Source: Kineosporia sp. NBRC 101731 (GTDB lineage: Bacteria; Actinomycetota; Actinomycetes; Actinomycetales; Kineosporiaceae). Taken from it: a stretch of DNA of 64,000 bases. Shown here one piece after another: positions 1 through 64,000 of this stretch. The stretch covers positions 447,467 to 511,466 of the forward strand of contig NZ_BSTC01000001.1 in the NCBI RefSeq assembly GCF_030269305.1. The letters run 5' to 3'. The number at the start of each line of letters is the position of its first letter. The first letter of the stretch is position 1. Both the position numbers and the translations under genes were made by a program. The notes beneath the pieces were generated by a model. The model was not told the origin of the DNA and did not search any database. It saw only the letters and a list, made by a program, of their open reading frames with translations.

Positions 1-1796
1 CTCTCCATCGCCGTGAACTTCGCCGTGACGGTGGTGCGGTACGCCGCCAGGCGGTCGGTCCAGGCGTCGATCTGGGTCTGCAGATCCTTCACCTGGGTCT
101 TGGCCGTGGTCTGCGCCTGTACCAGGGTGCCGGTCTGCGAGTCGCTCATCTGGCTGAAGAGCGAACCCAGCTGCTGGGCCAGCCCGGGCTTGTAGGTGAG
201 GTCACCGATGAGCCCGGTGGTATTGCTGTTGACCGTGATCGACAGGCCGGCGGCGGGGTCTTCCGAGGCCGGCGGGACGGTCAGGATGTTGCCGATGCCC
301 GTGGCCTCGATGCCATTGATGGTGCCCTTGATGTCGGCGCCCTCGGCGGTCTGGCTCACGGTGGCGCCGCTGACGGCGCTGCCGGTGGCCGTCTCGGTGA
401 ACTCCACATCGAAGGCGCCGGCCGAACCCGGGTTCGTCGAGGTGAAGGTGAGGTTGCCGCTGACGTCGGCGGCCGCGGTGATGCCCATGCCGGACTGCGC
501 CAGCATGGTGTTCAGCTTGGCGGCGACGGCAGCGGCATCGTCGCCCGGGGCGGCGTCGTACTTGATCGTGGAGCTGCCCCGCAGCAGGGCGACGGTGCGG
601 CCCACCACGCCGGTGCCGGGCGGAATCACCTGCCACTGCTCGGCCTTCGCCAGCGATGTGACGTTGATGGGGTAGTCACCGGCTTGGGTGGCCGCCGTTG
701 CGCGGGTGTAGGTGGCACTGGCCGACACGCCGGAGAACGATGAGCTGGCGCCGTACGCCGCCATCGTGCCGGTCGGGTCGGACTTGAACGCCGTGTCGAA
801 CGTGGCCTTGTCGAACGTCACCTGTCCACCTGAGGTGACAGTCAGGCCCGGGGTGTTCATGCCGGCGACGGTGCTCAGGATCTGCTGCTGCAGAGCCCGG
901 ACGGTGCTGTCACCGAGCAGCGGACCGCCCTTCTTCGTGGCGGGGTCCCACGCGGTGTTCGTCGCGATCGAGCTGAGCAGATTGTTGATGTTGGTGACGA
1001 CCCCGGAGACCTGGTCGGTCACCTTGGTGGTGTCGACCGAGCTGCCGACCGTGACGCCGGCCTCGACCTTGCCGACCGTGAACGAGAGGCCCTGGGCGAC
1101 GTCGGTGAAGGTGTTCGTGGCCGAGGTGACGGTGTAGGCGTTGCTGCCGCTGCCACCGATCGAGATCTCGGCGTCGGTCCCTTCGGCCAGCACGTTCATC
1201 TGGGCGCCGGCGCCGGGGAAGCCGCTGAGCCCGGACAGGGTGAACTGGGAGGCCTCACCGGTGGTGGTCGAGGCGACCTGCAGGCGGTAGGTGCCCGGCG
1301 AGGTCTGGACCGCGGATGCCGTGACGCCGGCATTCGCACTGTTGATGGCCGAGACCACCTCGCTGAGCGAGCCGGTGCCGACATTGATCGAGGTGCTCGT
1401 GCCGTTCTTGTCCAGCGTGATGGTGCTGCCCGACGCCACCGTGGCGGCGAGCGAGTTCACCGAGCCGTTGGAGATCAGCGATTGCGCGCTGGCCACCGAG
1501 GTCACGTCGAAGGTGAGGGAGTTGGCCACACTGCCGGTCGCCGTCGCCGTCACCGAGGAAGACGAAGAAGTGGCCGAGGTGGTGGCCCAGGAGCTGGTGT
1601 TGGCCAGCGAGCTCATCTGGGTGACGAGCGAGCCGATGCTGCTGAGCATCGAGCTGTAGGCGCTGACGGCGCTGTTCTGCTCGATCTGACGGTTCTTCAG
1701 GAGTGTCTGGGAATTGCCCTGGACGGACACCAGTTTGTCGACGATCGATTTGGTGTCCAGACCAGAGACGATCCCACCGATGGTGAGCGAGGTCAT
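1..1796 (-). CDS. fliD: Flagellar hook-associated protein 2 (filament cap), 3' end cut by window edge
   Basis: FliD caps the growing flagellar filament and folds exported flagellin into it. The frame is open from the ATG at 1796 to base 1 with no stop, so the C-terminus lies outside the window. The N-terminus carries the FliD signature (TSLTIGGIVSGLDT, then a coiled-coil-like stretch). The middle is the usual Ser/Thr/Ala-rich variable region. The last visible residues, around YRTTVTAKFTAME, are typical of the FliD C-terminal coiled coil, so only a short tail is missing. It follows fliC on the same strand after a strong hairpin. About 598 codons are visible, long for FliD but normal for a variable central domain. 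The family call is firm. Confidence 0.93.
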   Translation of the reverse strand, partial: MTSLTIGGIVSGLDTKSIVDKLVSVQGNSQTLLKNRQIEQNSAVSAYSSMLSSIGSLVTQMSSLANTSSWATTSATSSSSSVTATATGSVANSLTFDVTSVASAQSLISNGSVNSLAATVASGSTITLDKNGTSTSINVGTGSLSEVVSAINSANAGVTASAVQTSPGTYRLQVASTTTGEASQFTLSGLSGFPGAGAQMNVLAEGTDAEISIGGSGSNAYTVTSATNTFTDVAQGLSFTVGKVEAGVTVGSSVDTTKVTDQVSGVVTNINNLLSSIATNTAWDPATKKGGPLLGDSTVRALQQQILSTVAGMNTPGLTVTSGGQVTFDKATFDTAFKSDPTGTMAAYGASSSFSGVSASATYTRATAATQAGDYPINVTSLAKAEQWQVIPPGTGVVGRTVALLRGSSTIKYDAAPGDDAAAVAAKLNTMLAQSGMGITAAADVSGNLTFTSTNPGSAGAFDVEFTETATGSAVSGATVSQTAEGADIKGTINGIEATGIGNILTVPPASEDPAAGLSITVNSNTTGLIGDLTYKPGLAQQLGSLFSQMSDSQTGTLVQAQTTAKTQVKDLQTQIDAWTDRLAAYRTTVTAKFTAME

Positions 1797-1835
1797 GGGC
1801 GTGGTCTTCCTGTGCACTGTGCAGGGGCGGGGCTT

Positions 1836-1881
1836 GTGACGATGGGCCGGGCACGCGAAGCCCTGCCCGGCCCATCGTCAC
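1836..1881 (-). terminator. Hairpin terminator after fliC
   Basis: There is a perfect 18-bp inverted repeat with arms at 1836-1853 and 1864-1881 and a 10-base loop. It sits just past the fliC stop codon and before the fliD start. There is no T-run, as is common in high-GC actinobacteria. It probably ends or attenuates the abundant flagellin transcript before fliD. Confidence 0.8.
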
Positions 1882-1933
1882 GATGTGAAACTGGAACCGG
1901 GTGGTGGTCTTTCGATCACCACCCGGTCCGGGA

Positions 1934-2770
1934 TCACTGCAGCAGCTTGAGGATGCTCTGCGGCTGCTGGTTGGCCTGCGCCAGCATGGCGGTACCCGCC
2001 TGCGACAGGATCTGAGCCTGGGTGAAGAGCACCATCTCCGACGCCATGTCGGTGGCCTGGATACGCGCGTTGGAGGCGGTCAGGTTCTCCACCGACACGT
2101 TCAGGTTGTTCACCGTGTGCGTGAATCGGTTCTGGTAAGCACCCAGTGTCGCCCGGGTGGTGGACACGGTGTTCAGCGCGGTGTCGATGGCGTCGATCGC
2201 CGACTGCGCCGACGCCGTGTCGGCCAGGGACACCGTGCCGGTGTCCACGGCGAGACCAGCGGTGGTCATGGCCGTCCCGGTGAGGTCGGCCGTGATCCGG
2301 TCGTTCGCCGAGTTGTTGGCGCCGATCTGGAAGGTACCGGCGTAGGTGCCGTCCAGAAGGTTCTGGCCGTTGAAGTTGGTCGTGCCGGCGATCCGGTCGA
2401 TCTCAGCCTGGAGCTGGCTGAACTCCACCTGTGAGGCGGCCTGGGCGTTGGCGCCCTGAGAACCACCGGATGATGCCTGAACGGCCAGGCTTCGCATGCG
2501 CTGCAGGATGACCTGCGTCTCGTTCAACGCACCGTCAGCGGTCTGGACGACGCTGATGGCATCCTGAGCATTACGGACAGCGACGCTCAGGCCGCCGATC
2601 TGCGCCTGCAGCCCCTGAGAGATCGCCAGGCCGGCCGCGTCGTCAGCCGCACGGTTAATGCGGTAACCACTGGACAGCTTCTCGAGGGAGCTGGTCTGGC
2701 TGGTCTGGGTGTTGTTCAGGTTGCGGTAGGCGTTGAGAGCGGCCGCGTTGCTGGTCACGTAGAGACCCAT
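1934..2770 (-). CDS. fliC: Flagellin
   Basis: Structural subunit of the flagellar filament, exported through the flagellar type III apparatus. The protein is 278 aa. The conserved D0/D1 N-terminus (residues 1-140) includes the TSNAAALNAYRNL start and the motif INRAADDAAGLAIS. The C-terminus (about 190-278) has NRFTHTVNNLNVSVENL and SDMASEM-like residues, and the protein ends in LLQ. The variable middle is short, so this is a minimal flagellin. The open frame extends 27 codons further upstream, but the ATG at 2770 is preceded by a perfect AAGGAGGA box and gives the canonical flagellin N-terminus. A sigma-28-like promoter and a GGA-rich leader lie upstream. Confidence 0.96.
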   Translation of the reverse strand: MGLYVTSNAAALNAYRNLNNTQTSQTSSLEKLSSGYRINRAADDAAGLAISQGLQAQIGGLSVAVRNAQDAISVVQTADGALNETQVILQRMRSLAVQASSGGSQGANAQAASQVEFSQLQAEIDRIAGTTNFNGQNLLDGTYAGTFQIGANNSANDRITADLTGTAMTTAGLAVDTGTVSLADTASAQSAIDAIDTALNTVSTTRATLGAYQNRFTHTVNNLNVSVENLTASNARIQATDMASEMVLFTQAQILSQAGTAMLAQANQQPQSILKLLQ

Positions 2771-2820
2771 GATGTCCTCCTTGGTCGGGTCGAATTCCGA
2801 TCCATCCGTGGACCGGGACA
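2771..2820 (-). promoter_or_regulatory. fliC leader with five GGA motifs (candidate CsrA-binding region)
   Basis: The roughly 50-nt untranslated leader contains GGA triplets at 2807-2805, 2803-2801, 2798-2796, 2780-2778 and 2777-2775. The last two form the Shine-Dalgarno sequence. CsrA dimers recognise GGA in loops, and in Bacillus one site overlaps the flagellin ribosome binding site. With csrA and fliW in the same locus this leader is a plausible target. Binding itself is inferred. Confidence 0.45.
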
Positions 2821-2826
2821 GCATCC

Positions 2827-2854
2827 TCATCGGCTGGAATGCTGCGGTCATGAA
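2827..2854 (-). promoter_or_regulatory. Sigma-28 (FliA)-type promoter of fliC
   Basis: On the minus strand, TTCA (2854-2851), a 16-base spacer and GCCGATGA (2834-2827) match the sigma-28 pattern (short -35, about 15-17 bases, then GCCGAT-like -10). The box lies 57 bases upstream of the fliC ATG. The same arrangement is found before flgN. Confidence 0.65.
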
Positions 2855-2859
2855 GGTTT

Positions 2860-2877
2860 CCGGCGAGTTTTCGCCGG
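2860..2877 (-). terminator. Hairpin at the end of the sigma-28 gene
   Basis: Arms CCGGCGA (2860-2866) and TCGCCGG (2871-2877) with a GTTT loop sit immediately after the sigma-factor stop codon, upstream of the fliC promoter. This is a short, stable GC hairpin without a clear T-run. It probably separates the sigma-factor transcript from fliC. Confidence 0.5.
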
Positions 2878-2880
2878 GAA

Positions 2881-3795
2881 CTACAACCGGGCGTCGACGT
2901 CCGAGGCGGACGAGAGGTATCGGCCGACGTCCACCCGGCTGCTGAGCGTGGAGCGCCGCGCGACCGCGTCCACATAGGCGTCCCGACGCCGTCCACGCGC
3001 TCCCTGGGTCGGCTGGCCAACAGCGCCCGCGCCGGCCTTGGCATCGGCCTCGAGCAGTCGGGACAAGGCCTCCCGCAGGAGTTCCAGCCCTTCCGCCCGC
3101 AGTTGCGACACCCGTGACTGGGTCACGTTCAGCTCGGTCGCGAGTTCGGTGAGCGGCCGGCCCTCCAGGTAGTACCCACTGACCACCAGACGCAGGCGGT
3201 CGGGCAGCTCGGCGATCGCGTCCCGGAGATAGCCCACCCGTTCCGCCGCGACCAGAGCGTCTTCCGGCTGCGGGGCCGGATCGCGCAGGGTCGCGGCCAG
3301 GCCCTCCCCCTCGGGGGTGAAGGAATCGAGGGAGAGCAGGGAGGCGCGGTCCTGGCCACCGCGGATCTCACCGATCTCGCTCTCGGTCAGGCCCGATGCG
3401 GCGGCGAGTTCGCTGTCCACCGGTGTGCGCCCGAGCGCCACGGTGAGTGCCTCGGACGTGACCGCCAGGGCCCGGGCCCGGCTGCGCAGCGAACGTGTCG
3501 CCCAGTCGCGCTGGCGCATCTGATCGATCATTGCCCCGCGGATGCGCGTGTTCGCGAACCGGGCGAACGGCACACCCAGGCTGGGATCGAACGATTGCGC
3601 CGCCTGAACCAGGGCGAGCGCACCGGCACCGGTGAGGTCGTCAGAGTCCAGGTGCCGCGGGAGGCGGGAAGAGGTCTCCCGGGCGATGTAACCCACCAGG
3701 GGCAGGTGCTCCCGGACCAGCGCCTCCACCTCGGCCGCCGAACGGGGGGAGGCGGACTTCCCGGACGTCTGGGGGGAGTTCAGAAGATCGGCCAC
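2881..3795 (-). CDS. fliA: RNA polymerase sigma factor, FliA/WhiG (sigma-28) family
   Basis: Directs RNA polymerase to late flagellar (or, in the WhiG branch, sporulation) promoters. Region 2 (about residues 25-95) has HLPLVGYIARE, the -10-recognition segment around FDPSLGVPFARFANTRIRGAM, and DQMRQRDW, all diagnostic of the sigma-28 group. Region 3 follows at about 105-170 (LGRTPVDSELAAASGL) and region 4 at about 190-245 (LNVTQSRVSQL). A tail of about 55 residues extends past region 4. The open frame reaches far upstream, but that part lacks sigma-factor character. The GTG at 3795 gives 304 aa and is the best guess; no strong Shine-Dalgarno supports it, so the start is uncertain. Position beside fliC and the divergent flgN operon favours a flagellar role. 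Confidence 0.88.
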   Translation of the reverse strand: MADLLNSPQTSGKSASPRSAAEVEALVREHLPLVGYIARETSSRLPRHLDSDDLTGAGALALVQAAQSFDPSLGVPFARFANTRIRGAMIDQMRQRDWATRSLRSRARALAVTSEALTVALGRTPVDSELAAASGLTESEIGEIRGGQDRASLLSLDSFTPEGEGLAATLRDPAPQPEDALVAAERVGYLRDAIAELPDRLRLVVSGYYLEGRPLTELATELNVTQSRVSQLRAEGLELLREALSRLLEADAKAGAGAVGQPTQGARGRRRDAYVDAVARRSTLSSRVDVGRYLSSASDVDARL

Positions 3796-4060
3796 GCTTG
3801 GTCTTCGACCGTTGCGGGCCCCAGCTCGACCACCGCCCAGGAGTTCCCCGGCAATGCATCCGGATGGAGCAAGACCCCCCGCCCGGGGGAGCGATTTCGG
3901 CACGGGACGGGCGGATCCAGGCAGATCGCAGTGACTGGATCGCCCACGAGGGCTCAGGTCGGCCACCCGGATGCCGACAGGCTTTGCATGCCCCGGTAGC
4001 GCCGGACCGTGTGCGCCCGGAAATGAAAGCCGCCAGGTGGATGAATACCCCGCCGCAGCG

Positions 4061-4086
4061 GTCAGCATCCCGGGACGCCCGCCGAT
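4061..4086 (+). promoter_or_regulatory. Sigma-28-type promoter of the flgN-flgK-flgL operon
   Basis: GTCA (4061-4064), 16 bases, then GCCGAT (4081-4086), about 70 bases before the flgN ATG. Spacing and core match the fliC promoter (TTCA-N16-GCCGAT). The 359-bp gap 3796-4154 between the sigma gene and flgN holds this promoter and presumably that of the sigma gene; no coding sequence is seen in it. Confidence 0.6.
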
Positions 4087-4154
4087 CGACTGACTGGATG
4101 AACGCGTCCGGTGCTTGAAGAAACCGAACTCGGAAACCCTTTGGAGATGTCCCG

Positions 4155-4652
4155 ATGAGCCTTCCCGATCTCGCCGCCGTGCTGTGGCGACAGCGAGAGC
4201 TGATCGAGCGGCTCTGCTACCGCCTGGAGTGCGAGCAGCTTCTGCTCGCCGCCGGCCGGATGAACCGAATCGCCTTTGCCGTTTCCGAGGTGGAGACGGT
4301 GGTCGAGGACCTGCAGGTGCTGGAGCTCCAGCGGGGCGAGGCGGCCGACCGCGCCGCCGCCGAGCTCGGTCTTCCGGCCGGCAGCGGCCTGTCCGACCTG
4401 GCTGCGGCGTCGCAGCCACCGTGGACCGGGGTGCTGCTCGAGCACCGCGCCGCCCTGATCGCCCTCACCACAGAACTTCACGCTCTCGCGGATGCCAACA
4501 AGGCCATGATCAGCAGCGGCATGGCGCTGGTCGAGGCCGCAATGAACTCTCTCGGATCGCTGTCGCCCCACCAGGCCGTGGGATACGACGCGACCGGCCA
4601 TGCCGATCCAGTAACCGGGCGTCTGCCCGCCGTCATCGATCGGGTGCTGTGA
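4155..4652 (+). CDS. flgN: FlgN-family export chaperone for hook-filament junction proteins
   Basis: FlgN binds the C-termini of FlgK and FlgL in the cytoplasm and delivers them to the flagellar export gate. This 165-aa protein is mostly alpha-helical with heptad-like Leu/Ala spacing (LWRQRELIERLCYRLECEQ near the start). It has the small acidic or neutral character of the family and is directly followed by flgK with a 4-base gap. FlgN sequences diverge strongly, so the call rests on size, the helical pattern of the FlgN domain and the flgN-flgK-flgL order. The ATG at 4155 is preceded by GGAGATG-type spacing at a modest distance. Confidence 0.82.
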   Translation: MSLPDLAAVLWRQRELIERLCYRLECEQLLLAAGRMNRIAFAVSEVETVVEDLQVLELQRGEAADRAAAELGLPAGSGLSDLAAASQPPWTGVLLEHRAALIALTTELHALADANKAMISSGMALVEAAMNSLGSLSPHQAVGYDATGHADPVTGRLPAVIDRVL

Positions 4653-4656
4653 CCAC

Positions 4657-6078
4657 ATGAGCTTCAACATCCTGGGCAACGGACTGACCGGGTTGCAGGC
4701 GTCCCAGCAGGCGCTGAATGTCATCAGCCAGAACATCGCCAATGCCAGTACTCCCGGATACGTCCGCCAGCGGGCCATTCTCGAGAGTCAGCAGACCGCG
4801 CCGAGTGTGAACGTCTACACCGGCAACAGCGCCCAGTTTATGGGCGTCAAGGTCACCGGCGTGGAACGCATCTCCAGCGCGTTCAAGCAGGCCGCGCTGA
4901 ACAGCGCCGTGGGCAGGCAGGAAGCGCTCTCGGCCCAGGCCGCCCCGCTGGACAACGTCCAGGGGCAGCTGCAGGAACCCGGCACCACCGGCCTGCAGAG
5001 CCTGATGACGCAGTTTTACCAGGGCTGGACCGACCTCGGGAACAACCCGGTCAAGGGCACTTCGGACGGCGGGGTGGCCATCAACGGTGCCGCCGCCGGC
5101 GTGGTGATCCAGCAGGGCGTCACCCTGGCCGGGAAGCTGAACTCGCTCTCCGACGGCGTGGCCTCGGAGTACCTGAACCAGTTCGCCAACCTGACCGGCA
5201 TCGTCGAGCAGGTCAACGCGCAGACCCAGAAGGTCGCCGCCCTGAACCAGCAGATCATGCAGGGCACGGCCGGTAACAACAACGTCAACGCCCTTCTGGA
5301 CCAGCGGGACTCGGCGATCACCGAGATCGTGAAGCTGACCGGCGCGACCGCCACGAGCCTGGACAACGGCTCCGTTCAGGTGTCTGTCTCCGGTGTGACC
5401 GTCGTGTCGGGCAATGCTTTCAACCTGATGTCGGTCTCCGGTTCCAGCAGCATCGAAGAGGCCGGTGGCGTCAACGCTCCCGGACTGCTGGTCGGCACCG
5501 TCAAGGCGTCGCCGGCCGGCGGCCAGGCCGCCGGCGTGCTCTCCGCCCTGAACACCGACCTTCCGGCGATCAGCGCCTCGCTGGACACCGTCGCCAACGG
5601 TATTCGCGACGCCGTGAACTCCGTGCACAGCGCGGGTTACACGCTCGACGGTACTCCGGGTGGGGACTTCTTCACCGGTGAAGGGGCTCAAGAGCTCACG
5701 GTGGCGGTGACTTCGCCCGATGAGCTAGCCATATCGAACGTGGCCGGGGTCTCGGCCGACGGCAGCAACGCCGGCAAGATCGGCGATCTGGTGAATCCCA
5801 GTGTGATCTCGGCGGTGCTCGGCGGGGCCACGGCACCACAGTCGGTGTACTCCGGGATGGTCACCCAGATCGGTACCCAGCTACAGGGTCTCAACACCGC
5901 GATCGATTCCCAGAGTGGCATTGTCGCCACCGCTCAGAGCGCCGTGGACTCTGAGTCCGGTGTCGACCTGAACGAGGAACTGACCAACATGATCCTCTTC
6001 CAGCGGTCGTTCCAGGCGAACTCCAGGGTGATCTCGGCCGCCAACGAAATGCTCCAGTCTCTGATCGGAATGGTGTGA
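4657..6078 (+). CDS. flgK: Flagellar hook-associated protein 1 (hook-filament junction)
   Basis: First junction protein between hook and filament. The 473-aa protein begins with the rod/hook-family N-terminus (NILGNGLTGLQASQQALNVI, then NIANASTPGYVRQR, residues 3-40). It ends with the matching C-terminal helix (SGVDLNEELTNMILFQRSFQ then ISAANEMLQSLIGMV). These two ends form the D0/D1 coiled coil. The middle (about 200-400) is the variable FlgK domain. It sits between flgN and flgL, with one base between its stop and the flgL ATG, so the three are surely one operon. Confidence 0.95.
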   Translation: MSFNILGNGLTGLQASQQALNVISQNIANASTPGYVRQRAILESQQTAPSVNVYTGNSAQFMGVKVTGVERISSAFKQAALNSAVGRQEALSAQAAPLDNVQGQLQEPGTTGLQSLMTQFYQGWTDLGNNPVKGTSDGGVAINGAAAGVVIQQGVTLAGKLNSLSDGVASEYLNQFANLTGIVEQVNAQTQKVAALNQQIMQGTAGNNNVNALLDQRDSAITEIVKLTGATATSLDNGSVQVSVSGVTVVSGNAFNLMSVSGSSSIEEAGGVNAPGLLVGTVKASPAGGQAAGVLSALNTDLPAISASLDTVANGIRDAVNSVHSAGYTLDGTPGGDFFTGEGAQELTVAVTSPDELAISNVAGVSADGSNAGKIGDLVNPSVISAVLGGATAPQSVYSGMVTQIGTQLQGLNTAIDSQSGIVATAQSAVDSESGVDLNEELTNMILFQRSFQANSRVISAANEMLQSLIGMV

Positions 6079-6079
6079 C

Positions 6080-6937
6080 ATGGCTAGGGTGACCACGCTC
6101 GGCCAGGTGAACCAGTCTCTGGCCGCTCTCCAGGCCAGCCAGACGGCGGCCTCGCGCCTGCAGGAGCAGGCTGCCAGTGGCAAGCGCATCAACAAGGCGA
6201 GTGACGACCCGACCGGCACCGCCATCTCGATGCAGCTGCGCGACCAGCAGGCGGCCAATACGCAGTACACGCGTAACGCCGGGTACGCCAACAGCCAGCT
6301 CTCCACGGTCGACAGCACGCTTCAGTCGATCGTGTCGCGGTTCGGCCAGGTGCGCTCCAACATCATCTCGGCGACCACCACCACGAACGCGAACTCGCGA
6401 TCGGCCCTCTCCGCCAACGTGACCCAGATCAAGAACGAGCTCGAGGGTCTGTACAACACCCAGTACCAGGGCCGTTCGATCTTCGGTGGCACCTCGGCGG
6501 TCGGGGCGGTGGACGCCTCCGGCACCTACACCGGTGACGGGAACCCGGTGATGGTACGGCTGAACGCGTCGACCAGTGTGCGGGTCGACGTCGACGGCGC
6601 CTCGATCGGGGCCGGCAACTTCAGCGGCCTGCTGGACAAGATCGCCGGCGACATCGCGAACGGCGAGGGCACCGACAGTCTCGACGACCTGGACTCGCTG
6701 ATCAACAGCGTGATCACGGCCAACGGGAACGTCGGTGCGATCCAGAGCCGGGTGACCTCGAGCCAGGTCGCCGTCAACGCGCAGAACTCGGACATCACGG
6801 TGTCTCTGGCCGAGAACGAAGACGTCGACTACGCCGATGTCCTGACCCGCTTCTCGTCCCAGCAGGTGGCCTACCAGGCCGCACTCGGCGTGACGGCGCG
6901 GATCAACCAGACGTCCCTCCTCGATTTCCTGCAGTAA
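6080..6937 (+). CDS. flgL: Flagellar hook-associated protein 3
   Basis: Second junction protein, linking FlgK to flagellin. The 285-aa protein is flagellin-like at both ends: the N-terminal segment has ASGKRINKASDDPTGTAISM (about residues 30-52), and the C-terminal helix region contains DVLTRFSSQQVAYQAALGV before the LLDFLQ end. The short middle domain matches FlgL length. Its ATG lies one base after the flgK stop. It is last in the flgN-K-L operon and is followed by repeated GTGCGCAC palindromes that probably end transcription. Confidence 0.94.
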   Translation: MARVTTLGQVNQSLAALQASQTAASRLQEQAASGKRINKASDDPTGTAISMQLRDQQAANTQYTRNAGYANSQLSTVDSTLQSIVSRFGQVRSNIISATTTTNANSRSALSANVTQIKNELEGLYNTQYQGRSIFGGTSAVGAVDASGTYTGDGNPVMVRLNASTSVRVDVDGASIGAGNFSGLLDKIAGDIANGEGTDSLDDLDSLINSVITANGNVGAIQSRVTSSQVAVNAQNSDITVSLAENEDVDYADVLTRFSSQQVAYQAALGVTARINQTSLLDFLQ

Positions 6938-6944
6938 CCCGCCC

Positions 6945-7035
6945 AGGTGCGTGCAGGAAAGCGCGCACCGCTACCGAAGGGTGCGCACCCGTTGGGTGCG
7001 CACCTCGCCCAAGGTGCGTGCAACCGTGCGCACCG
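6945..7035. repeat. Cluster of GTGCGCAC-type palindromic units between flgL and fliW
   Basis: Five or six near-identical units (GGTGCGTGC, GGTGCGCACC, GGGTGCGCACC, GGTGCGTGC, CGTGCGCACC) start near 6947, 6979, 6994, 7012 and 7024, about 14-17 bases apart. The pair at 6979-7005 can fold as a GC-rich hairpin and could terminate flgL transcription. The array could also bind a regulator upstream of fliW. Confidence 0.55.
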
Positions 7036-7086
7036 GAGCCGAGAGGTGCCCGCTCAGCGGGACACCAGGATGGGGTGACAGGTCTT

Positions 7087-7518
7087 ATGCATCCTGCTCT
7101 TCTCACTAACGCCAATGCCGATGCGGCGACCACCGCCGACGTCCCGGAGATTAATTTTATCCGGCCGATTCCCGGTTTCAGCGATCTGCGGCACTTTGCG
7201 CTGACCCGGATCGACGACCGGGAGGCGCTGATCTCGGAGTTGCGGAGCCTGGAGCGACCGGACGTGCGGTTCGTGGTGACCGTACCGGCGATTTTCTTCA
7301 GTGATTATGTGGTGCAGCTGGACGACCAGGACTGCGAACAGCTGGGACTGGAGTCTGCGGCGGACGCGCTCATCCTGACCGTTCTCACCCCGGGTGAGAA
7401 CGCGAAGACCACGACCGCGAATCTGCTGGCGCCCATCGTCATCAACTCCAAGACCCGGGCTGCGGCCCAGGTCATCCTCACCGGTACGGAATGGCCGGTG
7501 CGCGCGCCACTGGGTTGA
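7087..7518 (+). CDS. fliW: Flagellar assembly factor FliW (CsrA antagonist)
   Basis: FliW binds flagellin and, when free, the allosteric site of CsrA, thereby coupling flagellin translation to secretion. The 143-aa protein carries FliW features: INFIRPIPGFSDLRHFAL near the N-terminus, the FVVTVPAIFFSDYVVQLDD core, LTVLTPGENAKTTTANLLAPIVIN, and the terminal AAAQVILTGTEWPVR segment. The frame opens upstream at 7018, but homologues begin close to the ATG at 7087; AGG 5 bases upstream is a weak ribosome site and a GTG at 7075 is possible. csrA follows 102 bases later, the usual partner order. Confidence 0.92.
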   Translation: MHPALLTNANADAATTADVPEINFIRPIPGFSDLRHFALTRIDDREALISELRSLERPDVRFVVTVPAIFFSDYVVQLDDQDCEQLGLESAADALILTVLTPGENAKTTTANLLAPIVINSKTRAAAQVILTGTEWPVRAPLG

Positions 7519-7620
7519 TCGATGCTTACTTTCCGCTAGCCTCTCCTTACGGCCTGAAGTCGGCCGTGGTCGCGGCCCCTTGCTGATCGCGATCCAACGG
7601 GGTCCAGGGAGGGAGCCGCG

Positions 7621-8208
7621 GTGCTGGTACTGACACGTCGAGCTGGCGAGAGCATCGTGATCGGGGACGACGTGCGAGTCGTCGTCCTCGACGTGCGAGG
7701 AGACACCGTCCGCCTCGGGATCGAGGCTCCACGCAGCATCCAGGTGCACCGCGCGGAGGTCTACGCCGAGGTTCAGGCCGCCAACGCAGCTGCTGCGGCG
7801 GTTTCCGGGGAAAGCCTTGAGGAAGTGTCCGAGAGGCTGCGCCGCATGGCCCGCCCGGTGGTTCCTCGTCCGACCGCGCCGCACCGTCAGCCGGGAGAGC
7901 GGCGTCAGGGAAGGGCATCGACGCCGTCGACGCCCAAACCCGGTCCATCGCCGTCCGGTCAGCCCGGCCCAACGGCGGAAACAGCACCTGGTCAACAGCC
8001 CTCGCCGTCTTCCAAGTCGGCCGGGGCGCCGGTACCGAGCGCAGCGACGCGACCGGTGCCGGCACCACCCGCCCGTGGAGCGGGCCAGCAAGAACAGCGG
8101 GCCGGCCGCACCATGCAGGCCTCCCGGCCCGTTCCCGCGCCACCTCGGCCGGGAGTTCCGAAACCGGGTCCGATTCCGCGGCCCGGCCCGCCCGCCGAGG
8201 AGACCTAG
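7621..8208 (+). CDS. csrA: Carbon storage regulator CsrA with a long Pro-rich C-terminal tail
   Basis: RNA-binding translational regulator. Residues 1-60 are a complete CsrA fold: MLVLTRRAGESIVIGDDVRV, VRLGIEAPRSIQVHRAEVY. These include the conserved N-terminal RNA-binding strand with Leu4/Arg6 and the second binding region. Ordinary CsrA ends near residue 60-75, whereas this one continues to 195 with about 120 residues rich in Pro, Gly, Ser and Gln that look disordered (PKPGPSPSGQPGP, PAPPRPGVPKPGPIPRPGPP). A GTG start is used, with GGGAGGGAG 6-13 bases upstream. A clear hairpin follows the stop. The long frame has normal codon use, so the tail seems real and not a missed stop. Confidence 0.93.
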   Translation: MLVLTRRAGESIVIGDDVRVVVLDVRGDTVRLGIEAPRSIQVHRAEVYAEVQAANAAAAAVSGESLEEVSERLRRMARPVVPRPTAPHRQPGERRQGRASTPSTPKPGPSPSGQPGPTAETAPGQQPSPSSKSAGAPVPSAATRPVPAPPARGAGQQEQRAGRTMQASRPVPAPPRPGVPKPGPIPRPGPPAEET

Positions 8209-8234
8209 AGCGTCCAGGTCATGTTTCGTGAGTC

Positions 8235-8264
8235 CGGTCCGGCCCGTTCATTCGGGCCGGACCG
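8235..8264 (+). terminator. Hairpin terminator after csrA
   Basis: Perfect 12-bp arms (8235-8246 and 8253-8264, CGGTCCGGCCCG and its complement) with the loop TTCATT, 27 bases past the csrA stop. The remaining gap to 8436 holds a weaker hairpin, with CGTTCGT and ACGAACG arms near 8396-8420, just beyond the opposing gene's end. No gene is seen there. Confidence 0.8.
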
Positions 8265-8436
8265 CTTGCGTTGGGGCTTCTGGTCGCGGGTTTCGTCGAT
8301 GAAAGACGATGCGCTCACCGGACAGCGGCGGTCGCTCAGGGAGGACGATGCCCTCGCCGTTGTCACGCTCTCGTCGTCCGTTCGTCCCCTCTTTGTTCGT
8401 TCGTTCACCCTGAGCACGAACGGTTTGGGAGGGGTT

Positions 8437-10671
8437 CTACTCCGCGGGGGCCTTGCCGCGCTGCACCGCGGCCAGCAGCATCTGGGCCACGTCCAGCACC
8501 TGGACCTCTTCCCGCGCAGCACCTTCGGACTGCTGGGCGGTGAGCCCGTCGGAGAGCATGACCCGGCAGAACGGGCAGCCGACGGCGATCGTGTCGGCGC
8601 CGGTCGCGACGGCCTCCTCGGTGCGGGTGAGGTTGATGCGCTTGCCGAGCTTCTCCTCCATCCACATCCGGGCGCCGCCGGCGCCGCAGCAGAAGGAGCG
8701 TTCCTGGTTGCGCGGCATCTCCCGCAGCTCGACGCCGGGCAGCGAACCGATCAGCTCACGCGGCGGTTCGTAGATGCCGTTGTGCCGGCCGATGTAGCAC
8801 GGGTCGTGATAGGTCGCTGTACTCGTACTGCCCCCATCGATGGGTGCGACGGGGGTCAGGCGCTTCTCCCGCACCAGCCGGTTCAGTAGCTGGGTGTGAT
8901 GGACGACCTCGTAGTTGCCGCCGAGCTGCGGGTACTCGTTCTGGATCGTGTTGAAGCAGTGGGCGCAGGAGACGACGATCTTCTGGGCCTTGGACTCGTT
9001 GAGCACCTCGACGTTCTGCATGGCCAGCTGCTGGAACAGGAACTCGTTGCCGGAGCGGCGGGCCGAGTCACCGGTGCAGGCCTCGCCGTCACCCAGCACC
9101 GCGAACTCCACGCCGGCCTCGTTGAGCAGCTCGGCGATGGCGATGGTGGTCTTCTTCTGGCGGTCTTCGTAGGCGCCCGCACAGCCGACCCAGAACAGGT
9201 ACTCGACCTCGGTGAGGTCTTCGATGTCGCCGCCGACCTGCTTCACCTCGAAGGACAGGCCCTTGGCCCAGTCCATCCGCAGCCGGGGCTTGAGGCCCCA
9301 GGGGTTGCCGTTCTTCTCCAGGTTCTTGAACAGGCCGTTCAGCTCGTTCGGGAAGGCCGACTCGATGAGCACCTGGTAGCGCCGCATGTCGACGATGTGG
9401 TCGACGTGCTCGATGTCGACCGGGCACTGCTCCACGCAGGCCCCGCAGGTCACGCACGACCACAGCACGTCCGGGTCGATCACGCCGCCCTCGGCGTTGT
9501 ACGCGCCGAGCGGGTTGTCCAGCTCGTAGCCGGTGTCGCCGATCAGCGGACGCCCGGCGAGCGGCTGGGCGGCCTTCAGCACCTCGGAGGAGTCGGCGTT
9601 CTGGCGCGCCTCCTCCGATGCCAGCAGCCACGGTGCCTTGGCATAGGCGTGATCGCGCAGCGACATGATGAGCATCTTCGGCGACAGGGGTTTGTCGGTG
9701 TTCCAGGCCGGGCACTGGCTCTGGCAGCGACCGCACTCGGTGCAGGTGCTGAAGTCGAGCAGTCCTTTCCAGGTGAAGTTCTCGACCACCCCGACGCCGA
9801 GCGCCGCGGTTTCGTCCAGCTCGTCGACGTTCTCGAAGTCGAGAACCTGCCCCTTGATCGAGATCGGCTGCAGCGGGCCCAGGCTCGTGGTGGAGTCGTT
9901 CACCCGGGTGGGAGTGGCGTTGCGCTTGAACCAGATGTTGGGGAAAGCCAGGAATCGGTGCCAGGCCACACCCATGGTGTTGTTGAGGCCGATGGTGATG
10001 GCCCACGACATCGAGATGGCGATCTTGATTCCGGCCACCAGCACGATCAGGTTTTCGAGCGTGCCTTCGGACAGGCCTTCGAAGGCCCGGCCGAGGATCT
10101 GGCCGAAGGGGAAGTGCAGGCCGCTGGGGTTCAGCGCGTACTCCAGGCTGCGCAGCAGCAGGACACAGACCAGCACGCCGAGGATGACCGCCTCGACGAA
10201 GTAGGCCTGCCAGAAGCCGGACCCGAAGAACCGGGAGGAGCGGCCCTCACTGCGCGGGTGATGCTTCTGGCGCACCGCGATCAGCAGCAGGATGCCGGCC
10301 AGCCCGATCACGGTGATGCCCTCGGCGACCCACTCGTACGGAGGGAACGTGCCGATCAGCCACAGGGTCGTGTGCGGGTCGAAGATCTGACCGTACGCGG
10401 TGACCAGGGTGGTGAACAGGAGCCCGAAGCCGACCATGGTGAACCAGTGCGCGATCGCGACGATCGGCAGCCGGGCCATGCGGGTGTGCCCGAGGAACTC
10501 CCGCACCAGCGTCGTGGTGCGTGCGACCGGGTCGTCCGAGCGTGATCGGTCGGGCTCGCCGAGCCGGATGACCTGCACGAAGCGGTTCGCGGCGCGCGCC
10601 AGCAGCGCGATCCCGGCCGCGGTCATGGCGATGCTCACCACGATCACCGCGATCTGGAGCGGAGTGTTCAT
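8437..10671 (-). CDS. etfD: Membrane Fe-S oxidoreductase, EtfD-like (electron-transfer flavoprotein:menaquinone oxidoreductase type)
   Basis: The 744-aa protein has about five to six membrane helices at the N-terminus (NarI/HdrE-like, residues 1-260). Two [4Fe-4S] ferredoxin clusters follow (CTECGRCQSQCP near 330, CVTCGACVEQCP near 425), then two CCG cysteine-rich domains of the HdrD/GlpC type (CAHCFNTIQNEYP, DPCYIGR, SFCCGAGGARM, GCPFCRVM). This layout is that of mycobacterial Rv0338c/EtfD, which passes electrons from EtfAB (fatty-acid beta-oxidation) to menaquinone. The ATG at 10671 (MNTPLQ) is chosen over an upstream start because the first helix begins directly after it. No etfAB is in view; the gene appears to stand alone. 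Confidence 0.82.
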   Translation of the reverse strand: MNTPLQIAVIVVSIAMTAAGIALLARAANRFVQVIRLGEPDRSRSDDPVARTTTLVREFLGHTRMARLPIVAIAHWFTMVGFGLLFTTLVTAYGQIFDPHTTLWLIGTFPPYEWVAEGITVIGLAGILLLIAVRQKHHPRSEGRSSRFFGSGFWQAYFVEAVILGVLVCVLLLRSLEYALNPSGLHFPFGQILGRAFEGLSEGTLENLIVLVAGIKIAISMSWAITIGLNNTMGVAWHRFLAFPNIWFKRNATPTRVNDSTTSLGPLQPISIKGQVLDFENVDELDETAALGVGVVENFTWKGLLDFSTCTECGRCQSQCPAWNTDKPLSPKMLIMSLRDHAYAKAPWLLASEEARQNADSSEVLKAAQPLAGRPLIGDTGYELDNPLGAYNAEGGVIDPDVLWSCVTCGACVEQCPVDIEHVDHIVDMRRYQVLIESAFPNELNGLFKNLEKNGNPWGLKPRLRMDWAKGLSFEVKQVGGDIEDLTEVEYLFWVGCAGAYEDRQKKTTIAIAELLNEAGVEFAVLGDGEACTGDSARRSGNEFLFQQLAMQNVEVLNESKAQKIVVSCAHCFNTIQNEYPQLGGNYEVVHHTQLLNRLVREKRLTPVAPIDGGSTSTATYHDPCYIGRHNGIYEPPRELIGSLPGVELREMPRNQERSFCCGAGGARMWMEEKLGKRINLTRTEEAVATGADTIAVGCPFCRVMLSDGLTAQQSEGAAREEVQVLDVAQMLLAAVQRGKAPAE

Positions 10672-10792
10672 GGCCGAAGTCTCGCAGTCACAGATTCCCG
10701 CTCGGCAACGACCCGGCGTGGCGCATCTCATTCAGGACCGGCTTCACCCCCTCCGACCGGCGGGGGATCCGGTCCCGGCGGCGGGACGGCGA

Positions 10793-12286
10793 TCAGAGCC
10801 CGATACCTCGGTAGCGCGCCAGGCGGGTGCTCAGGCGTTGTGCCGGGTCGGCCCCGAGCACGGTGTGCAGTTCGCGTTCCAGCGCGGCACCGATCCGTCG
10901 CAGGAAGGCTTCGGCGGTGTCGTCCGGGTACTCCGGCACCACGATGTCCACGATCCGGTCGCGCAGCAGGTCACGGGCCCGTACGCCCTGGGCGTCGGCG
11001 ATCTGGGCGGCGCGGGTGGGCGTGCGGTGAAGGATTTCCGAGGCACCTTCCGGGGGCAGGGGCGAGATCCAGCCGTGCTCCGCGGCGATCACCCGGTCCG
11101 CGGGCAGCAGGGCCAGCGCCATCCCGCCTGCGCCCTGTCCCAGCACCAGACACACCGTGGGGGCGGTCAGGGTGGTCAGGTCGGCCAGCGACCGGGCGAT
11201 CTCCCCGGCCAGGCCGCCCTCCTCGGCCTCCGGGGAGAGCGCGGCCCCGGCCGTGTCCACGATCGAGACCAGCGGCAGACCCAGCTCGGCGGCCAGCCGC
11301 ATGCCCCGCCGGGCCTCCCGTAACCCCGCCGGGCCGATCGGTGACCCGGTGGCGGCCCGCCGGTCGTGTCCCAGCACCACGCAGCCGGTGTCACCGAACC
11401 GGGCCAGCGCCAGCAGCATCCCCGGATCGGCCTCCCCCTGCCCGGTGCCGTTCAGCGGCACGACCGGGCCCGCGGCGACCTCCAGCAGCTCCCGTACCCC
11501 CGGTCGTTGCGGGTCCCGGGACGCGGTGATCGACTCCCAGGCCGGGCGGTCCGGCAGATCGGCCACCACGGTCGTCGAAGGGGTCGTCGAAGGAGCCGCC
11601 GGCCCGACGACCGGTGAGCTGGTGAGCACGTCGAGTGCGTCGATCGCGATCGCCCGCAGGGCTGCCGGCTCGACCACGGCATCGATCAGGCCGTGCCGGA
11701 ACAGGTTCTCCGCGGTCTGCACATCGGCGGGGAACGGCTCCCCGTTCAGGGCCTCGAACACCCGGGGGCCGAGAAAACCGATCAGCGCCCCCGGTTCCGC
11801 GGCGCAGACGTGCCCGAGCATGCCCCAGGAAGCCAGCACGCCGCCCATCGTCGGGTTCCGTAGGTAGACCAGGTACGGCAGCCCGGCCGCCCGGTGCGCG
11901 GCGACCACGGCGGAGATCTTGACCATCTGCAGAAAGGCCACCGTCCCCTCCTGCATCCGGGTGCCGCCCGACGCCGGCGAGGCGATGAGCGGCAGCCGGC
12001 GTTCGCGGGCGCGGTCGGCGGCGGCGACGAAGCGCTCGGCGGTGGCCACACCGATCGATCCGCCGAGGAAGGAGAAGTCCCCGACCACGAGCGCCACCGG
12101 GCGGCCACCCAGTCGTCCCTCTCCGGTCACGATCGACTCGTCCAGCCCGCTGCGCTCCCGGGCGGCCGCGAGAGCCTGCGCGTAGGCCTCGTCCACCGGC
12201 CCGTACCGCTCGTGGTCGGCCGGTGCGTCCCACGACCGCCAGGTGCCGGGGTCCAGCGTGAGTTGGATGAGATCGCGGGCATTCAT
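10793..12286 (-). CDS. Acyl-CoA carboxylase carboxyltransferase, AccD-AccA fusion type
   Basis: Transfers a carboxyl group from carboxybiotin to acetyl-CoA or another acyl-CoA. The N-terminal half (about 30-245) is beta-subunit-like (GDFSFLGGSIGVATAERFV, ASPASGGTRMQEGTVAFLQM, NPTMGGVLASWGMLG). The C-terminal half (about 270-495) is alpha-subunit-like (LVSIVDTAGAALSPEAEEGG, VLGQGAGGMALALLPADRVI, ISPLPPEGASEILHR). No N-terminal Cys4 zinc finger is visible, unlike E. coli AccD. No biotin carboxylase or carrier gene is adjacent, so the partner and acyl substrate are unknown. The ATG at 12286 is preferred to a start 9 codons upstream because it begins the conserved MNARDLI segment. The protein is 497 aa. 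Confidence 0.85.
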   Translation of the reverse strand: MNARDLIQLTLDPGTWRSWDAPADHERYGPVDEAYAQALAAARERSGLDESIVTGEGRLGGRPVALVVGDFSFLGGSIGVATAERFVAAADRARERRLPLIASPASGGTRMQEGTVAFLQMVKISAVVAAHRAAGLPYLVYLRNPTMGGVLASWGMLGHVCAAEPGALIGFLGPRVFEALNGEPFPADVQTAENLFRHGLIDAVVEPAALRAIAIDALDVLTSSPVVGPAAPSTTPSTTVVADLPDRPAWESITASRDPQRPGVRELLEVAAGPVVPLNGTGQGEADPGMLLALARFGDTGCVVLGHDRRAATGSPIGPAGLREARRGMRLAAELGLPLVSIVDTAGAALSPEAEEGGLAGEIARSLADLTTLTAPTVCLVLGQGAGGMALALLPADRVIAAEHGWISPLPPEGASEILHRTPTRAAQIADAQGVRARDLLRDRIVDIVVPEYPDDTAEAFLRRIGAALERELHTVLGADPAQRLSTRLARYRGIGL

Positions 12287-12699
12287 GCCGCTCAGTCTGC
12301 AACGGCACTGCACCGTCGTCCGGCCTGATCGGTGTGGTGAACGAGACCGTGGCGGGTTGCCGGGGCTCTGAACAGGATTCGCGTTCAGGGCCGGTCAGGC
12401 GGCTGTCCGGCAGCGCTGCGGGCGCCGGGCGGAAAATCCGGCGTATCGATGCAACGTGGGCCCGGATCAGTGCGTCTGTAGACCGTTGCGCCTTAAGCAG
12501 ACGGGTGCAAAGACCGTCAATCCGGAAGGGGCAACGATTCAGTCTCAGCATTAGCCCGATAGGCGGGAACTGTGCTGGAGCTGTGCATCCGTCCGATACG
12601 GTCGAGTAAGAACTGCGGACCCCTGGGCATCTGCTCGGGAGGTGCCGAACATCCGGTCGGCGAGGGGCCGAAACCGGACCAACAGCAAGGGGTGGGGTA
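12287..12699. other. Divergent intergenic region between the carboxyltransferase and the lipoprotein gene
   Basis: This 413-bp stretch has no convincing coding sequence; the short open frames in it match nothing recognisable and lack ribosome sites. It should carry divergent promoters. A CCGTTGCGCCTTAAG motif at 12483-12497 resembles, with one extra base, the motif shared by the chitosanase and Thr-rich protein promoters. It lies about 200 bases from the lipoprotein start. Confidence 0.4.
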
Positions 12700-13875
12700 G
12701 TGAACACGCGTTCCAAGGCAATGGCATTCGCGGGCTTCGGCCTGGCGGCCGCAGTCGGGATCACCGGCTGCGGATCGGGTTCCGACTCGGCCGACGGTGA
12801 AACTGGCTCGGGCAGCAACAGCGGCGGGTCTCCGAAGGAGAAGGTGGCCGCCGCGTTCCAGAGCCTCAACAGCTCGTCCAACGTCGGCTTCACCCTGAAG
12901 CTGGACAGCTCCACGGCCGATCTCGAGAAGATCAGCGCCGCGCAGGACTCGACGGAGCAGCTCGACGCCGAGGACAAGAAGACGATCGGTTACCTGCTCA
13001 AGGGCAGCGTCACGATGAACGTGTCCGCCCCCGAGGGCAAGACGTTCGCCGACGTCACCACGAGCAGCGCGGCGACCAAGTCCGACAACCTGCTCAAGGA
13101 CCCGGCCGCGTTCGAGGCCGCGCTGAAGGACTCCGGTTCCGTGGCCACCTCCGTGGTGTACGACGGTTCCGGTCTGGTCGACTTCGTCAGCAAGGACGGG
13201 GTGTTCTACCTCCGGGCCGACGCGGACAAGATCGCGACGCTGTCCGGTCAGAACCTCAGCAGCCTCACGGGCACGCTCGGCCAGCTCCCCCCGGTCATCG
13301 CCACGCCGGCCCAGAAGCTGTTCGACGGCCAGTGGGTCTCTCTCGACCTGGTGAAGACCGTGCAGATCCTCGACAAGCAGGGTCTGCTCGACGAGCTGTC
13401 GAAGAGCCAGGACACCACCGCCGCCGACGCTGTCGACCCGGCCAAGGTGCAGAGCCTGATCACCTCGCTGCAGGCGTCGTACGACAGCGACTCCGAGGTC
13501 ACCGAGGTCGATGGTGGCTACCAGGTGTCGGTGCCCTACGAGAAGACGGCTGACGCCGTCAACGACGACCTCGTCGCCCTGATCGGTGCGGACGAGGTGG
13601 CCGACTTCCGCAAGGAGCTGAAGCAGGCTCCGAACAAGAACCTCGTCTTCACCGTCAAGGTGGACGACGACAAGCTCAGCGGCGTCAACATCGACCTGCA
13701 GCAGTTCATGACCAAGCCGGTCGAGGGGGCCACGTTCGCGGTCGACCTCGCCGTCGACACCGGCGCCAGCGCGGTGCAGGTGCCGACCGGCGCCACGGCC
13801 GTCGACATTCAGGGTCTGTTCAACCTGATCCCGGCCGACAGCCTGGCGGGTCTGGCCCAGGGCTCCGGTCTCTGA
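12700..13875 (+). CDS. Secreted lipoprotein of unknown function (LolA/LppX-like size and composition)
   Basis: A 391-aa exported lipoprotein. Residues 1-24 form a lipoprotein signal peptide ending in the lipobox ITGC, so Cys24 should be diacylated and the protein anchored on the outer face of the membrane. A Ser/Gly-rich spacer (25-45) follows. The rest is an acidic, Ser/Thr/Asp-rich globular part with alternating beta-strand-like segments (GFTLKLDSS, VFYLRADAD, VSLDLVKTVQ, TFAVDLAVDTG), reminiscent of LppX/LprG-type lipid-binding lipoproteins. That similarity is of pattern only. The GTG start has a GGGGTGGGG tract upstream. The gene stands alone and ends in a strong terminator. Confidence 0.75.
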   Translation: MNTRSKAMAFAGFGLAAAVGITGCGSGSDSADGETGSGSNSGGSPKEKVAAAFQSLNSSSNVGFTLKLDSSTADLEKISAAQDSTEQLDAEDKKTIGYLLKGSVTMNVSAPEGKTFADVTTSSAATKSDNLLKDPAAFEAALKDSGSVATSVVYDGSGLVDFVSKDGVFYLRADADKIATLSGQNLSSLTGTLGQLPPVIATPAQKLFDGQWVSLDLVKTVQILDKQGLLDELSKSQDTTAADAVDPAKVQSLITSLQASYDSDSEVTEVDGGYQVSVPYEKTADAVNDDLVALIGADEVADFRKELKQAPNKNLVFTVKVDDDKLSGVNIDLQQFMTKPVEGATFAVDLAVDTGASAVQVPTGATAVDIQGLFNLIPADSLAGLAQGSGL

Positions 13876-13898
13876 TCGGGTAACCCGTACCAAGCCGG

Positions 13899-13934
13899 CG
13901 GGGCCGGAACCTTCGTGAGAGGGTTCCGGCCCCG
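13899..13934 (+). terminator. Hairpin terminator after the lipoprotein gene
   Basis: Perfect 13-bp arms at 13899-13911 and 13922-13934 (CGGGGCCGGAACC and complement) with a 10-base loop. It lies between convergent genes and could serve both. Confidence 0.8.
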
Positions 13935-13954
13935 CAGTGCGTCTACCAGCTGTT

Positions 13955-14185
13955 TCAGAACATGGGATGCCGATCGGCGAAGTCGACCGCGAACACCCAG
14001 AGACCGATGATCTCACCACACACGGCGACCAGCGCGACCGTCGTCTGAATACCGCGCGACTGGCCCGGCAGCAGGGTTTTGGCCAGACTGCGGTTGAACT
14101 TCCAGAGCTTGTCCCAGAGCCAGTTCACCAGATCGACGAAGACGAAGAACGTGTCCCTGACGAGCCTTCCGGTTGCGTCGATCAT
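13955..14185 (-). CDS. Small membrane protein of unknown function (76 aa)
   Basis: A 76-residue protein starting at the ATG at 14185, which has GGGAGGAC 5-12 bases upstream. The longer open frame upstream has no coding character and runs through the divergent promoter area. The N-terminal part is amphipathic and aromatic (TFFVFVDLVNWLWDKLWKF). One clear membrane helix follows at about 47-66 (TTVALVAVCGEIIGLWVFAV). I do not recognise a family. It is transcribed divergently from the DUF89-family gene at 14412 and converges on the lipoprotein gene. Confidence 0.6.
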   Translation of the reverse strand: MIDATGRLVRDTFFVFVDLVNWLWDKLWKFNRSLAKTLLPGQSRGIQTTVALVAVCGEIIGLWVFAVDFADRHPMF

Positions 14186-14411
14186 CGCTGTCCTCCCGTC
14201 GTCCTGCGCTGAGGGTCTGTCCCGCGGATCACCATTCTGCGCACCGGCAGGCGCGGGCCGGGATGTACGCGCACTGTCGGGGTGCGAAGCCGCCGTGCAC
14301 TCACCGGCACCGCCCTGTGCTCGGTTCCTGGGAGAGGCATGCGGGCATTGTCCCAATTCTTGGCGTCGTGCCGAAGGATTTCGGCCGGGCCAGGGCTGAG
14401 AGGCTTGCCTC

Positions 14412-15605
14412 ATGGATCTGGCACCGCTGACCGCGTCCGGCGACCCTCGCCTCACCGCGCCCGTCATCACCACCGCCGACGGCTTCCCGCGCAGCGTGCT
14501 GCGTGACCGGCATCCGGAACTGCTCGCGAAGGTGCTCGACGGGGTGCCCTACCCGCCGGAGGTCCGCCTCGCCGTGAACGGCCTGCTCCAGGAACTCGAC
14601 GGGCCGATCCTGCCCCTGTCCGACACGCATGCCGATGCGGCGCAGTGGGCCGAGTGGTCTGCGCCCTACCTGGGCCAGAGCTGGTACGAAGTGCCCTTCC
14701 TCTGGGCCGAGAACTTCTTCTACCGCAAGCTGCTGGGCGCCACCGGCTGGTTCGCCCCGGGGCCCTGGCAGAGCATCGATCCGTTCGGTCCGCAGAAGGA
14801 TGCCGAGCTCGCCGGCGCCGCCGTACAGGCCGAGCTGGAAGCCCTGGAACAGCTGGAATCACTTCCCGACGGCCCCGACAGCAAGGCCCTCGACTCCCTC
14901 GTCCTGGCCGCGCTCTGGGGCAACCGGGCCGACCTCGGATTCAAGATCCAGCGCCCGACCGGCGACGACGGCGCTCCGGTGGTCGACAACCTGATCGCCG
15001 ACCACCGCGAGGCTCTGCTTCCGCTGCTGACCGATGCGAGCCGGATCATCCTGATCACGGATAATGTCGGACGTGAGCTGCTACCCGATTTGGTGCTGGC
15101 TGACCGGCTTTTGGTAGGCCGATCAGGCGTCACTGCTTGGTTGCACGTGAAACCGAGCCCATACTTCACCTCCGACGCCATGCCCGCCGACGTGCTGAAG
15201 ACCGTGCAGCGGATGATCGACGGTCCGCCGGCGGCGTCTGACATGGGCCACCGGTTACGGAATTTTCTCTCCGAGGGTCGCCTGGTGCTCGTGGCGCACC
15301 CGTTCTACGTGGCGCCCCTGACCTTCGATCAGGCTCCGGCCGATCTTCATAGGCACTACGAGCAGGCCGATCTCACGCTGCTCAAGGGCGACCTGAACTA
15401 CCGCAGGCTGGTCGGCGACGCGTCGTGGCCCGCGACCACGCCCTTCAAGACGGTCACCAGTTACTGGCCCGGCCGGGTCGCGGCCCTGCGCACGCTCAAG
15501 TCTGACGTTCTGGTCGGTGTGGACGAAGGGCGGCTGGCCGACCTCGACGCGACCGGAGAGGCGTGGCGCACGAGCGGGCGCCACGCTGTGATCCAGCTGA
15601 AGTGA
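14412..15605 (+). CDS. DUF89/ARMT1-like damage-control phosphatase family protein
   Basis: The 397-aa protein has the subfamily III DUF89 layout. A helical N-terminal domain (FPRSVLRDRHPELLAKVL, residues 25-42) is followed by an alpha/beta domain with the metal- and phosphate-site motifs ITDNVGRELLPDLVLAD (about 215-232) and LLKGDLNYRRLVGD (about 323-336). Family members are metal-dependent phosphatases that hydrolyse sugar phosphates such as fructose-1-phosphate; in humans ARMT1 was also linked to protein carboxyl methylation. Substrate here is unknown. The start ATG at 14412 lacks a strong Shine-Dalgarno. It is monocistronic and closed by a shared convergent terminator. Confidence 0.85.
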   Translation: MDLAPLTASGDPRLTAPVITTADGFPRSVLRDRHPELLAKVLDGVPYPPEVRLAVNGLLQELDGPILPLSDTHADAAQWAEWSAPYLGQSWYEVPFLWAENFFYRKLLGATGWFAPGPWQSIDPFGPQKDAELAGAAVQAELEALEQLESLPDGPDSKALDSLVLAALWGNRADLGFKIQRPTGDDGAPVVDNLIADHREALLPLLTDASRIILITDNVGRELLPDLVLADRLLVGRSGVTAWLHVKPSPYFTSDAMPADVLKTVQRMIDGPPAASDMGHRLRNFLSEGRLVLVAHPFYVAPLTFDQAPADLHRHYEQADLTLLKGDLNYRRLVGDASWPATTPFKTVTSYWPGRVAALRTLKSDVLVGVDEGRLADLDATGEAWRTSGRHAVIQLK

Positions 15606-15612
15606 TGGTGCA

Positions 15613-15652
15613 CCCGGCCGCCATCGGGCCCTGACCCCCGATGGCAGCCGGG
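15613..15652. terminator. Bidirectional hairpin terminator
   Basis: 16-bp arms at 15613-15628 and 15637-15652 with one mismatch and an 8-base loop. It lies between the convergent DUF89-family gene and the secreted propeller gene and probably terminates both. Confidence 0.8.
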
Positions 15653-15657
15653 CCGTC

Positions 15658-17049
15658 TTATCGCCGGTACCTGAACAGGTTGTCCCTGTCGTAGAGAGGC
15701 ACCGGGGTGAGGTTGGACGCCCGCGAGGTGAACACCACCGTCGAGCCTCCGCGGGAGATGGCCAGGCCGTGCCCGCCGCTCCAGGCGTTGGCCTGCGTGC
15801 CCGTCGAGCTGACGGAGACCCGACGCGTGGAGCCGGTCTTCAGGTCGCGGCGGAAGACGTCGTAGCCACCGTTGGTGTCGTTCGCGACCAGGTCACCCGC
15901 GAAGGAACTGAAGGTCACGAAGCGACCGTCCGGTGAGATCGTCGCCTCTCCGGAGGCCTCGGTGGGTGCCCTTCCGCTGCGCGTGACGGCGGCCAGGCGG
16001 GTCTTGCCTGTCGTGCGGTCATGGACGTAACCCCGGCCGATCTGCCGGGCCGGCTCCGGGCTGATCAGGCCCAGCAGAGCGAAACCGTTGTAGGTGACGA
16101 CGCTGCCGTTGTGTGAGACGGTCGGCTGCCCGGCACCCAGCCCCTGCGAGGCGACGCCACCGGTGATCTGGCCACCGCCCGGGCCGATCGAGACCCGCCT
16201 CGTCTTCCCGGTGGTCAGCGAATGAGCGAAAACATCGGTGAGCCGGTTGGTATCGCCCGGTACGAGGTTGGCCGCCCCGGAGCTGAACACCACGGTCCGG
16301 CCGTCGCCGGAGATCTGCGGGTCGATGGAGTCCGGTCGCCGGAGGTCGGGTGCCGAGGTGGCCTGGCGGCCTGACGAGGTCACGCTGACCCGGCTGATCC
16401 TTCCGGTCGAGCGCTTCCAGACGAACACGTCACCCAGGCCGTTCGTGTCGCCGGGCACCAGGTCGTCGGCGGAGGAGAAGAAGGCGACCCGGCTGCCGTC
16501 GGCCGAGATGGACGGGCTGTCCCCGCCGCCGGAGTCGGGGGTGCCGCTGACCCCGACACTGATCTTGGTGGTCCTGCCGGTCTTCAGGTCTTGGAAGAAG
16601 ACGTCGCCGCGGTAGGACAGGTCGTCGCCCGCCACCAGGTCGGTCGCCCAGGACGAGAAGGCCACGTAGCGGCCGTTCGAGGAGATGTCGATCTGCGGGC
16701 TGTCTCTGTCGGCCGAGGAGCCGCCCCCCGAGGTGGTCGACACCATGGTGGTGATGCCGGTCTTCGTGTCGCGGACGAAGACGTCCCAGCCGTTGTTGGT
16801 GTCTTGGAGGTTGCGGTCGATGTTCGTCGCCGTGGACGGAAAGGCGATGTACCGGCCGTTCGGCGTGACGGCAGGGTTCTTCTGGTCGCCGTTGGGTGTG
16901 CCGGTGCCCGGCGCCGCGTCGACCGGGAGTACCAGTTCGGTGGTGCTCCCGGGCGCGGCGGCCTGCGCCGGAACGGCCAGGAGGCCGCCGGCGACCACGA
17001 CCGACACGGCGGCCAGTCCTGCAAGCCTGATGACTGCATGCTGCTGCAC
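15658..17049 (-). CDS. Secreted beta-propeller protein with PD40/WD40-like (TolB-type) repeats
   Basis: A 463-aa exported protein. From the GTG at 17049 (AAGGGGG 8 bases upstream) the first 30 residues make a Sec signal peptide ending AQA-A; the frame also opens 10 codons earlier at 17079 but without a ribosome site. The body is a series of six or more repeats of the PD40 kind, each with a P-x-ISSNGRYVAFSS-like strand followed by DVFVRDTKTG. This is typical of the propeller in TolB and many secreted actinobacterial proteins. Such propellers bind partners or polysaccharides. No catalytic domain is attached, and the function is unknown. Confidence 0.8.
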   Translation of the reverse strand: MQQHAVIRLAGLAAVSVVVAGGLLAVPAQAAAPGSTTELVLPVDAAPGTGTPNGDQKNPAVTPNGRYIAFPSTATNIDRNLQDTNNGWDVFVRDTKTGITTMVSTTSGGGSSADRDSPQIDISSNGRYVAFSSWATDLVAGDDLSYRGDVFFQDLKTGRTTKISVGVSGTPDSGGGDSPSISADGSRVAFFSSADDLVPGDTNGLGDVFVWKRSTGRISRVSVTSSGRQATSAPDLRRPDSIDPQISGDGRTVVFSSGAANLVPGDTNRLTDVFAHSLTTGKTRRVSIGPGGGQITGGVASQGLGAGQPTVSHNGSVVTYNGFALLGLISPEPARQIGRGYVHDRTTGKTRLAAVTRSGRAPTEASGEATISPDGRFVTFSSFAGDLVANDTNGGYDVFRRDLKTGSTRRVSVSSTGTQANAWSGGHGLAISRGGSTVVFTSRASNLTPVPLYDRDNLFRYRR

Positions 17050-17807
17050 GGACGTTCCCCCTTGCACGCTGTTGCTCACCCCCGAGCAGAATCAGGCTAA
17101 GCAGGGATCGGGCCGCCCGGAGCCCAAACGGTGAAATTGCCCCAAAGCCCCTCCTTGAACCGATCGTGATCGGCCGGGCGACGGTCAGCCACCGAGGGCA
17201 GAAGACGGGCGCCGGATCAGATCGGCACGGGTGGACGCCGGTCACGCGGTCAGGCGGTCAGCACCGGTGGGTCCCGCATTTCCTGAGGGCTGTGGACAAC
17301 GTGGGGAAGTTCCGGACCCGCCGGTACGGCAGCCCCTGGGGATTCTGCGAAATCCGGTGTGGGTATTCGCGAAATCTCAACGAAAGAGCGGTATTTCGAT
17401 GTCATCGATGAAGCTGGCATTGTCCCCAGCCTGTGCAGAAACCTGTGGATAAGGAACTACAAGAATGAACGCGACAGTGCCCGGCAGGCATGCCGAACGG
17501 GTCCAGACTGGGCCAGGAGCCCAGGATCTGGGGCGTCGGTGGATAACTGGACCCTTTCCGGAAATTTTCGTCGCCCGCGGTTTTCATCGGTGTAACCGGA
17601 AAGACGTTGTGCGGAAACGTCGCTGCCTCTGGAACCGAGCCGCCCGCGGTCGCCGTTGTCCCATGCGGTGGCCACGAACGTTCGCCGGCACTCACTGGTT
17701 CGTGGTCATGTAATCCCCCGCCTTCGGCCGGGAGGTGCCCCCAATTCCCCGGGAAGTGGGGCATGATCACGAACGGGAGGATGGCCACCGCACTAGCCTG
17801 GGCACCC
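17050..17807. other. Long intergenic region with DnaA-box-like sites and a palindromic element
   Basis: About 750 bp without a credible gene. The distal half is less GC-rich than its surroundings. It contains TGTGGACAA (17291-17299), TGTGGATAA (17444-17452), GGTGGATAA (17538-17546), a near-match TTGTCCCCA on the other strand (17420-17428), and a pair of ATTC-GCGAAATC direct repeats near 17342 and 17364. At its right end is the structured element at 17698-17774. Short open frames here look like chance. Confidence 0.5.
17698..17774. repeat. Structured palindromic repeat element, copy 1 (77 bp)
   Basis: Terminal arms GTTCGTGGTCATG (17698-17710) and CATGATCACGAAC (17762-17774) are complementary apart from one base. 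The interior folds further: a CCGCC-TTCG-GGCGG-like hairpin and a CCCCAATTCC/GGAAGTGGGG stem, giving a branched structure. The outer arm matches the arms of the perfect palindrome at 31517-31564. It lies directly upstream of the antiporter gene. Confidence 0.6.
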
Positions 17808-19352
17808 ATGAGCGGTGTGGAGATCTTGCTGATCGTGGGCGCGGGCATCGCGGTGTACGCGATTGCCGGCAAGCGTGGCCTGCAACCCGGCATGGTCGTG
17901 GTGGTGCTCGCGGCCGTGGTCTCGTTCATCCCCGGCGTGCCGAGGCTGGAGCTGGAGAGCGAGCTGATCCTGGCGCTGGTCGTGCCGCCGCTGTTGTACT
18001 CGGCGACCCGGGCCACGCCGGTCAGCGGGTTCGCGGCCAACCTGGGGCCGATCGTCAGCCTCGGTGTGGTGCTGGTCGTGATCACCACCGGCGTGCTGGG
18101 GCTGGTCTCGAGCTGGCTGATGCCCTCGATCGGGCTGGCGGGGGCGTTCGTGCTCGGAGCCGTACTCGCCCCGCCCGACACCATCACCACCGTCTCGCAC
18201 GGCCGGGAACTCGGCCTGCCCCGGCGTGCCACCCAGATCCTGACCGGCGAGAGCCTGGTCAACGACGCCACTGCGCTGACCGTGTTCAGCCTGGCCATCG
18301 CGGCGGTCAACGGGCAGGGCACGTCGGTCGGCGGTGGACTCGCGACATTCCTCCTCACCGTCGTCGTCGGTCTCGTGGTCGGCCTGGTGTTCGCGGTCGG
18401 CACCCTCTCGCTGCGCAAACGCCTCGGCAACCCGACCCTGGAGGTGGCGCTCGTCCTCTTGGTGCCGTTCACCGCGTTCCTGGTGTCCGAGGAACTGCAC
18501 GGCTCCGGCATCCTCGCCGTCGTGGCGGCCGCGTTCATGGTCAGCGCCAACCTGACGTTCGACCCGAAACACCAGTACCCCGGCGCCCATCGCACCCGCC
18601 TGGCCGAGGAACAGGTCTGGAAGGTGATCGATTTCCTGCTGGAGAACTTCGTCTTCGCGTACATCGGGCTCCAGCTGAAGTTCGTGCTGGAAGACCTCGC
18701 CGACGCCGAGGAACTCACCGTCACGCTGATCTCCGCCGGGGTACTGCTCGTGGTCGCCATCGTGGTCCGGATGCTCGGGGTGTTCGGTCTTTTCGGGCGG
18801 CGGGCGCTCGCCGAGCGCTGGGCCGAGTGGATCATGAAGAACGACCCGCGGGCGAGGCTGCGCCGGCAGCAGCGCAACGAGCTCTTCGAGCAGAGACGTC
18901 AGGCTCTGCCCCTCGGGGCCACCAGTTTCCGGGAGAACGTGCTGGTCGGCTGGACCGGCATGCGCGGCATCCTGACCCTGGCCGCGGCCGCCGCGGTGCC
19001 GGAGACCACTACCTCGGGGGCCCCGTTCCCGGGCCGCGACGCGATCCAGGCGATTGCCCTGATCGTCACCCTGGGGACGCTGCTCGTGCAGGGCACGACG
19101 ATCCGGAAGGTCGCCGTGGCCCTGAAGTTCGATGTCGAGGCCGAGAAGCTCGAGACCGTCCGGAACGAGGAACGGGGCCGCGAACTGGTCCGTGACGCCG
19201 TCGGCCCGGACGGCCCGCGGACTCCGGAGGACTACCAGAAGCAGCGTGACGCCGTGGGTTTCGCGATGGCGACGGAGCATCTCGACGAGTCGGTCATGCG
19301 TGAGATCGTTGAGGACATCGACCTGCGCCAGGCTGCCGCGGAGCGAGCTTAG
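17808..19352 (+). CDS. Na+/H+ antiporter, CPA1 (NhaP/NhaK) type
   Basis: A 514-aa polytopic membrane protein that exchanges Na+ or K+ for protons. About 12 helices are predictable from residue 1 to 420. The CPA1 ion-binding signature lies in GAVLAPPDTITTVSHG and the following GESLVNDATALTVFSLA (about 120-165). A hydrophilic C-terminal region (about 435-514) carries charged helices, as in NhaK/YvgP-type proteins. The ATG at 17808 begins the first helix directly; upstream in-frame ATGs at 17763 and 17781 overlap the palindromic element. No Shine-Dalgarno precedes 17808, so a leaderless transcript or the 17781 start are possible. Confidence 0.88.
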   Translation: MSGVEILLIVGAGIAVYAIAGKRGLQPGMVVVVLAAVVSFIPGVPRLELESELILALVVPPLLYSATRATPVSGFAANLGPIVSLGVVLVVITTGVLGLVSSWLMPSIGLAGAFVLGAVLAPPDTITTVSHGRELGLPRRATQILTGESLVNDATALTVFSLAIAAVNGQGTSVGGGLATFLLTVVVGLVVGLVFAVGTLSLRKRLGNPTLEVALVLLVPFTAFLVSEELHGSGILAVVAAAFMVSANLTFDPKHQYPGAHRTRLAEEQVWKVIDFLLENFVFAYIGLQLKFVLEDLADAEELTVTLISAGVLLVVAIVVRMLGVFGLFGRRALAERWAEWIMKNDPRARLRRQQRNELFEQRRQALPLGATSFRENVLVGWTGMRGILTLAAAAAVPETTTSGAPFPGRDAIQAIALIVTLGTLLVQGTTIRKVAVALKFDVEAEKLETVRNEERGRELVRDAVGPDGPRTPEDYQKQRDAVGFAMATEHLDESVMREIVEDIDLRQAAAERA

Positions 19353-19493
19353 AGCCGAATCAGCCAGCCGTCGTGGTGATCTCATCGAGCCGGGGGGAGC
19401 TGTTCGCCGGCGCGTGGTCGTGGTTCACCGGGTAGAGACCGGTCATCGCGTCTTCGAGCAGCACCACGTGATGGTCCAGGGTGCTGCGAGGTA

Positions 19494-20888
19494 CTACCGC
19501 TCCTGCTGATCGGGGTGATCGGTTGTGGTACCGACGGCGGCCAGCGACCGGTCGGGCAGGACGAGGACGGTTCCGAGCAGGCCGACGGCGATCATGAAGA
19601 CGGCCAGGTGATGCAGCCCGCTGCTGCCGGCGGCGTCGCCGAGCAGAGCACCCGAAGCGACGGACGAGAGAATGGCACCCAGATAGACGAAGGTGCGCAG
19701 CAGCCCGGCGGACGAGGCGATCCGGGCCGGTTCCGCCTGGTGGTAGACGGCGTTCTGGTTGGCCAGGTTCACCAGTCCCTGCGGCACCCCGAGCAGAACG
19801 GTGATCACCAGGAGAAGCCAGATCGGACTGTGATCGTTCAGCAGCAGGAGCAGGAAACAGACCGCCACCTGGCTGATCGCGCCGACCAGGAGCTTCATCC
19901 GGATCTCGGCGCGGCGCCCGGTCAACGTCGAGACCAGGATGCCCACCCCGAACAGCGGCAGCAGCACCAGCCCGGTCTGCGAGGCCGAGAGCCCTCGCCC
20001 GTCTTCCAGCCACTGCGTGTAGCCGTACAGGAAACAGTACGAGATCAACGCTGCCAGCATGCTTCTCAGATACGTGACGACCAGGGGACGATTGCCCGCC
20101 AGCACCCGCAGGTCGACGAACGGGTCACCGGTGCGGCGCTCGCGGATCACGAAGGCCACGGCGGCGACCGCGGCGATCACCAGGAGATACAGCAGGCTCG
20201 TGTCCGGCTCCATGAGGAAGAGCAGCAGGGCGATGAGAGTGCCTGCGAAGAGCGCGATCCCGGGCAGGTCGAGGGAATGGTCGGTCTTCTCGTCCAGTTG
20301 TGCGTTCTTCGGCAGGTACAGCAGGGCCAGCACCAGACAGGCCAGCCCGAGCGGGATGTTGAGTGTGAAGGTCGATCGCCAGCCACCGAGCCCGATGAGC
20401 AGTCCGCCCAGCGTCGGACCGACCACGAGGATGGTCTGGCTGGCCACCGAGAGCATGGTGAGAATGCCTGCCGGACTGTCCTGCCCCGTGCGCCGGGACT
20501 CGCTGCGGATCAGGTACATCGCCGCCGGGTAGCCGGCGCAGGTGCCGAGCCCGAGAATCACCCGGGCCACCACCAGAAAACCCAGGTTGGGGGCGAAAGT
20601 GCCGATCAGTCCGGCGATTGCGGTGAACAAAGCACCGGCCAGATAGAGATTGCGGGGGCCGAACATGTCGACCAGGCGACCCACCACGGGCTGCCCGATC
20701 GCCGTGGCCAGGTAGAGGGACGAGACCAGCCAGGCCGTCTCGGAAGGGGATGCGTGCAGCGCCCGCCCGATCGGGATCAGGGCGACCGCGATGATGCTGG
20801 AGTTGATCGGGTTGAGCACTGCCCCGATGATCAGTGGGGCTATCAGGGTGCGGTCGAAACTGGTTCTCGTCACCGTGGTTGCGCTCAT
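19494..20888 (-). CDS. MFS multidrug-type transporter (DHA2/EmrB-like)
   Basis: A 464-aa drug:proton antiporter-type permease with about 14 hydrophobic segments. Motif A appears as GRLVDMFGPRNLYLAG (about 60-75) and motif C-like Gly/Pro-rich ILVVGPTLGGLLIGLGGWRS (about 140-160), typical of exporters. The ATG overlaps the stop of the upstream marR gene (ATGA at 20885-20888), so the two are translationally coupled. The regulator probably senses a compound that the pump exports. A 141-bp convergent gap to the antiporter follows. It contains a 28-codon minus-strand frame (19360-19446) that I do not trust. Confidence 0.88.
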   Translation of the reverse strand: MSATTVTRTSFDRTLIAPLIIGAVLNPINSSIIAVALIPIGRALHASPSETAWLVSSLYLATAIGQPVVGRLVDMFGPRNLYLAGALFTAIAGLIGTFAPNLGFLVVARVILGLGTCAGYPAAMYLIRSESRRTGQDSPAGILTMLSVASQTILVVGPTLGGLLIGLGGWRSTFTLNIPLGLACLVLALLYLPKNAQLDEKTDHSLDLPGIALFAGTLIALLLFLMEPDTSLLYLLVIAAVAAVAFVIRERRTGDPFVDLRVLAGNRPLVVTYLRSMLAALISYCFLYGYTQWLEDGRGLSASQTGLVLLPLFGVGILVSTLTGRRAEIRMKLLVGAISQVAVCFLLLLLNDHSPIWLLLVITVLLGVPQGLVNLANQNAVYHQAEPARIASSAGLLRTFVYLGAILSSVASGALLGDAAGSSGLHHLAVFMIAVGLLGTVLVLPDRSLAAVGTTTDHPDQQER

Positions 20889-21316
20889 ACCCGGGTGATC
20901 CTCTCGATCAGGAGCAGGGCCTCGCGCAGATCGGCGATCTCGGCCTCGGTGGCGTGCTCGCGCAGCATCCGGGCGAGCCACTCGTCCCGGGCCTTCCGGT
21001 AGTCGCGCACGTAGTTCTCGCCGGTGCCGGAGAGGTTGATGAGCTGCCGTCGCCCGTCGTCGGGATCCGGCCGGCGGGCGATGAGCCCGCGTTCGTCCAG
21101 GGCACTCAGCGTGGCGGCCATGGATTGAGGACGCACGCGCTCGGCTTGCGCGAGCAGGCTCAGGGACGATTCGCCCTCCTTGGAGAGGCGCGAGAGCACC
21201 GACGTCTGCGACGGCGTCAGGTCGGAGGCGAACTCCCGGATCCGGCGCCGCATCCGGCTGTAGCTGACGATCAGCTCCTGGGCTGCCAGGGCGGCAGTGT
21301 CTTCCTCGGGTTCCAC
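20885..21316 (-). CDS. MarR-family transcriptional regulator of the adjacent exporter
   Basis: Winged-helix DNA-binding repressor (143 aa from the GTG at 21316). The fold is visible: the helix-turn-helix LSLLAQAERVRPQSMAATLSAL (about 70-90), the wing ARRPDPDDGRRQLINLSGTG, and terminal dimerisation helices. A TTG at 21352 would add 12 residues but would start inside a palindrome that looks like the operator, so the GTG with AGGG 8 bases upstream is preferred. It is cotranscribed with the MFS pump through an ATGA overlap. Confidence 0.85.
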   Translation of the reverse strand: MEPEEDTAALAAQELIVSYSRMRRRIREFASDLTPSQTSVLSRLSKEGESSLSLLAQAERVRPQSMAATLSALDERGLIARRPDPDDGRRQLINLSGTGENYVRDYRKARDEWLARMLREHATEAEIADLREALLLIERITRV

Positions 21317-21331
21317 GAGTTCGACCCTAAG

Positions 21332-21352
21332 TTGTTCAGTCCAGACTGACAA
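21332..21352. promoter_or_regulatory. Palindromic operator before the marR-MFS operon
   Basis: An imperfect inverted repeat of TTGTTCAGTC and GACTGACAA around a CA centre, 15 bases upstream of the chosen GTG. Size and position fit a MarR autoregulatory operator. Confidence 0.55.
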
Positions 21353-21396
21353 GTTTTACCTGAGCAACTGCCGGAACGGCCGGGTGTTCGGGAAAG

Positions 21397-21864
21397 ATGT
21401 CCGATATGCGTAGTCGCCTGGCCGGCCTCAGGGCTCTGCCGAACGATCTCTGGCAAGGAATTGCCCTGTGGGCCGCGATCTTCGGCGTCTTCGCCATCGG
21501 CCACGCCAGCGACCTCGTCAACGCCCGTCTCCAGGGGGACGAGTGGGCGTCCCCGGTCGTCGAGCTGGTCCTGGTGGCGCTCCTCCCGATCGAGGTCGCG
21601 GTGGTGATCCTGGTCGTGGCGCTGCGCCGCCCGGTGGTCGCCCTCGGTGTGGCCGTGGCCCCGGTCGAGGTCGTACTGGGGTGGGGGCTCCTGCTCGCCG
21701 ATCAGGGCCCGATCGACGTCCCGAGCGTCAGGCCACCCCTCGCCACCCTGTGCGGCCTGATCGTCGTGATTTCGGCCCCCTGGCTGTGGTCGGCCCTGCC
21801 CCGAGCCCGGGCGACGCTGGCGGGGTTGCCGATGCAGCCGGACGAGGGCGCTGTCGCCGGATGA
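21397..21864 (+). CDS. Predicted four-helix membrane protein of unknown function
   Basis: A 155-aa hydrophobic protein with about four membrane segments: residues 20-38 (ALWAAIFGVFAIG), 55-78 (VELVLVALLPIEVAVVILVVAL), 80-100 and 115-133. A short cytoplasmic-looking N-terminus and a polar C-terminus flank them. It is divergent from the marR-MFS unit, with a 44- to 80-bp shared promoter region that includes the MarR operator, so it may be under the same control. No family is recognised. The ATG at 21397 has GGGAAAG just upstream; an in-frame ATG three codons later is also possible. Confidence 0.65.
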   Translation: MSDMRSRLAGLRALPNDLWQGIALWAAIFGVFAIGHASDLVNARLQGDEWASPVVELVLVALLPIEVAVVILVVALRRPVVALGVAVAPVEVVLGWGLLLADQGPIDVPSVRPPLATLCGLIVVISAPWLWSALPRARATLAGLPMQPDEGAVAG

Positions 21865-21928
21865 GCCGGGCTGGGCCCGGCAGAGCGGGCGGGCCGGCCG
21901 GGTTACCGATGGCCTGGCCGGACGGGTG

Positions 21929-22333
21929 TCAGTGGCGGCGCCAAGTCTTCTTGCTCGTCAACTGCGAAACTCGTTGGGGAGAAACCCCGAGCACGCGAGC
22001 CACTTCGAGCCCCGCAAGTCCGGAGTTCTTGAGCGCGTTCGCGGTATCCCGTATGGCTCGAGCCGCGACCTCCTGGGCGCGGTCCGCTTCGTCTCGTGCC
22101 TGCTTGGCTTCCTTGACCTTGGCAGCCATCCCGGGGCCGGGATCGATACTCACCAGCGAGACCAGGATGTTTTCGGCCGGGACACCTCGCATGAGGGATA
22201 CGTAATCCGTGACCATCTCATCGACATCGCCCAGTGACTTCACCTGGGTCGTGCCGCCGTCGTCCAGGCGCAGAACCCACCATTTACCCTGCCGCTGAGC
22301 ATGCACTTCGACGGTGATGTCGGCGCTCGTCAT
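21929..22333 (-). CDS. hicB: HicB-like antitoxin with C-terminal helix-turn-helix
   Basis: A 134-aa protein. The N-terminal 60 residues resemble the partial RNase-H-like HicB fold (ITVEVHAQRQGKWWVLRLDD, then a Val/Leu-rich strand). A long charged helix follows (VKEAKQARDEADRAQEVAAR, about 75-95). The C-terminus is a helix-turn-helix (GLAGLEVARVLGVSPQRVSQL, about 105-125) that should bind the operon's palindromic operator. Its ATG overlaps the toxin stop (ATGA, 22330-22333), giving the toxin-first order of hicAB. The open frame extends upstream across the toxin gene but only as a shadow. Confidence 0.75.
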   Translation of the reverse strand: MTSADITVEVHAQRQGKWWVLRLDDGGTTQVKSLGDVDEMVTDYVSLMRGVPAENILVSLVSIDPGPGMAAKVKEAKQARDEADRAQEVAARAIRDTANALKNSGLAGLEVARVLGVSPQRVSQLTSKKTWRRH

Positions 22334-22542
22334 CCCAGCCACCCCTTCGGTCCACAAGCGATATCGGCTTCGATGCTGTCCACCACACCTGGCGAGATCT
22401 GCCGGTGCCGAGGAACTGCCGTTCGGTGTTTGTCGCTGCAGTCGCATAACCAAACCGTGTGCTTCCTGCCCTCGCGTAGTACTTCGCACCCAATGGCCCG
22501 CAAGGCGCGCTCAACGGCCCGCCTCTTCATCGGCGCTGTCAC
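22330..22542 (-). CDS. hicA: HicA-type toxin (predicted mRNA interferase)
   Basis: A 70-aa protein with the double-stranded-RNA-binding-like HicA fold: MKRRAVERALRAIG, then GRKHTVWLC with the His expected at the active site, and VPRHRQISPGVVDSI. HicA cleaves mRNA when its partner HicB is depleted. The frame begins at GTG 22542; an ATG four codons later (22530) gives the more usual MKRR N-terminus and may be the real start. The operator palindrome ends 5 bases upstream of the GTG. The pair sits between an unrelated membrane protein and a two-component system, as expected for a mobile toxin-antitoxin cassette. Confidence 0.78.
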   Translation of the reverse strand: MTAPMKRRAVERALRAIGCEVLREGRKHTVWLCDCSDKHRTAVPRHRQISPGVVDSIEADIACGPKGWLG

Positions 22543-22546
22543 AGTC

Positions 22547-22580
22547 TAGTCCCCCTAGATACATTGATCTAGAGGGACTA
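22547..22580. promoter_or_regulatory. Operator palindrome of the hicAB-like pair
   Basis: 14-base arms TAGTCCCCCTAGAT (22547-22560) and ATCTAGAGGGACTA (22567-22580), complementary except for one base, with a 6-base AT-rich spacer. It lies immediately upstream of the toxin gene and overlaps its likely promoter. Confidence 0.75.
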
Positions 22581-22627
22581 TAGCCAAGCTTGTCGACTAA
22601 GAGTAAATGGTCGGTTGCGCTACGAAT

Positions 22628-23326
22628 TCACGGGGCTCCTCGCCACCGGTACTCGATCTCCGGGCGCCCGGCCCCGCCGTAACGGGAACCCCGATGGGCC
22701 AGGCCGGTTTCGACCAGATACTCGAGATATCGGCGGACCCCGACGCGGGACATACCCACAGCCTCCGCCGCCACCATGGCGGTGATGGCGCCGTCGCTCG
22801 AGCGCAAGGTGCCGATCACGCGTTCCAGGGAGTCGGCGCTCATGCCCTTCGGGAGTTGCTGTTCCGAGGATCCGCCGCGCAGGTCGCCGAGCATGCGATC
22901 TACCTCGCGTTGGTCGATCTCGTCGCCCGCGACCGAGGTGACCTGGGCGCGGAAGTCGGCGTAGCTGGTCAGGCGGTCGCGCAGGGTGGCGAAGGTGAAG
23001 GGTTTCAGCAGGTACTGGGCCACGCCGTTCGCCACGGCACCGCGCACGATGGCCAGGTCGCGGGCCGAGGTGACGGCGATGACGTCGGCATCCACGCCCC
23101 GGGCCCGCATGATCCGATGTACCTCGAGGCCGTGCAGGTCGGGCAGATTCATGTCCAGGAGCACGAGATCGACGCGCTGGTGCGTGACCTCGTGCAGGGC
23201 CGCGGCGCCGGTGCGGGCCACGCCGACGACGGAGAACCGGGGCAGGCGGCGCACGTACTCGGCGTGGGCACGGGCAGCGAGTTCGTCGTCCTCCACCACC
23301 AGGGTGCGGATCGGGGCGTCACTCAT
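22628..23326 (-). CDS. dctR: Response regulator, CitB/DcuR (DctR) type
   Basis: The 232-aa protein has an N-terminal receiver domain with the acidic pair at 13-14, phospho-acceptor Asp58 (VDLVLLDMNLPD) and Lys108 (QYLLKPF). A C-terminal winged helix (about 165-228, AEAVGMSRVGVRRYLEYLVETG) is typical of the CitB/DcuR subfamily that controls uptake of citrate or C4-dicarboxylates. It overlaps the 3' end of the kinase gene by 4 bases (ATGA, 23323-23326), so both come from one transcript. The divergent dctA transporter is the obvious target. Confidence 0.9.
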   Translation of the reverse strand: MSDAPIRTLVVEDDELAARAHAEYVRRLPRFSVVGVARTGAAALHEVTHQRVDLVLLDMNLPDLHGLEVHRIMRARGVDADVIAVTSARDLAIVRGAVANGVAQYLLKPFTFATLRDRLTSYADFRAQVTSVAGDEIDQREVDRMLGDLRGGSSEQQLPKGMSADSLERVIGTLRSSDGAITAMVAAEAVGMSRVGVRRYLEYLVETGLAHRGSRYGGAGRPEIEYRWRGAP

Positions 23327-24996
23327 GTCAGGGGCAGCCTTACCTCGAAAACTGTTTCGCCGAGCGCATCGTCGCGGTACAACGAGATGGTGCCGGCATT
23401 CCGCTCGACCGCCTGGCGCACCAGCGCGAGCCCGAGGCCGCGGCCCGACCTGGTCTCGGTGCCGTTCAGACCGAACCGGGCACCGGCCTCGTCCACCTGC
23501 TTCGTCGACCAGCCGCGCTCGAAGATCCGTTCCGGGTCCGCCACCGGTGGCCCGGAGTTGGAAACCCGTAGCCGCAGTTCGGAGGTGCCCGCGTCGTCCT
23601 CAATTCTGGATGAATGGTGGACGTTCGCGGCCACCGCGACCCGACGCTCGCCGGCCGGCGTGGTCGGGTCGGAAAGGGTTGCCTCGAAAGCGTTGTCGAT
23701 CAGATTGCCGAGCACGGTGAGAAGATCGCGGGAAGGGAGGACGCCGTCGGGCACCTCCAGGTCGGTGGGGAACTCCAGCCGGATGCCGCGTTCGGTGGCC
23801 TCGGCCGCCTTGCCCAGCAGGAGAGCAGCCACCACGGGTTCCTGGGCCTGCCCGATCACCCGGTCGGTGAGTTCCTGCACGTCGGCCAGCTCGGAGGTGG
23901 CGAACTCCAGGGCCCGGTCGGTCTCGCCCAGTTCGATCATGGTGATGACCGAGTGCAGCCGGTTCGCCGACTCGTGCGCCTGGGAGCGCAGCGACTCGGT
24001 CAGGCTCCGGGTCTGGCTGAGTTCGTCGGCCAGGGCCACCAGGTCGGTATGGTCGCGAAGGGTGACGACGCTGCCGAGGATGCGGCCGTTCCACCGGGCG
24101 GGGGACTGGCTGACCACGAGCACACCCTCGCGGGTCAGCTGCAGTTCGTCGACCTGGGTGTCGCCGCGGCTCATCGTCTCGCTCAGACTCGCGCTGAGGC
24201 TCTCGGGTAGGGGGAGGTCGGCCAGGCGCCGGCCGATCGCGGTCTGGTCGAGGTGGAGCAGGCGCATGGCCTCGTCGTTCATGAGCTGCAGGTGCCCGGC
24301 GGTGTCGACGATGAGCAGGCCCTCGCGCACGGCGTGCAGCACGCCCTCGTAGAACTCGAACATCTGCCGCAGCTCGGCCTGGCCCAGGCCCAGCGTCTGC
24401 TGTTTGAGCCGCCAGCCGAGACCGTAGGCAGCGCCGGCCCCGGCGATCAGCACCAGACCGCCCACGATGAACAGTGGGGGCAGCTGTCGCTGGGTCAGCT
24501 CGCCGACGTTGTCGATCGTGACGCCGACCGCGACCAGGGCGATCACCTGGTCACCGGCGTTCTTGATCGGTGCCACCGCGCGCACCGAGGGGCCGAGGGT
24601 GCCGGTGTAGGTCTCGGTGAAGGCCTGCCCGGCGCGCGCCTGCTCGGTGTGGCCGAGGAAGGGCTTTCCGATCAGCTCCGGGTTGGTGTGGGTGTAGCGG
24701 ATGCCGGAGGGGGTCATCACCGTGATGAAGTCGGTGTTCGTGGCCTGCCGGAGTCGCTCGGTGTAGGGCTGGAGCTCGGCCGACGGATCGTCACCGGTCA
24801 GCGCGGACGTCACGCTCGGGGTGGTGGCGATGGTGCGCGCCAGGGCCAGCATCTCGTGGGCCGTGGCGTCGCGGACGCGATCGCGGGTCTGGACGTAGGC
24901 GGCCACCACCGTGGTGCCGACCAACAGCACGACGGCGGCCACGACGAGGCCGAAAGCCTGCCGGGCCACGCTCCAGTGCCTGGGGTCCATGGGCAC
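23323..24996 (-). CDS. dctS: Sensor histidine kinase, CitA/DcuS (DctS) type
   Basis: A 557-aa membrane sensor. Helix 1 (about 13-33) is followed by an extracytoplasmic PAS-like sensor domain (about 35-165, with ITVMTPSGIRYTHTNP and IGKPFLGHT typical of CitA ligand pockets). Helix 2 lies at about 170-192. A cytoplasmic PAS domain comes next (VREGLLIVDTAGHLQLMND). The SPOB-like dimerisation segment with the phospho-His is in SQAHESANRLHSVITM, and the HATPase domain has GNLIDNAFEA and GRGLGLALV. The start is GTG 24996 or ATG 24990; neither has a good ribosome site. It probably senses a C4-dicarboxylate. Confidence 0.9.
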   Translation of the reverse strand: MPMDPRHWSVARQAFGLVVAAVVLLVGTTVVAAYVQTRDRVRDATAHEMLALARTIATTPSVTSALTGDDPSAELQPYTERLRQATNTDFITVMTPSGIRYTHTNPELIGKPFLGHTEQARAGQAFTETYTGTLGPSVRAVAPIKNAGDQVIALVAVGVTIDNVGELTQRQLPPLFIVGGLVLIAGAGAAYGLGWRLKQQTLGLGQAELRQMFEFYEGVLHAVREGLLIVDTAGHLQLMNDEAMRLLHLDQTAIGRRLADLPLPESLSASLSETMSRGDTQVDELQLTREGVLVVSQSPARWNGRILGSVVTLRDHTDLVALADELSQTRSLTESLRSQAHESANRLHSVITMIELGETDRALEFATSELADVQELTDRVIGQAQEPVVAALLLGKAAEATERGIRLEFPTDLEVPDGVLPSRDLLTVLGNLIDNAFEATLSDPTTPAGERRVAVAANVHHSSRIEDDAGTSELRLRVSNSGPPVADPERIFERGWSTKQVDEAGARFGLNGTETRSGRGLGLALVRQAVERNAGTISLYRDDALGETVFEVRLPLT

Positions 24997-25132
24997 AGTC
25001 TGCCGATCCCGGCCGGTTACTCAATGAACGAAAGCGCGACCAGCGCCGGATGGGCGGGCAACCTGCCCTGAGTGGCGCAGTTCACAGATGCGCCGGCGCA
25101 CGACACCTCATTCGACGACGCAGGAGGCGGCC

Positions 25133-26539
25133 ATGTCCGACACCCATGCACCCACCGCGCAGCAACCACCGCCCGTCAAGCGGGACCGCACGCACTTCCT
25201 CTACATCGCCGTGATCGCGGCCGTGGTGGCCGGCGCGATCGTCGGCCTGGTGTTCCCGGACCTCGGCAAGGAACTCAAGCCGCTGGGCACCGGTTTCGTG
25301 GCGCTGATCAAGATGATGATCTCGCCGATCATCTTCTGCACGATCGTTCTGGGTGTCGGCTCGATTCGCGAGGCGGCCAAGGTCGGCAAGGTGGGTGGCC
25401 TGACCCTCGCCTACTTCCTGACCATGTCGACCATCGCCCTGCTCGTCGGCCTGGTGGTCGGTAACTTCCTGCACCCGGGCTCCGGGCTCGACCTGAGCGG
25501 TCTGGAGGGTTCCGGCGCCGAGGCCGCCGGTGACACCGCGGCCGAGTCGACCACCGACTTCATCCTGGGCATCATCCCCACCACGATCGTCTCGGCCCTG
25601 ACCGAGGGTGAGGTGCTCCAGACCCTGCTCGTGGCGTTGCTCGTGGGCTTCGCGGTGCAGCAGATGGGCTCAGCCGGTCAGTCGGTGCTGAACGCCGTGG
25701 GCGTCGTCCAGAAGCTCGTCTTCCGGATCCTCAGCATGATCATGTGGCTGGCGCCGGTCGGTGCCTTCGGAGCCATCGCCGCCGTGGTCGGCGCGACCGG
25801 TACGGACGCCCTGGTCAGCCTGGCCCGCATCATGATCGCCTTCTACATCACCTGTGCGATCTTCGTGTTCCTCTTCCTGGGCACCCTGCTCAAGGTCACC
25901 ACCGGCATCAGCATCTTCTCGCTGCTGAAGTACCTGGGCCGCGAGTTCCTGCTGATCGTCTCCACCTCGTCGTCCGAGTCCGCCCTGCCGCGGCTCATTG
26001 CCAAGATGGAGCACCTGGGGATCTCGAAGCCAGTCGTCGGCATCACCGTGCCCACCGGCTACTCGTTCAACCTGGACGGCACGGCCATCTACCTGACCAT
26101 GGCCTCGCTGTTCATCGCCGAAGCGCTGGGCGACCCGCTGAGCATCGGTGAGCAGTTCGCCCTGCTGGGCTTCATGATCATCGCCTCGAAGGGCGCCGCG
26201 GGCGTCACCGGCGCCGGCATCGCGACACTCGCCGGCGGTCTGCAGTCACACCGCCCCGACCTGGTCGACGGGGTCGGCCTGATCGTGGGCATCGACCGGT
26301 TCATGTCCGAGGCCCGCGCCGTCACCAACTTCGCCGGTAACGCCGTGGCCACGGTCATCATCGGTCACTGGGTCGGTGAGTTCGACAAGGAGACCGCGCT
26401 GCGTACCTTCCGCGGTGAGAATCCTTTCAACGAGCAGTCTCTCGTGGACGACCACGGCACCCCGTCGGTCCACGGTGGCGAAAATACCTCTGCCGTAGAT
26501 ATTTCGGCGAACGACCGGCCGGACCGGGTCGCCGTCTGA
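25133..26539 (+). CDS. dctA: C4-dicarboxylate:cation symporter DctA
   Basis: A 468-aa DAACS-family transporter for succinate, fumarate, malate or related acids. Family motifs are clear: the hairpin-1 serine stretch STSSSESALPRLI (about 265-278), TGYSFNLDGTAIYLTMASLFIAEAL (transport domain) and the ISKGAAGVTGAGIATLA-type hairpin 2 (here SKGAAGVTGAGIATLAGGL). The ATG at 25133 is set by AGGAGG 6-11 bases upstream; the open frame starts 15 codons earlier. It is transcribed divergently from the DctS/DctR genes across a 136-bp region that should contain the DctR-controlled promoter. Confidence 0.94.
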   Translation: MSDTHAPTAQQPPPVKRDRTHFLYIAVIAAVVAGAIVGLVFPDLGKELKPLGTGFVALIKMMISPIIFCTIVLGVGSIREAAKVGKVGGLTLAYFLTMSTIALLVGLVVGNFLHPGSGLDLSGLEGSGAEAAGDTAAESTTDFILGIIPTTIVSALTEGEVLQTLLVALLVGFAVQQMGSAGQSVLNAVGVVQKLVFRILSMIMWLAPVGAFGAIAAVVGATGTDALVSLARIMIAFYITCAIFVFLFLGTLLKVTTGISIFSLLKYLGREFLLIVSTSSSESALPRLIAKMEHLGISKPVVGITVPTGYSFNLDGTAIYLTMASLFIAEALGDPLSIGEQFALLGFMIIASKGAAGVTGAGIATLAGGLQSHRPDLVDGVGLIVGIDRFMSEARAVTNFAGNAVATVIIGHWVGEFDKETALRTFRGENPFNEQSLVDDHGTPSVHGGENTSAVDISANDRPDRVAV

Positions 26540-26553
26540 GGTCTTCCGCATCG

Positions 26554-26585
26554 AGGGGCCGGGGAGTCAAACCTCCCCGGTCCTT
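26554..26585 (+). terminator. Hairpin terminator after dctA
   Basis: 13-bp arms 26554-26566 and 26573-26585 (AGGGGCCGGGGAG against CTCCCCGGTCCTT, two G-T wobbles) with a 6-base loop, followed by a pyrimidine-rich tract. Confidence 0.75.
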
Positions 26586-26702
26586 CCTCTTGGGGCACTC
26601 GTGTGACGCATGGGCCAAACGGTCCAGTTGAGCCCGGGGTGAAGGGCTGTTCTTTGGATTGCAGTGGAGCGTCCGGCTTGTCTGGTTCGTACCGTGCTGA
26701 GT

Positions 26703-27887
26703 ATGGGACGCCAATTCAACTCGCCACCAGGCTGGCCGACCCCACCCGACGGCTGGGTTCCGCCGCGACGGTGGCAGCCCGATCCGCAGTGGCCCACCCC
26801 GCCGTTCGGGTGGCAGTACTTCGTCGAGGACCAGATGGAGGACGCCGATCACGACTCGGGTGGGTCCGGTTGGGGTCCGTCCGATGCGGACGAGGTCGCC
26901 CCGGCTCGGGTCCCACGGGGGTGGGCCCGATCCGACCTGGACGCATCGGTCGGGCTCGACGTCCCGGTCGATCCCTCGCGGTGGGCCGAACGCTCGGAGT
27001 GGCTACGCGAGGTCCAGGCCTCGGGTTTCTCCGATGACGGCTACCTGCCCGAACAGGACCTCGGCTCGCTGACCTGGGCCGCCTCGTCCTACGTGACCTC
27101 TGGCCCCAGCGACCCGTCGGACTGGCTGGACCGCTTCTACGGTTTTCCCGGCCAGGACGTGCCGCACCTCGACCTCGACCCGGCCGACCGCTCGTTCCGC
27201 CGCGGCCCCGCCCACGTCGCCGACGCCCCGGGCCGCTTCCGCGAGCCCGCCATGGGAGCGCACTGCTCCCCGAGGCTGCCCTGGTACACCAGGAAGGCCC
27301 TGATGGTGCCCATGGTCGTGCTGATCGGACTGGGTGGCTTAGGGCTGGGTCGCGGGGTGCTGGAGGCCGTGAACCCACTGGACGAGCAGGTGACGCTGGC
27401 CGACCCGCCGTTGCTGACCGGCCAGAAGGGTCCACACGGCCTGGTGAGCATGTCCGACGACACCCGGGCCACCACCAAGACCGGCGAGGGCAAGCTCAAG
27501 GCGGGAGTGAGCGCGACGACCGCACCCAGCGCGTCCCGGACCGATCAGAAGCCCGGGAAGAAGACGCCGGACAAGAACCCCACCACCACCGCCACGGCGC
27601 AGAAGCCGAGGGCGAACCGGGGCGACCGGACCCCGTCCTCGGGCACCGGCCTCACCCATCGTCCCGACTGGACGAGCAGTGGACGAGGGGACGAGGACGA
27701 GTCGAAGCCGGACCGGACCGACCGGGAGTGCGACCCGAACTACGCCCGGGCCTGCGTGCCCATCGCCATGGACGTGGACTGCGAGGGCAGCGGCGGCGAC
27801 GGCCCGGCCTTCCTGAGCCGGCGGGCGCGCGTGGTGGGGGAGGACATCTACCGCCTGGACTCGAACGGGGACGGCTGGGCGTGCTGA
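26703..27887 (+). CDS. Membrane-anchored protein with Trp/Pro-rich N-terminal motif and C-terminal Excalibur-like calcium-binding domain
   Basis: A 394-aa protein in three parts. Residues 5-45 are a Trp/Pro repeat (PPGWPTPPDGW, then WQPDPQWPTPPFGW) seen at the start of many actinobacterial membrane proteins. A polar acidic stretch is followed by one membrane helix (about 200-220, MVPMVVLIGLGGLGLG). A Lys/Thr/Pro-rich low-complexity linker (about 250-335) comes next. The C-terminus (about 340-394) is an Excalibur-like domain with paired Cys and the loop DSNGDGWAC, expected to bind calcium outside the cell. The ATG at 26703 is chosen because the Trp/Pro motif begins there. A degenerate copy of the N-terminal motif lies at 41518-41802. 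Confidence 0.78.
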   Translation: MGRQFNSPPGWPTPPDGWVPPRRWQPDPQWPTPPFGWQYFVEDQMEDADHDSGGSGWGPSDADEVAPARVPRGWARSDLDASVGLDVPVDPSRWAERSEWLREVQASGFSDDGYLPEQDLGSLTWAASSYVTSGPSDPSDWLDRFYGFPGQDVPHLDLDPADRSFRRGPAHVADAPGRFREPAMGAHCSPRLPWYTRKALMVPMVVLIGLGGLGLGRGVLEAVNPLDEQVTLADPPLLTGQKGPHGLVSMSDDTRATTKTGEGKLKAGVSATTAPSASRTDQKPGKKTPDKNPTTTATAQKPRANRGDRTPSSGTGLTHRPDWTSSGRGDEDESKPDRTDRECDPNYARACVPIAMDVDCEGSGGDGPAFLSRRARVVGEDIYRLDSNGDGWAC

Positions 27888-28006
27888 GATTCGCCACGGA
27901 GGGTGACGAATGGGGATGGATCAGGTGGTCGCGCGGCCAGGCCGTTAACCGATTTCGTACTTCAGTCGAAGAACCGCTAAGGTAGATACCGCTCCCCAGG
28001 GAGCAA

Positions 28007-28079
28007 GCGCCCGTAGCTCAACGGATAGAGCATCTGACTACGGATCAGAAGGTTAGGGGTTCGAATCCCTTCGGGCGCA
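28007..28079 (+). tRNA. tRNA-Arg (anticodon ACG)
   Basis: 73 bases folding as a full cloverleaf. The acceptor stem is GCGCCCG (28007-28013) with CGGGCGC (28072-28078) and discriminator A. The D arm is GTAGCTCAACGGATAGAGC. The anticodon stem TCTGA/TCAGA encloses CTACGGA (anticodon ACG). The T arm is AGGGGTTCGAATCCCT. No CCA is encoded. It reads CGU/CGC/CGA after A34 deamination. Confidence 0.97.
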
Positions 28080-28099
28080 CTCGTTGAGACAGCGACGAG

Positions 28100-28139
28100 A
28101 ACGGCCCTGATCTGCGGAAACGCATTGATCGGGGTCGTT
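28100..28139 (+). terminator. Terminator after tRNA-Arg
   Basis: 13-bp arms 28100-28112 and 28127-28139 with two wobble pairs, followed by TTTCGTT, 21 bases after the tRNA. Confidence 0.7.
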
Positions 28140-28705
28140 TTCGTTGGGCGGTGCTGGGCAGAGCACCCACAGCTTTCGAGGTGCACCTCTGACCGACCAG
28201 CTAGCTTCCACCGGGAGTTAGGGCGCTTACCCGTGACGTCGACAGTCCTGCGGCTTGTGGCGAAGGATCCGCGCGAGACGGACGGTCAGCGATTGAGGCC
28301 CTGTCGCAGAGCGCTTGAGTCGATGGCCTCGGATCGATCTCTGAGTGCATCAAGGCGCCGGCTTCGCGGTCGCAACCGCCGGGCTCAGCCCGGCGGATCA
28401 CCCGCGTTGCCCTACGGAGCAGTGGGAACACGTGCTGCTCGCCTATCGGTGAAGCGCAGGGAGCCAAGCCGAGCCAATCACCCATATCTCGCGGCTCACC
28501 TTCTGATACCACGTCCTGACTCCCCATCAACCCCGCAGTCCCAGCGTGGTCCAGGTCTGTGCTCCGCACAGGCGCGTGCGGACGCAGGAGGTGGGGCGGG
28601 GCTCGAGTCGCAAGGACATCGGGGAACATTCGTGCGGTCACAGCGCACGGATCTTCCCCAGTCTGGTTGTGCCGACCGTAGCGGGTCGGTGTGCCATGGA
28701 ACTTC
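28140..28705. other. Gap downstream of tRNA-Arg with no recognisable gene
   Basis: About 565 bp in which open frames exist on both strands but none has a plausible start with a ribosome site or a recognisable protein motif. The stretch could be a scar of an element once inserted at the tRNA. I found no copy of the tRNA 3' end that would mark an attachment site. Confidence 0.35.
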
Positions 28706-29305
28706 TTACCCCGGCAACGTGTCCATGGCCCGGTCGAGCAGCACTTCGCGGGAAACTGCCCCGTCGCACGTGCGCCAGGTGTCGAGGGCGGCGTTCCAGC
28801 ACTCCACGGCCGAGGCGACCAGGGCGCGGGGGCGGGGGTCCTGGTCGGCCGGCACCTCTCCGGGTAGCCGGGCGGCGACCACGGGACGCAGCAGTTTCTC
28901 CCACTCGTGCTGCTTCTCCCGGCGTCGCGTGCGCATCGTCGGGTTGGCCTCGAGCATCCGCTCGAAGTCCAGAGACTTCTGCGGGGCGTCGGCGTTGATC
29001 TGGAGCAGGACGTCGAACGAGCGGCGTAGCGAATGCCACGGCGGTTCCGTGGTGGGACGGGCGGAGAAGGCCTCGGCCAACTGGGGGCCGAGATCGGCGA
29101 TCCAGGTGAGCACCACGTCTTCCTTGGTGCCGAAGTAGCGGAAGAACGTGGTGCGGGACAGCCCGGCCTCGGCGGCGATCTGCTCGACCGTGGTGTTGGT
29201 GCAGCCCTGCTCGGCGAACAGGCGCGTGGCGATGGTGCTGACCTCGTCGCGCATGGCCAGCCGGGTCCGGTCTCGCAGGGAGCGCTTTTCCGACGTCTCA
29301 CTCAC
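28706..29305 (-). CDS. TetR-family transcriptional regulator
   Basis: A 199-aa repressor-type protein. The N-terminal helix-turn-helix is clear (IATRLFAEQGCTNTTVEQIAAEAG, then LSRTTFFRYFGTKEDVV, about residues 20-62). The C-terminal ligand domain is helical, with a WHSLRRSFDVLLQI segment. The GTG at 29305 gives the usual TetR length; the frame is open 14 codons further but runs across the putative operator. It is divergent from the ene-reductase gene at 29422 with repeated GGTACC motifs between them, so it probably controls that operon and itself in response to an electrophile or enone ligand. Confidence 0.86.
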   Translation of the reverse strand: MSETSEKRSLRDRTRLAMRDEVSTIATRLFAEQGCTNTTVEQIAAEAGLSRTTFFRYFGTKEDVVLTWIADLGPQLAEAFSARPTTEPPWHSLRRSFDVLLQINADAPQKSLDFERMLEANPTMRTRRREKQHEWEKLLRPVVAARLPGEVPADQDPRPRALVASAVECWNAALDTWRTCDGAVSREVLLDRAMDTLPG

Positions 29306-29316
29306 AAGCAGCAGCG

Positions 29317-29346
29317 TACCTGGTACCAACCTGCTACTCGGTACCA
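29317..29346. promoter_or_regulatory. Candidate TetR operator (repeated GGTACC)
   Basis: TACC-T-GGTA (29317-29325) and two copies of GGTACCA (29322-29328 and 29340-29346, 18 bases apart) in the 116-bp divergent region between the TetR gene and the ene-reductase. Confidence 0.5.
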
Positions 29347-29421
29347 CTTCGGGTTAGAGTCCCTGAAGTACTGACGTGCCGATGAGGTCGCGTCCCGAGA
29401 AACCAGAGCAAGGAAGAGACC

Positions 29422-30516
29422 GTGACGTCGGAATCCGTGAAGCTGTTCACCCCGGTCACCCTGGGCGCGCTGGAGCTGCGTAACCGCCTGGTGATGGCGC
29501 CGCTGACGCGCCAGCGCACCCAGGACGACGGGGTGCCGACCGATCTGCACGTCGAGTACTACCGCCAGCGCGCGTCCCTCGGCCTGATCATCACCGAGGG
29601 CACCTTCCCGATCCTGGAGGGGCGTACCTGGCTCGGGCAGCCCGGCATCGAGACTGCCGAGCAGATCGCGGGCTGGCGCCGGGTGGCCGACGCCGTGCAC
29701 GCGGACGGCGGCTCCATCGTCATGCAGATCATGCACGGTGGGCGCATCTCGCACCCCGCGATCACCGGCACCGGTCGCACGGTCGCGCCCAGTGCGGTGG
29801 CCGCGCCGGGAGAGATCCGGATCACCGGCGGGGCCAAGGCCGAGCTGCCGGTGCCGACCGCCCTGACCCGGGACGAGATCCAGGGCATCGTCGACGGGTT
29901 CGTCACCGCGGCCCGCAACGCCATCGAGGCGGGTCTGGACGGTGTCGAGATCCACAGCGCCAACGGCTATCTCGTGCACCAGTTCCTCGGCCCGACCTCG
30001 AACCTCCGCACCGACGAGTACGGCGGCTCCCCGGCCAACCGCGCCCGGCTTCCCATCGAGATCCTCACCGCGGTCGCGGCTGCCATCGGTGCCGAGCGCA
30101 CCGGTCTGCGCATCTCGCCGGAGCACAACATCCAGGGCGTCGTGGAGAGCGACTCCAACGACCTCTCCGCCACCTACACCGCCCTGGCCGAGGGCCTGGC
30201 GCCGCTGGGTCTCGCCTTCGTCGACATCCTGCACATCGACCCGGCCGGGGCACTCGTGCAGCAGTTCCGCAAGGTGGTGCAGACACCGGTCATCGTCAAC
30301 ACCGGCTTCTCGGTCAACACCACGCGCCAGGAGGCGATCTCCCACCTCGAGGAAGGGCTCGCCGAGGCCGTCGCCGTCGGCCGGGCCGTGATCGCCAACC
30401 CCGACCTGGTGGCCCGCTGGAGCCAGGACACCGGTGAGAACGCCCCGGACCCGAGCACCTTCTACACCCCCGGCGCGCACGGCTACACCGACTACCCCAC
30501 CCTCGCCCAGAGCTGA
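29422..30516 (+). CDS. Old Yellow Enzyme family ene-reductase
   Basis: A 364-aa FMN-dependent NAD(P)H:alkene reductase that reduces activated C=C bonds of enones, nitroalkenes or nitrate esters (NemA/YqjM superfamily). The barrel motifs are present: LRNRLVMAPLTRQR (about 18-31), QIMHGGRISHP (about 107-117), the catalytic His-Asn pair in HSANGYLVHQFL (about 178-189), and the FMN phosphate loop around AVGRAVIANPDL near the C-terminus. The GTG start has AAGGAAGAG 5-13 bases upstream. Followed after 20 bases by a quinone-reductase-type gene, together they look like an electrophile detoxification operon under the TetR regulator. Confidence 0.92.
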   Translation: MTSESVKLFTPVTLGALELRNRLVMAPLTRQRTQDDGVPTDLHVEYYRQRASLGLIITEGTFPILEGRTWLGQPGIETAEQIAGWRRVADAVHADGGSIVMQIMHGGRISHPAITGTGRTVAPSAVAAPGEIRITGGAKAELPVPTALTRDEIQGIVDGFVTAARNAIEAGLDGVEIHSANGYLVHQFLGPTSNLRTDEYGGSPANRARLPIEILTAVAAAIGAERTGLRISPEHNIQGVVESDSNDLSATYTALAEGLAPLGLAFVDILHIDPAGALVQQFRKVVQTPVIVNTGFSVNTTRQEAISHLEEGLAEAVAVGRAVIANPDLVARWSQDTGENAPDPSTFYTPGAHGYTDYPTLAQS

Positions 30517-30536
30517 TCCACCGCAAAGGAACCACC

Positions 30537-31505
30537 ATGAAAGCCGCTGTGTACTACGAGAACGGGGGCCCCGAGGTCCTGCGTTACGAAGACGTCCCGG
30601 ACCCCACCCCCACCCCGGACGGGGTGCTGCTGCGGGTCGAGGCCGTGGGTGTGCAGGGCGGTGACCTGCTGCACCGGCAGCTGAGCCCGCTGCCGGCCAC
30701 CCCGCACGTCGGGGGTTACCAGGCCGCGGGCACCATCATCGCCGTCGGATCGGAGGTGACCACCGTGAAGGAAGGCCAGAAGGCCGTCGCCATGGTCAAT
30801 TCCGGCTCCCACGCCGAGCTGGTCGCGACGTCGGCGGGCAACGTCTTCATCGTGCCCGACGACATGGACCCGAAGATCGCCTCGGCCATCCCGGTCGAGT
30901 TCGCCACCGCCGACGACTGCCTCTTCGGCGTCGGCCGGCTGCAGGCCGGGGAGACCGTGCTGATCCAGGCCGCCGGCAGCGGCGTGGGCCTGGCCGCCGT
31001 GCAGCTGGCCAAGGCGGCCGGAGCCGCGGTCATCGGGACGGCCGGCAGCGACGACAAGCTGGCGCGCCTGAAGGAGTACGGCCTCGACCACGGCATCAAC
31101 TACCGTACGGACGACGTGGTCGCGAAGATCAAGAGTCTCACCGACGGTCGTGGTGTCGACCTGGTGCTCGACCCGGTCGGCGGCCGCACCCTCGAGATCA
31201 GTGTCGCCTCCCTGGCCTTCCGCGGGCGGATCAGCTGGATCGGCAACGTGGCTCGCGACCCGGAACGGCCCCGGCTGGACGGCCTGATGGCCAAGAACGC
31301 CACACTCAACGGCGTTTTCCTGGGCGGGGCAAGGCCGTTCGAGGCTGAGCGGGTGCGCGGCGTGATCGAGCGCCTGATCGCCCGGATCGCCGCGGGTGAG
31401 CTGAAAGTCGTTCTGGACCGTACGTTCGCGCTGTCCGAGGCAGCCGAGGCCCACCGCTACATCGAGAGCCGGGCCTCCTTCGGCCGGGTGACCCTCGTTC
31501 CCTAG
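30537..31505 (+). CDS. Zinc-independent medium-chain dehydrogenase/reductase (quinone oxidoreductase type)
   Basis: A 322-aa NAD(P)H-dependent reductase of the QOR branch of the MDR superfamily. The N-terminal GroES-like domain (1-125) ends with TSAGNVFIVPD. The Rossmann domain has AAGSGVGLAAVQLAKAAGAAV (about 143-163), the NADPH-preferring Gly-rich loop, then ITDGRGVDLVLDPVGG-like residues and GRISWIGNVA. No catalytic-zinc Cys/His set is seen. AAAGGAACC lies upstream of the ATG. It is the second gene of the TetR-controlled operon and ends 11 bases before the perfect palindrome. Substrate is probably a quinone or enone. Confidence 0.9.
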   Translation: MKAAVYYENGGPEVLRYEDVPDPTPTPDGVLLRVEAVGVQGGDLLHRQLSPLPATPHVGGYQAAGTIIAVGSEVTTVKEGQKAVAMVNSGSHAELVATSAGNVFIVPDDMDPKIASAIPVEFATADDCLFGVGRLQAGETVLIQAAGSGVGLAAVQLAKAAGAAVIGTAGSDDKLARLKEYGLDHGINYRTDDVVAKIKSLTDGRGVDLVLDPVGGRTLEISVASLAFRGRISWIGNVARDPERPRLDGLMAKNATLNGVFLGGARPFEAERVRGVIERLIARIAAGELKVVLDRTFALSEAAEAHRYIESRASFGRVTLVP

Positions 31506-31516
31506 GCACCTTCTTG

Positions 31517-31564
31517 TTCGTGATCATGCAGAACCTCCCCGGGGAGGTTCTGCATGATCACGAA
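31517..31564. repeat. Perfect 48-bp palindrome; repeat element copy 2 and probable terminator
   Basis: Two perfectly complementary 24-base arms meet at 31540/31541 with no spacer; each arm reads TTCGTGATCATGC then AGAACCTCCCC from the outside. It lies 11 bases past the MDR stop and would form a very stable hairpin in RNA or a cruciform in DNA. The outer arm is shared with the elements at 17698 and 46729, the inner half with 63730. Confidence 0.85.
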
Positions 31565-31584
31565 TGTGAAGAAGGGGCAGGCGC

Positions 31585-31744
31585 TCAGAAGGCGACGAAA
31601 ATCCCCAGAATCACCATGAAGAGCCCAGCCACAGCTGGAATGCGCCCGGCGGCCCCGGCTGCCTGGGCGGCGGCGCCGAGGAGAAGGAACACCACTCCGC
31701 CCCCGATCGTGTGTGAACCGAATACCCTTCGTGTACGTACGCAT
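31585..31744 (-). pseudogene. Possible remnant of a small hydrophobic membrane protein
   Basis: On the minus strand a hydrophobic frame ends at 31585 (IGGGVVFLLLGAAAQAAG, then PAVAGLFMVILGIFVAF), looking like two membrane helices. It lacks a usable start in that frame: the nearest ATG (31744) is in another frame, and a single-base shift near 31709 would join them. Either a GTG inside the first helix is used or the gene is broken. Confidence 0.3.
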
Positions 31745-31775
31745 TCCGGTGCCGAAGGAGGTGGATGGGCCGGGC

Positions 31776-31804
31776 TTGACCCGAATTCCAGTTGCGCTTA
31801 AGAC
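31776..31804 (+). promoter_or_regulatory. Promoter of the chitosanase gene
   Basis: TTGACC (31776-31781), 17 bases, TAAGAC (31799-31804), a good sigma-70/HrdB-type promoter, 54 bases upstream of the start. The motif CCAGTTGCGCTTAAG (31788-31802) overlaps it and recurs at 32823-32837 before the next gene. Confidence 0.6.
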
Positions 31805-31857
31805 GGCCGCCCCTAGCGTGCTGGCCCGTCAGACCCATCCGAAGAGAAGGGCCAAGC

Positions 31858-32757
31858 ATGCTCACCCTGAGAGCAAAGGCCGGAGTCCTGCTGGTCGGTG
31901 GTGTCGCCGCGACGGCGCTCGCCGCCGGCATCACGACCGCCGTGGTGTCACCCGCCCAGGCGACGCCCGCGGCCAAGCACCGTCCCCGGCCAACGGCCAG
32001 TGCCACAGCCACGGCCACAGCCACAGCGACAACTCAAGCGGCCCAGGACCTGGACTCGGCGGCGAAGAAGGAGATCGCGATGCAGCTGGTCTCCAGCGCC
32101 GAGAACTCCTCGCTGGACTGGAAGGCGCAGTACGGGTACATCGAGGACATCGACGACGGCCGCGGCTACACCGGCGGCATCATCGGGTTCACCTCGGGCA
32201 CGCACGACATGCTCGAACTGGTCGAGCAGTACACCGCCGATCACCCGGTCAACGGCCTGGCGAAGTACCTGCCGGCGCTGCGCGCGGTGGACGGTACCGA
32301 CTCGCACACCGGTCTCGGTAGTGGCTTCGTCACCGCCTGGACGGCGGAGGCCCAGGTCGTGGCCTTCCAGGAGGCCCAGAACAGTGAGCGGGACCGGGTC
32401 TACTTCGACCCGGCCGTGGCACAGGCCACGAAGGACGGCCTGCGGGCACTGGGTCAGTTCGCCTACTACGACGCCATGGTCATGCACGGCCCGGGCGACG
32501 ATGCGGTGAGCTTCGGCGGCATCCGGGCCACCGCCCTGGAGAAGGCCAGGACCCCCGCCGCCGGTGGCGACGAAACCGCTTATCTAAATGCGTTTCTCGA
32601 TGCCCGTAAGGCGGCGATGCAGACGGAGGAGGCGCACTCCGAAACCGGCCGCGTCGACACCATGCAGCGCAAGTTTCTGATCGAGGGCAACCTGGACCTC
32701 GATCCGCCGTTGCGGTGGACGGTGTACGAGGGCGACCCCACGTACGAGATTCTCTGA
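31858..32757 (+). CDS. csn: Secreted GH46 chitosanase
   Basis: Hydrolyses beta-1,4 bonds in chitosan outside the cell. The 299-aa precursor has a signal peptide (1-36, ending AQA-T) and a short Thr/Ala-rich linker (about 45-62). The GH46 catalytic domain follows, closely resembling the Streptomyces N174 enzyme. Catalytic acid Glu82 lies in VSSAENSSLDWKAQYGYIED and the catalytic Asp is about residue 100 in DIDDGRGYTGGIIGF. Further conserved blocks are LGQFAYYDAMVMHGPG and FGGIRATALEKARTPA. The ATG at 31858 is set by the signal peptide and by GAAGAGAAGG 9-18 bases upstream. A consensus promoter precedes it and a hairpin follows. Confidence 0.95.
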   Translation: MLTLRAKAGVLLVGGVAATALAAGITTAVVSPAQATPAAKHRPRPTASATATATATATTQAAQDLDSAAKKEIAMQLVSSAENSSLDWKAQYGYIEDIDDGRGYTGGIIGFTSGTHDMLELVEQYTADHPVNGLAKYLPALRAVDGTDSHTGLGSGFVTAWTAEAQVVAFQEAQNSERDRVYFDPAVAQATKDGLRALGQFAYYDAMVMHGPGDDAVSFGGIRATALEKARTPAAGGDETAYLNAFLDARKAAMQTEEAHSETGRVDTMQRKFLIEGNLDLDPPLRWTVYEGDPTYEIL

Positions 32758-32780
32758 GTCACTGTCCCACCACGGGTTGC

Positions 32781-32820
32781 CCCCACCTGGATTCGGACGT
32801 ATGCCCGAATTTAGGTGGGG
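32781..32820 (+). terminator. Hairpin terminator after chitosanase
   Basis: Arms CCCCACCTGGATTCGG (32781-32796) and CCCGAATTTAGGTGGGG (32804-32820) pair with a small internal mismatch and a 7-base loop. Confidence 0.7.
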
Positions 32821-32860
32821 CCCCAGTTGGGCTTAAGGCACGGTCCAAGATCATGCCGCC

Positions 32861-34321
32861 ATGCAGAAAACCTCCACCCCGGGCGGTGGCCGGAGGGTTC
32901 CCTCCTGGCGCCTCGCGGTCCTGAGTCTCAGCGCGGTGGTTCTGGCCATTGCCGGCACCACCGTCGCGCTCCAGTCGGCGAATGCCGAACAGCCGACCGC
33001 TGCGGCCACCACGACCGAGACCGCCGCGAAGAGCACGACGAGCACGTCCACCACCGCTGAGGCGGCAGCCGAGAAGACGACTACCACCGCCGCGACCACC
33101 ACCGCGGCCAAGGCGACCACGTCGTCCTCCGCCGAGACGACCGAGACGAACGAGACGACCGTGACCACCGCGGCGACCACGTGCACGCGCACGGCGTCGA
33201 AGACCGCGAAGACCCGGATCAGCAACATCAAGCTGCCGAACAAGGTGAAGGGTTACGGCGGCGAGGGTGACACCGAGGTGCTGCCGATGGCCATCGCCTC
33301 GGCGCCCAACGGCCGCTCCTGGCTGGCCTGGGTCAGCACGAACGACCGGGTCTACCTGCAGCAGCTCAGCTGCGCCGACAAGCTCATCGGCAAGGCCACC
33401 AGCTTCGCGGGCATCGACCTGCAAGACGTCTCGGCCGACGCCAAGGGTGGCGTGCTGCTGATCACCAAGAAGGGCAGCTGCGGCACCGGCCCGCTCTGCG
33501 GCGGCGCGTCCAGCCCCTGCAACACCATCCACATGATCCGGTTCAACACCAGCGGCAAGCAGGTCTGGGACCAGCAGGTCACGAACCTGACCAGCGCTCG
33601 CAAGGGCTACACCAGCGGCGCCCGCTTCGCCTGGTGGTACCAGCACCACGGCCGGCTGGCCTACGACGGCACGAACTACGCCGCCTACTTCGGCACCGCG
33701 ATCACCGTGAAGAACGGCAACTGCGTCGACGTCCACGAGGGTGACCGCATGCAGGTGGTCAACAACGCCGGCAATATCGTCAAGAGCAAGAGTGTGGACG
33801 TCGGTTGCAGTCATGCGTGGACCTCGCGGATCATCTACGACCCGACGAAGAAGAAGTTCGTGATGGTCTGTGCCACGGACAACGACTGCCGCATCGCCCA
33901 ACCGAATCCGTATCGAACGGTCGCGGCGAGCAAGTGTGACGGCACGCTGTTCGGTGGCGACCTGGTGCTGGCCGGCACGGGTTACTGGACGGCCTGGAGC
34001 CAGGGCAACGCGGTCAAGATCTCCCGCTTCACCACCGGCGCGGCCAACAAGACGGTGAAACCCGGCGTCGCGACCCAGCACCCGCACCTGGTGCGGTACA
34101 GCAAGAGCAAGATGCTGCTGACCTGGGGTTCCGGCACCAAGACCAAGGCCAAGGTGCTCAGCCGCTCGACCGGTGCCACCATCGGCTCGACGCTGACGAT
34201 CAACGTGAAGGACCACGACTACATGTCCTTCAAGGAGTTCAAGGACGGCAGCGCGGCCTACGCGGCTGCCGGCGCCACCACGAACTACATCAAGATCGCT
34301 CGGGTCATGCCGATCTCCTGA
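32861..34321 (+). CDS. Secreted protein with Thr/Ala-rich linker and propeller-like C-terminal domain, unknown function
   Basis: A 486-aa exported protein. A signal peptide (about 1-42, ending SANA-E) is followed by about 60 residues almost entirely Thr, Ala, Glu and Ser (45-108), a mucin-like stalk likely to be O-mannosylated in actinobacteria. The C-terminal domain (about 110-486) has repeated strand pairs such as SWLAWVSTND, RLAYDGTNYAAYF, VMVCATDNDC, GYWTAWSQGN and LLTWGSGTKT. These suggest a beta-propeller, with several Cys that could pair. No catalytic motif is recognised. It follows chitosanase and shares its promoter-region motif, so a polysaccharide-related role is possible but unproven. 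Confidence 0.7.
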   Translation: MQKTSTPGGGRRVPSWRLAVLSLSAVVLAIAGTTVALQSANAEQPTAAATTTETAAKSTTSTSTTAEAAAEKTTTTAATTTAAKATTSSSAETTETNETTVTTAATTCTRTASKTAKTRISNIKLPNKVKGYGGEGDTEVLPMAIASAPNGRSWLAWVSTNDRVYLQQLSCADKLIGKATSFAGIDLQDVSADAKGGVLLITKKGSCGTGPLCGGASSPCNTIHMIRFNTSGKQVWDQQVTNLTSARKGYTSGARFAWWYQHHGRLAYDGTNYAAYFGTAITVKNGNCVDVHEGDRMQVVNNAGNIVKSKSVDVGCSHAWTSRIIYDPTKKKFVMVCATDNDCRIAQPNPYRTVAASKCDGTLFGGDLVLAGTGYWTAWSQGNAVKISRFTTGAANKTVKPGVATQHPHLVRYSKSKMLLTWGSGTKTKAKVLSRSTGATIGSTLTINVKDHDYMSFKEFKDGSAAYAAAGATTNYIKIARVMPIS

Positions 34322-34336
34322 TCGTTCGGACACCAA

Positions 34337-34380
34337 AAAGCGCTCTCCCAGCCGTCCGCCCGCGGCTGGGAGAGCGCTTT
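34337..34380. terminator. Strong bidirectional hairpin terminator
   Basis: Perfect 18-bp arms (34337-34354 and 34363-34380, AAAGCGCTCTCCCAGCCG and complement) with an 8-base loop and A/T flanks. It lies between the secreted-protein gene and convergent terC. Confidence 0.9.
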
Positions 34381-34396
34381 CGGTTTGCTGAAGGGC

Positions 34397-35404
34397 TTAC
34401 ACGGCCCGGCGGTCCGCCCCGGAGACGGCGTCCTGGTCGGGGTCGGCCCGGCGGCTCGACACGATCAGGCTGGCCACGGTGGTGATGACCAGGGTGCCGA
34501 TGATGACGGTGAGGGAGAGCCAGATCGGGATCTCGCCGTCGAAGGGGGCCCAGTCGGCCCAGTGGTAGGTGTGCATCGCGTGCAGCACGAGCTTCACGCC
34601 GATGAAGGCCAGGATCACCGAGAGGCCGAGCGACAGGTAGATGAGCTTCTGCAGCAGGCCACCGATGAGGAAGTACAGCTGGCGCAGGCCCATCAGCGCG
34701 AACACGTTCGCGGTGAAGACCAGGTACGGCTCTTCGGTGAGGCCGTAGATGGCGGGGATCGAGTCGAGGGCGAAGAGCAGGTCGGTGCTGCCCAGCGCGA
34801 CGATCACGAAGAACATCGGGGTGATCATCCGCTTGCCGGCCTGCGAGACGGTCAGCGAACGGCCGTGGAACTCGTTCACCGAGGGAAGACGGCGCTTGAC
34901 CAGGCGCATGAGCGCGTTGTCGACCGGTTCCTCGTCTTCGTCGTGCTTGCGGTACTCCTTCACCAGGTTGATCGCGGTGTAGATGAGGAATGCGCCGAAG
35001 ATGAAGAAGACCCAGGAGAAGCGGCTGATCGCGGCCGCACCCACGGCGATGAAGATCGCCCGGAAGATCAGGGCGAGGATGATGCCGATCGTCAGGGCGT
35101 ACTGCTGGAGGTGCCGCGGCACCGCGAGCTTGCCCATGATGATCAGGAAGATGAACAGGTTGTCGATCGACAGGCTGTACTCGGTCAGCCAGCCGGCGAA
35201 GAACTCGCCGGCGTAGCGCGAGCCGGCGGTGGCCCAGACGCCCAGACCGAAGACGATCGCCAGGGCGACGAACGTGGCCACGAAGGCCCCGGCCTCTTTC
35301 ATGGACGGTTCGTGCACGTTCCGCCCGATGACGAACACGTCCAGGGCGAGTACGGCGACGAGGACCACCGAGGTGATGAGCCAGGTCGAGGTAGAGACGT
35401 CCAT
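34397..35404 (-). CDS. terC: TerC-family integral membrane protein
   Basis: A 335-aa protein with about nine membrane helices. Members of the TerC/Alx/MeeF family are linked to tellurite resistance and to manganese export that protects or supplies secreted metalloproteins. Signature acidic residues are in the helices: SLSIDNLFIFLIIMG (about 75-90) and STDLLFALDSIPAIYG (about 215-232). Both carry the D-N/D-S motif of the family's metal site. The cytoplasmic loop (about 155-200) is charged. The ATG at 35404 is chosen over 33 upstream codons that lie within the structured leader. GGAAGG lies 13 bases upstream. Confidence 0.9.
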   Translation of the reverse strand: MDVSTSTWLITSVVLVAVLALDVFVIGRNVHEPSMKEAGAFVATFVALAIVFGLGVWATAGSRYAGEFFAGWLTEYSLSIDNLFIFLIIMGKLAVPRHLQQYALTIGIILALIFRAIFIAVGAAAISRFSWVFFIFGAFLIYTAINLVKEYRKHDEDEEPVDNALMRLVKRRLPSVNEFHGRSLTVSQAGKRMITPMFFVIVALGSTDLLFALDSIPAIYGLTEEPYLVFTANVFALMGLRQLYFLIGGLLQKLIYLSLGLSVILAFIGVKLVLHAMHTYHWADWAPFDGEIPIWLSLTVIIGTLVITTVASLIVSSRRADPDQDAVSGADRRAV

Positions 35405-35418
35405 AGAGACGAGGGGCC

Positions 35419-35545
35419 TTCCGGTTCGCGGTGTGGTCAGGGCAGGGATGGGGCAACTGCAAGGCCCAACGCTGTCCGTACACAGGTGGTTCCGGGGAAG
35501 CACGCAGGGGCGTCCCAGGTCACACCGTCACACCGCGAACCGAAA
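35419..35545 (-). promoter_or_regulatory. Structured 5' leader of terC (candidate metal-responsive element)
   Basis: 17-base arms at 35419-35435 and 35529-35545 are complementary apart from one base (TTCCGGTTCGCGGTGTG against CACACCGCGAACCGAAA) and enclose 93 bases. Such a long closing helix just before terC recalls yybP-ykoY manganese riboswitches, which often precede terC/alx, but I could not place the conserved internal loops with confidence. Confidence 0.4.
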
Positions 35546-35563
35546 GATGGTTGCTCGGAAAAA

Positions 35564-37084
35564 CTATTGCAGGGTGACCCGGATCGCGCTCCAGGAGACC
35601 GCGGGGAGGGCCAGCCGGAGCTCACCGTCTTCCACCACCACTCCCTCGGCCGCCACCGGCACCACCCGATCCGGATCGTCCGCCGTGTTGGAGGCAGACA
35701 GATCATCGTCGGTGAGCGTCCACGCCTCGGCGACCGTGAACGTCCCCTGCTCGAAACTCCCCAGTGGCACCGACAGGGTGACCGCCTCGTCCTGAGACCG
35801 GTTCACCACGAACACACTGATCTCACCGGCCTCCTCGTCATGGGTGGCCACCGCGTCGATCACCGGCACCTCACCGAACCGGGCTGTCTCGTACACCGGC
35901 CCGTGCGGCTCCACCCGCAGCACCTTGCCCCGGGCCAGTCGGGAGGTGATCGCGAACGGATGGAAGATCGTCTGCCGCCAGGCCGGACCGTCCGGTTCAC
36001 TGCGGATCGGCGCGATCACGTTGACCAGTTGTGCCTGGCAGGCCGCCGTGACCCGATCGCTGTGCCGGAGCAGGGAGATGAGCAGGTTACCCACCACCAC
36101 GGCGTCGGTGACGTCGTACCGGTCTTCGATCACCCGCGGGGCGATCCGCCACTCCGACGACAGATTGCCCAGGCTTGCCTCGAAATCGCTTTGGCGCCAG
36201 ACGTTCCACTCATCGAACGACACCATGATCCGCTTCTTGCTCTTCAGCTTGGCGCCCACGCTGTCCGCGGTGGCGACCACGCTGTCGACGAAGTGGTCCA
36301 TGTCGACGGCCGAGGCCAGGAAACTCGCGACATCCCCGTTGAGCGGCTCGTAGTACGCGTGGGCCGAGATGTAGTCGACGGCGTCGTAGGTGTGCTCCAG
36401 CACCTCCGCCTCCCAGGCCGCGAACGTCGGCATGGACGAACTGGAACTGCCCACAGCGACCAGCTCGAGGTCCGCGTCGGCCGAGCGCAGGGCCCGGGCG
36501 GTCTCGGCCGCGAGCCGGCCGTACTCCGCCGCGGTCTTGTGCCCGGTCTGCCAGGGACCGTCGAGTTCGTTGCCCAGGCAGAACATCCGGATCCCGTACG
36601 GCTTCTCGCTGCCGTTGGCCCGCCGCAGCTCGGCGAGGTGGGTGCGGTCGGGCTGGTTGATGTACTCGTGTGCGTCGAGAGCCTCCTGCACACCCCGGGT
36701 GCCCAGGTTCAGCGCGTACATCACCTCCACCCCGGCCTTGTCCGCCCACTTCACGAACTCGTCGATGCCGACCTCGTTCGTCTCCAGGCTGTGCCAGGCG
36801 AGATCTCTTCGGACCGGGCGCTCCGAGACCGGGCCGATGCCGTCTTCCCAGCGGTAACCGGAGACGAAATTGCCTCCGGGATAACGCACCAGGGAGACCC
36901 CGAGTTCACGGGTGAGGGCCAGCACGTCTTCCCGGAAGCCGTCACCGTCTGCCGTCGGATGGCCCGGCTCGTAGATGCCGGTGTAGACGCAGCGGCCCAT
37001 GTGCTCGACGAACGAGCCGAACGTGCGACGGGAGACGGGAGCGACAGTGAAGGCCGGATCGAGCCGGAACGAGGCGGAGAGCAC
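35564..37084 (-). CDS. abfA: GH51 alpha-L-arabinofuranosidase
   Basis: Releases L-arabinofuranose from arabinan or arabinoxylan oligosaccharides. The 506-aa protein has no signal peptide, so it acts on imported oligosaccharides. The (beta/alpha)8 domain begins after a short N-terminal strand. Key motifs are RRTFGSFVEHMGRCVYTGIYEPG (about 20-42), RYPGGNFVSGYRWEDGIGP-like (split around 75-93), the acid/base Glu in CLGNELDGPWQ (about 175-185) and the nucleophile Glu in VSFDEWNVW (about 290-298). The C-terminal beta domain spans about 370-506. The GTG at 37084 has GGGAGA 7-12 bases upstream; the frame is open 63 codons further without support. It is last in the sugar-uptake operon. Confidence 0.94.
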   Translation of the reverse strand: MLSASFRLDPAFTVAPVSRRTFGSFVEHMGRCVYTGIYEPGHPTADGDGFREDVLALTRELGVSLVRYPGGNFVSGYRWEDGIGPVSERPVRRDLAWHSLETNEVGIDEFVKWADKAGVEVMYALNLGTRGVQEALDAHEYINQPDRTHLAELRRANGSEKPYGIRMFCLGNELDGPWQTGHKTAAEYGRLAAETARALRSADADLELVAVGSSSSSMPTFAAWEAEVLEHTYDAVDYISAHAYYEPLNGDVASFLASAVDMDHFVDSVVATADSVGAKLKSKKRIMVSFDEWNVWRQSDFEASLGNLSSEWRIAPRVIEDRYDVTDAVVVGNLLISLLRHSDRVTAACQAQLVNVIAPIRSEPDGPAWRQTIFHPFAITSRLARGKVLRVEPHGPVYETARFGEVPVIDAVATHDEEAGEISVFVVNRSQDEAVTLSVPLGSFEQGTFTVAEAWTLTDDDLSASNTADDPDRVVPVAAEGVVVEDGELRLALPAVSWSAIRVTLQ

Positions 37085-37116
37085 AGGTTTTCTCCCGTTG
37101 TGTAGCCGAGTCAGGG

Positions 37117-37965
37117 TCACTTGAGGCTTCCCACCGTCAGGCCGCCCTGCCAGTAACGCTGCAGGGTCAGGAAGGCGAGCACGAGCGGGAGGACCGAGAC
37201 CAGTGAACCGACGATGATGAGGTTCCAGAGTGACTGCCCGCCACCGTTGTTGGAGGCGGCCAGTTGTTCCCACAGGCCGATGCCGACGGTCAGCGGGTAC
37301 AGCTTGGAGCTGGAGAGCATGGTCAGGGGCAGGAAATAGTTGTTCCAGGTGGCGACGACGCTCAGCAGCATCACGGTGACCACCCCCGGGCGCATCAGGG
37401 GCAGCGCGACCTGCAGGAAGATCCGCAGCTCACCGGCCCCGTCGATACGCGCGGCGTCGACCAGTTCCTCGGGGATCGACCCGGCCGTGTAGACCCGCAT
37501 CAGGTACACCGCGAACGGGCTGAGCAGCGACGGCAGGATCACCGCCCAGATGGTGTCGGTGAGCCCGGCGTTCGACATCATCACGAACGTCGGGATCACC
37601 AGGGCGGTGAGCGGAACCATGACCGACCCGAGCACCGCCGCGAAAACCAGGTTGCGTCCGGTGAACCGGTACATCGCGAAGCCGTAGCCGGCGAGTACCG
37701 AGACGATCGTGCACCCGATCCCGCCGACCCCGGCGTAGAGCACCGAGTTCCACAGCCAGCGCAGGTATTCGCCGTTGTTGTAGGTGAACAGGTCGCCCAG
37801 GTTGCCGAACAGGTGGAACCCGTCGAACCAGAGCGCACCGGATCCGGAGAACAGACCCTGCGCGTTCTTCGTGCTGGCCACCAGCAGCCACCAGACCGGC
37901 AGCAGGAAGTAGCAGACCAGGGCCAGCAGAATGAGTTTCGCACCGACGTGACGAGGCTTGCTCAT
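37117..37965 (-). CDS. Sugar ABC transporter permease, MalG/CUT1 type
   Basis: A 282-aa inner-membrane permease with six helices. The EAA loop that contacts the ATPase is visible in EELVDAARIDGAGELRIFLQVALPLMRPG (as EELVDAARIDGAGEL then PLMRP, about 183-212). It overlaps the partner permease gene by 4 bases (37962-37965) and is followed by abfA after 32 bases. With the second permease and the lipoprotein it forms a CUT1 oligosaccharide importer, here probably for arabino-oligosaccharides. No ATPase gene is in the operon, as is usual in actinobacteria where MsiK serves many CUT1 systems. Confidence 0.92.
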   Translation of the reverse strand: MSKPRHVGAKLILLALVCYFLLPVWWLLVASTKNAQGLFSGSGALWFDGFHLFGNLGDLFTYNNGEYLRWLWNSVLYAGVGGIGCTIVSVLAGYGFAMYRFTGRNLVFAAVLGSVMVPLTALVIPTFVMMSNAGLTDTIWAVILPSLLSPFAVYLMRVYTAGSIPEELVDAARIDGAGELRIFLQVALPLMRPGVVTVMLLSVVATWNNYFLPLTMLSSSKLYPLTVGIGLWEQLAASNNGGGQSLWNLIIVGSLVSVLPLVLAFLTLQRYWQGGLTVGSLK

Positions 37966-38900
37966 GTGAACAGCCCTCCTCGCTTACGGGTGGCGAAGGT
38001 GAAGATCGCCACCGCCAGGAACACCACGAACCCGAGCGAGAACGAGATGGCCGAGGCGTAGTTGAACTGCGCGTACCGGAAGGCCAGGTTGAACGCGTAG
38101 ATGTTCGGCGTGAACTCCGGTGTCACCGAGCCGTTCGCGATCGGGCTGACGATCTGCGGTTCGGTGAAGAACTGCAGGGTGCCGATCAGCGAGAAGATCA
38201 GGATCAGCACGAGTGCCGACGTGACCAGCGGAACCTTGATCCGCAGGGCGATCTGCCGGGCGTTGGCGCCGTCGAGCCGCGCCGCCTCGTAGAGCGAGGA
38301 GTCGATGCTCTTCAGGGCCGCGTAGATGATGATCATGTAGTAGCCGGACCACTGCCAGGTGACGATGTTCAGCAGACCGTAGAAGATGTTGCCCTGACTG
38401 AGCAGGAACGGTGCCTGCACGTTGAACAACGAGGCGATCTGCTCCATCGGGCCGAAGCTCGGGCTGTAGAGGAAGCCCCACATCAGGGCTCCGATCACAG
38501 CCGGCACGGCGTACGGCAGGAAGATCATCAGCCGGCTGAAACTGGCCAGCCGACCGGTGATCTCGTCCAGCAGCAGGGCGGCGACCAGCGCCACCCCGAT
38601 CTGCAGCGGGATCACCACCAGGCTGAACCGGACCACCAGCCAGAGGCCCTTGCGGAACGCCGGGTCACTGAACGCCCGGGTGTAGTTGTCGAACCCGGCG
38701 AAGGTGGTGCCGGTGGCCAGGCCCTTGGTGTAAAGGCTCAGGTATCCGGCGTAGAGCAGAGGCGCCACCAGGAAGGTCAGGAAGACCACCAGGAAGGGCA
38801 GGACGAACAGCCAGCCGATCTGGTCCCGGCGAAAGCGTCTACGTTTGGACGATGTGGGCACCCGGGTAGCCGGGGAGCCTTTCGCGGTGATGACGGTCAT
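37962..38900 (-). CDS. Sugar ABC transporter permease, MalF/CUT1 type
   Basis: A 312-aa permease, second half of the membrane channel. A basic N-terminal tail (SSKRRRFRRDQIG) precedes six helices; the EAA motif is SLYEAARLDGANARQIALRIKVP (shortened as SLYEAARLDGANARQ, about 212-227). It overlaps the binding-protein gene by 4 bases upstream (38897-38900) and the other permease downstream. These coupled overlaps show one transcript from binding protein to permeases. Confidence 0.92.
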   Translation of the reverse strand: MTVITAKGSPATRVPTSSKRRRFRRDQIGWLFVLPFLVVFLTFLVAPLLYAGYLSLYTKGLATGTTFAGFDNYTRAFSDPAFRKGLWLVVRFSLVVIPLQIGVALVAALLLDEITGRLASFSRLMIFLPYAVPAVIGALMWGFLYSPSFGPMEQIASLFNVQAPFLLSQGNIFYGLLNIVTWQWSGYYMIIIYAALKSIDSSLYEAARLDGANARQIALRIKVPLVTSALVLILIFSLIGTLQFFTEPQIVSPIANGSVTPEFTPNIYAFNLAFRYAQFNYASAISFSLGFVVFLAVAIFTFATRKRGGLFT

Positions 38901-40246
38901 CGCACGGTGAAACCTTGGCTCTTGGCGTACTCCACGAGCTGCTTCTGCAGATCGGCCGCCGCCTGGTCACCGGTGGTCTCGCCGGCGAAGAGCTTCACCA
39001 GCTGGGCCTGTAGCTGAGCGTAGTAGTAGACCGTGAAGGGGCTGTACGTGGCGCCGGCGTAGGCGTTCTCGGCCGGGACGTAGATGTCCTTGTTCGCGGT
39101 CTGGCCGCCGAAGAATTCCACCTTGGCGTTGACGAACTCGTCCGACTTCAGCACGTTCTGGTTCAGCGGGAAGATGGTCTGGGTCTTCCAGCCGTCTTCC
39201 AGCGAGTCGTCGTCGGCGTAGAGCCCCATCGCCACCTCGGCCGCGGCGGCCTTGTCCTTGGCCTGCGAGGTGACCGCGAAGGTCGAGCCGCCCCAGTTCA
39301 CCGAGACCGGGTTGCTCTCGTCCCACTGCGGCAGTTCCGCGACCGCGAACTGGCCGGCGTCCTCACCCTCGCCCACGCCCTGGCCCGTCAGGTAACCGGG
39401 CGCCCAGGCGGCCGAGACATAGGTGGCGTACTTGCCACCGACCACACCGGAGATGTAGTCGGTGGTGAACTGGTCCTCCTTGCCGACCAGGCCTTTCTTC
39501 ACCAGGTCACCCCAGTAATTGAGGACGTCCTTGGTCGCCTGGTCGTCCAGCTTGATGCCGATGTTCAGCTTGTCGGTGAGGTCGTACTGGAAGGGCTGTG
39601 CGCCCTTCTGGATCATCAGTGCGGTGACCAGCGCCTGCACGTTGCTGCCGATGTCCCCGAAGGCCGGACCACCCGCGTCCTTCAGTTTCTGGGCCGCCTC
39701 GGCGTACTCCGCCCAGGTCTTGGGCGGCTCGATGTCGTACTTGTCGAAGATGTCCTTGCGATAGATCATGGCCATCGGGCCGCCGTCGATCGGGATCGCA
39801 TAGACCGCGCCGCCCTGCGACACGTCCTTCCAGGCGCCCTCGCTGAAGTTGCCCTTCACCTTGTCGGCGCCGAGCGGTGCAAGATCCACCAGAGCGTCCT
39901 GGATCTCGAAGCCGGTGAGCTGCTCGGCCTCGAGCATGATCACGTCCGGCGCGCCCTTCTTGGCCGCGATCGCGGTCTGGAACTTGTCGTACTGGGGTTG
40001 GCCCTGACCCGCGTTCGACCAGCACACCTGCACGTCGGTGTGCTGGTTGTTGAAGTTGTCCACGACCCTGGCCATGTTCGGGTACCAGGCCCAGACCGAG
40101 ACCTGCTTGGCGTCGGCGTGAACGATCTTGTTGGTGCACTTGGTGGACGAGGCGGACGAACCGCCGTCACTTCCACCTCCGCACGCGGTCAGGCCGATCG
40201 TGGCGATCAGGCCGGTGACGATGACTGATGGTTTGCCGAAGCGCAT
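38897..40246 (-). CDS. Sugar-binding lipoprotein of the CUT1 ABC importer
   Basis: A 449-aa extracytoplasmic solute-binding protein (family 1). The signal peptide ends in the lipobox LTAC, so the protein is lipid-anchored at about Cys22. Family features include the KQVSVWAWYPNMARVVDNFN region near residue 45 (given in part), a GAPDVIMLEAEQLTGFEIQDA-like stretch, and the Trp-rich ligand cleft (SAAWAPGYLTGQG, VNWGGSTFAV). The ATG at 40246 is fixed by AAAGGAGG upstream; the frame is open 7 codons more. It is first gene of the operon with the two permeases and the arabinofuranosidase, so arabino-oligosaccharide is the likely ligand. Confidence 0.93.
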   Translation of the reverse strand: MRFGKPSVIVTGLIATIGLTACGGGSDGGSSASSTKCTNKIVHADAKQVSVWAWYPNMARVVDNFNNQHTDVQVCWSNAGQGQPQYDKFQTAIAAKKGAPDVIMLEAEQLTGFEIQDALVDLAPLGADKVKGNFSEGAWKDVSQGGAVYAIPIDGGPMAMIYRKDIFDKYDIEPPKTWAEYAEAAQKLKDAGGPAFGDIGSNVQALVTALMIQKGAQPFQYDLTDKLNIGIKLDDQATKDVLNYWGDLVKKGLVGKEDQFTTDYISGVVGGKYATYVSAAWAPGYLTGQGVGEGEDAGQFAVAELPQWDESNPVSVNWGGSTFAVTSQAKDKAAAAEVAMGLYADDDSLEDGWKTQTIFPLNQNVLKSDEFVNAKVEFFGGQTANKDIYVPAENAYAGATYSPFTVYYYAQLQAQLVKLFAGETTGDQAAADLQKQLVEYAKSQGFTVR

Positions 40247-40374
40247 GTCGATGCCTCCTTTGGTCATGACATGGGGTGGTGCCGCCTGGGACTACGTAAA
40301 GTCACGCATGGGGCAGTTGGCCCGGGCCGGTGAGGGCTTCCGGGCTGCGTGTGTCTTATGTGGTCCAAGTCCCA

Positions 40375-40388
40375 TTGCAGCGCTGCAA
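40375..40388. promoter_or_regulatory. LacI-type operator in the divergent promoter region
   Basis: The perfect 14-bp palindrome TTGCAGCGCTGCAA with a central CG lies midway between the binding-protein gene (minus) and the LacI gene (plus). It is typical of LacI/GalR operators and well placed to repress both directions. Confidence 0.75.
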
Positions 40389-40488
40389 AGGAGTATGCCC
40401 GCGCCATATCGGGGTGACAAGGGTTGATCTGACGGAAATACGATGGGCGGTGCGGGTGCGTGGGCCCCGCCTAGGTGAGAGGGTGCCC

Positions 40489-41517
40489 ATGAAAGAGGCA
40501 ACACTGCGTGACGTAGCCGATGTGGCCGGGGTGTCCCCGCGCACGGTGTCGAACGTGGTCAACGGCTACGCCCGCGTCACCGAGTCGACCCGGCTGAAGG
40601 TGGAGCAGGCCATCGCCCAGCTCGGCTACCGGCCCAACGTGCTGGCCCGGCACCTGGCCACCGGCCGGTCGGGTCAGATCGTCGTCGTGGTGCCCTACAT
40701 CGACACGCCGTACTTCGCCGAGCTGTTGCAGGCCATCATCCCGGCGGCCCGGCAGGCCGGCTACAACGTGCTCATCGACCAGTCCGACGGTGACCGCGAG
40801 CACGAAGGTCAGCTGATCGGAACGCATTCGCACCGCAGCCTGTTCGACGGCATGATCTACAGCCCATTGGGTCTTTCCCAGCAAGACCTTTCGAATCGTG
40901 ACCCGGCACTTCCCCTGGTCGTGATCGGAGAACGCACGTCTGCGGCCAATTTCGACCATGTCGGCATCGACGACGTGGCGGCCTCGACCGAGGCGGTGCG
41001 GCACCTGATCTCACTGGGGCGTCGTCGCATCGCCGCGATCGGCGACCAGCCCTACCCGACGGGCGAGGCGGCGCAGCGGCGCACGGCGGGTTTTCGGGCC
41101 GCTCACGCCGAGGCCGGTCTGGAGGTCGACGAATCGCTGATCGTCGGGACCCCGCGCTTCAACCGGGTGGACGGCGCCGATGCCATGAAAGCCCTTCTGA
41201 TGCTGGATAACCCGCCGGATGCGGTGTTCTGTTACAGCGATCTGGTGGCGTCGGGGGCGATCCACACCGCTCTCGCGCGCGGGTTTCGGGTGCCGGAAGA
41301 CATCGCGGTGATCGGGTACGACGACATCGAAGACGGCCGCTACAACCGGCCCACGATCAGCACCATCTCCCCGGACAAACGCGAGATCGCCCGGCTGGCG
41401 GTGGAGCGACTGGTGATCCGGATCGGCAGCAAAGAACCGGTGCCCGGCGTCGATCTGAAGGCGGGATACCGGTTGGTGGCGAGAGAGAGCACCACGGGGG
41501 GTCACATTGATCAGTAA
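40489..41517 (+). CDS. LacI-family repressor of the arabino-oligosaccharide operon
   Basis: A 342-aa regulator. The N-terminal LacI helix-turn-helix is ATLRDVADVAGVSPRTVSNV (about 4-23) followed by the hinge helix (QLGYRPNVLARHLATG, about 47-62). The sugar-binding domain follows (VVVVPYIDTPYFAELLQAII; AVIGYDDIEDGRYNRPTIST). The ATG at 40489 has GAGAGGG upstream; the frame is open 53 codons earlier but crosses the operator. It is divergent from the ABC/abfA operon and is the natural sensor of arabinose-type inducers. Confidence 0.92.
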   Translation: MKEATLRDVADVAGVSPRTVSNVVNGYARVTESTRLKVEQAIAQLGYRPNVLARHLATGRSGQIVVVVPYIDTPYFAELLQAIIPAARQAGYNVLIDQSDGDREHEGQLIGTHSHRSLFDGMIYSPLGLSQQDLSNRDPALPLVVIGERTSAANFDHVGIDDVAASTEAVRHLISLGRRRIAAIGDQPYPTGEAAQRRTAGFRAAHAEAGLEVDESLIVGTPRFNRVDGADAMKALLMLDNPPDAVFCYSDLVASGAIHTALARGFRVPEDIAVIGYDDIEDGRYNRPTISTISPDKREIARLAVERLVIRIGSKEPVPGVDLKAGYRLVARESTTGGHIDQ

Positions 41518-41802
41518 AGTCACGATGGCGGCAATCTGTGGACGAGGCGCTACAGCCCACTCCCGAACTGGACCGCCCCGCCGACCGACTGGGCACCCCC
41601 GGTCGGCTGGCGGCCCGACCCGTCCTGGCCCCCGCCCCCGGAGAACTGGCAGCTGTGGCTCCCGGACAACCCGGAGGCATCGTGGCTGGAATCGCTGTCG
41701 GACGGTGAGCCCTCACGGTCGGCCCAGGTGGAAGGGATAACCTCAACTTTCACCCCAAAGTCCGCGTCTGCCCCAAGGCGGCCGTTTTGTCCGATGGTGT
41801 AA
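41518..41802 (+). pseudogene. Start-less fragment of a Trp/Pro-rich N-terminal domain
   Basis: Directly after the LacI stop, in the same frame, 94 codons are open to TAA at 41800-41802. Residues encoded at 41548-41650 read RRYSPLPNW, APPTDWAPPVGW, RPDPSWPPPPENWQ. This is a clear relative of the N-terminal Trp/Pro motif of the protein at 26703 (spacing of every Trp and Pro block agrees). No ATG, GTG or TTG precedes the motif in this frame, and the rest of the protein is absent. It looks like a truncated paralogue that lost its start; readthrough of the LacI stop or a CTG start at 41536 are less likely alternatives. Confidence 0.55.
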
Positions 41803-41850
41803 GTATGCGTGCAGGGTCCGACAGTCTTGAATTCGGCGCCGGTCCAAAGC

Positions 41851-41889
41851 ACGGAAGTGGTCTGCCACCAGGTGGCAGACCACTTCCGT
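41851..41889 (-). terminator. Hairpin terminator after ilvD
   Basis: Nearly perfect palindrome: 19-base arms 41851-41869 and 41871-41889 around a single A, 18 bases beyond the ilvD stop; in RNA it would fold with a small loop. Confidence 0.85.
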
Positions 41890-41907
41890 AGGCTTTATCG
41901 GTCGTTC

Positions 41908-43755
41908 CTACTCCGGCACCCGCCGGTACGCACCGTCCGAGGCTGCGGTGGCCATGGAGGCGTAGGCGCGCAGAGCGGCCGAGACCGGGCGCCGGCGGTC
42001 GGTCGGGGAGTAGGGCTTGTCGCGCTTCTCCTGGGCCGTACGGCGCTGGTCGAGCACGAGTTCGTCGACGTCCAGCGAGATCTGGCGGTTCGGGATGTCG
42101 ATGGAGATCGGGTCGCCGTCTTCGACCAGGGCGATCAGGCCGCCACCGGCCGCCTCGGGCGAGATGTGGCCGATGGAAAGGCCACTCGTGCCACCGGAAA
42201 AGCGGCCGTCGGTGATGAGGGCGCATTTCTGGCCCAGGCCGCGGCCTTTCAGGAACGACGTGGGGTAGAGCATCTCCTGCATGCCCGGGCCGCCCTTGGG
42301 GCCCTCGTAGCGGATGACGACGACGTCGCCCTCGACGACCTTCTTGCCGAGGATGCCGTCGACGGCCGCTTCCTGGCTCTCGAAGACGATGGCCCTGCCG
42401 GTGAACTTCCAGACCGCCTCGGGCACCCCGGCGGTCTTGACCACGCAACCGTCGGGAGCCAGGTTGCCGAAGAGGATGGCCAGGCCACCGTCGACCGTGT
42501 AGGCGTGCTCGATGTCGCGGATGCAGCCCTCGGTCGCGTCGGTGTCGAGCGAGCTCCACTCGTTCTGGGTGGAGAACGGCTCGACCGTGCGCACGCCACC
42601 GGGCGCGGCCTTGAACAGCTCCAGAGCCCTCGGTGAGGGCGAGCCACCGCGGATGTCCCACTCGTCGAGCCAGGTCTTCATGTCCGCGCTGTGCACCGGC
42701 TTCACGTCGGTGTGCAGCAGTCCGCCACGGTTCAGCTCACCGAGGATGGCGGGGATGCCGCCGGCCCGGTGCACGTCTTCCATGTGGAACTTCGGCGAGT
42801 TCGGCGCGACCTTGGACAGGCAGGGCACCTTGCGGGAGATCGCGTCGATGTCGGAGACGGTGAAGTCCATCTCGGCCTCGCGGGCGGCGGCCAGCAGGTG
42901 CAGCACCGTGTTGGTCGAACCGCCCATCGCCACGTCCAGGGCCACGGCGTTCTCGAAGGACGAGCGGCTGGCCACGTTGCGCGGCAGCACGGACTCGTCG
43001 TCCTTGCCGTAGTAGCGGTTGGCCAGGTCGACGACCACGGTGCCGGCGTCCTTGAACAGCTGGCGCCGGGCCTCGTGGGTGGCCAGCGTGGAACCGTTGC
43101 CGGGCAGCGACAGGCCCATCGCCTCGGTCAGGCAGTTCATCGAGTTGGCAGTGAACATGCCCGAGCAGGAACCGCAGGTGGGGCAGGCCGAGCGCTCGAT
43201 CACGTCGAGCTGGTCGTCGCTGATGTTCGGGTCGGCGGCCGCGACCATGGCGTCGACCAGGTCGAGCTTGGAGTGCACGATGCCCTCGATGGCCGTGGTC
43301 TTGCCGGCCTCCATCGGGCCACCGGAGACGAACACGGTGGGGATGTTGAGGCGCAGGGCCGCAAGCAGCATGCCCGGAGTGATCTTGTCGCAGTTGGAGA
43401 TGCAGACCAGGGCGTCGGCGCAGTGCGCGTTGACCATGTACTCGACCGCGTCGGCGATCAGCTCACGGCTGGGCAGTGAGTAGAGCATGCCGCCGTGGCC
43501 CATCGCGATGCCGTCGTCCACGGCGATGGTGTTGAACTCCTTGGAGACCGCCCCGGCCTCCTGGATCGACTCCGCGACGATCTGGCCCACGTTACGAAGG
43601 TGCACGTGGCCGGGCACGAACTCGGTGAACGAGTTGGCGATGGCCACGATCGGCTTGCCGAAGTCGTTGTCGGTCATACCGGTCGCACGCCAGAGCGCCC
43701 GCGCTCCCGCCATGTTGCGACCGCTGGTCGAGGTGGCCGACCGGAGCTGTGTCAT
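41908..43755 (-). CDS. ilvD: Dihydroxy-acid dehydratase
   Basis: Converts 2,3-dihydroxy-isovalerate and 2,3-dihydroxy-3-methylvalerate to the 2-keto acids in valine, leucine and isoleucine synthesis. The 615-aa length is that of the E. coli-type enzyme. Iron-sulfur ligands are in [12 protein letters not shown] (about 120-131) and [19 protein letters not shown] (about 192-210). The C-terminal catalytic region has [19 protein letters not shown]. It is monocistronic with a strong terminator. The 449-bp gap upstream (43756-44204) shows no gene; I looked for but did not find a leader peptide or T-box. Other ilv genes are not in view. Confidence 0.97.
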
Positions 43756-44204
43756 GGGTGAAAGTCTTCTCTCATGCGTCTACGGTCGCGCGGTCCCGGG
43801 GCAGGGCCGTAGCAGCGACCAGATGTCGATGGACGCACGGTGAGGCCCGGGTCGGCCACGTGCGTCAGCGCCCGGTGCTGGAGGACGGTCGCTTCTGGCG
43901 ACACATCGATGGTAACTCGGGTTACGCCGAGGTATTCCTCGGGCCAGAACGATCGGTCCGTCTTCTCGACTTCACAGCATCTCCAAGGGTCCGGGCGACG
44001 CGGCGCGACGTGCCGCGAGGGTCGCCCTCTGCTAAGAAATGTGCAGAAAAACGTGTCATCTGCGGAAGATCGTGAGGGAATACGTCAAGAACGGCACCGT
44101 GGCTTGTGGCGTTACCTACCGTTTGGGTTGTATCTGGACCCTAGCCCCAGCTGCAGTTGAACAGTAATCTTCACCGGCAAGATCGCAGAGTGAGCGGAGG
44201 CGTC
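43756..44204. other. Divergent intergenic region ilvD / PP2C gene
   Basis: 449 bp without a convincing coding frame; short frames lack ribosome sites and recognisable sequence. It should carry the ilvD promoter and that of the phosphatase. The stretch near 44040-44140 is locally A/T-richer (GTGCAGAAAAACG, TTTGGGTTGTATC), fitting a promoter for the plus-strand gene. Confidence 0.4.
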
Positions 44205-45074
44205 ATGACGCTGCGAATTCGTGCGTGCGTCAAGACGCATCCCGGGTTGCGGCGTACGAACAACGAGGACTCCGGCTTCATCGGCCGACGACTGTTCCTC
44301 GTGGCCGACGGCATGGGCGGCCACGACTTCGGCGAGGTCGCCAGCGCCATCGTGGCCCGTACCGTCGCCTATCTCGACGACCACCTCTCGTTGTTCGGGC
44401 CGGAGCGCGACATCGTGGGCGCGGTCGAGTTCGCCGACCAGCGCCTCGCCCGGGCCATCGAGAACAACGCGGCTCTGGGCGGGATGGGCACCACGCTCAC
44501 CGCGATGCTCATCCACCACGACACGATCGCCCTGACCAACATCGGCGACTCCCGGGCCTACGTCCTGCGCAACCGGGAGATGATCCAGCTGACGCACGAC
44601 GACACCTACGTGCAGATGCTCGCCGACAAGGGCTGGCTCGACCCCAAGCTGATCCCCCAGCACCCCCAGCGCAGCGTGCTGCTGCGGGTGCTGCGCGGCG
44701 GTGACGACGGCGGTACGGCCGAGGTCTCCCTGCACGAGGCCGTGCCCGGCGACCGCTACCTGCTGTGCAGCGACGGGCTCAGCGACTACGTGGCCGGTGA
44801 GGCCATCCAGAAGACGCTGGCGAGTACCAAGCACGCGGGCAAGGCCATCGACCGGCTGATCGCGCTCGCGCTCAAGGCCGGCGCCCCTGACAACGTCACC
44901 TGCGTGATCGGTGACGTGGTGGACGAGGACTCCACCCCCACCGTGGACGGCGAGTTCGTCGGGTCGGCCCAGGAACTGGGCGAGGGGGCCATCGAGGCGG
45001 CCGAGCAGAAGGTGGCGGAGGTCAAGAGCTCCGGAACCCCGGCCGGAAACTCAGGAATGCTCAAGAGCGCCTGA
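44205..45074 (+). CDS. PP2C-type Ser/Thr protein phosphatase
   Basis: A 289-aa soluble phosphatase of the bacterial PppA/Stp class, removing phosphate from Ser/Thr residues put on by Hanks-type kinases. Metal-binding motifs are all present: NNEDSGFIG (about 20-28), VADGMGGHDFGE (about 34-45), GGMGTTLTAML (about 90-100), NIGDSRAYVLR, LLCSDGLSDYV (about 185-195) and APDNVTCVIGDVV (about 230-242). A C-terminal acidic tail of about 45 residues is poorly structured. The ATG at 44205 has GCGGAGG upstream. No kinase gene is adjacent. Its last 14 bases overlap the end of the convergent membrane protein gene. Confidence 0.93.
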   Translation: MTLRIRACVKTHPGLRRTNNEDSGFIGRRLFLVADGMGGHDFGEVASAIVARTVAYLDDHLSLFGPERDIVGAVEFADQRLARAIENNAALGGMGTTLTAMLIHHDTIALTNIGDSRAYVLRNREMIQLTHDDTYVQMLADKGWLDPKLIPQHPQRSVLLRVLRGGDDGGTAEVSLHEAVPGDRYLLCSDGLSDYVAGEAIQKTLASTKHAGKAIDRLIALALKAGAPDNVTCVIGDVVDEDSTPTVDGEFVGSAQELGEGAIEAAEQKVAEVKSSGTPAGNSGMLKSA

Positions 45075-46635
45075 GCCCGTCGGGTACGGACTCCCAGAGC
45101 TGGCCGATGTCGTAGTCGTACACCCGCACCTGCACGCCGTCGTCCAGAGTGCTCACCTGGGCGGGTTCGCCGAGAACGGCGTTCCAGGCGGCTTCCGTAC
45201 AGCCGTGCGGCTCGTAGTAGTCCGGCACCCAGATCAGGAACGAGCGCTGCGCGGGCCGGGTCAGCCGCGCCGTGTCGCTCACCCACGAGCGGGTCTTCAT
45301 CTCGCCGTGCGTGCACTTCAGCTCGTAGACGGTGCGTCCGCCCCCGGTCAGGTAACTGGTGACGTTGCCGTACCAGTAGGGAGCGAAACCCTTGAGGACG
45401 CCGGTGGTGGCCACCTCGTCCATCAATTGGCTCTGGGCGATCAGGGCGTTCGAAGGACGCCGGTTCACCTCGAGCGCCGAGGCGGCGCCCCAGGCGGTGG
45501 TCACCAGGGCAGTAGCACTGAGGACGACCACCAGGGAGCGGGGGAGGCCCACCCGGGCGGGCGCTCGCTCACGCAGGCGGGGCAGCAGGATCACCGCGGT
45601 GACGACGAGACCGTAGGGCGCCAGGATCAGGTAACGGCTGGGATGCCCCTCCTGCACGAGCGTGCCGAGGAAGGCCAGCGGCCAGTTCACCGCGACCGCG
45701 AACGGGACGAGCTCGCGGGAGCGCCAGAACCACACCGCGCCGATCACCGACCCGGCCACCAGCAGGGCGAGAACCAGCACGGTGAGCACGTCGGCGGCGA
45801 TCAGCAGGGCGGGGGCGCCGCGCCAGCGCTCGACCCCGGCCTGGGTGGCGGTGTCGTAGGCGAACTGACGCAGGCCGGACGACACCGATGCGAGGGTGGG
45901 GGAGAGCTGCTGGGTGTGGTCGATCTCCAGGCCGAACACCCCGACGCCCCACTGCAGCAGCGGTAACAGCAGGAACGAGACGAGCAGGCAGCCGGCCAGG
46001 GCGAGCAGGCGAGGGTTCCGGGTGCGCAGCAGGAACCAGGCCAGGGCCAGCACCATCAGCGGCGCGGCCATGAGCACCTGGAAGTACGGGTCGTCGAACC
46101 AGAACAGGGTCAGGCCCAGGGTGACCGGCCCGGCCCAACGGCACTGCTTCCGGAGGGAGCCGCGGCCGTCCAGATACCTGGCCGCCAGGGCCAGCAGCAG
46201 GAAGCAGAGGCCGAGCTCGATGTTGCGGTAGTTCGAGAGGTTGCGGTTGGAGCCGATGCCGCCGTTCATCGCAGCCAGGAAGAGCAGCGGCCCGGCCAGT
46301 TCGTACCAGCGGGCCCGCGGCGCGAGCAGCATCGCCCCGGCGCCGAGCAGCGCGAACGTCGCGGCCGTCAGCACCAGTACCGCGATCAGCAGTTTCGTGG
46401 TCGGGTCGAGGGCGAGCTGCTCGATCACCAGGTAGAGCGGGAACTTGAACAGCCAGGTGTCGGCCGGCAGGTGCGTGACGCCGTGGCCCACGTCCAGCCA
46501 GGTGCGCACGATGGACTGCTGCGCAGTGGAATCCGAGGTGTAGACAACGCGAGGATGCCGCAGCGCCGCCAGCAGGCCGGCGACCAGCGCGGGCAGGACG
46601 ATCGCCGCGAGCATCCGGGGCGCGCGTTTCGCCAA
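45061..46635 (-). CDS. Polytopic membrane protein, GT-C-like, unknown function
   Basis: A 524-aa protein with about 10-11 membrane helices and a soluble C-terminal domain (about 390-524). The N-terminus has a helix followed by an exposed acidic segment (VVYTSDSTAQQSIVRTWLDV) in the position where GT-C glycosyltransferases carry their catalytic Asp, and NGGIGSNRNLSNYRNIELG follows the fifth helix. That topology suggests a lipid-linked-sugar glycosyltransferase, but I do not recognise the specific family. The ATG at 46635 starts the signal-anchor helix. The 3' end overlaps the PP2C gene by 14 bases tail-to-tail. Confidence 0.6.
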   Translation of the reverse strand: MAKRAPRMLAAIVLPALVAGLLAALRHPRVVYTSDSTAQQSIVRTWLDVGHGVTHLPADTWLFKFPLYLVIEQLALDPTTKLLIAVLVLTAATFALLGAGAMLLAPRARWYELAGPLLFLAAMNGGIGSNRNLSNYRNIELGLCFLLLALAARYLDGRGSLRKQCRWAGPVTLGLTLFWFDDPYFQVLMAAPLMVLALAWFLLRTRNPRLLALAGCLLVSFLLLPLLQWGVGVFGLEIDHTQQLSPTLASVSSGLRQFAYDTATQAGVERWRGAPALLIAADVLTVLVLALLVAGSVIGAVWFWRSRELVPFAVAVNWPLAFLGTLVQEGHPSRYLILAPYGLVVTAVILLPRLRERAPARVGLPRSLVVVLSATALVTTAWGAASALEVNRRPSNALIAQSQLMDEVATTGVLKGFAPYWYGNVTSYLTGGGRTVYELKCTHGEMKTRSWVSDTARLTRPAQRSFLIWVPDYYEPHGCTEAAWNAVLGEPAQVSTLDDGVQVRVYDYDIGQLWESVPDGLRRS

Positions 46636-46728
46636 GGATGCAGGCCTTTCGTCGGATGCCGACAGTTCCCGGTCAGACTAGTGCGGCGACCCGGTGCGGC
46701 GACCAGGAAAACCGGCCGCTTTCACTTC

Positions 46729-46739
46729 CGTGATCATGC
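46729..46739. repeat. Half copy of the palindromic repeat (CGTGATCATGC)
   Basis: CGTGATCATGC at the very 3' end of the marR gene matches the outer arm of the palindromes at 17698 and 31517. No complementary arm is seen nearby, so this is a solo arm or chance. Confidence 0.35.
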
Positions 46740-47243
46740 GTCGTCGGTGGGTGAGGGCCAGGCGGCGCACGATCCCTCCGGGCTCAGGCCGTGGGAGATC
46801 CGCGTGCCGATCTCGCGCATCTGCCGTACCTGGCTCTTCGACAGCGGATCGAGCACCAGCTGCCGCACGGCCTCGACGTGCCCGGGCGCGGTGGCCACGA
46901 CCTTCTCCCAGCCCGTCTCGGTCAGCGTGGCCGTGGTGTACCGGCCGTCGGTCGGGTCGGGGGCCCGCTCGACCCAGCCCTGCCGTTCCAGCCGCTTCAC
47001 CACGTGCGACAGCCGGGACAGGGAGCCGTTGGCCAGGATCGCCAGGTAACTCATGCGCAGGGTGCGCCCCTGAGTCTCGGACAGGGCCGCCATCACCGTG
47101 TACTCGAAGTGGGTGATACCGGCGTCGCGCTGGAGCTGGGTGTCGAGGGCGGCCGGGAGCCCGAAGACGATGCCGGCCATGGCGCGCCAGGCGGCCCGCT
47201 CTTCGTCGTCGAGCCAGCGGGGCTCGGGGGCGGGGTCGCTCAT
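46734..47243 (-). CDS. MarR-family transcriptional regulator
   Basis: A 169-aa winged-helix regulator. The recognition region is MSYLAILANGSLSRLSHVVKRLERQGWVERAPDPTDGR (quoted in part: NGSLSRLSHVVKRLERQGW, about 72-90; wing about 95-105), typical of actinobacterial MarR proteins with DEERAAWRAMAGI at the N-terminus. It is divergent from the DoxX gene, and two identical-architecture palindromes lie between them, so it most likely represses both. The ATG at 47243 begins the standard N-terminus. Confidence 0.9.
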   Translation of the reverse strand: MSDPAPEPRWLDDEERAAWRAMAGIVFGLPAALDTQLQRDAGITHFEYTVMAALSETQGRTLRMSYLAILANGSLSRLSHVVKRLERQGWVERAPDPTDGRYTTATLTETGWEKVVATAPGHVEAVRQLVLDPLSKSQVRQMREIGTRISHGLSPEGSCAAWPSPTDDA

Positions 47244-47268
47244 GAACTCAGCCTAGGCCAGTTTCATG

Positions 47269-47284
47269 ACTTGACCCTTCAAGT
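47269..47284. promoter_or_regulatory. MarR operator 1
   Basis: Perfect palindrome ACTTGA-CCCT-TCAAGT, 25 bases upstream of the marR ATG in the 96-bp divergent region; see operator 2. Confidence 0.8.
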
Positions 47285-47301
47285 CATTGCCCACTAGCTT
47301 C

Positions 47302-47317
47302 ACTTGAAGAGTCAAGT
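47302..47317. promoter_or_regulatory. MarR operator 2
   Basis: Perfect palindrome ACTTGA-AGAG-TCAAGT with the same arms as operator 1 and a centre 33 bp away (about three helical turns), so two dimers would bind on one face. It lies 22 bases before the DoxX start. Confidence 0.8.
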
Positions 47318-47339
47318 TGGCTAACCGAGGAGTGCAGTG

Positions 47340-47714
47340 ATGAACGTAGTTCTGTGGGTGATCGCGGGACTGCTGGCCGCAGCATTCGCCGCGGCCGGCG
47401 CGATGAAGGTGGCCCGGTCGAGGTCTCAGATCATCGAGGGCGGCATGGGCTGGGCGGAGAGCTTCACCGACACCCAGGTGAAGCTGATCGGCGCCGTCGA
47501 GGTGCTGGGTGCGATCGGGCTGATCCTGCCCGCCGCGCTGGACATCGCCCCGGTGCTCACGCCGCTCGCGGCCGCCGGGCTGGCCCTGACCATGGCCGGT
47601 GCCGTGGTCGTGCACCTGCGCCGTGGTGAGACGTCCGGTGCGGTGCCGTCCTTGGTGCTCGGGCTGCTGGCCCTGTTCGTCGCCGTCCTGCGGTTCGGCC
47701 CGAACAGCTTCTAG
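47340..47714 (+). CDS. DoxX-family membrane protein
   Basis: A 124-aa protein with four membrane helices of the DoxX/DoxX-like type (VLWVIAGLLAAAFAAAGAMKV; VKLIGAVEVLGAIGLILPA given in part; a Gly-rich third helix; the C-terminal LVLGLLALFVAVLRFG). DoxX relatives associate with thiol or sulfur redox and quinone partners. In actinobacteria they often sit beside MarR regulators, as here. A GAGGAG box is 7 bases before the ATG at 47340; an overlapping GTG at 47337 is also possible. Expression should be controlled by the twin operators. Confidence 0.82.
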   Translation: MNVVLWVIAGLLAAAFAAAGAMKVARSRSQIIEGGMGWAESFTDTQVKLIGAVEVLGAIGLILPAALDIAPVLTPLAAAGLALTMAGAVVVHLRRGETSGAVPSLVLGLLALFVAVLRFGPNSF

Positions 47715-47736
47715 AACAAGGTCCTAGAGTGCAGGT

Positions 47737-48333
47737 GTGGCGGCGGATTCGGGCAGAGTGTCATTTTCGCGTGAGCAGCTGGAGTCGTACCGCGACACCA
47801 CGGTTCCCGATCTGCTCGGCCCGGGTCTGAAGCTGCTGTTCGTCGGCATCAATCCAGGGCTGTGGACCGCTGCCGTGCAGGCCCACTTCGCCCGCCGGGG
47901 CAACCGGTTCTACCCGGCGCTGTACCGTTCCGGCCTCACCGACCGGCTGATCGACGCCTCGGCGGGGTATGCGGAGGCCGACCGGCAGCACCTGATCGAT
48001 CGCGGCCTCGGCATCTCGAACATGGCTCACCGCACCACGGCGCGGGCCGACGAGCTACGGCCGGAAGAGCTTCTCGAAGGGGCCCGGCGGCTGGACGATC
48101 TGGTGGCCCGGGCCCGGCCGAAGGTGGTTGCTTTCCTCGGGATTACGGCCTACCGCGTGGCTTTCGCGGCACCGAAGGCGAAGATCGGCCGGCAGCCGGA
48201 GAAACTGCACGACGCCGATGTCTGGGTGGCGCCCAACCCGAGCGGGCTGAACGCGCACACCCAGCTGCCGGAACTGGCCGAGGCCTTCCGCCGGCTGGGT
48301 GTGGCGGCCGGGATCAGCGGTTCTCGGACCTGA
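47737..48333 (+). CDS. mug: Mismatch-specific uracil/thymine-DNA glycosylase
   Basis: Removes uracil or thymine from G:U/G:T mismatches and ethenocytosine. The 198-aa protein has the two catalytic motifs of the MUG branch: GINPGLWTAAVQAHFA (about 32-47, Asn activating the water) and NPSGLNAHTQ (about 168-177). It also has NRFYPALYRSGLT and GLGISNMAHRTTARADEL between them. The GTG start at 47737 follows the DoxX stop by 22 bases, so cotranscription is possible although the functions are unrelated. Confidence 0.92.
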   Translation: MAADSGRVSFSREQLESYRDTTVPDLLGPGLKLLFVGINPGLWTAAVQAHFARRGNRFYPALYRSGLTDRLIDASAGYAEADRQHLIDRGLGISNMAHRTTARADELRPEELLEGARRLDDLVARARPKVVAFLGITAYRVAFAAPKAKIGRQPEKLHDADVWVAPNPSGLNAHTQLPELAEAFRRLGVAAGISGSRT

Positions 48334-48790
48334 TCAGCCAGGCCTGCTTCTCCAGGTCGTGCAGGACCGCGTGCAGGAGGTCGGCCGTGGTCGGGTCTTC
48401 GGAGTCCACGTCGTCGTGCACCGCGCGCACCGTGGCGGCGGCCTCGCCGATCAGCCCGGTGATGCGGTCGACGGCGTCGGCCGTGTTCACCTCGCCGGTG
48501 CCGAAGTCGGTCAGTGTGGACTGCGCGGCAACGGCTTTCGGCCCGGCATCGGGCAGTACGCCGAGGGCGCGCAGGCGCTCGGCGATCGTGTCGCTGTGCT
48601 CGCGCGCCACGTCGACCAGCTCGTCGAGCTGGAGGTGTAGGTCGCGGAAGTTCTTACCGACGATGTTCCAGTGGGCCTGCTTGCCGTAGAGGTGCAGGGC
48701 CACCAGGTCGACCAGGACCCGCTGGAGGTTGTCGGCCAGGAAGTGGGAGGCGTGGAAACCGCTGTTCTGGGTGTTCAGCGTCTCGGTCAT
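48314..48790 (-). CDS. dps: Dps-family DNA-protecting ferritin
   Basis: A 158-aa dodecameric mini-ferritin that oxidises and stores iron and shields DNA from peroxide. The ferroxidase-site residues are in HLYGKQAHWNIVG (His) and DLHLQLDELVDVAREHSDTIAERLRALG (Asp/Glu; positions about 35-80). The C-terminal helix ends HDLEKQAWLIRSENR. Its ATG overlaps the stop of the upstream Fur-type regulator (ATGA, 48787-48790), so regulator and effector are translationally coupled. Its 3' end overlaps the convergent mug gene by 20 bases. Confidence 0.94.
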   Translation of the reverse strand: MTETLNTQNSGFHASHFLADNLQRVLVDLVALHLYGKQAHWNIVGKNFRDLHLQLDELVDVAREHSDTIAERLRALGVLPDAGPKAVAAQSTLTDFGTGEVNTADAVDRITGLIGEAAATVRAVHDDVDSEDPTTADLLHAVLHDLEKQAWLIRSENR

Positions 48791-49206
48791 GGTGCGGACC
48801 TCTTTTCTTCGCATGCGGTGCACATTCCCCACCAGATCAGCTCGGCCTCGTCGACGTGCGCGAAGCCCGGGTGCGACGCCGGCCGGAGGCAGGGGGCCTC
48901 GCCGGTGTGGCAGTCGACATCGACGACCGTGCCGCACGAGCGGCAGACCAGGTGGTGATGGTTGTCGCCCACACGCGTCTCGTAGCGGGTGGGCGATCCG
49001 GCCGGTTCGATCCGACGGACCAGACCGGACGTTGCCAGATCATCCAGGGCGTTGTAGATGGTCTGGTTGGAGAGCTGCCCCTCCACCGCCTGCGACAGGT
49101 CGGTGACCGTGGCGTGCGGGCGGGTGAGCAGCGCCTCCAGTACGGCCCGGCGAGGTGCGGTGCTGCGAAGGCCTGCGCCCCGCAGGAGCACTGTCGGATC
49201 CGTCAT
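48787..49206 (-). CDS. Fur/PerR-family metalloregulator of dps
   Basis: A 139-aa regulator. The winged helix (about 15-75) contains TDLSQAVEGQLSNQTIYNALDDL. The metal domain has the HHHLVCRSCGTVVDVD segment with a CxxC pair and a second CxxC near the C-terminus (WWGMCTACEE), making a Cys4 structural zinc site as in PerR/FurA. Of the in-frame starts at 49215, 49212 and 49206, the last is preferred because the predicted transcription start falls at about the same base, which implies a leaderless mRNA. It is cotranscribed with dps, so peroxide- or iron-responsive control is likely. Confidence 0.9.
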   Translation of the reverse strand: MTDPTVLLRGAGLRSTAPRRAVLEALLTRPHATVTDLSQAVEGQLSNQTIYNALDDLATSGLVRRIEPAGSPTRYETRVGDNHHHLVCRSCGTVVDVDCHTGEAPCLRPASHPGFAHVDEAELIWWGMCTACEEKRSAP

Positions 49207-49213
49207 GACCATC

Positions 49214-49243
49214 ACTGTACGCCTTGTTTTGAACCTGTCAAAA
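49214..49243 (-). promoter_or_regulatory. Promoter and operator of the fur-dps operon
   Basis: On the minus strand TTGACA (49241-49236), 16 bases, TACAGT (49219-49214), a near-consensus promoter whose start point would be at the fur ATG. A palindrome TTTTGA-N5-TCAAAA (49227-49243) overlaps the -35 and is a plausible regulator-binding site. Confidence 0.65.
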
Positions 49244-49249
49244 GAAGCT

Positions 49250-49930
49250 CTATCGGTCGCCCAGCCAGGTCAGTACCGTCTCGGTGAACTGTGTGGGAAG
49301 GCTGTCGTGCACGCTGTGGCCGCCCCCGAGGGTGATCAGCTCCGCGTCGGGGATGCGGGCCACCGCTTCGGCGAGCAGCTCCTGGGACACGTGACTGGTC
49401 TCGCCACCGCCGATGATCAGTGTGGGCGCCGTGACCGAGGACAGCCGCTCGCGCAGCTCGAGGTCGCCGGCGGTGATCTGCTGGCGCATCTGCAGAAGCA
49501 TCTCCCAGTCGAACGGCAGGTCGCCCTCGGGCCGGTCGGGTATCTCGCGCGGCGCGAACGGCGGGCCCGGGGCCACGTCTTCCACCACCAGGCGGCCGAC
49601 CAGGTCGGGTCGCTCGACCGCGAGCCGGAACGCCACCATGCCACCCAGTGAGTGGCCGAGCACGGTGCTGCCGTGTAGGCCGAGCGAGTCCAGCAGTTCG
49701 GCGACGTCGTCGAACATGGCGCGATAGCTGTACTCGGTGGGCCAGGCACTCGGGGAGTGGCCACGCAGCGTCACATTGATCACGCGATGGGCCTGCTCGA
49801 AGGCCGGGAGCAAAGGCTCCCAGCTCACCCCGCCCTCGCCCATGCCATGCAGCAACACCAGTACCGGCCCGGAGCCGGTACTGGTATAGCTGATGTCGAT
49901 GCCGCCGGAAGTGGTGAAAACCGTTGCCAT
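49250..49930 (-). CDS. Alpha/beta-hydrolase fold protein
   Basis: A 226-aa hydrolase. The oxyanion region VLVLLHGMGEGGVSW (about 24-38), nucleophile elbow VLGHSLGGMVAFRL (Ser about 93) and the C-terminal His in LGGGHSVHDSLP (about 206) are clear; the acid is probably in the APTLIIGGGETSHV strand, where Asp/Glu normally sits. The overall pattern resembles carboxylesterases, haloperoxidase-like enzymes and lactone hydrolases, but there is no cap domain motif that fixes the substrate. It lies just upstream of the fur promoter on the same strand as fur-dps, in its own unit. Confidence 0.85.
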   Translation of the reverse strand: MATVFTTSGGIDISYTSTGSGPVLVLLHGMGEGGVSWEPLLPAFEQAHRVINVTLRGHSPSAWPTEYSYRAMFDDVAELLDSLGLHGSTVLGHSLGGMVAFRLAVERPDLVGRLVVEDVAPGPPFAPREIPDRPEGDLPFDWEMLLQMRQQITAGDLELRERLSSVTAPTLIIGGGETSHVSQELLAEAVARIPDAELITLGGGHSVHDSLPTQFTETVLTWLGDR

Positions 49931-49977
49931 AAGAAGATCTTAGGGTCGGGTCGGAATCCGGGGCGAGGTTTCTTCCG

Positions 49978-51204
49978 TCAGCCGAAAACCGCGTCCACCC
50001 ACTCCGGGTGGTCGATGAACGGGTTGCGGTTGTTCTGGAACTGTTCGTAGATGGCGTTGTTGCGGTTCTGCTCGAAGCTGTCCGGCGGGTCTTGCGCGTT
50101 CCACTCCAGCAGGGTCGAGAGCTTGCCGAAGCGGGGAGCTGTTCCGCCGGAGGTGTTCTCGTCGAGCGTCAGGTCGGAGAAACCGTCACCGCCGTCGTAC
50201 CGCACGGCCATGTAGAAGATCATCCGGGCCACGTCGCCCTTCACCGCGTCGCGCGGTTCCCACGAGTCGGAGTCGGTGAAGTTGCCCGGCGCCTCGTCGG
50301 ATTCGGACCCGCCGTCGTCGAAGTCCTTGTTACTGCGGTCGGAGTTCACCGTGACGTCTTCCGGGCGCAGATGGTGCAGGTCGGTGCCCGGGCCGGTGGC
50401 GGTGCCGAAGTCTCCGTGCGACTTGGCCCAGACGTGCTCGCGGTTCCAGTCGTCGGCGTCGCCGCCGTTCAGGCTCTTGGACCGGCTCGTGCCGCTGTAC
50501 AGCAGGATCACGTTGCCGGAGTTCTTCGGGTCCTGGTCGGTGACCTTCAGCGCGTCCCAGACCTGGTCGTAGGACAGCTTCTGCACGTCGGTGGAGATGA
50601 TCTGGTGCAGTGCCGTGTGCAGGCTGTTGCCGGTCTTGCCCACGGCGTCGTCGTAGTAGTCGCCGATGCCGGACGAGGGTGGGGACGTCGTGGTCGGGGT
50701 GGCGGTCGGGGGAGTGGTCGTCGGGGTGACCCCGGACGCGCTGATCGCCGTGGGTGACTTCAGCCCGGGGTGGGAGAAGTAGGCGCTCAGGGAGCCGGTG
50801 ACGTCGAGCCGGGTGCCGAGGAGGCCCGGGTTGGTCTTCAGTCCGTACGCGCTGCGGTAGGCGCTCGTCACCTGCACGTAAAGCATGTCGCCGGTGTCGG
50901 TCTCGCTCGCCGAGTCGGCCAGGGCGATGGCGGTGTCGCCGGTGAAACCACTGCGTTTGACCGTGCTGGTGGCGGTGGGCTCACCCACCACGTAACCCCG
51001 GACGGTCTGGCTGCTGCCGGTCTGCTGCGAGATGGCCGCGGCGACGGTGAGCGGTGTGACCGCGGCGACCTGCGCCGCCGGTTCGGCCGTGGCCACGGTC
51101 GGGGCGACCGCGATACTGGTAGGACTCGCGCAGCCGCTCATGGCAGCCAGGGCGAGAGCAACGGCAGGGACGAGGAACCTCGCCCGATGGTGCGTATCGG
51201 TCAT
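49978..51204 (-). CDS. Secreted lipoprotein nuclease: DUF6359-like domain plus endonuclease I domain
   Basis: A 408-aa exported protein. The signal peptide ends in MSGC, a lipobox, so it is probably membrane-tethered. Residues about 50-155 form an OB-fold-like DUF6359 domain (VRGYVVGEPTATSTVKRSGF, DTAIALADS, LGTRLDVTGSLSAYF). A Thr/Pro linker follows (about 158-175). The endonuclease I domain (PF04231; about 180-400) has the beta-beta-alpha metal site in DWNREHVWAKSHG and DLHHLRPEDVTVNSDRSNKDF. It should degrade extracellular DNA or RNA for nutrition. ATG 51204 is preferred to the adjoining GTG 51207. Confidence 0.88.
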   Translation of the reverse strand: MTDTHHRARFLVPAVALALAAMSGCASPTSIAVAPTVATAEPAAQVAAVTPLTVAAAISQQTGSSQTVRGYVVGEPTATSTVKRSGFTGDTAIALADSASETDTGDMLYVQVTSAYRSAYGLKTNPGLLGTRLDVTGSLSAYFSHPGLKSPTAISASGVTPTTTPPTATPTTTSPPSSGIGDYYDDAVGKTGNSLHTALHQIISTDVQKLSYDQVWDALKVTDQDPKNSGNVILLYSGTSRSKSLNGGDADDWNREHVWAKSHGDFGTATGPGTDLHHLRPEDVTVNSDRSNKDFDDGGSESDEAPGNFTDSDSWEPRDAVKGDVARMIFYMAVRYDGGDGFSDLTLDENTSGGTAPRFGKLSTLLEWNAQDPPDSFEQNRNNAIYEQFQNNRNPFIDHPEWVDAVFG

Positions 51205-51299
51205 CACTGGATATTTCCCCCAAGCCGGTCAGGTACGGAAGGGATGACTGAGCGATTCCAGGTGACAGGTTGGTCACCGACCAGAGACACCAGGTGCTC

Positions 51300-51857
51300 G
51301 TGAGCAATATCTTCCCCTATGTGACCACAGACCACGTGATCCGTGACGCACGACTTGCGGACGCTGCCGCCTGCGCGGAGATCTACGAGCCCTATGTCCG
51401 TGAGACCACCATCAGCTTCGAGGCCATGCCCCCGACCGCGGAGGAGATGGCCGGGAGGATCGCCGACGCCATGGTGCGTCACGCCTGGCTGGTGCTCGAG
51501 GTGGACGGGGCGGTGGCCGGTTACGCCTACGCCAACAAGCTCGGGGTGCGCCCGGCCTACCGCTGGGCCTGTGAGGTCAGCATCTACATGGCCCGGGACA
51601 GTCGTCGCCGGGGCGGCGGCCGGGCCCTGTACGAGGAGCTGCTGGGGCGCCTGGAGAAGCGCGGCTACCGGCAGGCCATGGCCGTGATCTCGATGCCGAA
51701 CGGGCCGAGTGTCGGGCTGCACGAGGCATTGGGCTTCAAGCAGGTCGGGTTCCACGAGAACGTCGGCTTCAAGAAGGGCGAGTGGCTCTCCGTCGCCTGG
51801 ATGCAGCGCGCCCTCGGTGAGGGCGCATCCCCCGGACGCCCCGCCGAGCCGCGCTGA
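51300..51857 (+). CDS. GNAT N-acetyltransferase, phosphinothricin acetyltransferase-like
   Basis: Transfers acetyl from acetyl-CoA to an amine; the closest family is Pat/Bar/YwnH, whose members acetylate phosphinothricin, methionine sulfoximine or related amino acids. Diagnostic segments are IRDARLADAAACAEIYEPYV near the start, ETTISFEAMPP (the Pat loop), CEVSIYMARDSRRRGGGRALYEEL (acetyl-CoA pyrophosphate loop) and MPNGPSVGLHEALGFKQVG. The start is uncertain: GTG 51300 has AGGTG just upstream and yields 185 aa, while the frame is open from 51270 and another GTG lies at 51321. The gene stands alone and ends at a shared terminator. Confidence 0.87.
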   Translation: MSNIFPYVTTDHVIRDARLADAAACAEIYEPYVRETTISFEAMPPTAEEMAGRIADAMVRHAWLVLEVDGAVAGYAYANKLGVRPAYRWACEVSIYMARDSRRRGGGRALYEELLGRLEKRGYRQAMAVISMPNGPSVGLHEALGFKQVGFHENVGFKKGEWLSVAWMQRALGEGASPGRPAEPR

Positions 51858-51907
51858 CCTGCGTTCCCTGTCCTTTCTCGACCAGGAAATCGGCCAGGAA
51901 ACGAGAC

Positions 51908-51945
51908 AGCGCCCCCGGCGACCGTGGGAGGTCACCGGGGGCGCT
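51908..51945. terminator. Bidirectional hairpin terminator
   Basis: 16-base arms 51908-51923 and 51930-51945 (AGCGCCCCCGGCGACC, one wobble) with a 6-base loop, between the convergent acetyltransferase and 5'-nucleotidase genes. Confidence 0.85.
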
Positions 51946-51962
51946 GCGCGTTCAGTGGTGGA

Positions 51963-53810
51963 TCAGTCGAGCGCGGTGACGCGGTTCGGGGTCGGGCCGG
52001 TCACCGGGGAGTTGGCGGTGAGGTAGGTGTTGAAGGCGTCCAGGTCGACGCCGCCACCGATCCGGTTGGTGCCTTCCTTGAGAACGAGGAAACCGTCACC
52101 ACCGTCGGCCAGGAACGAGTTGACCGTGATCCGGTAGGTGCTGGTCGGGTTGATGACCGTGCCGTCCAGCTTGATGGTCGACGCGTTCACCTTGCTGCCG
52201 ACCGCAGCCGACTTGGAGTAGCTGTAGGTGAAGCCGTCCGAGACGCCCATGTGCAGGAACTTGAGGCTGCCGTCGGTCTGCGTCGTCCACTGCTGCTCGA
52301 GCATGGTGTCGATCTGTGCGCCGGTCACGTCCATCGAGACCAGCAGGTTGCCGAACGGCTGCACGGCGAACGACTCGCCGTAGGTGACCTTGCCGTCGCC
52401 CTCGTTAGCGACACCGCTGGCGTAGGTCAGGTCGGTCCGCACGCCACCGGGGTTCATGAACGCGATCTGCGAGCCACCATCGCCGGCGGCCTGGGTGGCG
52501 GAGAGCTGGGCGTCGGCGATCAGGTCGCCGAGGCTGGACTCACCGTCGCGGCTGACGCTGCGCTTGATGTCAGCGGTGATCTCGCCGATCACCTTGTTGG
52601 CGATGGGTGCCGCCAGGGCGCTCCACTTGGCGATGGCCTTGGTCTGGTCCGCGGCCTTGGCCTGGGTGCGCTCGACCAGGACGTTCTTCGACGTCGACTG
52701 GGTGCGGATGACGTCCTTCGTCTTCTTGCTGATCTTCAGGTTGGTCTCGGTGACCGTGCGGCCGTAGGACAGGTCGCTGGTGACCAGACGCGGGTTGCCC
52801 TTCGGGTCCGGGATGGTGCAGTTGTAGGAGTTGTGCGTGTGACCGGAGACCACCAGGTCGATGCTCGAGTCGAGCGTCTTCGCGATGTTCACGATCGGGC
52901 CCGAGATACCGGCGGAACTACCGGAGTTGCAGTCGAAGTCGTAGGTGGCGCCGGTGGGCGGGATGCCGCCCTCGTGCAGCAGCACCACGATCGCCTCGAC
53001 ACCCTTCTTGCGAAGGTCCTTGGCGGCCAGGTTGGCGGAGACGACCTCGTCGTTGAACTGGACGTCCTTGACACCGGCCGGGGCGACCAGTTCGGTCGTG
53101 CCCTCGAGGGTCATGCCGATGAAGCCGACCTTGACGCCGTCGACCTTCTTGATCGAGGTCGGGGGCAGCACGGTGCGGCCGGTCCGGGCCTTGAACCAGT
53201 CGCCGTAGTTCTTGGCCTTCTTCGGCTTGGTGACCTTGACGCCGTCCTTGTACTCGACGTTGGCCGCCAGGTACTGGAAGTCGGCTCCGCTGTAGCCGTC
53301 CGTGTCGAAACAGCCCTCGGTCGGGTGGCAACCGCCGTACTGCATGCGCAGCAGTTCGGTCACACCCTCGTCGAACTCGTGGTTGCCGACGCTGGAGACG
53401 TCGACGTCCATGTTGTTCAGGGTCTCGATGCTCGGCTCGTCCTTGAACAGGCCGGACATGGAGGGTGAGGCGCCGATGAGGTCACCGGCGGCGACGGTCA
53501 GCGTGTTCTTCTGACCCTTGCGCAGGGTGCGGAGCTCATTGGTGAGGTACTCCGCCCCACCGGCCAGGACCGAGCCCGTCGTGGTGGTCACGGTGCCGTC
53601 GGTGCCGGTCGGCGGTTCGAGGTTGCCGTGATAATCGTTGAAACTGAGGATCTGAAGGTCGACGGTCTTGTCGGCCTTGGGCTTCGACTTCGCCGCAGCC
53701 ACGTCGCTGGCCTGGGCAGGTGAGGACGGCAGCGCGAACAGGGCTGCTGCGACGGTGCTCGCGGCGACTGCCGCGGTGAGCCCGCCTCTCCGCTTGATGA
53801 GGGGCTTCAT
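51963..53810 (-). CDS. Secreted 5'-nucleotidase / 2',3'-cyclic phosphodiesterase (UshA-like)
   Basis: A 615-aa exported metallophosphoesterase that salvages nucleosides and phosphate from extracellular nucleotides. A signal peptide (1-34, AQA-S) precedes the metallophosphatase domain: LQILSFNDYHGNLEP (about 53-67), AAGDLIGASPSMSGL, SSVGNHEFDEGVTEL (about 140-154) and VVSGHTHNSYNC (about 325-336) supply the two-metal site. The C-terminal 5'-nucleotidase domain (about 420-600) has FMNPGGVRTDL and the substrate-stacking aromatic region DGFTYSYSKSA. With the neighbouring secreted nuclease it could form a nucleic-acid scavenging set. Confidence 0.94.
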   Translation of the reverse strand: MKPLIKRRGGLTAAVAASTVAAALFALPSSPAQASDVAAAKSKPKADKTVDLQILSFNDYHGNLEPPTGTDGTVTTTTGSVLAGGAEYLTNELRTLRKGQKNTLTVAAGDLIGASPSMSGLFKDEPSIETLNNMDVDVSSVGNHEFDEGVTELLRMQYGGCHPTEGCFDTDGYSGADFQYLAANVEYKDGVKVTKPKKAKNYGDWFKARTGRTVLPPTSIKKVDGVKVGFIGMTLEGTTELVAPAGVKDVQFNDEVVSANLAAKDLRKKGVEAIVVLLHEGGIPPTGATYDFDCNSGSSAGISGPIVNIAKTLDSSIDLVVSGHTHNSYNCTIPDPKGNPRLVTSDLSYGRTVTETNLKISKKTKDVIRTQSTSKNVLVERTQAKAADQTKAIAKWSALAAPIANKVIGEITADIKRSVSRDGESSLGDLIADAQLSATQAAGDGGSQIAFMNPGGVRTDLTYASGVANEGDGKVTYGESFAVQPFGNLLVSMDVTGAQIDTMLEQQWTTQTDGSLKFLHMGVSDGFTYSYSKSAAVGSKVNASTIKLDGTVINPTSTYRITVNSFLADGGDGFLVLKEGTNRIGGGVDLDAFNTYLTANSPVTGPTPNRVTALD

Positions 53811-54014
53811 GTGGGCAAGCTATCCACTGACTGTGTGGGGATCCAGGAACTAAAGGGCAATATCGGGTTACAGCGGCAGAATTGATCTGATGTTCACACA
53901 GCTAAGACCCAGATTCCGTTATCGATTCTTGACTGCTTCCACCGGTGTCACGATCAATGTCCGCTGCGCGCCTTCGAAGGAGCCGCGCAACGCCTCCGGA
54001 TCGGGGAACCTGTG

Positions 54015-54668
54015 ATGTCAGCTGTGCCCAGCACTGTCCCGAGCACGTCGCTGATCGCCTGGCCGGCGGGGGAGTCCGGCTATCTCATCGACGTGCCCCA
54101 GGCCGACCCCGCCCTGGTCGCCCAGGGACTGCGGACCATGGCCGGGCGACGGCGCATCCAGCTGGTCGACGTCGTGCCGGGTCTGTCCACGGTGCTCGTC
54201 GTGCTGGCGGACCCCATGCCCTACCCCCTCTTCCGGGTGCTGCTGGCCGAGATCGAGCAGGAACCCGTCGAGGCCGCGGCCGACACCGGCATCATCACCC
54301 TCGACGTGCGCTACGACGGCCCCGATCTGGAAGAGGTGGCTTCCCTGACCGGGCTCAGTGTGCGGGAGGTCGTCGAGATCCACACCGGAACCGATTTCCA
54401 CGCTGCTCTGAGCGGTTTCGCACCTGGCTTCGTCTACCTCACCGGTGTGCCCGAGCAGTTGCGGGTGCCCCGGCGGTCCGAGCCCCGGTCGGGCGTGCGG
54501 GGCGGATCCGTGGCGCTCGCCGACCAGTTCACCGCCGTCTATCCGCGCCGGAGTCCGGGCGGGTGGCGGCTGATCGGGAGCACCACAGCGCGCCTGTGGG
54601 ACGAGAAGGCGGATCCGCCGGCCGTGATCCGTCCCGGCATGACCGTTCGATTCCGGCCGGTCGTTTGA
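54015..54668 (+). CDS. pxpB: 5-oxoprolinase subunit B (KipI-like)
   Basis: One subunit of the prokaryotic ATP-dependent 5-oxoprolinase PxpABC, which opens 5-oxoproline to glutamate; the family was earlier named KipI, allophanate hydrolase subunit 1. The 217-aa protein shows the conserved core DVRYDGPDLEEVASLTGLS and the signature HTGTDFHAALSGFAPGFVYL followed by PRRSEPRSGVRGGSVALAD (parts quoted; about 105-175). It ends GWRLIGSTTARLWD. ATG 54015 is preferred; a GTG at 54012 abuts it. Its stop overlaps the pxpC ATG by one base. Confidence 0.93.
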   Translation: MSAVPSTVPSTSLIAWPAGESGYLIDVPQADPALVAQGLRTMAGRRRIQLVDVVPGLSTVLVVLADPMPYPLFRVLLAEIEQEPVEAAADTGIITLDVRYDGPDLEEVASLTGLSVREVVEIHTGTDFHAALSGFAPGFVYLTGVPEQLRVPRRSEPRSGVRGGSVALADQFTAVYPRRSPGGWRLIGSTTARLWDEKADPPAVIRPGMTVRFRPVV

Positions 54669-55537
54669 TGTTCCACGTGCTTGACCCGGGTCTGTTCACC
54701 ACGATCCAGGACGACGGCCGCCCCGGTCACGCGCATCTGGGCGTGCCGTCGTCCGGTGCGCTCGACCGGTTCTCGTTCCGCCTGGCCAACCGGCTGGTCG
54801 GCAACCCGGCCGGGGCGGCGGTCCTGGAGACCACCCTGCGCGGTCCGCGGCTGCGGTGGGAGGGGACGGCTCCGGTCACGGTCGCGGTCACCGGGGCCCC
54901 GGCACCGGTGCTGGTCGACGGCCGGCCCGCCGCCTTCGACGCGGCGGTGCGCGTGCGCCCCGGACAGACGCTCGAGATCGGTGCGATCACGGCCGGGTTG
55001 CGCTCGTACATCGCCTTTTCGGGTGGGCTGATGGTGGACGCCGTGCTCGGCAGCCGTTCCACCGACGTTCTCAGTGGGTTGGGTCCCCCGGTCCTGACCG
55101 AGGGCTCCGGGCTACCGGTCGGCCCTCCGGGTGAGGTGCCGCCGGTCGATTTCGTCGCCCCGCCGGGCATTCTCCGCGACCCGGTGCTCGACGTGATGCC
55201 CGGGCCCCGGGCGGACTGGTTCACCGAAGCGGCCCTGGTGACCCTCGTCCGTACGCTCTGGAAGGTCTCCCCGACCAGCAACCGGGTGGCACTGAGACTG
55301 GAAGGCTCCCCGCTGGAACGGGCCCGTCCCGGCGAACTACCGTCCGAGGGCACGGCCACGGGCAGTCTTCAGGTGCCCGGGAACGGGCTGCCCGTGCTGT
55401 TTCTCAACGACCACCCGGTCACCGGCGGCTATCCGGTGATCGGAGTGGTGACCCGCCGGAGTCTTGACCGGGCGGCTCAGGCGGCCCCCGGCACCGGGCT
55501 GCGGTTCCGGGTGTTCAGTTCGCGAGCATCCCGCTGA
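54668..55537 (+). CDS. pxpC: 5-oxoprolinase subunit C (KipA-like)
   Basis: The biotin-carboxylase-carrier-independent partner of PxpB. The 289-aa protein has FTTIQDDGRPGHAHLGVPSSGALD (family start, quoted in part; about 10-33), RLANRLVGNPAGAAVLETTL, RSYIAFSGGLMVDAVLGSRSTD and the C-terminal segment GSLQVPGNGLPVLFLNDHPVTGGYPVIGVV (parts; about 235-265). The ATG at 54668 shares the A of the pxpB stop. The frame is open far upstream over pxpB as a shadow. The third subunit, pxpA (LamB/YcsF family), is not adjacent. Confidence 0.92.
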   Translation: MFHVLDPGLFTTIQDDGRPGHAHLGVPSSGALDRFSFRLANRLVGNPAGAAVLETTLRGPRLRWEGTAPVTVAVTGAPAPVLVDGRPAAFDAAVRVRPGQTLEIGAITAGLRSYIAFSGGLMVDAVLGSRSTDVLSGLGPPVLTEGSGLPVGPPGEVPPVDFVAPPGILRDPVLDVMPGPRADWFTEAALVTLVRTLWKVSPTSNRVALRLEGSPLERARPGELPSEGTATGSLQVPGNGLPVLFLNDHPVTGGYPVIGVVTRRSLDRAAQAAPGTGLRFRVFSSRASR

Positions 55538-55589
55538 TCGCCGTGCGGGCCCGCTCGACCCTCTCCGTCCGAGCCTGATGTCGACGTGC

Positions 55590-55625
55590 TCGGGTGGTGA
55601 CAGAACACTGCCTTCCACCACCCGA
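55590..55625. terminator. Hairpin terminator between pxpC and the permease gene
   Basis: 10-bp arms around TCGGGTGGTG (55590-55599) and CACCACCCGA (55616-55625) in the 103-bp convergent gap. Confidence 0.6.
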
Positions 55626-55640
55626 ACCTCGTCGGACCGA

Positions 55641-57026
55641 TCAGACTCGGCTGGCCTTCAGCTGTTCCTTGAGATGGGCCGGAGCCACCGCCCGGGCCAG
55701 GTGCCAGCCCGCCACCGCGATGATCGTGCCCAGCGCGATCCCGGAGAGCGAGAAGTCGTCGGTGACCTTCAGGCTCACGTTGCCGATCGCCACGATCAGC
55801 CCGGCGGCCAGGGGCACCAGGTTGATCGGGTTGCCGAAGTCGACCTTGCTCTCGATCCAGATCTTGGCGCCGAGCAGGCCGACCATGCCGTAGAGCACCA
55901 CGGTGATGCCGCCGAGCACGCCACCGGGTACGGACGAGACCAGCGCGCCGAACTTGGGGCAGAGACCGAACAGGATCGCGACGATCGCGGCCACGAAGTA
56001 CGCCGCCGTGGAGTAGACGCGGGTCGCGGCCATCACGCCGATGTTCTCGGCGTAGGTGGTGGTGGGGGAACCGCCCACCGCGCTCGCCAGCACGGTGCCC
56101 ACCCCGTCGCCCGCGATCGCCCGGCCGAGCACCGGGTCCAGGTCGGCGCCGGTCATCTCGCTGACCGCCTTCACGTGTCCGGCGTTCTCCGCCACCAGGG
56201 CGATCACGGAGGGCAGCACCAGCAGGATGAACGCGGCCGAGAAGGTGGGGGCGTGCCAGCCGGCGACCTCCAGGCCGTCCGGGCCGACCATGGTCTTGTC
56301 CGGGAACCCGATCCAGGAAGCGCTCTCGACGCTGTCCCAGACCACCCGCCAGTGCGTGTCCACCTCGCCGGTGCCCGCGTTGAAGGCGGTGATCTGCCCG
56401 AACACCTGGTCGAAGAGCCAGGAGACGAGGTAGCCGAACACCAGGCCGAGGAAGATCGCGATCCGGCCGATGAAACCGCCCACGGCCACGCTGAGCACGA
56501 TCACGAAGATCATCACCAGCAGGGCCACCCACTGGTCCTGCGGCCAGTAGGTGTCCGCGACCACCGGGGCCAGGTTGAAGCCGATCAGCATCACCACCGC
56601 ACCCGTGACGGCGGGCGGCAGGATCTCGTTGACGATCTGGGCGCCCGCGAAGTGGATCACCAGGCCGACCGCGACCAGCGCCAGGCCGGCGACCAGGATC
56701 GCGCCGGTGACGTCGGAGGAGTCACCGCCCTGGGCCCTGATCGCCGCCACCCCGCCGACGAACGAGGCGCTGGTGCCGAGGTACGACGGAACCTTGTTCT
56801 GCACGATCAGCAGGAACACGATCGTCGCGATGCCGCTCATCATGATCGCGAGCTGTGGGTTGAGCCCCATCAGCACCGGGAACACGAACGTGGCGCCGAA
56901 CATGGCCACCACGTGCTGGGCCCCGAGACCGATCGTGCGGTCCCAGCTCAGCCGCTCGTCCGGTGCCACCACTTCGCCCGGTGCCAGCGTCTTGCCGTCC
57001 CCGTGCAACTTCCATCCGATGGCCAT
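55641..57026 (-). CDS. NCS2-family uracil/xanthine permease
   Basis: A 461-aa nucleobase:cation symporter with 14 helices in the UraA fold. Motifs include GLGAQHVVAMFGATFVFPVLMGLNPQ near the N-terminus (in part), NKVPSYLGTSASFVGG, and the substrate-site block in helix 8 (LVAENAGHVKAV). The helix-10 block GVGTVLASAVGGSPTTTYAENIGV carries the Glu that binds the base. The sequence is on the uracil (UraA/PyrP) side of the family, although xanthine or urate cannot be excluded. ATG 57026 has AGGGAGGGG upstream; the longer frame is unsupported. Divergent from the DUF2877 gene. Confidence 0.9.
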   Translation of the reverse strand: MAIGWKLHGDGKTLAPGEVVAPDERLSWDRTIGLGAQHVVAMFGATFVFPVLMGLNPQLAIMMSGIATIVFLLIVQNKVPSYLGTSASFVGGVAAIRAQGGDSSDVTGAILVAGLALVAVGLVIHFAGAQIVNEILPPAVTGAVVMLIGFNLAPVVADTYWPQDQWVALLVMIFVIVLSVAVGGFIGRIAIFLGLVFGYLVSWLFDQVFGQITAFNAGTGEVDTHWRVVWDSVESASWIGFPDKTMVGPDGLEVAGWHAPTFSAAFILLVLPSVIALVAENAGHVKAVSEMTGADLDPVLGRAIAGDGVGTVLASAVGGSPTTTYAENIGVMAATRVYSTAAYFVAAIVAILFGLCPKFGALVSSVPGGVLGGITVVLYGMVGLLGAKIWIESKVDFGNPINLVPLAAGLIVAIGNVSLKVTDDFSLSGIALGTIIAVAGWHLARAVAPAHLKEQLKASRV

Positions 57027-57324
57027 GTGGCCCCTCCCTGTCGTTACCTGCGGCGAAGCGTAGGAGGAGGGGTGACTCCTCGTCACCAATCGGTGTCTGC
57101 TTTTAACGCGAACCTCACAAACGACGCCACCAGCGGCTTCCTGCCGGTACTCGTGCGTATTCGTCCGGTCGCCGCCCGTGGCGCGTCGTGCTCCCAACGG
57201 ACCGCCTGAGCGCGTCGGGACGTTTCGATGTCTGATGTGTCGCCGACGTCCGGTAGTTTCAGCAGCGTTCCTCAGACGTGCTGTTGTCCGTGGGGTTACT
57301 TCGCGGACGTTCGGAGGTTAAGAA

Positions 57325-58197
57325 ATGACGGCCGCGAGCCTGACCCTGTTCCCTCTGCTCGCCGGTCCTGCGAGACCGGCGCGGGTGAGCGCGATCGTCT
57401 CCGGTGCCGTCTATCTGGAGATCGATCCGGTGACGGACGAGACCGAGGGTTACCGCCCCGGTGCCGTGGTGGCCCTGCTCGACCCGGCGGCCGTGCAGCT
57501 GCCGATCGGCCTGACGCTGCCGCCCGGTGTCGCCGATCTGCTGCCGGTCTCCGTCGACGGCGACCCGGTGTCGCACGGCCCGATCGTCTTCGGCCACGGT
57601 GCCGTCTCGATGGCCGGCACCCGGCTGCCGGTGCTGCGCTGGTGGAACCCGACCGTGCCCAAGCAGGTCATGCCGCCGCCGGCCCCCGAGCTGCTGCCCA
57701 CGGCCCTGCTCGACCAGTTGCTGGAAGCTGCCGCGGAGCCCCTCGCCGAGGGTCTCGACCTGCTGCGCTCCGGTGACACCGAGAAAGCCTTCGAGGCCCT
57801 GCTCGGTACCGGCCCGGGGCTGACACCCGCCGGTGACGACGCTCTGGTCGGTGCCCTGGCCGCGCTGGCTGCCTGGGCCCCGCGTTCCACGGCCCACCGC
57901 CTGCTGGCCGACGGTGTGGCGGGTGCCGACGGTCGCACGACGGCCATCTCCGCCGCCCTGCTGCGCTCGGCTGTCGCCGGTGCCGTGGTGCCCCAGCTGA
58001 TCCGTTTCGTCGGCGCCCTGAGCACCGGCGACCCGGCCGCCATCCGCCCGGCCCTCGAAGAGGTGCTGCCGGTCGGGGCCAGCTCCGGTGCGGCCATGGC
58101 CGCCGGCGCCGTCGCCCAGCTGACCAACCTGATCCAGGGGCCGGGCCGCCGGCGCGTGGCCATCGACGCCACCGGGCCGATCAGCGCCCTGTACTGA
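57325..58197 (+). CDS. DUF2877 (AllH-like) protein
   Basis: A 290-aa protein with the DUF2877 core: a Gly-rich loop LGTGPGLTPAGDDALVGALAALAA (in part; about 168-185) and the C-terminal VGASSGAAMAAGAV (about 251-264). In E. coli DUF2877 is AllH (YlbF), one of the subunits needed with AllF (FdrA) and AllG for oxamate carbamoyltransferase in allantoin catabolism. Here none of the partners is adjacent; only the divergent nucleobase permease hints at purine or pyrimidine metabolism. ATG 57325 has CGGAGG 8-13 bases upstream. A T-tailed terminator follows. Confidence 0.82.
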   Translation: MTAASLTLFPLLAGPARPARVSAIVSGAVYLEIDPVTDETEGYRPGAVVALLDPAAVQLPIGLTLPPGVADLLPVSVDGDPVSHGPIVFGHGAVSMAGTRLPVLRWWNPTVPKQVMPPPAPELLPTALLDQLLEAAAEPLAEGLDLLRSGDTEKAFEALLGTGPGLTPAGDDALVGALAALAAWAPRSTAHRLLADGVAGADGRTTAISAALLRSAVAGAVVPQLIRFVGALSTGDPAAIRPALEEVLPVGASSGAAMAAGAVAQLTNLIQGPGRRRVAIDATGPISALY

Positions 58198-58243
58198 CGT
58201 CTGGCCGACTTCTGGCTGACTCCAGCAGCATCCGCAACATCCG

Positions 58244-58270
58244 GGCAGGCCGTCCATCGGGCGGCCTGCC
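58244..58270 (+). terminator. Rho-independent terminator after the DUF2877 gene
   Basis: 9-bp arms GGCAGGCCG (58244-58252) and CGGCCTGCC (58262-58270) followed by GTCTTTTG, one of the few in this window with a T-run. The rest of the 367-bp gap to 58564 shows no gene. Confidence 0.75.
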
Positions 58271-58564
58271 GTCTTTTGTCCGGGGCGCACAGGTCCGTCC
58301 GGGCGTGCCCGGTGACCGTGCGGCTTGAGCCCTCGCACCGAGGTTCTCGGCATCGCTCTGACAGGCGGCTTCGACATGCCCGTTTTCACCCCTAATGCCG
58401 TCGCGCAGAGTAGTGAGCCGTAGTGTCTGGGTGACGGAATGTCGATCCGGTGAGCTGTTCGGGTGAGCGCCGGACTCCGTCGTTAAAACCCCCGGGGTCG
58501 CGTCGATAGGCATCTCGGTGGGGTTCACGAAGGATCCCGAAGCTCTCTCACGGAGGAGACACGC

Positions 58565-59587
58565 ATGCGTACCCCCAAGTTCACGGTCAAGCGGGCCGTC
58601 AGTATGACCGTCGCCGGCGCCCTGGCCATCGCGGGCACCGTGGCCGTCGCCAACATCGCCCAGGCGGCGAGCACGGCCATCAAGATCAGTCCCGCGGCCA
58701 CCGGTTCGACGGCGGGTGGAAACCAGCTCACCGTCACCGGTACTGGCTTCCAGGATTCCACGGGTGCGGACGTGGCCGCGGCGGTCAGGTTCATCCTCGG
58801 CACCACGTGTGGTGTGGACGCGACCGCCGGTACGGCCGCCACCGCGTTCAACGTGGTCTCCAAGACCAAGGTCGGGGTCACCTCGCCGGCGGTGGCCGCC
58901 GGTAGCTGGATGCTCTGTATCTTCGACGGCACCACGGCCACCCAGACCCTTCTGGGCGGCGGTAAGTTCGTCGTCGCGGCTCCGGCGACCGCCACCACCA
59001 TCTCCGGTGCCGTCACCAACGTGGCCAAGGCGTCTGCTCTCGGCGGCACCACGGTCGTCGTGACCGGCACCAACTTCTCCAAGACCACCACCGCCACCAT
59101 CGACGGGGTCAAGGCCGCGGCCACCTACGTCAGCGCCACCAAGCTCTCGGTCAAGCTCCCGGCGCACGCTGCGGGCACTGGCTTCAGCATCAAGGTGGAC
59201 AACGGTTACGGCTCTGCTATGACCACCGACACGGTCAGCTTCGTGCCGGTCGTCACCGTCTCGCCGACCAGCGGCAATGGGACTGCCGGCAACGTGGTCA
59301 CCATCACTGGTAGTGGTTTCAGCGGCAGGACCTTCAGCGAGGTGGCCGGCATCTCGATCGCCTTCCTCCCGGCCGGGACCGCGCTGGTCTCCGGAACCAC
59401 CACGATCGCTTCGCTGGACACCTGCACCAGCGTCATGGTGGAGTCCGACACCACGCTGAGCTGCAAGGCCCCGGCGCTGACCACCGGTGCTTACTCGGTG
59501 CAGTTCCTGACCGCGCTTGCCAGCGAATACGACGCGGACTACAGCACCATCTCGAAGAGCGCCACCTACACGGTTGCCGCTTTCTGA
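58565..59587 (+). CDS. Secreted IPT/TIG-domain protein
   Basis: A 340-aa exported protein. A signal peptide (about 1-35, ending AQA-A) is followed by three immunoglobulin-like IPT/TIG domains, roughly 37-140, 142-230 and 232-340. Each opens with the typical ISP-x-G/TVTGTGF pattern (KISPAATGSTAGGNQLTVTG; LGGTTVVVTGTNF; VSPTSGNGTAGNVVTITGSG). It is rich in Thr, Ala and Gly and has no catalytic motif, suggesting a cell-surface adhesion or structural role. ATG 58565 has CGGAGGAG 8-15 bases upstream. Monocistronic with a long hairpin terminator. Confidence 0.85.
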   Translation: MRTPKFTVKRAVSMTVAGALAIAGTVAVANIAQAASTAIKISPAATGSTAGGNQLTVTGTGFQDSTGADVAAAVRFILGTTCGVDATAGTAATAFNVVSKTKVGVTSPAVAAGSWMLCIFDGTTATQTLLGGGKFVVAAPATATTISGAVTNVAKASALGGTTVVVTGTNFSKTTTATIDGVKAAATYVSATKLSVKLPAHAAGTGFSIKVDNGYGSAMTTDTVSFVPVVTVSPTSGNGTAGNVVTITGSGFSGRTFSEVAGISIAFLPAGTALVSGTTTIASLDTCTSVMVESDTTLSCKAPALTTGAYSVQFLTALASEYDADYSTISKSATYTVAAF

Positions 59588-59622
59588 TCAGGTAGGAGGA
59601 GTCAGCACCAGCTGAACCAGCA

Positions 59623-59660
59623 CCGGAGCCCGGTCCCCCTCACGGGGGGCCGGGCTCCGG
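59623..59660 (+). terminator. Hairpin terminator after the IPT/TIG gene
   Basis: 17-base arms beginning CCGGAGCCCGG (59623) and ending CCGGGCTCCGG (59660) with a CTCA-type loop. Confidence 0.85.
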
Positions 59661-59737
59661 CCTTGGGGAAAGTCCTGGGCGCGGAGCCGTCGCATGGGCG
59701 AGGATGCCTCTCCCCGACAGTGAGGCTGGTGCCCCCG

Positions 59738-60457
59738 ATGGTCATCCCGATCGATTTCCTGCGGATCGCCGCGAACGGCACCGAACAGTTCGCCGACGTG
59801 CTGGAGTCCGCCGACCTGGGGGCGCCGGTGCCGTCCTGCCCGGGCTGGACCGTCGTCGACCTTGCCGATCACGTCGGTGGGGTGCACCAGTGGGCCACCC
59901 ACGCGATCGTCGTGGGCAACGCGGGCGGGAAGCCCACCGCCGCGCCGCGCGACCGGGACGGGCTGGTCGCCTGGTACCGGGAGTCGGCCACCGGCCTGCT
60001 GCGGGCGCTGCGGGAGAGGCCGGACGACGCCCCGGCCTGGCACTTCGGGCCCGGACCGCAGGTGTCGGGCTGGTGGAAGCGGCGGCAGGCACACGAGATC
60101 ACGATGCATCGGTGGGACCTCCACCAGGCGCTCGGCCGGGAGAACCGCATTGATCCCGCGCTCGCGGCCGACGGGGTGGACGAGGTCCGCAGGATTTTCT
60201 TCCCCCGGCAGGTGCGGCTGGAACGGATGCCACCGCTGACGCAGTCGCTGGCCGTGGTGGTGGCCGAGACCGGGCAGGAGTTCGTATTCTCCGGCGACGG
60301 CACGACGGACGAGCCGGCCGACGCCACGGTCACCGGGCCCGCCGAGGCGCTCTATCTGGCTCTCTGGCACCGCATCTCGCCCGACGACCCGTGCCTGGAG
60401 ATCACCGGCGAGGTGGAGGTCGTTCGTTCCGTGCTCGGCGCGCAGGTGACTGCGTGA
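59738..60457 (+). CDS. Maleylpyruvate-isomerase-family, mycothiol-dependent-type protein
   Basis: A 239-aa protein of the DinB/YfiT-like superfamily, actinobacterial maleylpyruvate isomerase branch. The N-terminal four-helix domain has the family start FADVLESADLGAPVPSCPGWTVVDLADHVGGVHQWA (in part: VPSCPGWTVVDLADHVGGVH, about 31-50) with the metal-ligand His, and EITMHRWDLHQAL (about 123-135) with the other two His. The C-terminal part is a small SCP2-like domain. Such enzymes use mycothiol as cofactor, supporting an actinobacterial host. Substrate is unknown. ATG 59738 has no strong ribosome site; GTG 59729 is an alternative. Confidence 0.85.
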   Translation: MVIPIDFLRIAANGTEQFADVLESADLGAPVPSCPGWTVVDLADHVGGVHQWATHAIVVGNAGGKPTAAPRDRDGLVAWYRESATGLLRALRERPDDAPAWHFGPGPQVSGWWKRRQAHEITMHRWDLHQALGRENRIDPALAADGVDEVRRIFFPRQVRLERMPPLTQSLAVVVAETGQEFVFSGDGTTDEPADATVTGPAEALYLALWHRISPDDPCLEITGEVEVVRSVLGAQVTA

Positions 60458-60497
60458 CCGTGCTCATGGAGAAGTTCGGTATCCGCCGGAAAAGGGC

Positions 60498-61385
60498 CTA
60501 GGGGCGCACCACGTCGGCGATCGAGCGGATCTGGTCGGGGGTGACCCGGCAGCAGCCCCCGACGATGCGGGCGCCCGAGCGCAGCCAGCCGTCCACGTCG
60601 CCGAGCAGAAGGCCCTGTGATGCCGGCAGCCAGGCCCGGTGCACCGCGTCCCAGCCCTCACCGCTGTTGGGGTAGACCACGCCGGGTTTACCGCCGAACT
60701 CGACGGCCAGGTCGACCGCGAGCCCCACGCCCGACGGGTCGGTGCAGTTGACGCCCACGGCGATCACCGAGGACACCGACGTGGCCATGGAGAACGCCTC
60801 CCCGGCGGGTTCGCCGCGGCGGGTGAGCAGGCCGTCGGTGGTGAGGCTGAGCCACGCCGGGTGTCCCAGCCGGTCCAGCTCGGCGAGCAGGGCCTCCACC
60901 TCGGCGAGGGAGGGAATGGTTTCGACGGCCAGCACGTCGACGCCGGCCTCGGCCAGGAGCTCGAGCCGGGGACGGTGGAAGTCCCGGAGTTCGTCGACCC
61001 CCACCGATCCGTAGTCACCGGTGTATTCGGCGCCGTTGGCGAGCATCGCACCGTAGGGCCCCACCGAGCCGGCCACCAGGGCCTCGCGACCGGACTCCTC
61101 GACGGCCCGGCGGGCCAGCTCGACCGATCGCCGGATCAGTTCCTGACCCGTGGCGAAAGGGATTCCCGCGCGAGAGAAACCCTCGGCCGAGGCCTGGTAG
61201 CTGGCGGTGGTGACGATGTCGGCACCGGCGTCGAGAAAGGCCCGGTGCGCGTCGACGACGGCGTCGGGGGCGTCCAGCAGGAGCTGGGCCGACCAGAGAG
61301 TGCCGGAGATGTCGTGGCCCCGGCTCTCGAGCTCGGTGGACAGACCCCCGTCCAGGACGAGGGGCCTGTCCATCAGGTCGATCAC
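60498..61385 (-). CDS. mmuM: Homocysteine S-methyltransferase
   Basis: Transfers a methyl group from S-methylmethionine or S-adenosylmethionine to homocysteine, forming methionine without cobalamin or folate. The 295-aa barrel has LVLDGGLSTELESRGHDI (about 9-26), DIVTTASYQASAEGF, and the zinc ligands: Cys in VGVNCTDPSGV (about 219) and the Cys pair in IVGGCCRVTPDQIRSIA (about 276-277). The length fits MmuM. The start is GTG 61385 or ATG 61373. It begins 3 bases after the stop of the DUF4235 gene, so both are cotranscribed. Confidence 0.93.
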   Translation of the reverse strand: MIDLMDRPLVLDGGLSTELESRGHDISGTLWSAQLLLDAPDAVVDAHRAFLDAGADIVTTASYQASAEGFSRAGIPFATGQELIRRSVELARRAVEESGREALVAGSVGPYGAMLANGAEYTGDYGSVGVDELRDFHRPRLELLAEAGVDVLAVETIPSLAEVEALLAELDRLGHPAWLSLTTDGLLTRRGEPAGEAFSMATSVSSVIAVGVNCTDPSGVGLAVDLAVEFGGKPGVVYPNSGEGWDAVHRAWLPASQGLLLGDVDGWLRSGARIVGGCCRVTPDQIRSIADVVRP

Positions 61386-61388
61386 CGG

Positions 61389-61664
61389 TCAGTCCCGCAC
61401 CAGGGCCTTGGGCATCTTGCCCGTGGACCTCACGTAGTAGGCCGCAGCCTGCCGCGTGGCGAACATCCGGGCGACGCCCATGATCGCGCCGGACAGCGCG
61501 GCCCAGGCGATGGCCTCTTTCCAGGTGGTCTCCGGGTCTTCGGGCACGGTCGGCGGCTGGCCACCGGTTGCGCCCTTCCAGATGATGTTGAGCGACTGGT
61601 TGGCGGCCTGGGCCGCCGCAATCGCCGACGCGGCCGACAGGATCTTCCACATCACCGAATTCAT
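61389..61664 (-). CDS. DUF4235 small membrane protein
   Basis: A 91-aa protein of the actinobacterial DUF4235 family: MWKILSAASAIAAAQAANQSLNIIWKG (in part; first helix and the conserved W-K), ETTWKEAIAWAALSGAIMGVARM (second helix) and TRQAAAYYVRSTG near the C-terminus. Two membrane-associated helices are expected. The function is unknown. ATG 61664 is set by GAGGAGAAC just upstream; the frame is open 15 codons more. It is cotranscribed with mmuM, although no link between them is known. Confidence 0.88.
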   Translation of the reverse strand: MNSVMWKILSAASAIAAAQAANQSLNIIWKGATGGQPPTVPEDPETTWKEAIAWAALSGAIMGVARMFATRQAAAYYVRSTGKMPKALVRD

Positions 61665-61766
61665 GCTGTTCTCCTCATCGCACCGCCGGATGTCCGTACT
61701 GGGACTCAACTGGGACTCAGGTCAATCCTGACCTAAGGATCGCTCCCGGGCATTGCCAGGGGGGCG

Positions 61767-61925
61767 TCAGAGCAGGGCGATCACCCAGCGCACCACCGGG
61801 ATGAGCACCGGGGCGCTGATGCCGAGCATGCTCAGCAGGACCAGCAGCGCGAGCAACCGGGCCAGTGGGCTCGGCCCGTGGCCCGACGTCGTGGAGCTGC
61901 GCAGCATCCTGAGGATCACCGTCAC
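61767..61925 (-). CDS. Possible 52-aa single-helix membrane peptide
   Basis: A short frame from GTG 61925 (or GTG 61919) to TGA at 61767. It has a polar N-terminus (RMLRSSTTSGHGPSPLARL) and a hydrophobic C-terminal half of one or two helices (LLALLVLLSMLGISAPVLIP, then WVIALL). It lies upstream of the DUF4235-mmuM unit on the same strand. The ribosome site is weak and no family is recognised. Confidence 0.4.
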   Translation of the reverse strand: MTVILRMLRSSTTSGHGPSPLARLLALLVLLSMLGISAPVLIPVVRWVIALL

Positions 61926-61991
61926 AGGGTGGCACGGGTCCTGCCGGAAGTCCTAGGCCTCACAGAAACCACTCAGTAGGTGTACCGTCAC

Positions 61992-62088
61992 AAGCGCGAC
62001 AGGGGAGCGCCAACAGGGCGCTGAGAGTGCAGGCAACTGCAGACCCTCGAACCTGATCCGGGTCATGCCGGCGAAGGGAGTCGAGCTT
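61992..62088 (+). promoter_or_regulatory. TPP riboswitch (THI element)
   Basis: A complete thi-box aptamer. P1 pairs AAGC-G-CGAC (61992-62000) with GTCG-A-GCTT (62080-62088). The pyrimidine-sensor motif CTGAGA is at 62021-62026, with GTGCAGGCAACTGCAGACCC forming the P3 arm side. The pyrophosphate-sensor arm is ACCTGATCCGGGTCATGCCG (62051-62070) followed by GCGAAGGGAG. It senses thiamine pyrophosphate and should repress the downstream ykoED transporter. Confidence 0.96.
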
Positions 62089-62116
62089 CTCGGTCATGGC
62101 CGAGCTGTGTGCCTTC

Positions 62117-62162
62117 GTCTTCGGAGGGGCGCGGCGGCGGGTCACGGCACCCCTCCGAAGAC
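62117..62162 (+). terminator. Expression-platform hairpin of the TPP riboswitch
   Basis: 13-bp arms GTCTTCGGAGGGG (62117-62129) and CCCCTCCGAAGAC (62150-62162) around a 20-base loop, 28 bases after the aptamer and immediately before the ykoE ribosome site GGAGGAG. This suggests transcription termination or access control of that site on TPP binding. Confidence 0.75.
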
Positions 62163-62177
62163 GGAGGAGCAACACCC

Positions 62178-62939
62178 ATGAGAAACATTCTCTGGACCGG
62201 TCCGCGGCTGTACGCGGCCCTGGCCGCGATCGCGCTGGCGATGGTGATCTACCTGGTCGGCCTGCCGGCGGGCGTCTCGGTCTTCGACACGACACTGGCC
62301 GACCTGACACTGCCGATCGCGCTGTTCGTGGGCACGGCCGGCGTCGCGATCACCGCCGCCACGGCGAGGGCCGGACGCTGGCGGGTCGTGGACATCGTCA
62401 CCGCCAGCGTGCTCGGTGTCGCGGGCGGCCTGGTGTTCGCGGTCTGGAACGCTGCCTCCACCCCGCTGCGGGACGCGATGGTGCCTCCCACCTCGGCGAT
62501 CATCGCCGGGGTATGGCTGTTCCCGGCCGTGCTCGGGGCCCTGGTGGTGCGCAAGCCGGGCGCCGCGGTCTACACCGAGCTGGTCGCGGCGGCGCTCTCC
62601 GCGCTGGTGGGCAACGAGTGGGGCTTCTCCACGGTCTGGTACGGCCTGGTCGAGGGCATGGGGGCCGAGGTGGTGTTCGCCCTCGTGCTCTACCGGCGTT
62701 ACGGGCTGCCCACCGCGCTGTTCGCCGGGGCCGGGGCCGGTGTCGCGGTCGGCCTGCTCGACAGCCTCATCTACTACCCGGAAACGCTCGGTGCGGCCGG
62801 GAAATTGGCCTACGTGCTGATCGCGATGGCTTCGGGTGTGGTGATCGCCGGGATCGGTTCGTGGCTGCTCACCCGGGCCCTGGCCGCCACCGGAACCCTG
62901 GCCCCACTGGCCTCGGGACGCAGCGCCGAACGTGTCTGA
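62178..62939 (+). CDS. ykoE: Thiamine-precursor ECF transporter S component (YkoE)
   Basis: Substrate-binding membrane subunit of the YkoEDC energy-coupling-factor transporter for hydroxymethylpyrimidine or thiamine. The 253-aa protein has about six helices; family features include the aromatic FAVWNAASTPLRDAM and EWGFSTVWYGLVEGMGAEVVFAL (parts quoted, about 75-90 and 145-165), consistent with a planar ligand site. ATG 62178 has GGAGGAGC 8-15 bases upstream, directly after the riboswitch hairpin. The frame is open 23 codons further back through that hairpin. It overlaps ykoD by 8 bases. Confidence 0.93.
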   Translation: MRNILWTGPRLYAALAAIALAMVIYLVGLPAGVSVFDTTLADLTLPIALFVGTAGVAITAATARAGRWRVVDIVTASVLGVAGGLVFAVWNAASTPLRDAMVPPTSAIIAGVWLFPAVLGALVVRKPGAAVYTELVAAALSALVGNEWGFSTVWYGLVEGMGAEVVFALVLYRRYGLPTALFAGAGAGVAVGLLDSLIYYPETLGAAGKLAYVLIAMASGVVIAGIGSWLLTRALAATGTLAPLASGRSAERV

Positions 62940-64000
62940 GGCCCGCCCTCCGCTGATCGAGGCGCGGGGCTGGGGCTGGCGGCACTCCACCCGCAAGGCC
63001 TGGGCGGTGCAGGGGCTCGACCTGCGGGTCGAGCCCGGCGAGCGGGTGCTGCTGCTCGGTGCCAGCGGGGCCGGTAAGTCCACCCTGCTCGCGGGTCTGG
63101 CCGGGCTGCTCGACCCGGAGGAGACCGGAGGGGACGAGGAGGGGGCCCTGCTGCTGGACGGCGTGCAGGCCCGTCGGGCGCGGCAGGAAGCCGTGCAGGA
63201 CGGGCAGGCTCTCACCGGCCTGCTGCTGCAGGACCCGCAGGCCCAGACGGTACTGGCCCGGTGCGGTGACGACGTGGCCTTCGGGCTGGAGAACCACGCC
63301 GTGTCCGACATCTGGCCCCGGGTGCGGAAAGCCCTGGAAGGCGTGGGGTTTCCCTATGATCTGGCCCATCCGACCGGAAGGCTGTCCGGTGGGGAACGGC
63401 AACGGCTCGCCCTGGCCGGGGTGCTCGCGCTCGATCCGGGCCTGCTGCTGCTCGACGAACCCACCGCCATGCTCGACCCGGAGGGCGCCGACCTGGTGCG
63501 CCGCACGATCGCGACTGTGCTGGAACTGACCGGTGCGGGCTGCATTCTCGTTGAGCACCGGGTGCAGCCGTGGCTACCGTTCATCGATCGGGTCGTGGTG
63601 CTGGAACCCGGCGGTGGCGTGTACGCGGACGGACCGCCGGATCAGGTCTTCGACGAGCAGGCTTCGTCGCTGGTCGCGGCGGGTGTGTGGGTGCCTGGAG
63701 GGCGTCCGGAATGGAGGACGCGGGTGAGCGGGGAGGTTCTGCACGACCACGAACGGGGTTTGCCACTGCTCACGGCGGAGAAGCTGGCGGCTCGCCGACC
63801 GGGTCAGGCCGAGCCTCCGGTGCGGGACGTCGACCTGACGGTCCGGGCCGGGCGGGCGCTCGCCGTGACCGGGCCCAACGGGGCCGGGAAGTCGACCCTG
63901 GCGTTGGCCCTGGCGGGCCTGACCGCTCCCGCGGCCGGCGACCTCACGGCCTCCGAACGGCTTGCGAAGGGTCTCGGCCCGCACCCGCACGCCTGGAAGG
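62932..64000 (+). CDS. ykoD: ECF transporter duplicated ATPase (YkoD), cut by window edge
   Basis: Energy-coupling ATPase with two ABC domains in one chain, as in YkoD of the thiamine-precursor transporter. Domain 1 has Walker A GASGAGKST (about 44-52), signature LSGGERQRLALAG (about 150) and Walker B LLLLDEPTAMLDPEG (about 170-184), ending with LVEHR. Domain 2 starts near residue 280 with Walker A GPNGAGKST at about 314-322. The window stops at codon 356, so the rest of domain 2 is missing. GTG 62932 overlaps the end of ykoE. The linker between the domains includes a DNA stretch matching half of the palindromic repeat. Confidence 0.93.
   Translation, partial: MSEARPPLIEARGWGWRHSTRKAWAVQGLDLRVEPGERVLLLGASGAGKSTLLAGLAGLLDPEETGGDEEGALLLDGVQARRARQEAVQDGQALTGLLLQDPQAQTVLARCGDDVAFGLENHAVSDIWPRVRKALEGVGFPYDLAHPTGRLSGGERQRLALAGVLALDPGLLLLDEPTAMLDPEGADLVRRTIATVLELTGAGCILVEHRVQPWLPFIDRVVVLEPGGGVYADGPPDQVFDEQASSLVAAGVWVPGGRPEWRTRVSGEVLHDHERGLPLLTAEKLAARRPGQAEPPVRDVDLTVRAGRALAVTGPNGAGKSTLALALAGLTAPAAGDLTASERLAKGLGPHPHAWK
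63730..63754. repeat. Half copy of the palindromic repeat inside ykoD
   Basis: 25 bases starting GGGGAGGTTCTGCA and ending CACGAAC match one complete arm of the palindrome at 31517-31564 with two to three differences. In frame they encode GEVLHDHER in the linker between the two ABC domains. No complementary arm follows. Confidence 0.5.

Follow-up and report, generated by a model that had tools for sequence, protein, structure and literature searches.

A dispersed palindromic repeat in Kineosporia and its association with a gene for a predicted AbiEi-like/Vsr-like nuclease in actinobacteria

A perfect 48-bp palindrome in the genome of Kineosporia sp. NBRC 101731 is one of hundreds of scattered copies of a palindromic repeat, and in many actinobacteria repeats of this kind flank, and vary together with, a gene encoding a protein in which an AbiEi-like module is joined to a predicted Vsr/EDxHD-type nuclease domain. 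We infer that this protein may be what spreads the repeats, perhaps by cut-and-copy, although neither cleavage nor causation has been observed. In openly licensed literature, as far as listings and abstracts show, we found no paper that links AbiEi/DUF559/Vsr-type proteins to dispersed palindromes.

Results

The palindrome and its copies in the window

The stretch analyzed, referred to here as the window, is 64,000 nucleotides long. Positions 31517-31540 and 31541-31564 are perfectly complementary with no spacer. The pair extends to 31-nt arms at 90% complementarity and is the longest inverted repeat listed in the window, in a search that allowed arms up to 60 bases apart. The 72-nt region folds as DNA at -32.4 kcal/mol (z = -10.9), with 0 of 200 shuffles as good. 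The features relevant to this family are as follows.

30537..31505 (+), upstream gene (called ORF); the palindrome starts 12 bases after its last base
31510..31571 (strand not assigned), imperfect outer extension of the hairpin, 31-nt arms, 90% complementary
31517..31564 (strand not assigned), 48-bp perfect palindrome, a gene-less copy of the arm family (arm TTCGTGATCATGC, short interior AGAACCTCCCC/GGGGAGGTTCT)
17699..17773 (strand not assigned), second member of the family, 75 bp, with the CCTTCGGCCGGGAGGTGCCCCCA interior
46726..46739 (+), solitary arm (TTCCGTGATCATGC), probably a decayed copy by inference
63732..63753 (-), half-element-like match, 2 mismatches to the 22-nt arm, inside a called coding gene; doubtful member

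A sequence-only reading had proposed that the palindrome belongs to a dispersed repeat family, REP/BIME- or MITE-like, rather than being a one-off terminator, and had named three other places in the window where parts of it recur. Of these, 17698-17774 holds a true member. The arm at 46726-46739 has no partner that we could find and lies at the end of a called minus-strand gene, while the match at 63732-63753 lies inside the called gene 62932-64452 and is possibly a palindrome half absorbed into a gene. Searching the window for TTCGTGATCATGCAGA with up to 3 mismatches gives 6 matches, against a shuffle mean of 0.30. Other perfect inverted repeats in the window, at 41851-41889 (19-nt arms with 1 nt between) and 34337-34380 (18-nt arms with 8 nt between), are of unrelated sequence. 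An Rfam search found no match above gathering scores at the palindrome, and we take sub-threshold microRNA hits to be chance matches to a long hairpin. The same search found a TPP riboswitch and a tRNA above gathering scores at 61991-62096 and 28007-28079, and an imperfect 21-nt inverted repeat at 62112-62167 lies just behind the riboswitch.

A dispersed, largely intergenic repeat family

The 22-nt arm occurs 250 times with up to 3 mismatches in the 8.26-Mb genome (designated G000), with 0 matches for the pattern read backwards. In a search of 98 genomes including G000, with up to 2 mismatches, four have a match: G000 with 179, G002 with 220, the congener G004 with 1, and G075 with 2. G002 is Kineosporia mesophila JCM 16902 by match, since a scan of named genomes returned the same gene on a contig of the same length. 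The four other congeners have 0, 0, 0 and 1 matches. The 13-mer TTCGTGATCAKGC occurs 257 times in G000 and 234 in G002, against 0-4 in the four other congeners. The sequence-only reading is therefore supported in that the family is dispersed and intergenic with variable interiors, and the palindrome is not a lone terminator.

In 1.6 Mb of G000 we counted 57 non-overlapping palindromes, and in 0.8 Mb of G002 we counted 25, one of which, a 118-bp row, is a chance pairing at the nuclease locus. Apart from that row, lengths are 47-116 bp, with several interiors (CCTCCCC, GTGTCCCC, CTTCCCC and CCTTCGGCCGGGAGGTGCCCCCA types). An 87-bp type has two GTTCTAGAAC palindromes around a ~9-nt centre that differs between copies. 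At four sites with this centre shared by both species, the centre is similar at three (1430737, 1536270, 1538515) and different at one (1406633).

Of the 57 copies in G000, 55 are intergenic although 84% of the sequence is called coding. Of these, 23 lie between convergent genes (16% expected), 24 between tandem genes (55%), and 8 between divergent genes (28%), and 21 of the 24 tandem copies are centred within 90 nt of the upstream stop. Of the 25 in G002, 10 are convergent, 11 tandem, 2 divergent, and 2 in a called gene. Gene calls came from a simple caller of our own. Inner-stem positions 14-22 pair better within a copy (0.820) than with swapped halves (mean 0.669, max 0.706 of 200), while positions 1-13, being nearly constant, do not differ (0.905 against 0.894). 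The outer flanks pair slightly better than swapped ones (-11.10 against a mean of -10.20, best -11.095 of 200). A T run of 5 or more within 14 nt follows only 5 of 82 copies, and no terminator was called at 31300-31900.

A gene bracketed by inverted arms

No Y1_Tnp/RAYT match (PF01797) was found in G000 or G002. The one Y1_Tnp match among the six congeners, at 303160-303417 of contig C23 of G005, is in a genome without hits to the 22-nt arm. Instead, comparison of G000 with G002 (mean 91% identity over about 190 kb) showed a 319-aa gene enclosed between two inverted half-elements in both species, but inverted between them, with both arms of another interior type in each. The protein matches AbiEi_4 and, below that model's curated cut-off, MTES_1575.

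We then searched MTES_1575 in 16 genomes. In genomes G186, G013, G229 and G173 a ~300-aa member is directly bracketed by forward arms upstream and inverted arms downstream, and in G168 it lies between a complete palindrome and an inverted arm. G016 and G034 followed, with 2-4 arms per side. In G000, G013, G016, G034, G186 and G168 the arms carry the interior seen in dispersed palindromes of that genome; in G229 they are a variant (CGTGATCTTGCA), and that genome has a single pattern palindrome. All 7 of the 7 genomes, out of 394 in the class, that contain CGTGATCAKGC...GCMTGATCACG palindromes thus have an arm-bracketed gene. G173 has one too without exact-pattern palindromes, though its arm differs from the pattern and begins GCTGATCATGCA. 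Of 30 MTES_1575 loci checked for this particular arm sequence, 5 were bracketed by it and 25 were not, and four paralogous loci (L255, L256, L257 and L258) have no inverted repeat above 14 nt. A second AbiEi/Vsr-type gene in G016 (locus L266, C2:729500-735000, at 1926-3035) is bracketed by a 33-bp inverted repeat of a quite different sequence, so one genome may hold two arm systems.

Among the six congeners only G000 and G002 have a close relative of the gene (E about 1e-107); the others reach 1e-16 to 1e-36. Across the class, the gene is found at E <= 1e-80 in 35 of 394 genomes, including 6 of the 7 palindrome genomes (Fisher 2e-6). The profile matches 211 of 394 genomes at E <= 1e-30, with five candidates scored per genome, and many genomes of one unnamed family show 4-5 matches each, so the gene family is multi-copy there; the wider protein family need not be arm-linked. 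Plasmids (5 partial matches in 72,556 records) and phages (1 in 50,697) hardly carry the gene at E ≤1e-5.

Survey of relatives and tests of arm dispersal

A scan of a genome collection returned the best 80 of 160 relatives, chosen by similarity. Exact inverted repeats between the two flanks of the gene were ≥12 nt in 65 of 80 and ≥14 nt in 51 of 80, compared with means of 5.2 (max 10) and 1.2 (max 4) for swapped flanks over 50 shuffles. Among neighbouring ORFs of the same contigs, repeats were ≥12 nt in 22 of 211, ≥14 nt in 4 of 211, and ≥18 nt in 1 of 211, the last against 29 of 80 for the gene itself. Excluding runs of N gave the same totals. However, 15 of 80 relatives show no repeat ≥12 nt. 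The set with repeats ≥14 nt includes eleven record-named genera: Kineosporia, Cellulomonas, Georgenia, Oceanitalea, Aeromicrobium, Mumia, Nocardioides, Marmoricola, Metallococcus, Miniimonas, and a record named Streptomyces sp. NP160. Arms differ between lineages. Among 83 proteins, pairs of loci that share an arm 9-mer have a mean protein identity of 0.492 against a permuted 0.371 (max 0.400), with 0 of 500 permutations as high. This test does not correct for shared ancestry of the flanks, since related organisms share both protein and flanking DNA.

We reasoned that if the arms at the gene define the dispersed family, arms read off the gene should be scattered through that genome only. Three of three tests passed, each searched in 10 genomes with up to 3 mismatches. 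Arms from Mumia sp. zg.B17 gave 52 hits, 7 of them at the gene, with 0-1 in the others; two Nocardioides genomes gave 235 and 182, with 0-3 in the others; Metallococcus carri gave 169, with 0 in the others. These counts include the copies at the gene itself, and reversed controls were 0-5. Copies form arrays with a fixed period (32 bp in Nocardioides, 21 bp in Mumia and Metallococcus), many of them facing. In one Nocardioides and in Metallococcus, facing arm arrays enclose intervals of roughly 0.7-1.6 kb away from the nuclease gene used as query (genome G471, C2:56951-58621; genome G472, C1:487958-488948 and C23:92318-93365), possibly paralogues or other cargo. Within the flanks of 37 named loci, arms recurred 12 times in 281 kb, with 0 for the control.

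The predicted protein

In 40 relatives, R146, T147, D150, E210, E254-Y-D-G, H261, D270 and R273 are invariant and D243 nearly so. Three PADLOC AbiEi models match 40 of 40, while MTES_1575 matches 35, AbiEi_4 22, AbiEi_1 17, and DUF559 16 of 40. An AlphaFold2 model of the K. mesophila protein, 92% identical to that of the window's genome, has pLDDT 92.1 and pTM 0.89. A Foldseek search with the whole model finds the S. agalactiae AbiEi 6y8q at E 1.2e-7 and Rv2827c at 6e-5. For the nuclease domain alone (pLDDT 93.3), rank 1 is a mitoribosome chain (probability 0.75), followed by the I-Bth0305I homing endonuclease domain (0.97, E 0.076) and Vsr (0.89, E 0.082). These E-values are weak, and the fold assignment rests on them together with the Pfam matches and conserved residues; the assignment of residues to the EDxHD motif is inferred.

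Turnover at orthologous sites

At the window locus, K. mesophila has the same outer arms in the same place, behind a gene end 95% identical over 705 bases, but a 76-bp element with another interior. Of 8 shared sites compared by eye, 3 have replaced interiors or arms (the window site, 1424837, and the nuclease locus with its inverted gene), a fourth (1467983) differs by several substitutions, and 4 keep their type (1406633, 1430737, 1536270, 1538515). Lineage-only copies were also seen. G000 copies at 1432350 and 1559780 on contig C1, each about 120 bp with flanks, are absent from G002, and these two sites show no clear target duplication; the direction, insertion or loss, is not known. G002 has lineage-only copies at 66537, in a wider region that differs, and at 154643, where G000 keeps a half copy.

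Converging unpaired arms 150-4000 bp apart number 2 in 1.6 Mb of G000 and 3 in 0.8 Mb of G002, of which one pair per genome is the nuclease gene. Of the others, G000 192131-194397 and G002 315196-316657 enclose long ORFs, and the arm at 194397 belongs to another hairpin, so they were not counted as cargo; a further pair is at G002 251749-252024. Two arms 1.5 kb apart at G000 C1:1322002-1323532 enclose one 459-aa ORF that, by our reading without a family search, resembles a thymidine phosphorylase, but each arm belongs to its own palindrome.

Discussion

We view the palindrome as a gene-less copy of a dispersed repeat whose defining part is the outer arm, here TTCGTGATCATGC. The arms, the palindromes, and the gene go together and vary together. 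We infer, with moderate confidence, that the AbiEi-like N-terminal two thirds of the protein bind the arm, as AbiEi is known to bind inverted repeats (PMC7319586), that the C-terminal Vsr/EDxHD-type domain cuts at or near arm palindromes, and that repair of the cut from another copy replaces interiors, inverts or inserts the nuclease gene, and adds arms. The repeats would then spread and turn over like homing elements and stay where they do least harm, at gene 3' ends. Interior replacement at fixed arms and gene inversion fit cut-and-copy better than simple transposition, but recombination between inverted arms alone could invert the gene, and no cleavage, binding or mobility was observed. A broader reading, which we consider about as likely as not, is that actinobacteria host a large class of genome-resident repeat systems, independent of transposases, in which such a protein drives the spread and continual rewriting of palindromic arms by homing-like conversion, each lineage having evolved its own arm code, with up to hundreds of copies per genome.

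Other explanations appear unlikely. The arms could be operator sites of an AbiEi-like regulator, with dispersed arms forming a regulon or silencing network and the nuclease domain a separate effector. AbiEi antitoxins autoregulate by binding inverted repeats in the promoter (PMC7319586), the arms lie directly upstream of the gene, often in arrays, and the PADLOC AbiEi models match all 40 relatives tested. However, arms bracket both ends of the gene, with downstream copies inverted, dispersed palindromes are under-represented between divergent genes and over-represented between convergent ones, and regulation alone does not explain replaced interiors and gene inversion. Still less probable is that the repeats are bidirectional terminators or mRNA 3'-stabilising hairpins, multiplied by ordinary duplication and kept by selection, with only a secondary link to the nuclease. 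The strong hairpins, the inner-stem pairing, and the enrichment between convergent genes and behind stops would fit, but T tracts are few, and the arm sequence is conserved beyond what a stem needs, occurs in genomes of other families of the class, and varies with the nuclease. Serving as a terminator after insertion is not excluded.

It is also doubtful that the repeats are MITEs or REPs moved by an undetected transposase, with the nuclease gene a passenger sitting in a palindrome. Inverted-repeat structure, dispersal, gene-less copies, presence/absence sites, and the additional intervals between facing arms, which would fit varied cargo, are in keeping with this view. Against it, no Y1_Tnp was found in G000 or K. 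mesophila, in a search that did not extend to other transposase families, relatives of the same gene occupy the interior in many genera with different arms, and passenger status would not predict covariation of arm and protein. Least likely, in our view, is a self-recognition system in which arms protect against or titrate a restriction-like nuclease and are selected as decoys or self-markers. The fusion of an AbiEi-like module to a nuclease domain and the very high arm numbers could suggest it, but there is no evidence of toxicity, and four congeners have neither the close gene nor more than one arm hit, so the system is dispensable.

Comparison with known systems

MITEs and IS-derived palindromes likewise have terminal inverted repeats and non-coding copies, but we found no parent IS in the stretches examined and no clear target-site duplication at the two presence/absence sites, so the MITE-like part of the sequence-only reading gained no support. 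CGTC-tagged REPs (PMC3733652) are also dispersed palindromic repeats; they are described as apparently lacking a dedicated transposase, and the word actinobacteria does not occur in that text.

EDxHD homing endonucleases (I-Bth0305I, PDB 3r3p; PMC3943268), the Vsr endonuclease (1vsr), and the MTES_1575 domain, described as having a Vsr REase fold (PMC3710099), share the predicted fold of the C-terminal domain and conserved E, D, H and D residues, whose match to the EDxHD motif is inferred. Here, though, a chromosomal gene lies inside a palindrome, the domain is fused to an AbiEi-like module, and there are hundreds of target-like copies per genome. The AbiEi antitoxin of the type IV toxin-antitoxin system AbiE (PDB 6y8q; Rv2827c, 1zel) matches the N-terminal two thirds by profile and fold. 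It differs in that our protein has a nuclease domain at the C-terminus and arms on both sides of its gene, and the neighbouring ORFs at the Kineosporia locus, read without a family search, do not resemble the toxin.

The closest parallel is with REP/BIME and REPIN elements and their RAYT (TnpA_REP) genes (PMC2817692, PMC3116915). In the papers we consulted, REP elements with a dedicated enzyme are tied to that one enzyme family. The same genomic logic recurs here with an unrelated nuclease in eleven record-named actinobacterial genera, which gives a function hypothesis to a common, little-understood actinobacterial protein family (AbiEi_4 / MTES_1575 / DUF559), explains hundreds of intergenic hairpins per genome that look like terminators, and makes the question of how short palindromes spread in bacterial genomes testable in a second, independent system with readable enzyme-site pairs. 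As with RAYTs, there are short, dispersed, species-specific extragenic palindromes and inverted doublets, a dedicated enzyme gene flanked by two inverted copies, covariation of enzyme and repeat, subject to the caveat on shared ancestry given above, and gene presence that goes with repeat number. The enzyme, however, is an AbiEi-like and Vsr/EDxHD-type nuclease rather than an HUH/Y1 tyrosine transposase, the hosts found here are actinobacteria, and the repeats are long perfect palindromes or facing arrays of ~20-nt arms. The designation REP-like therefore holds for the logic of the system, not for family membership.
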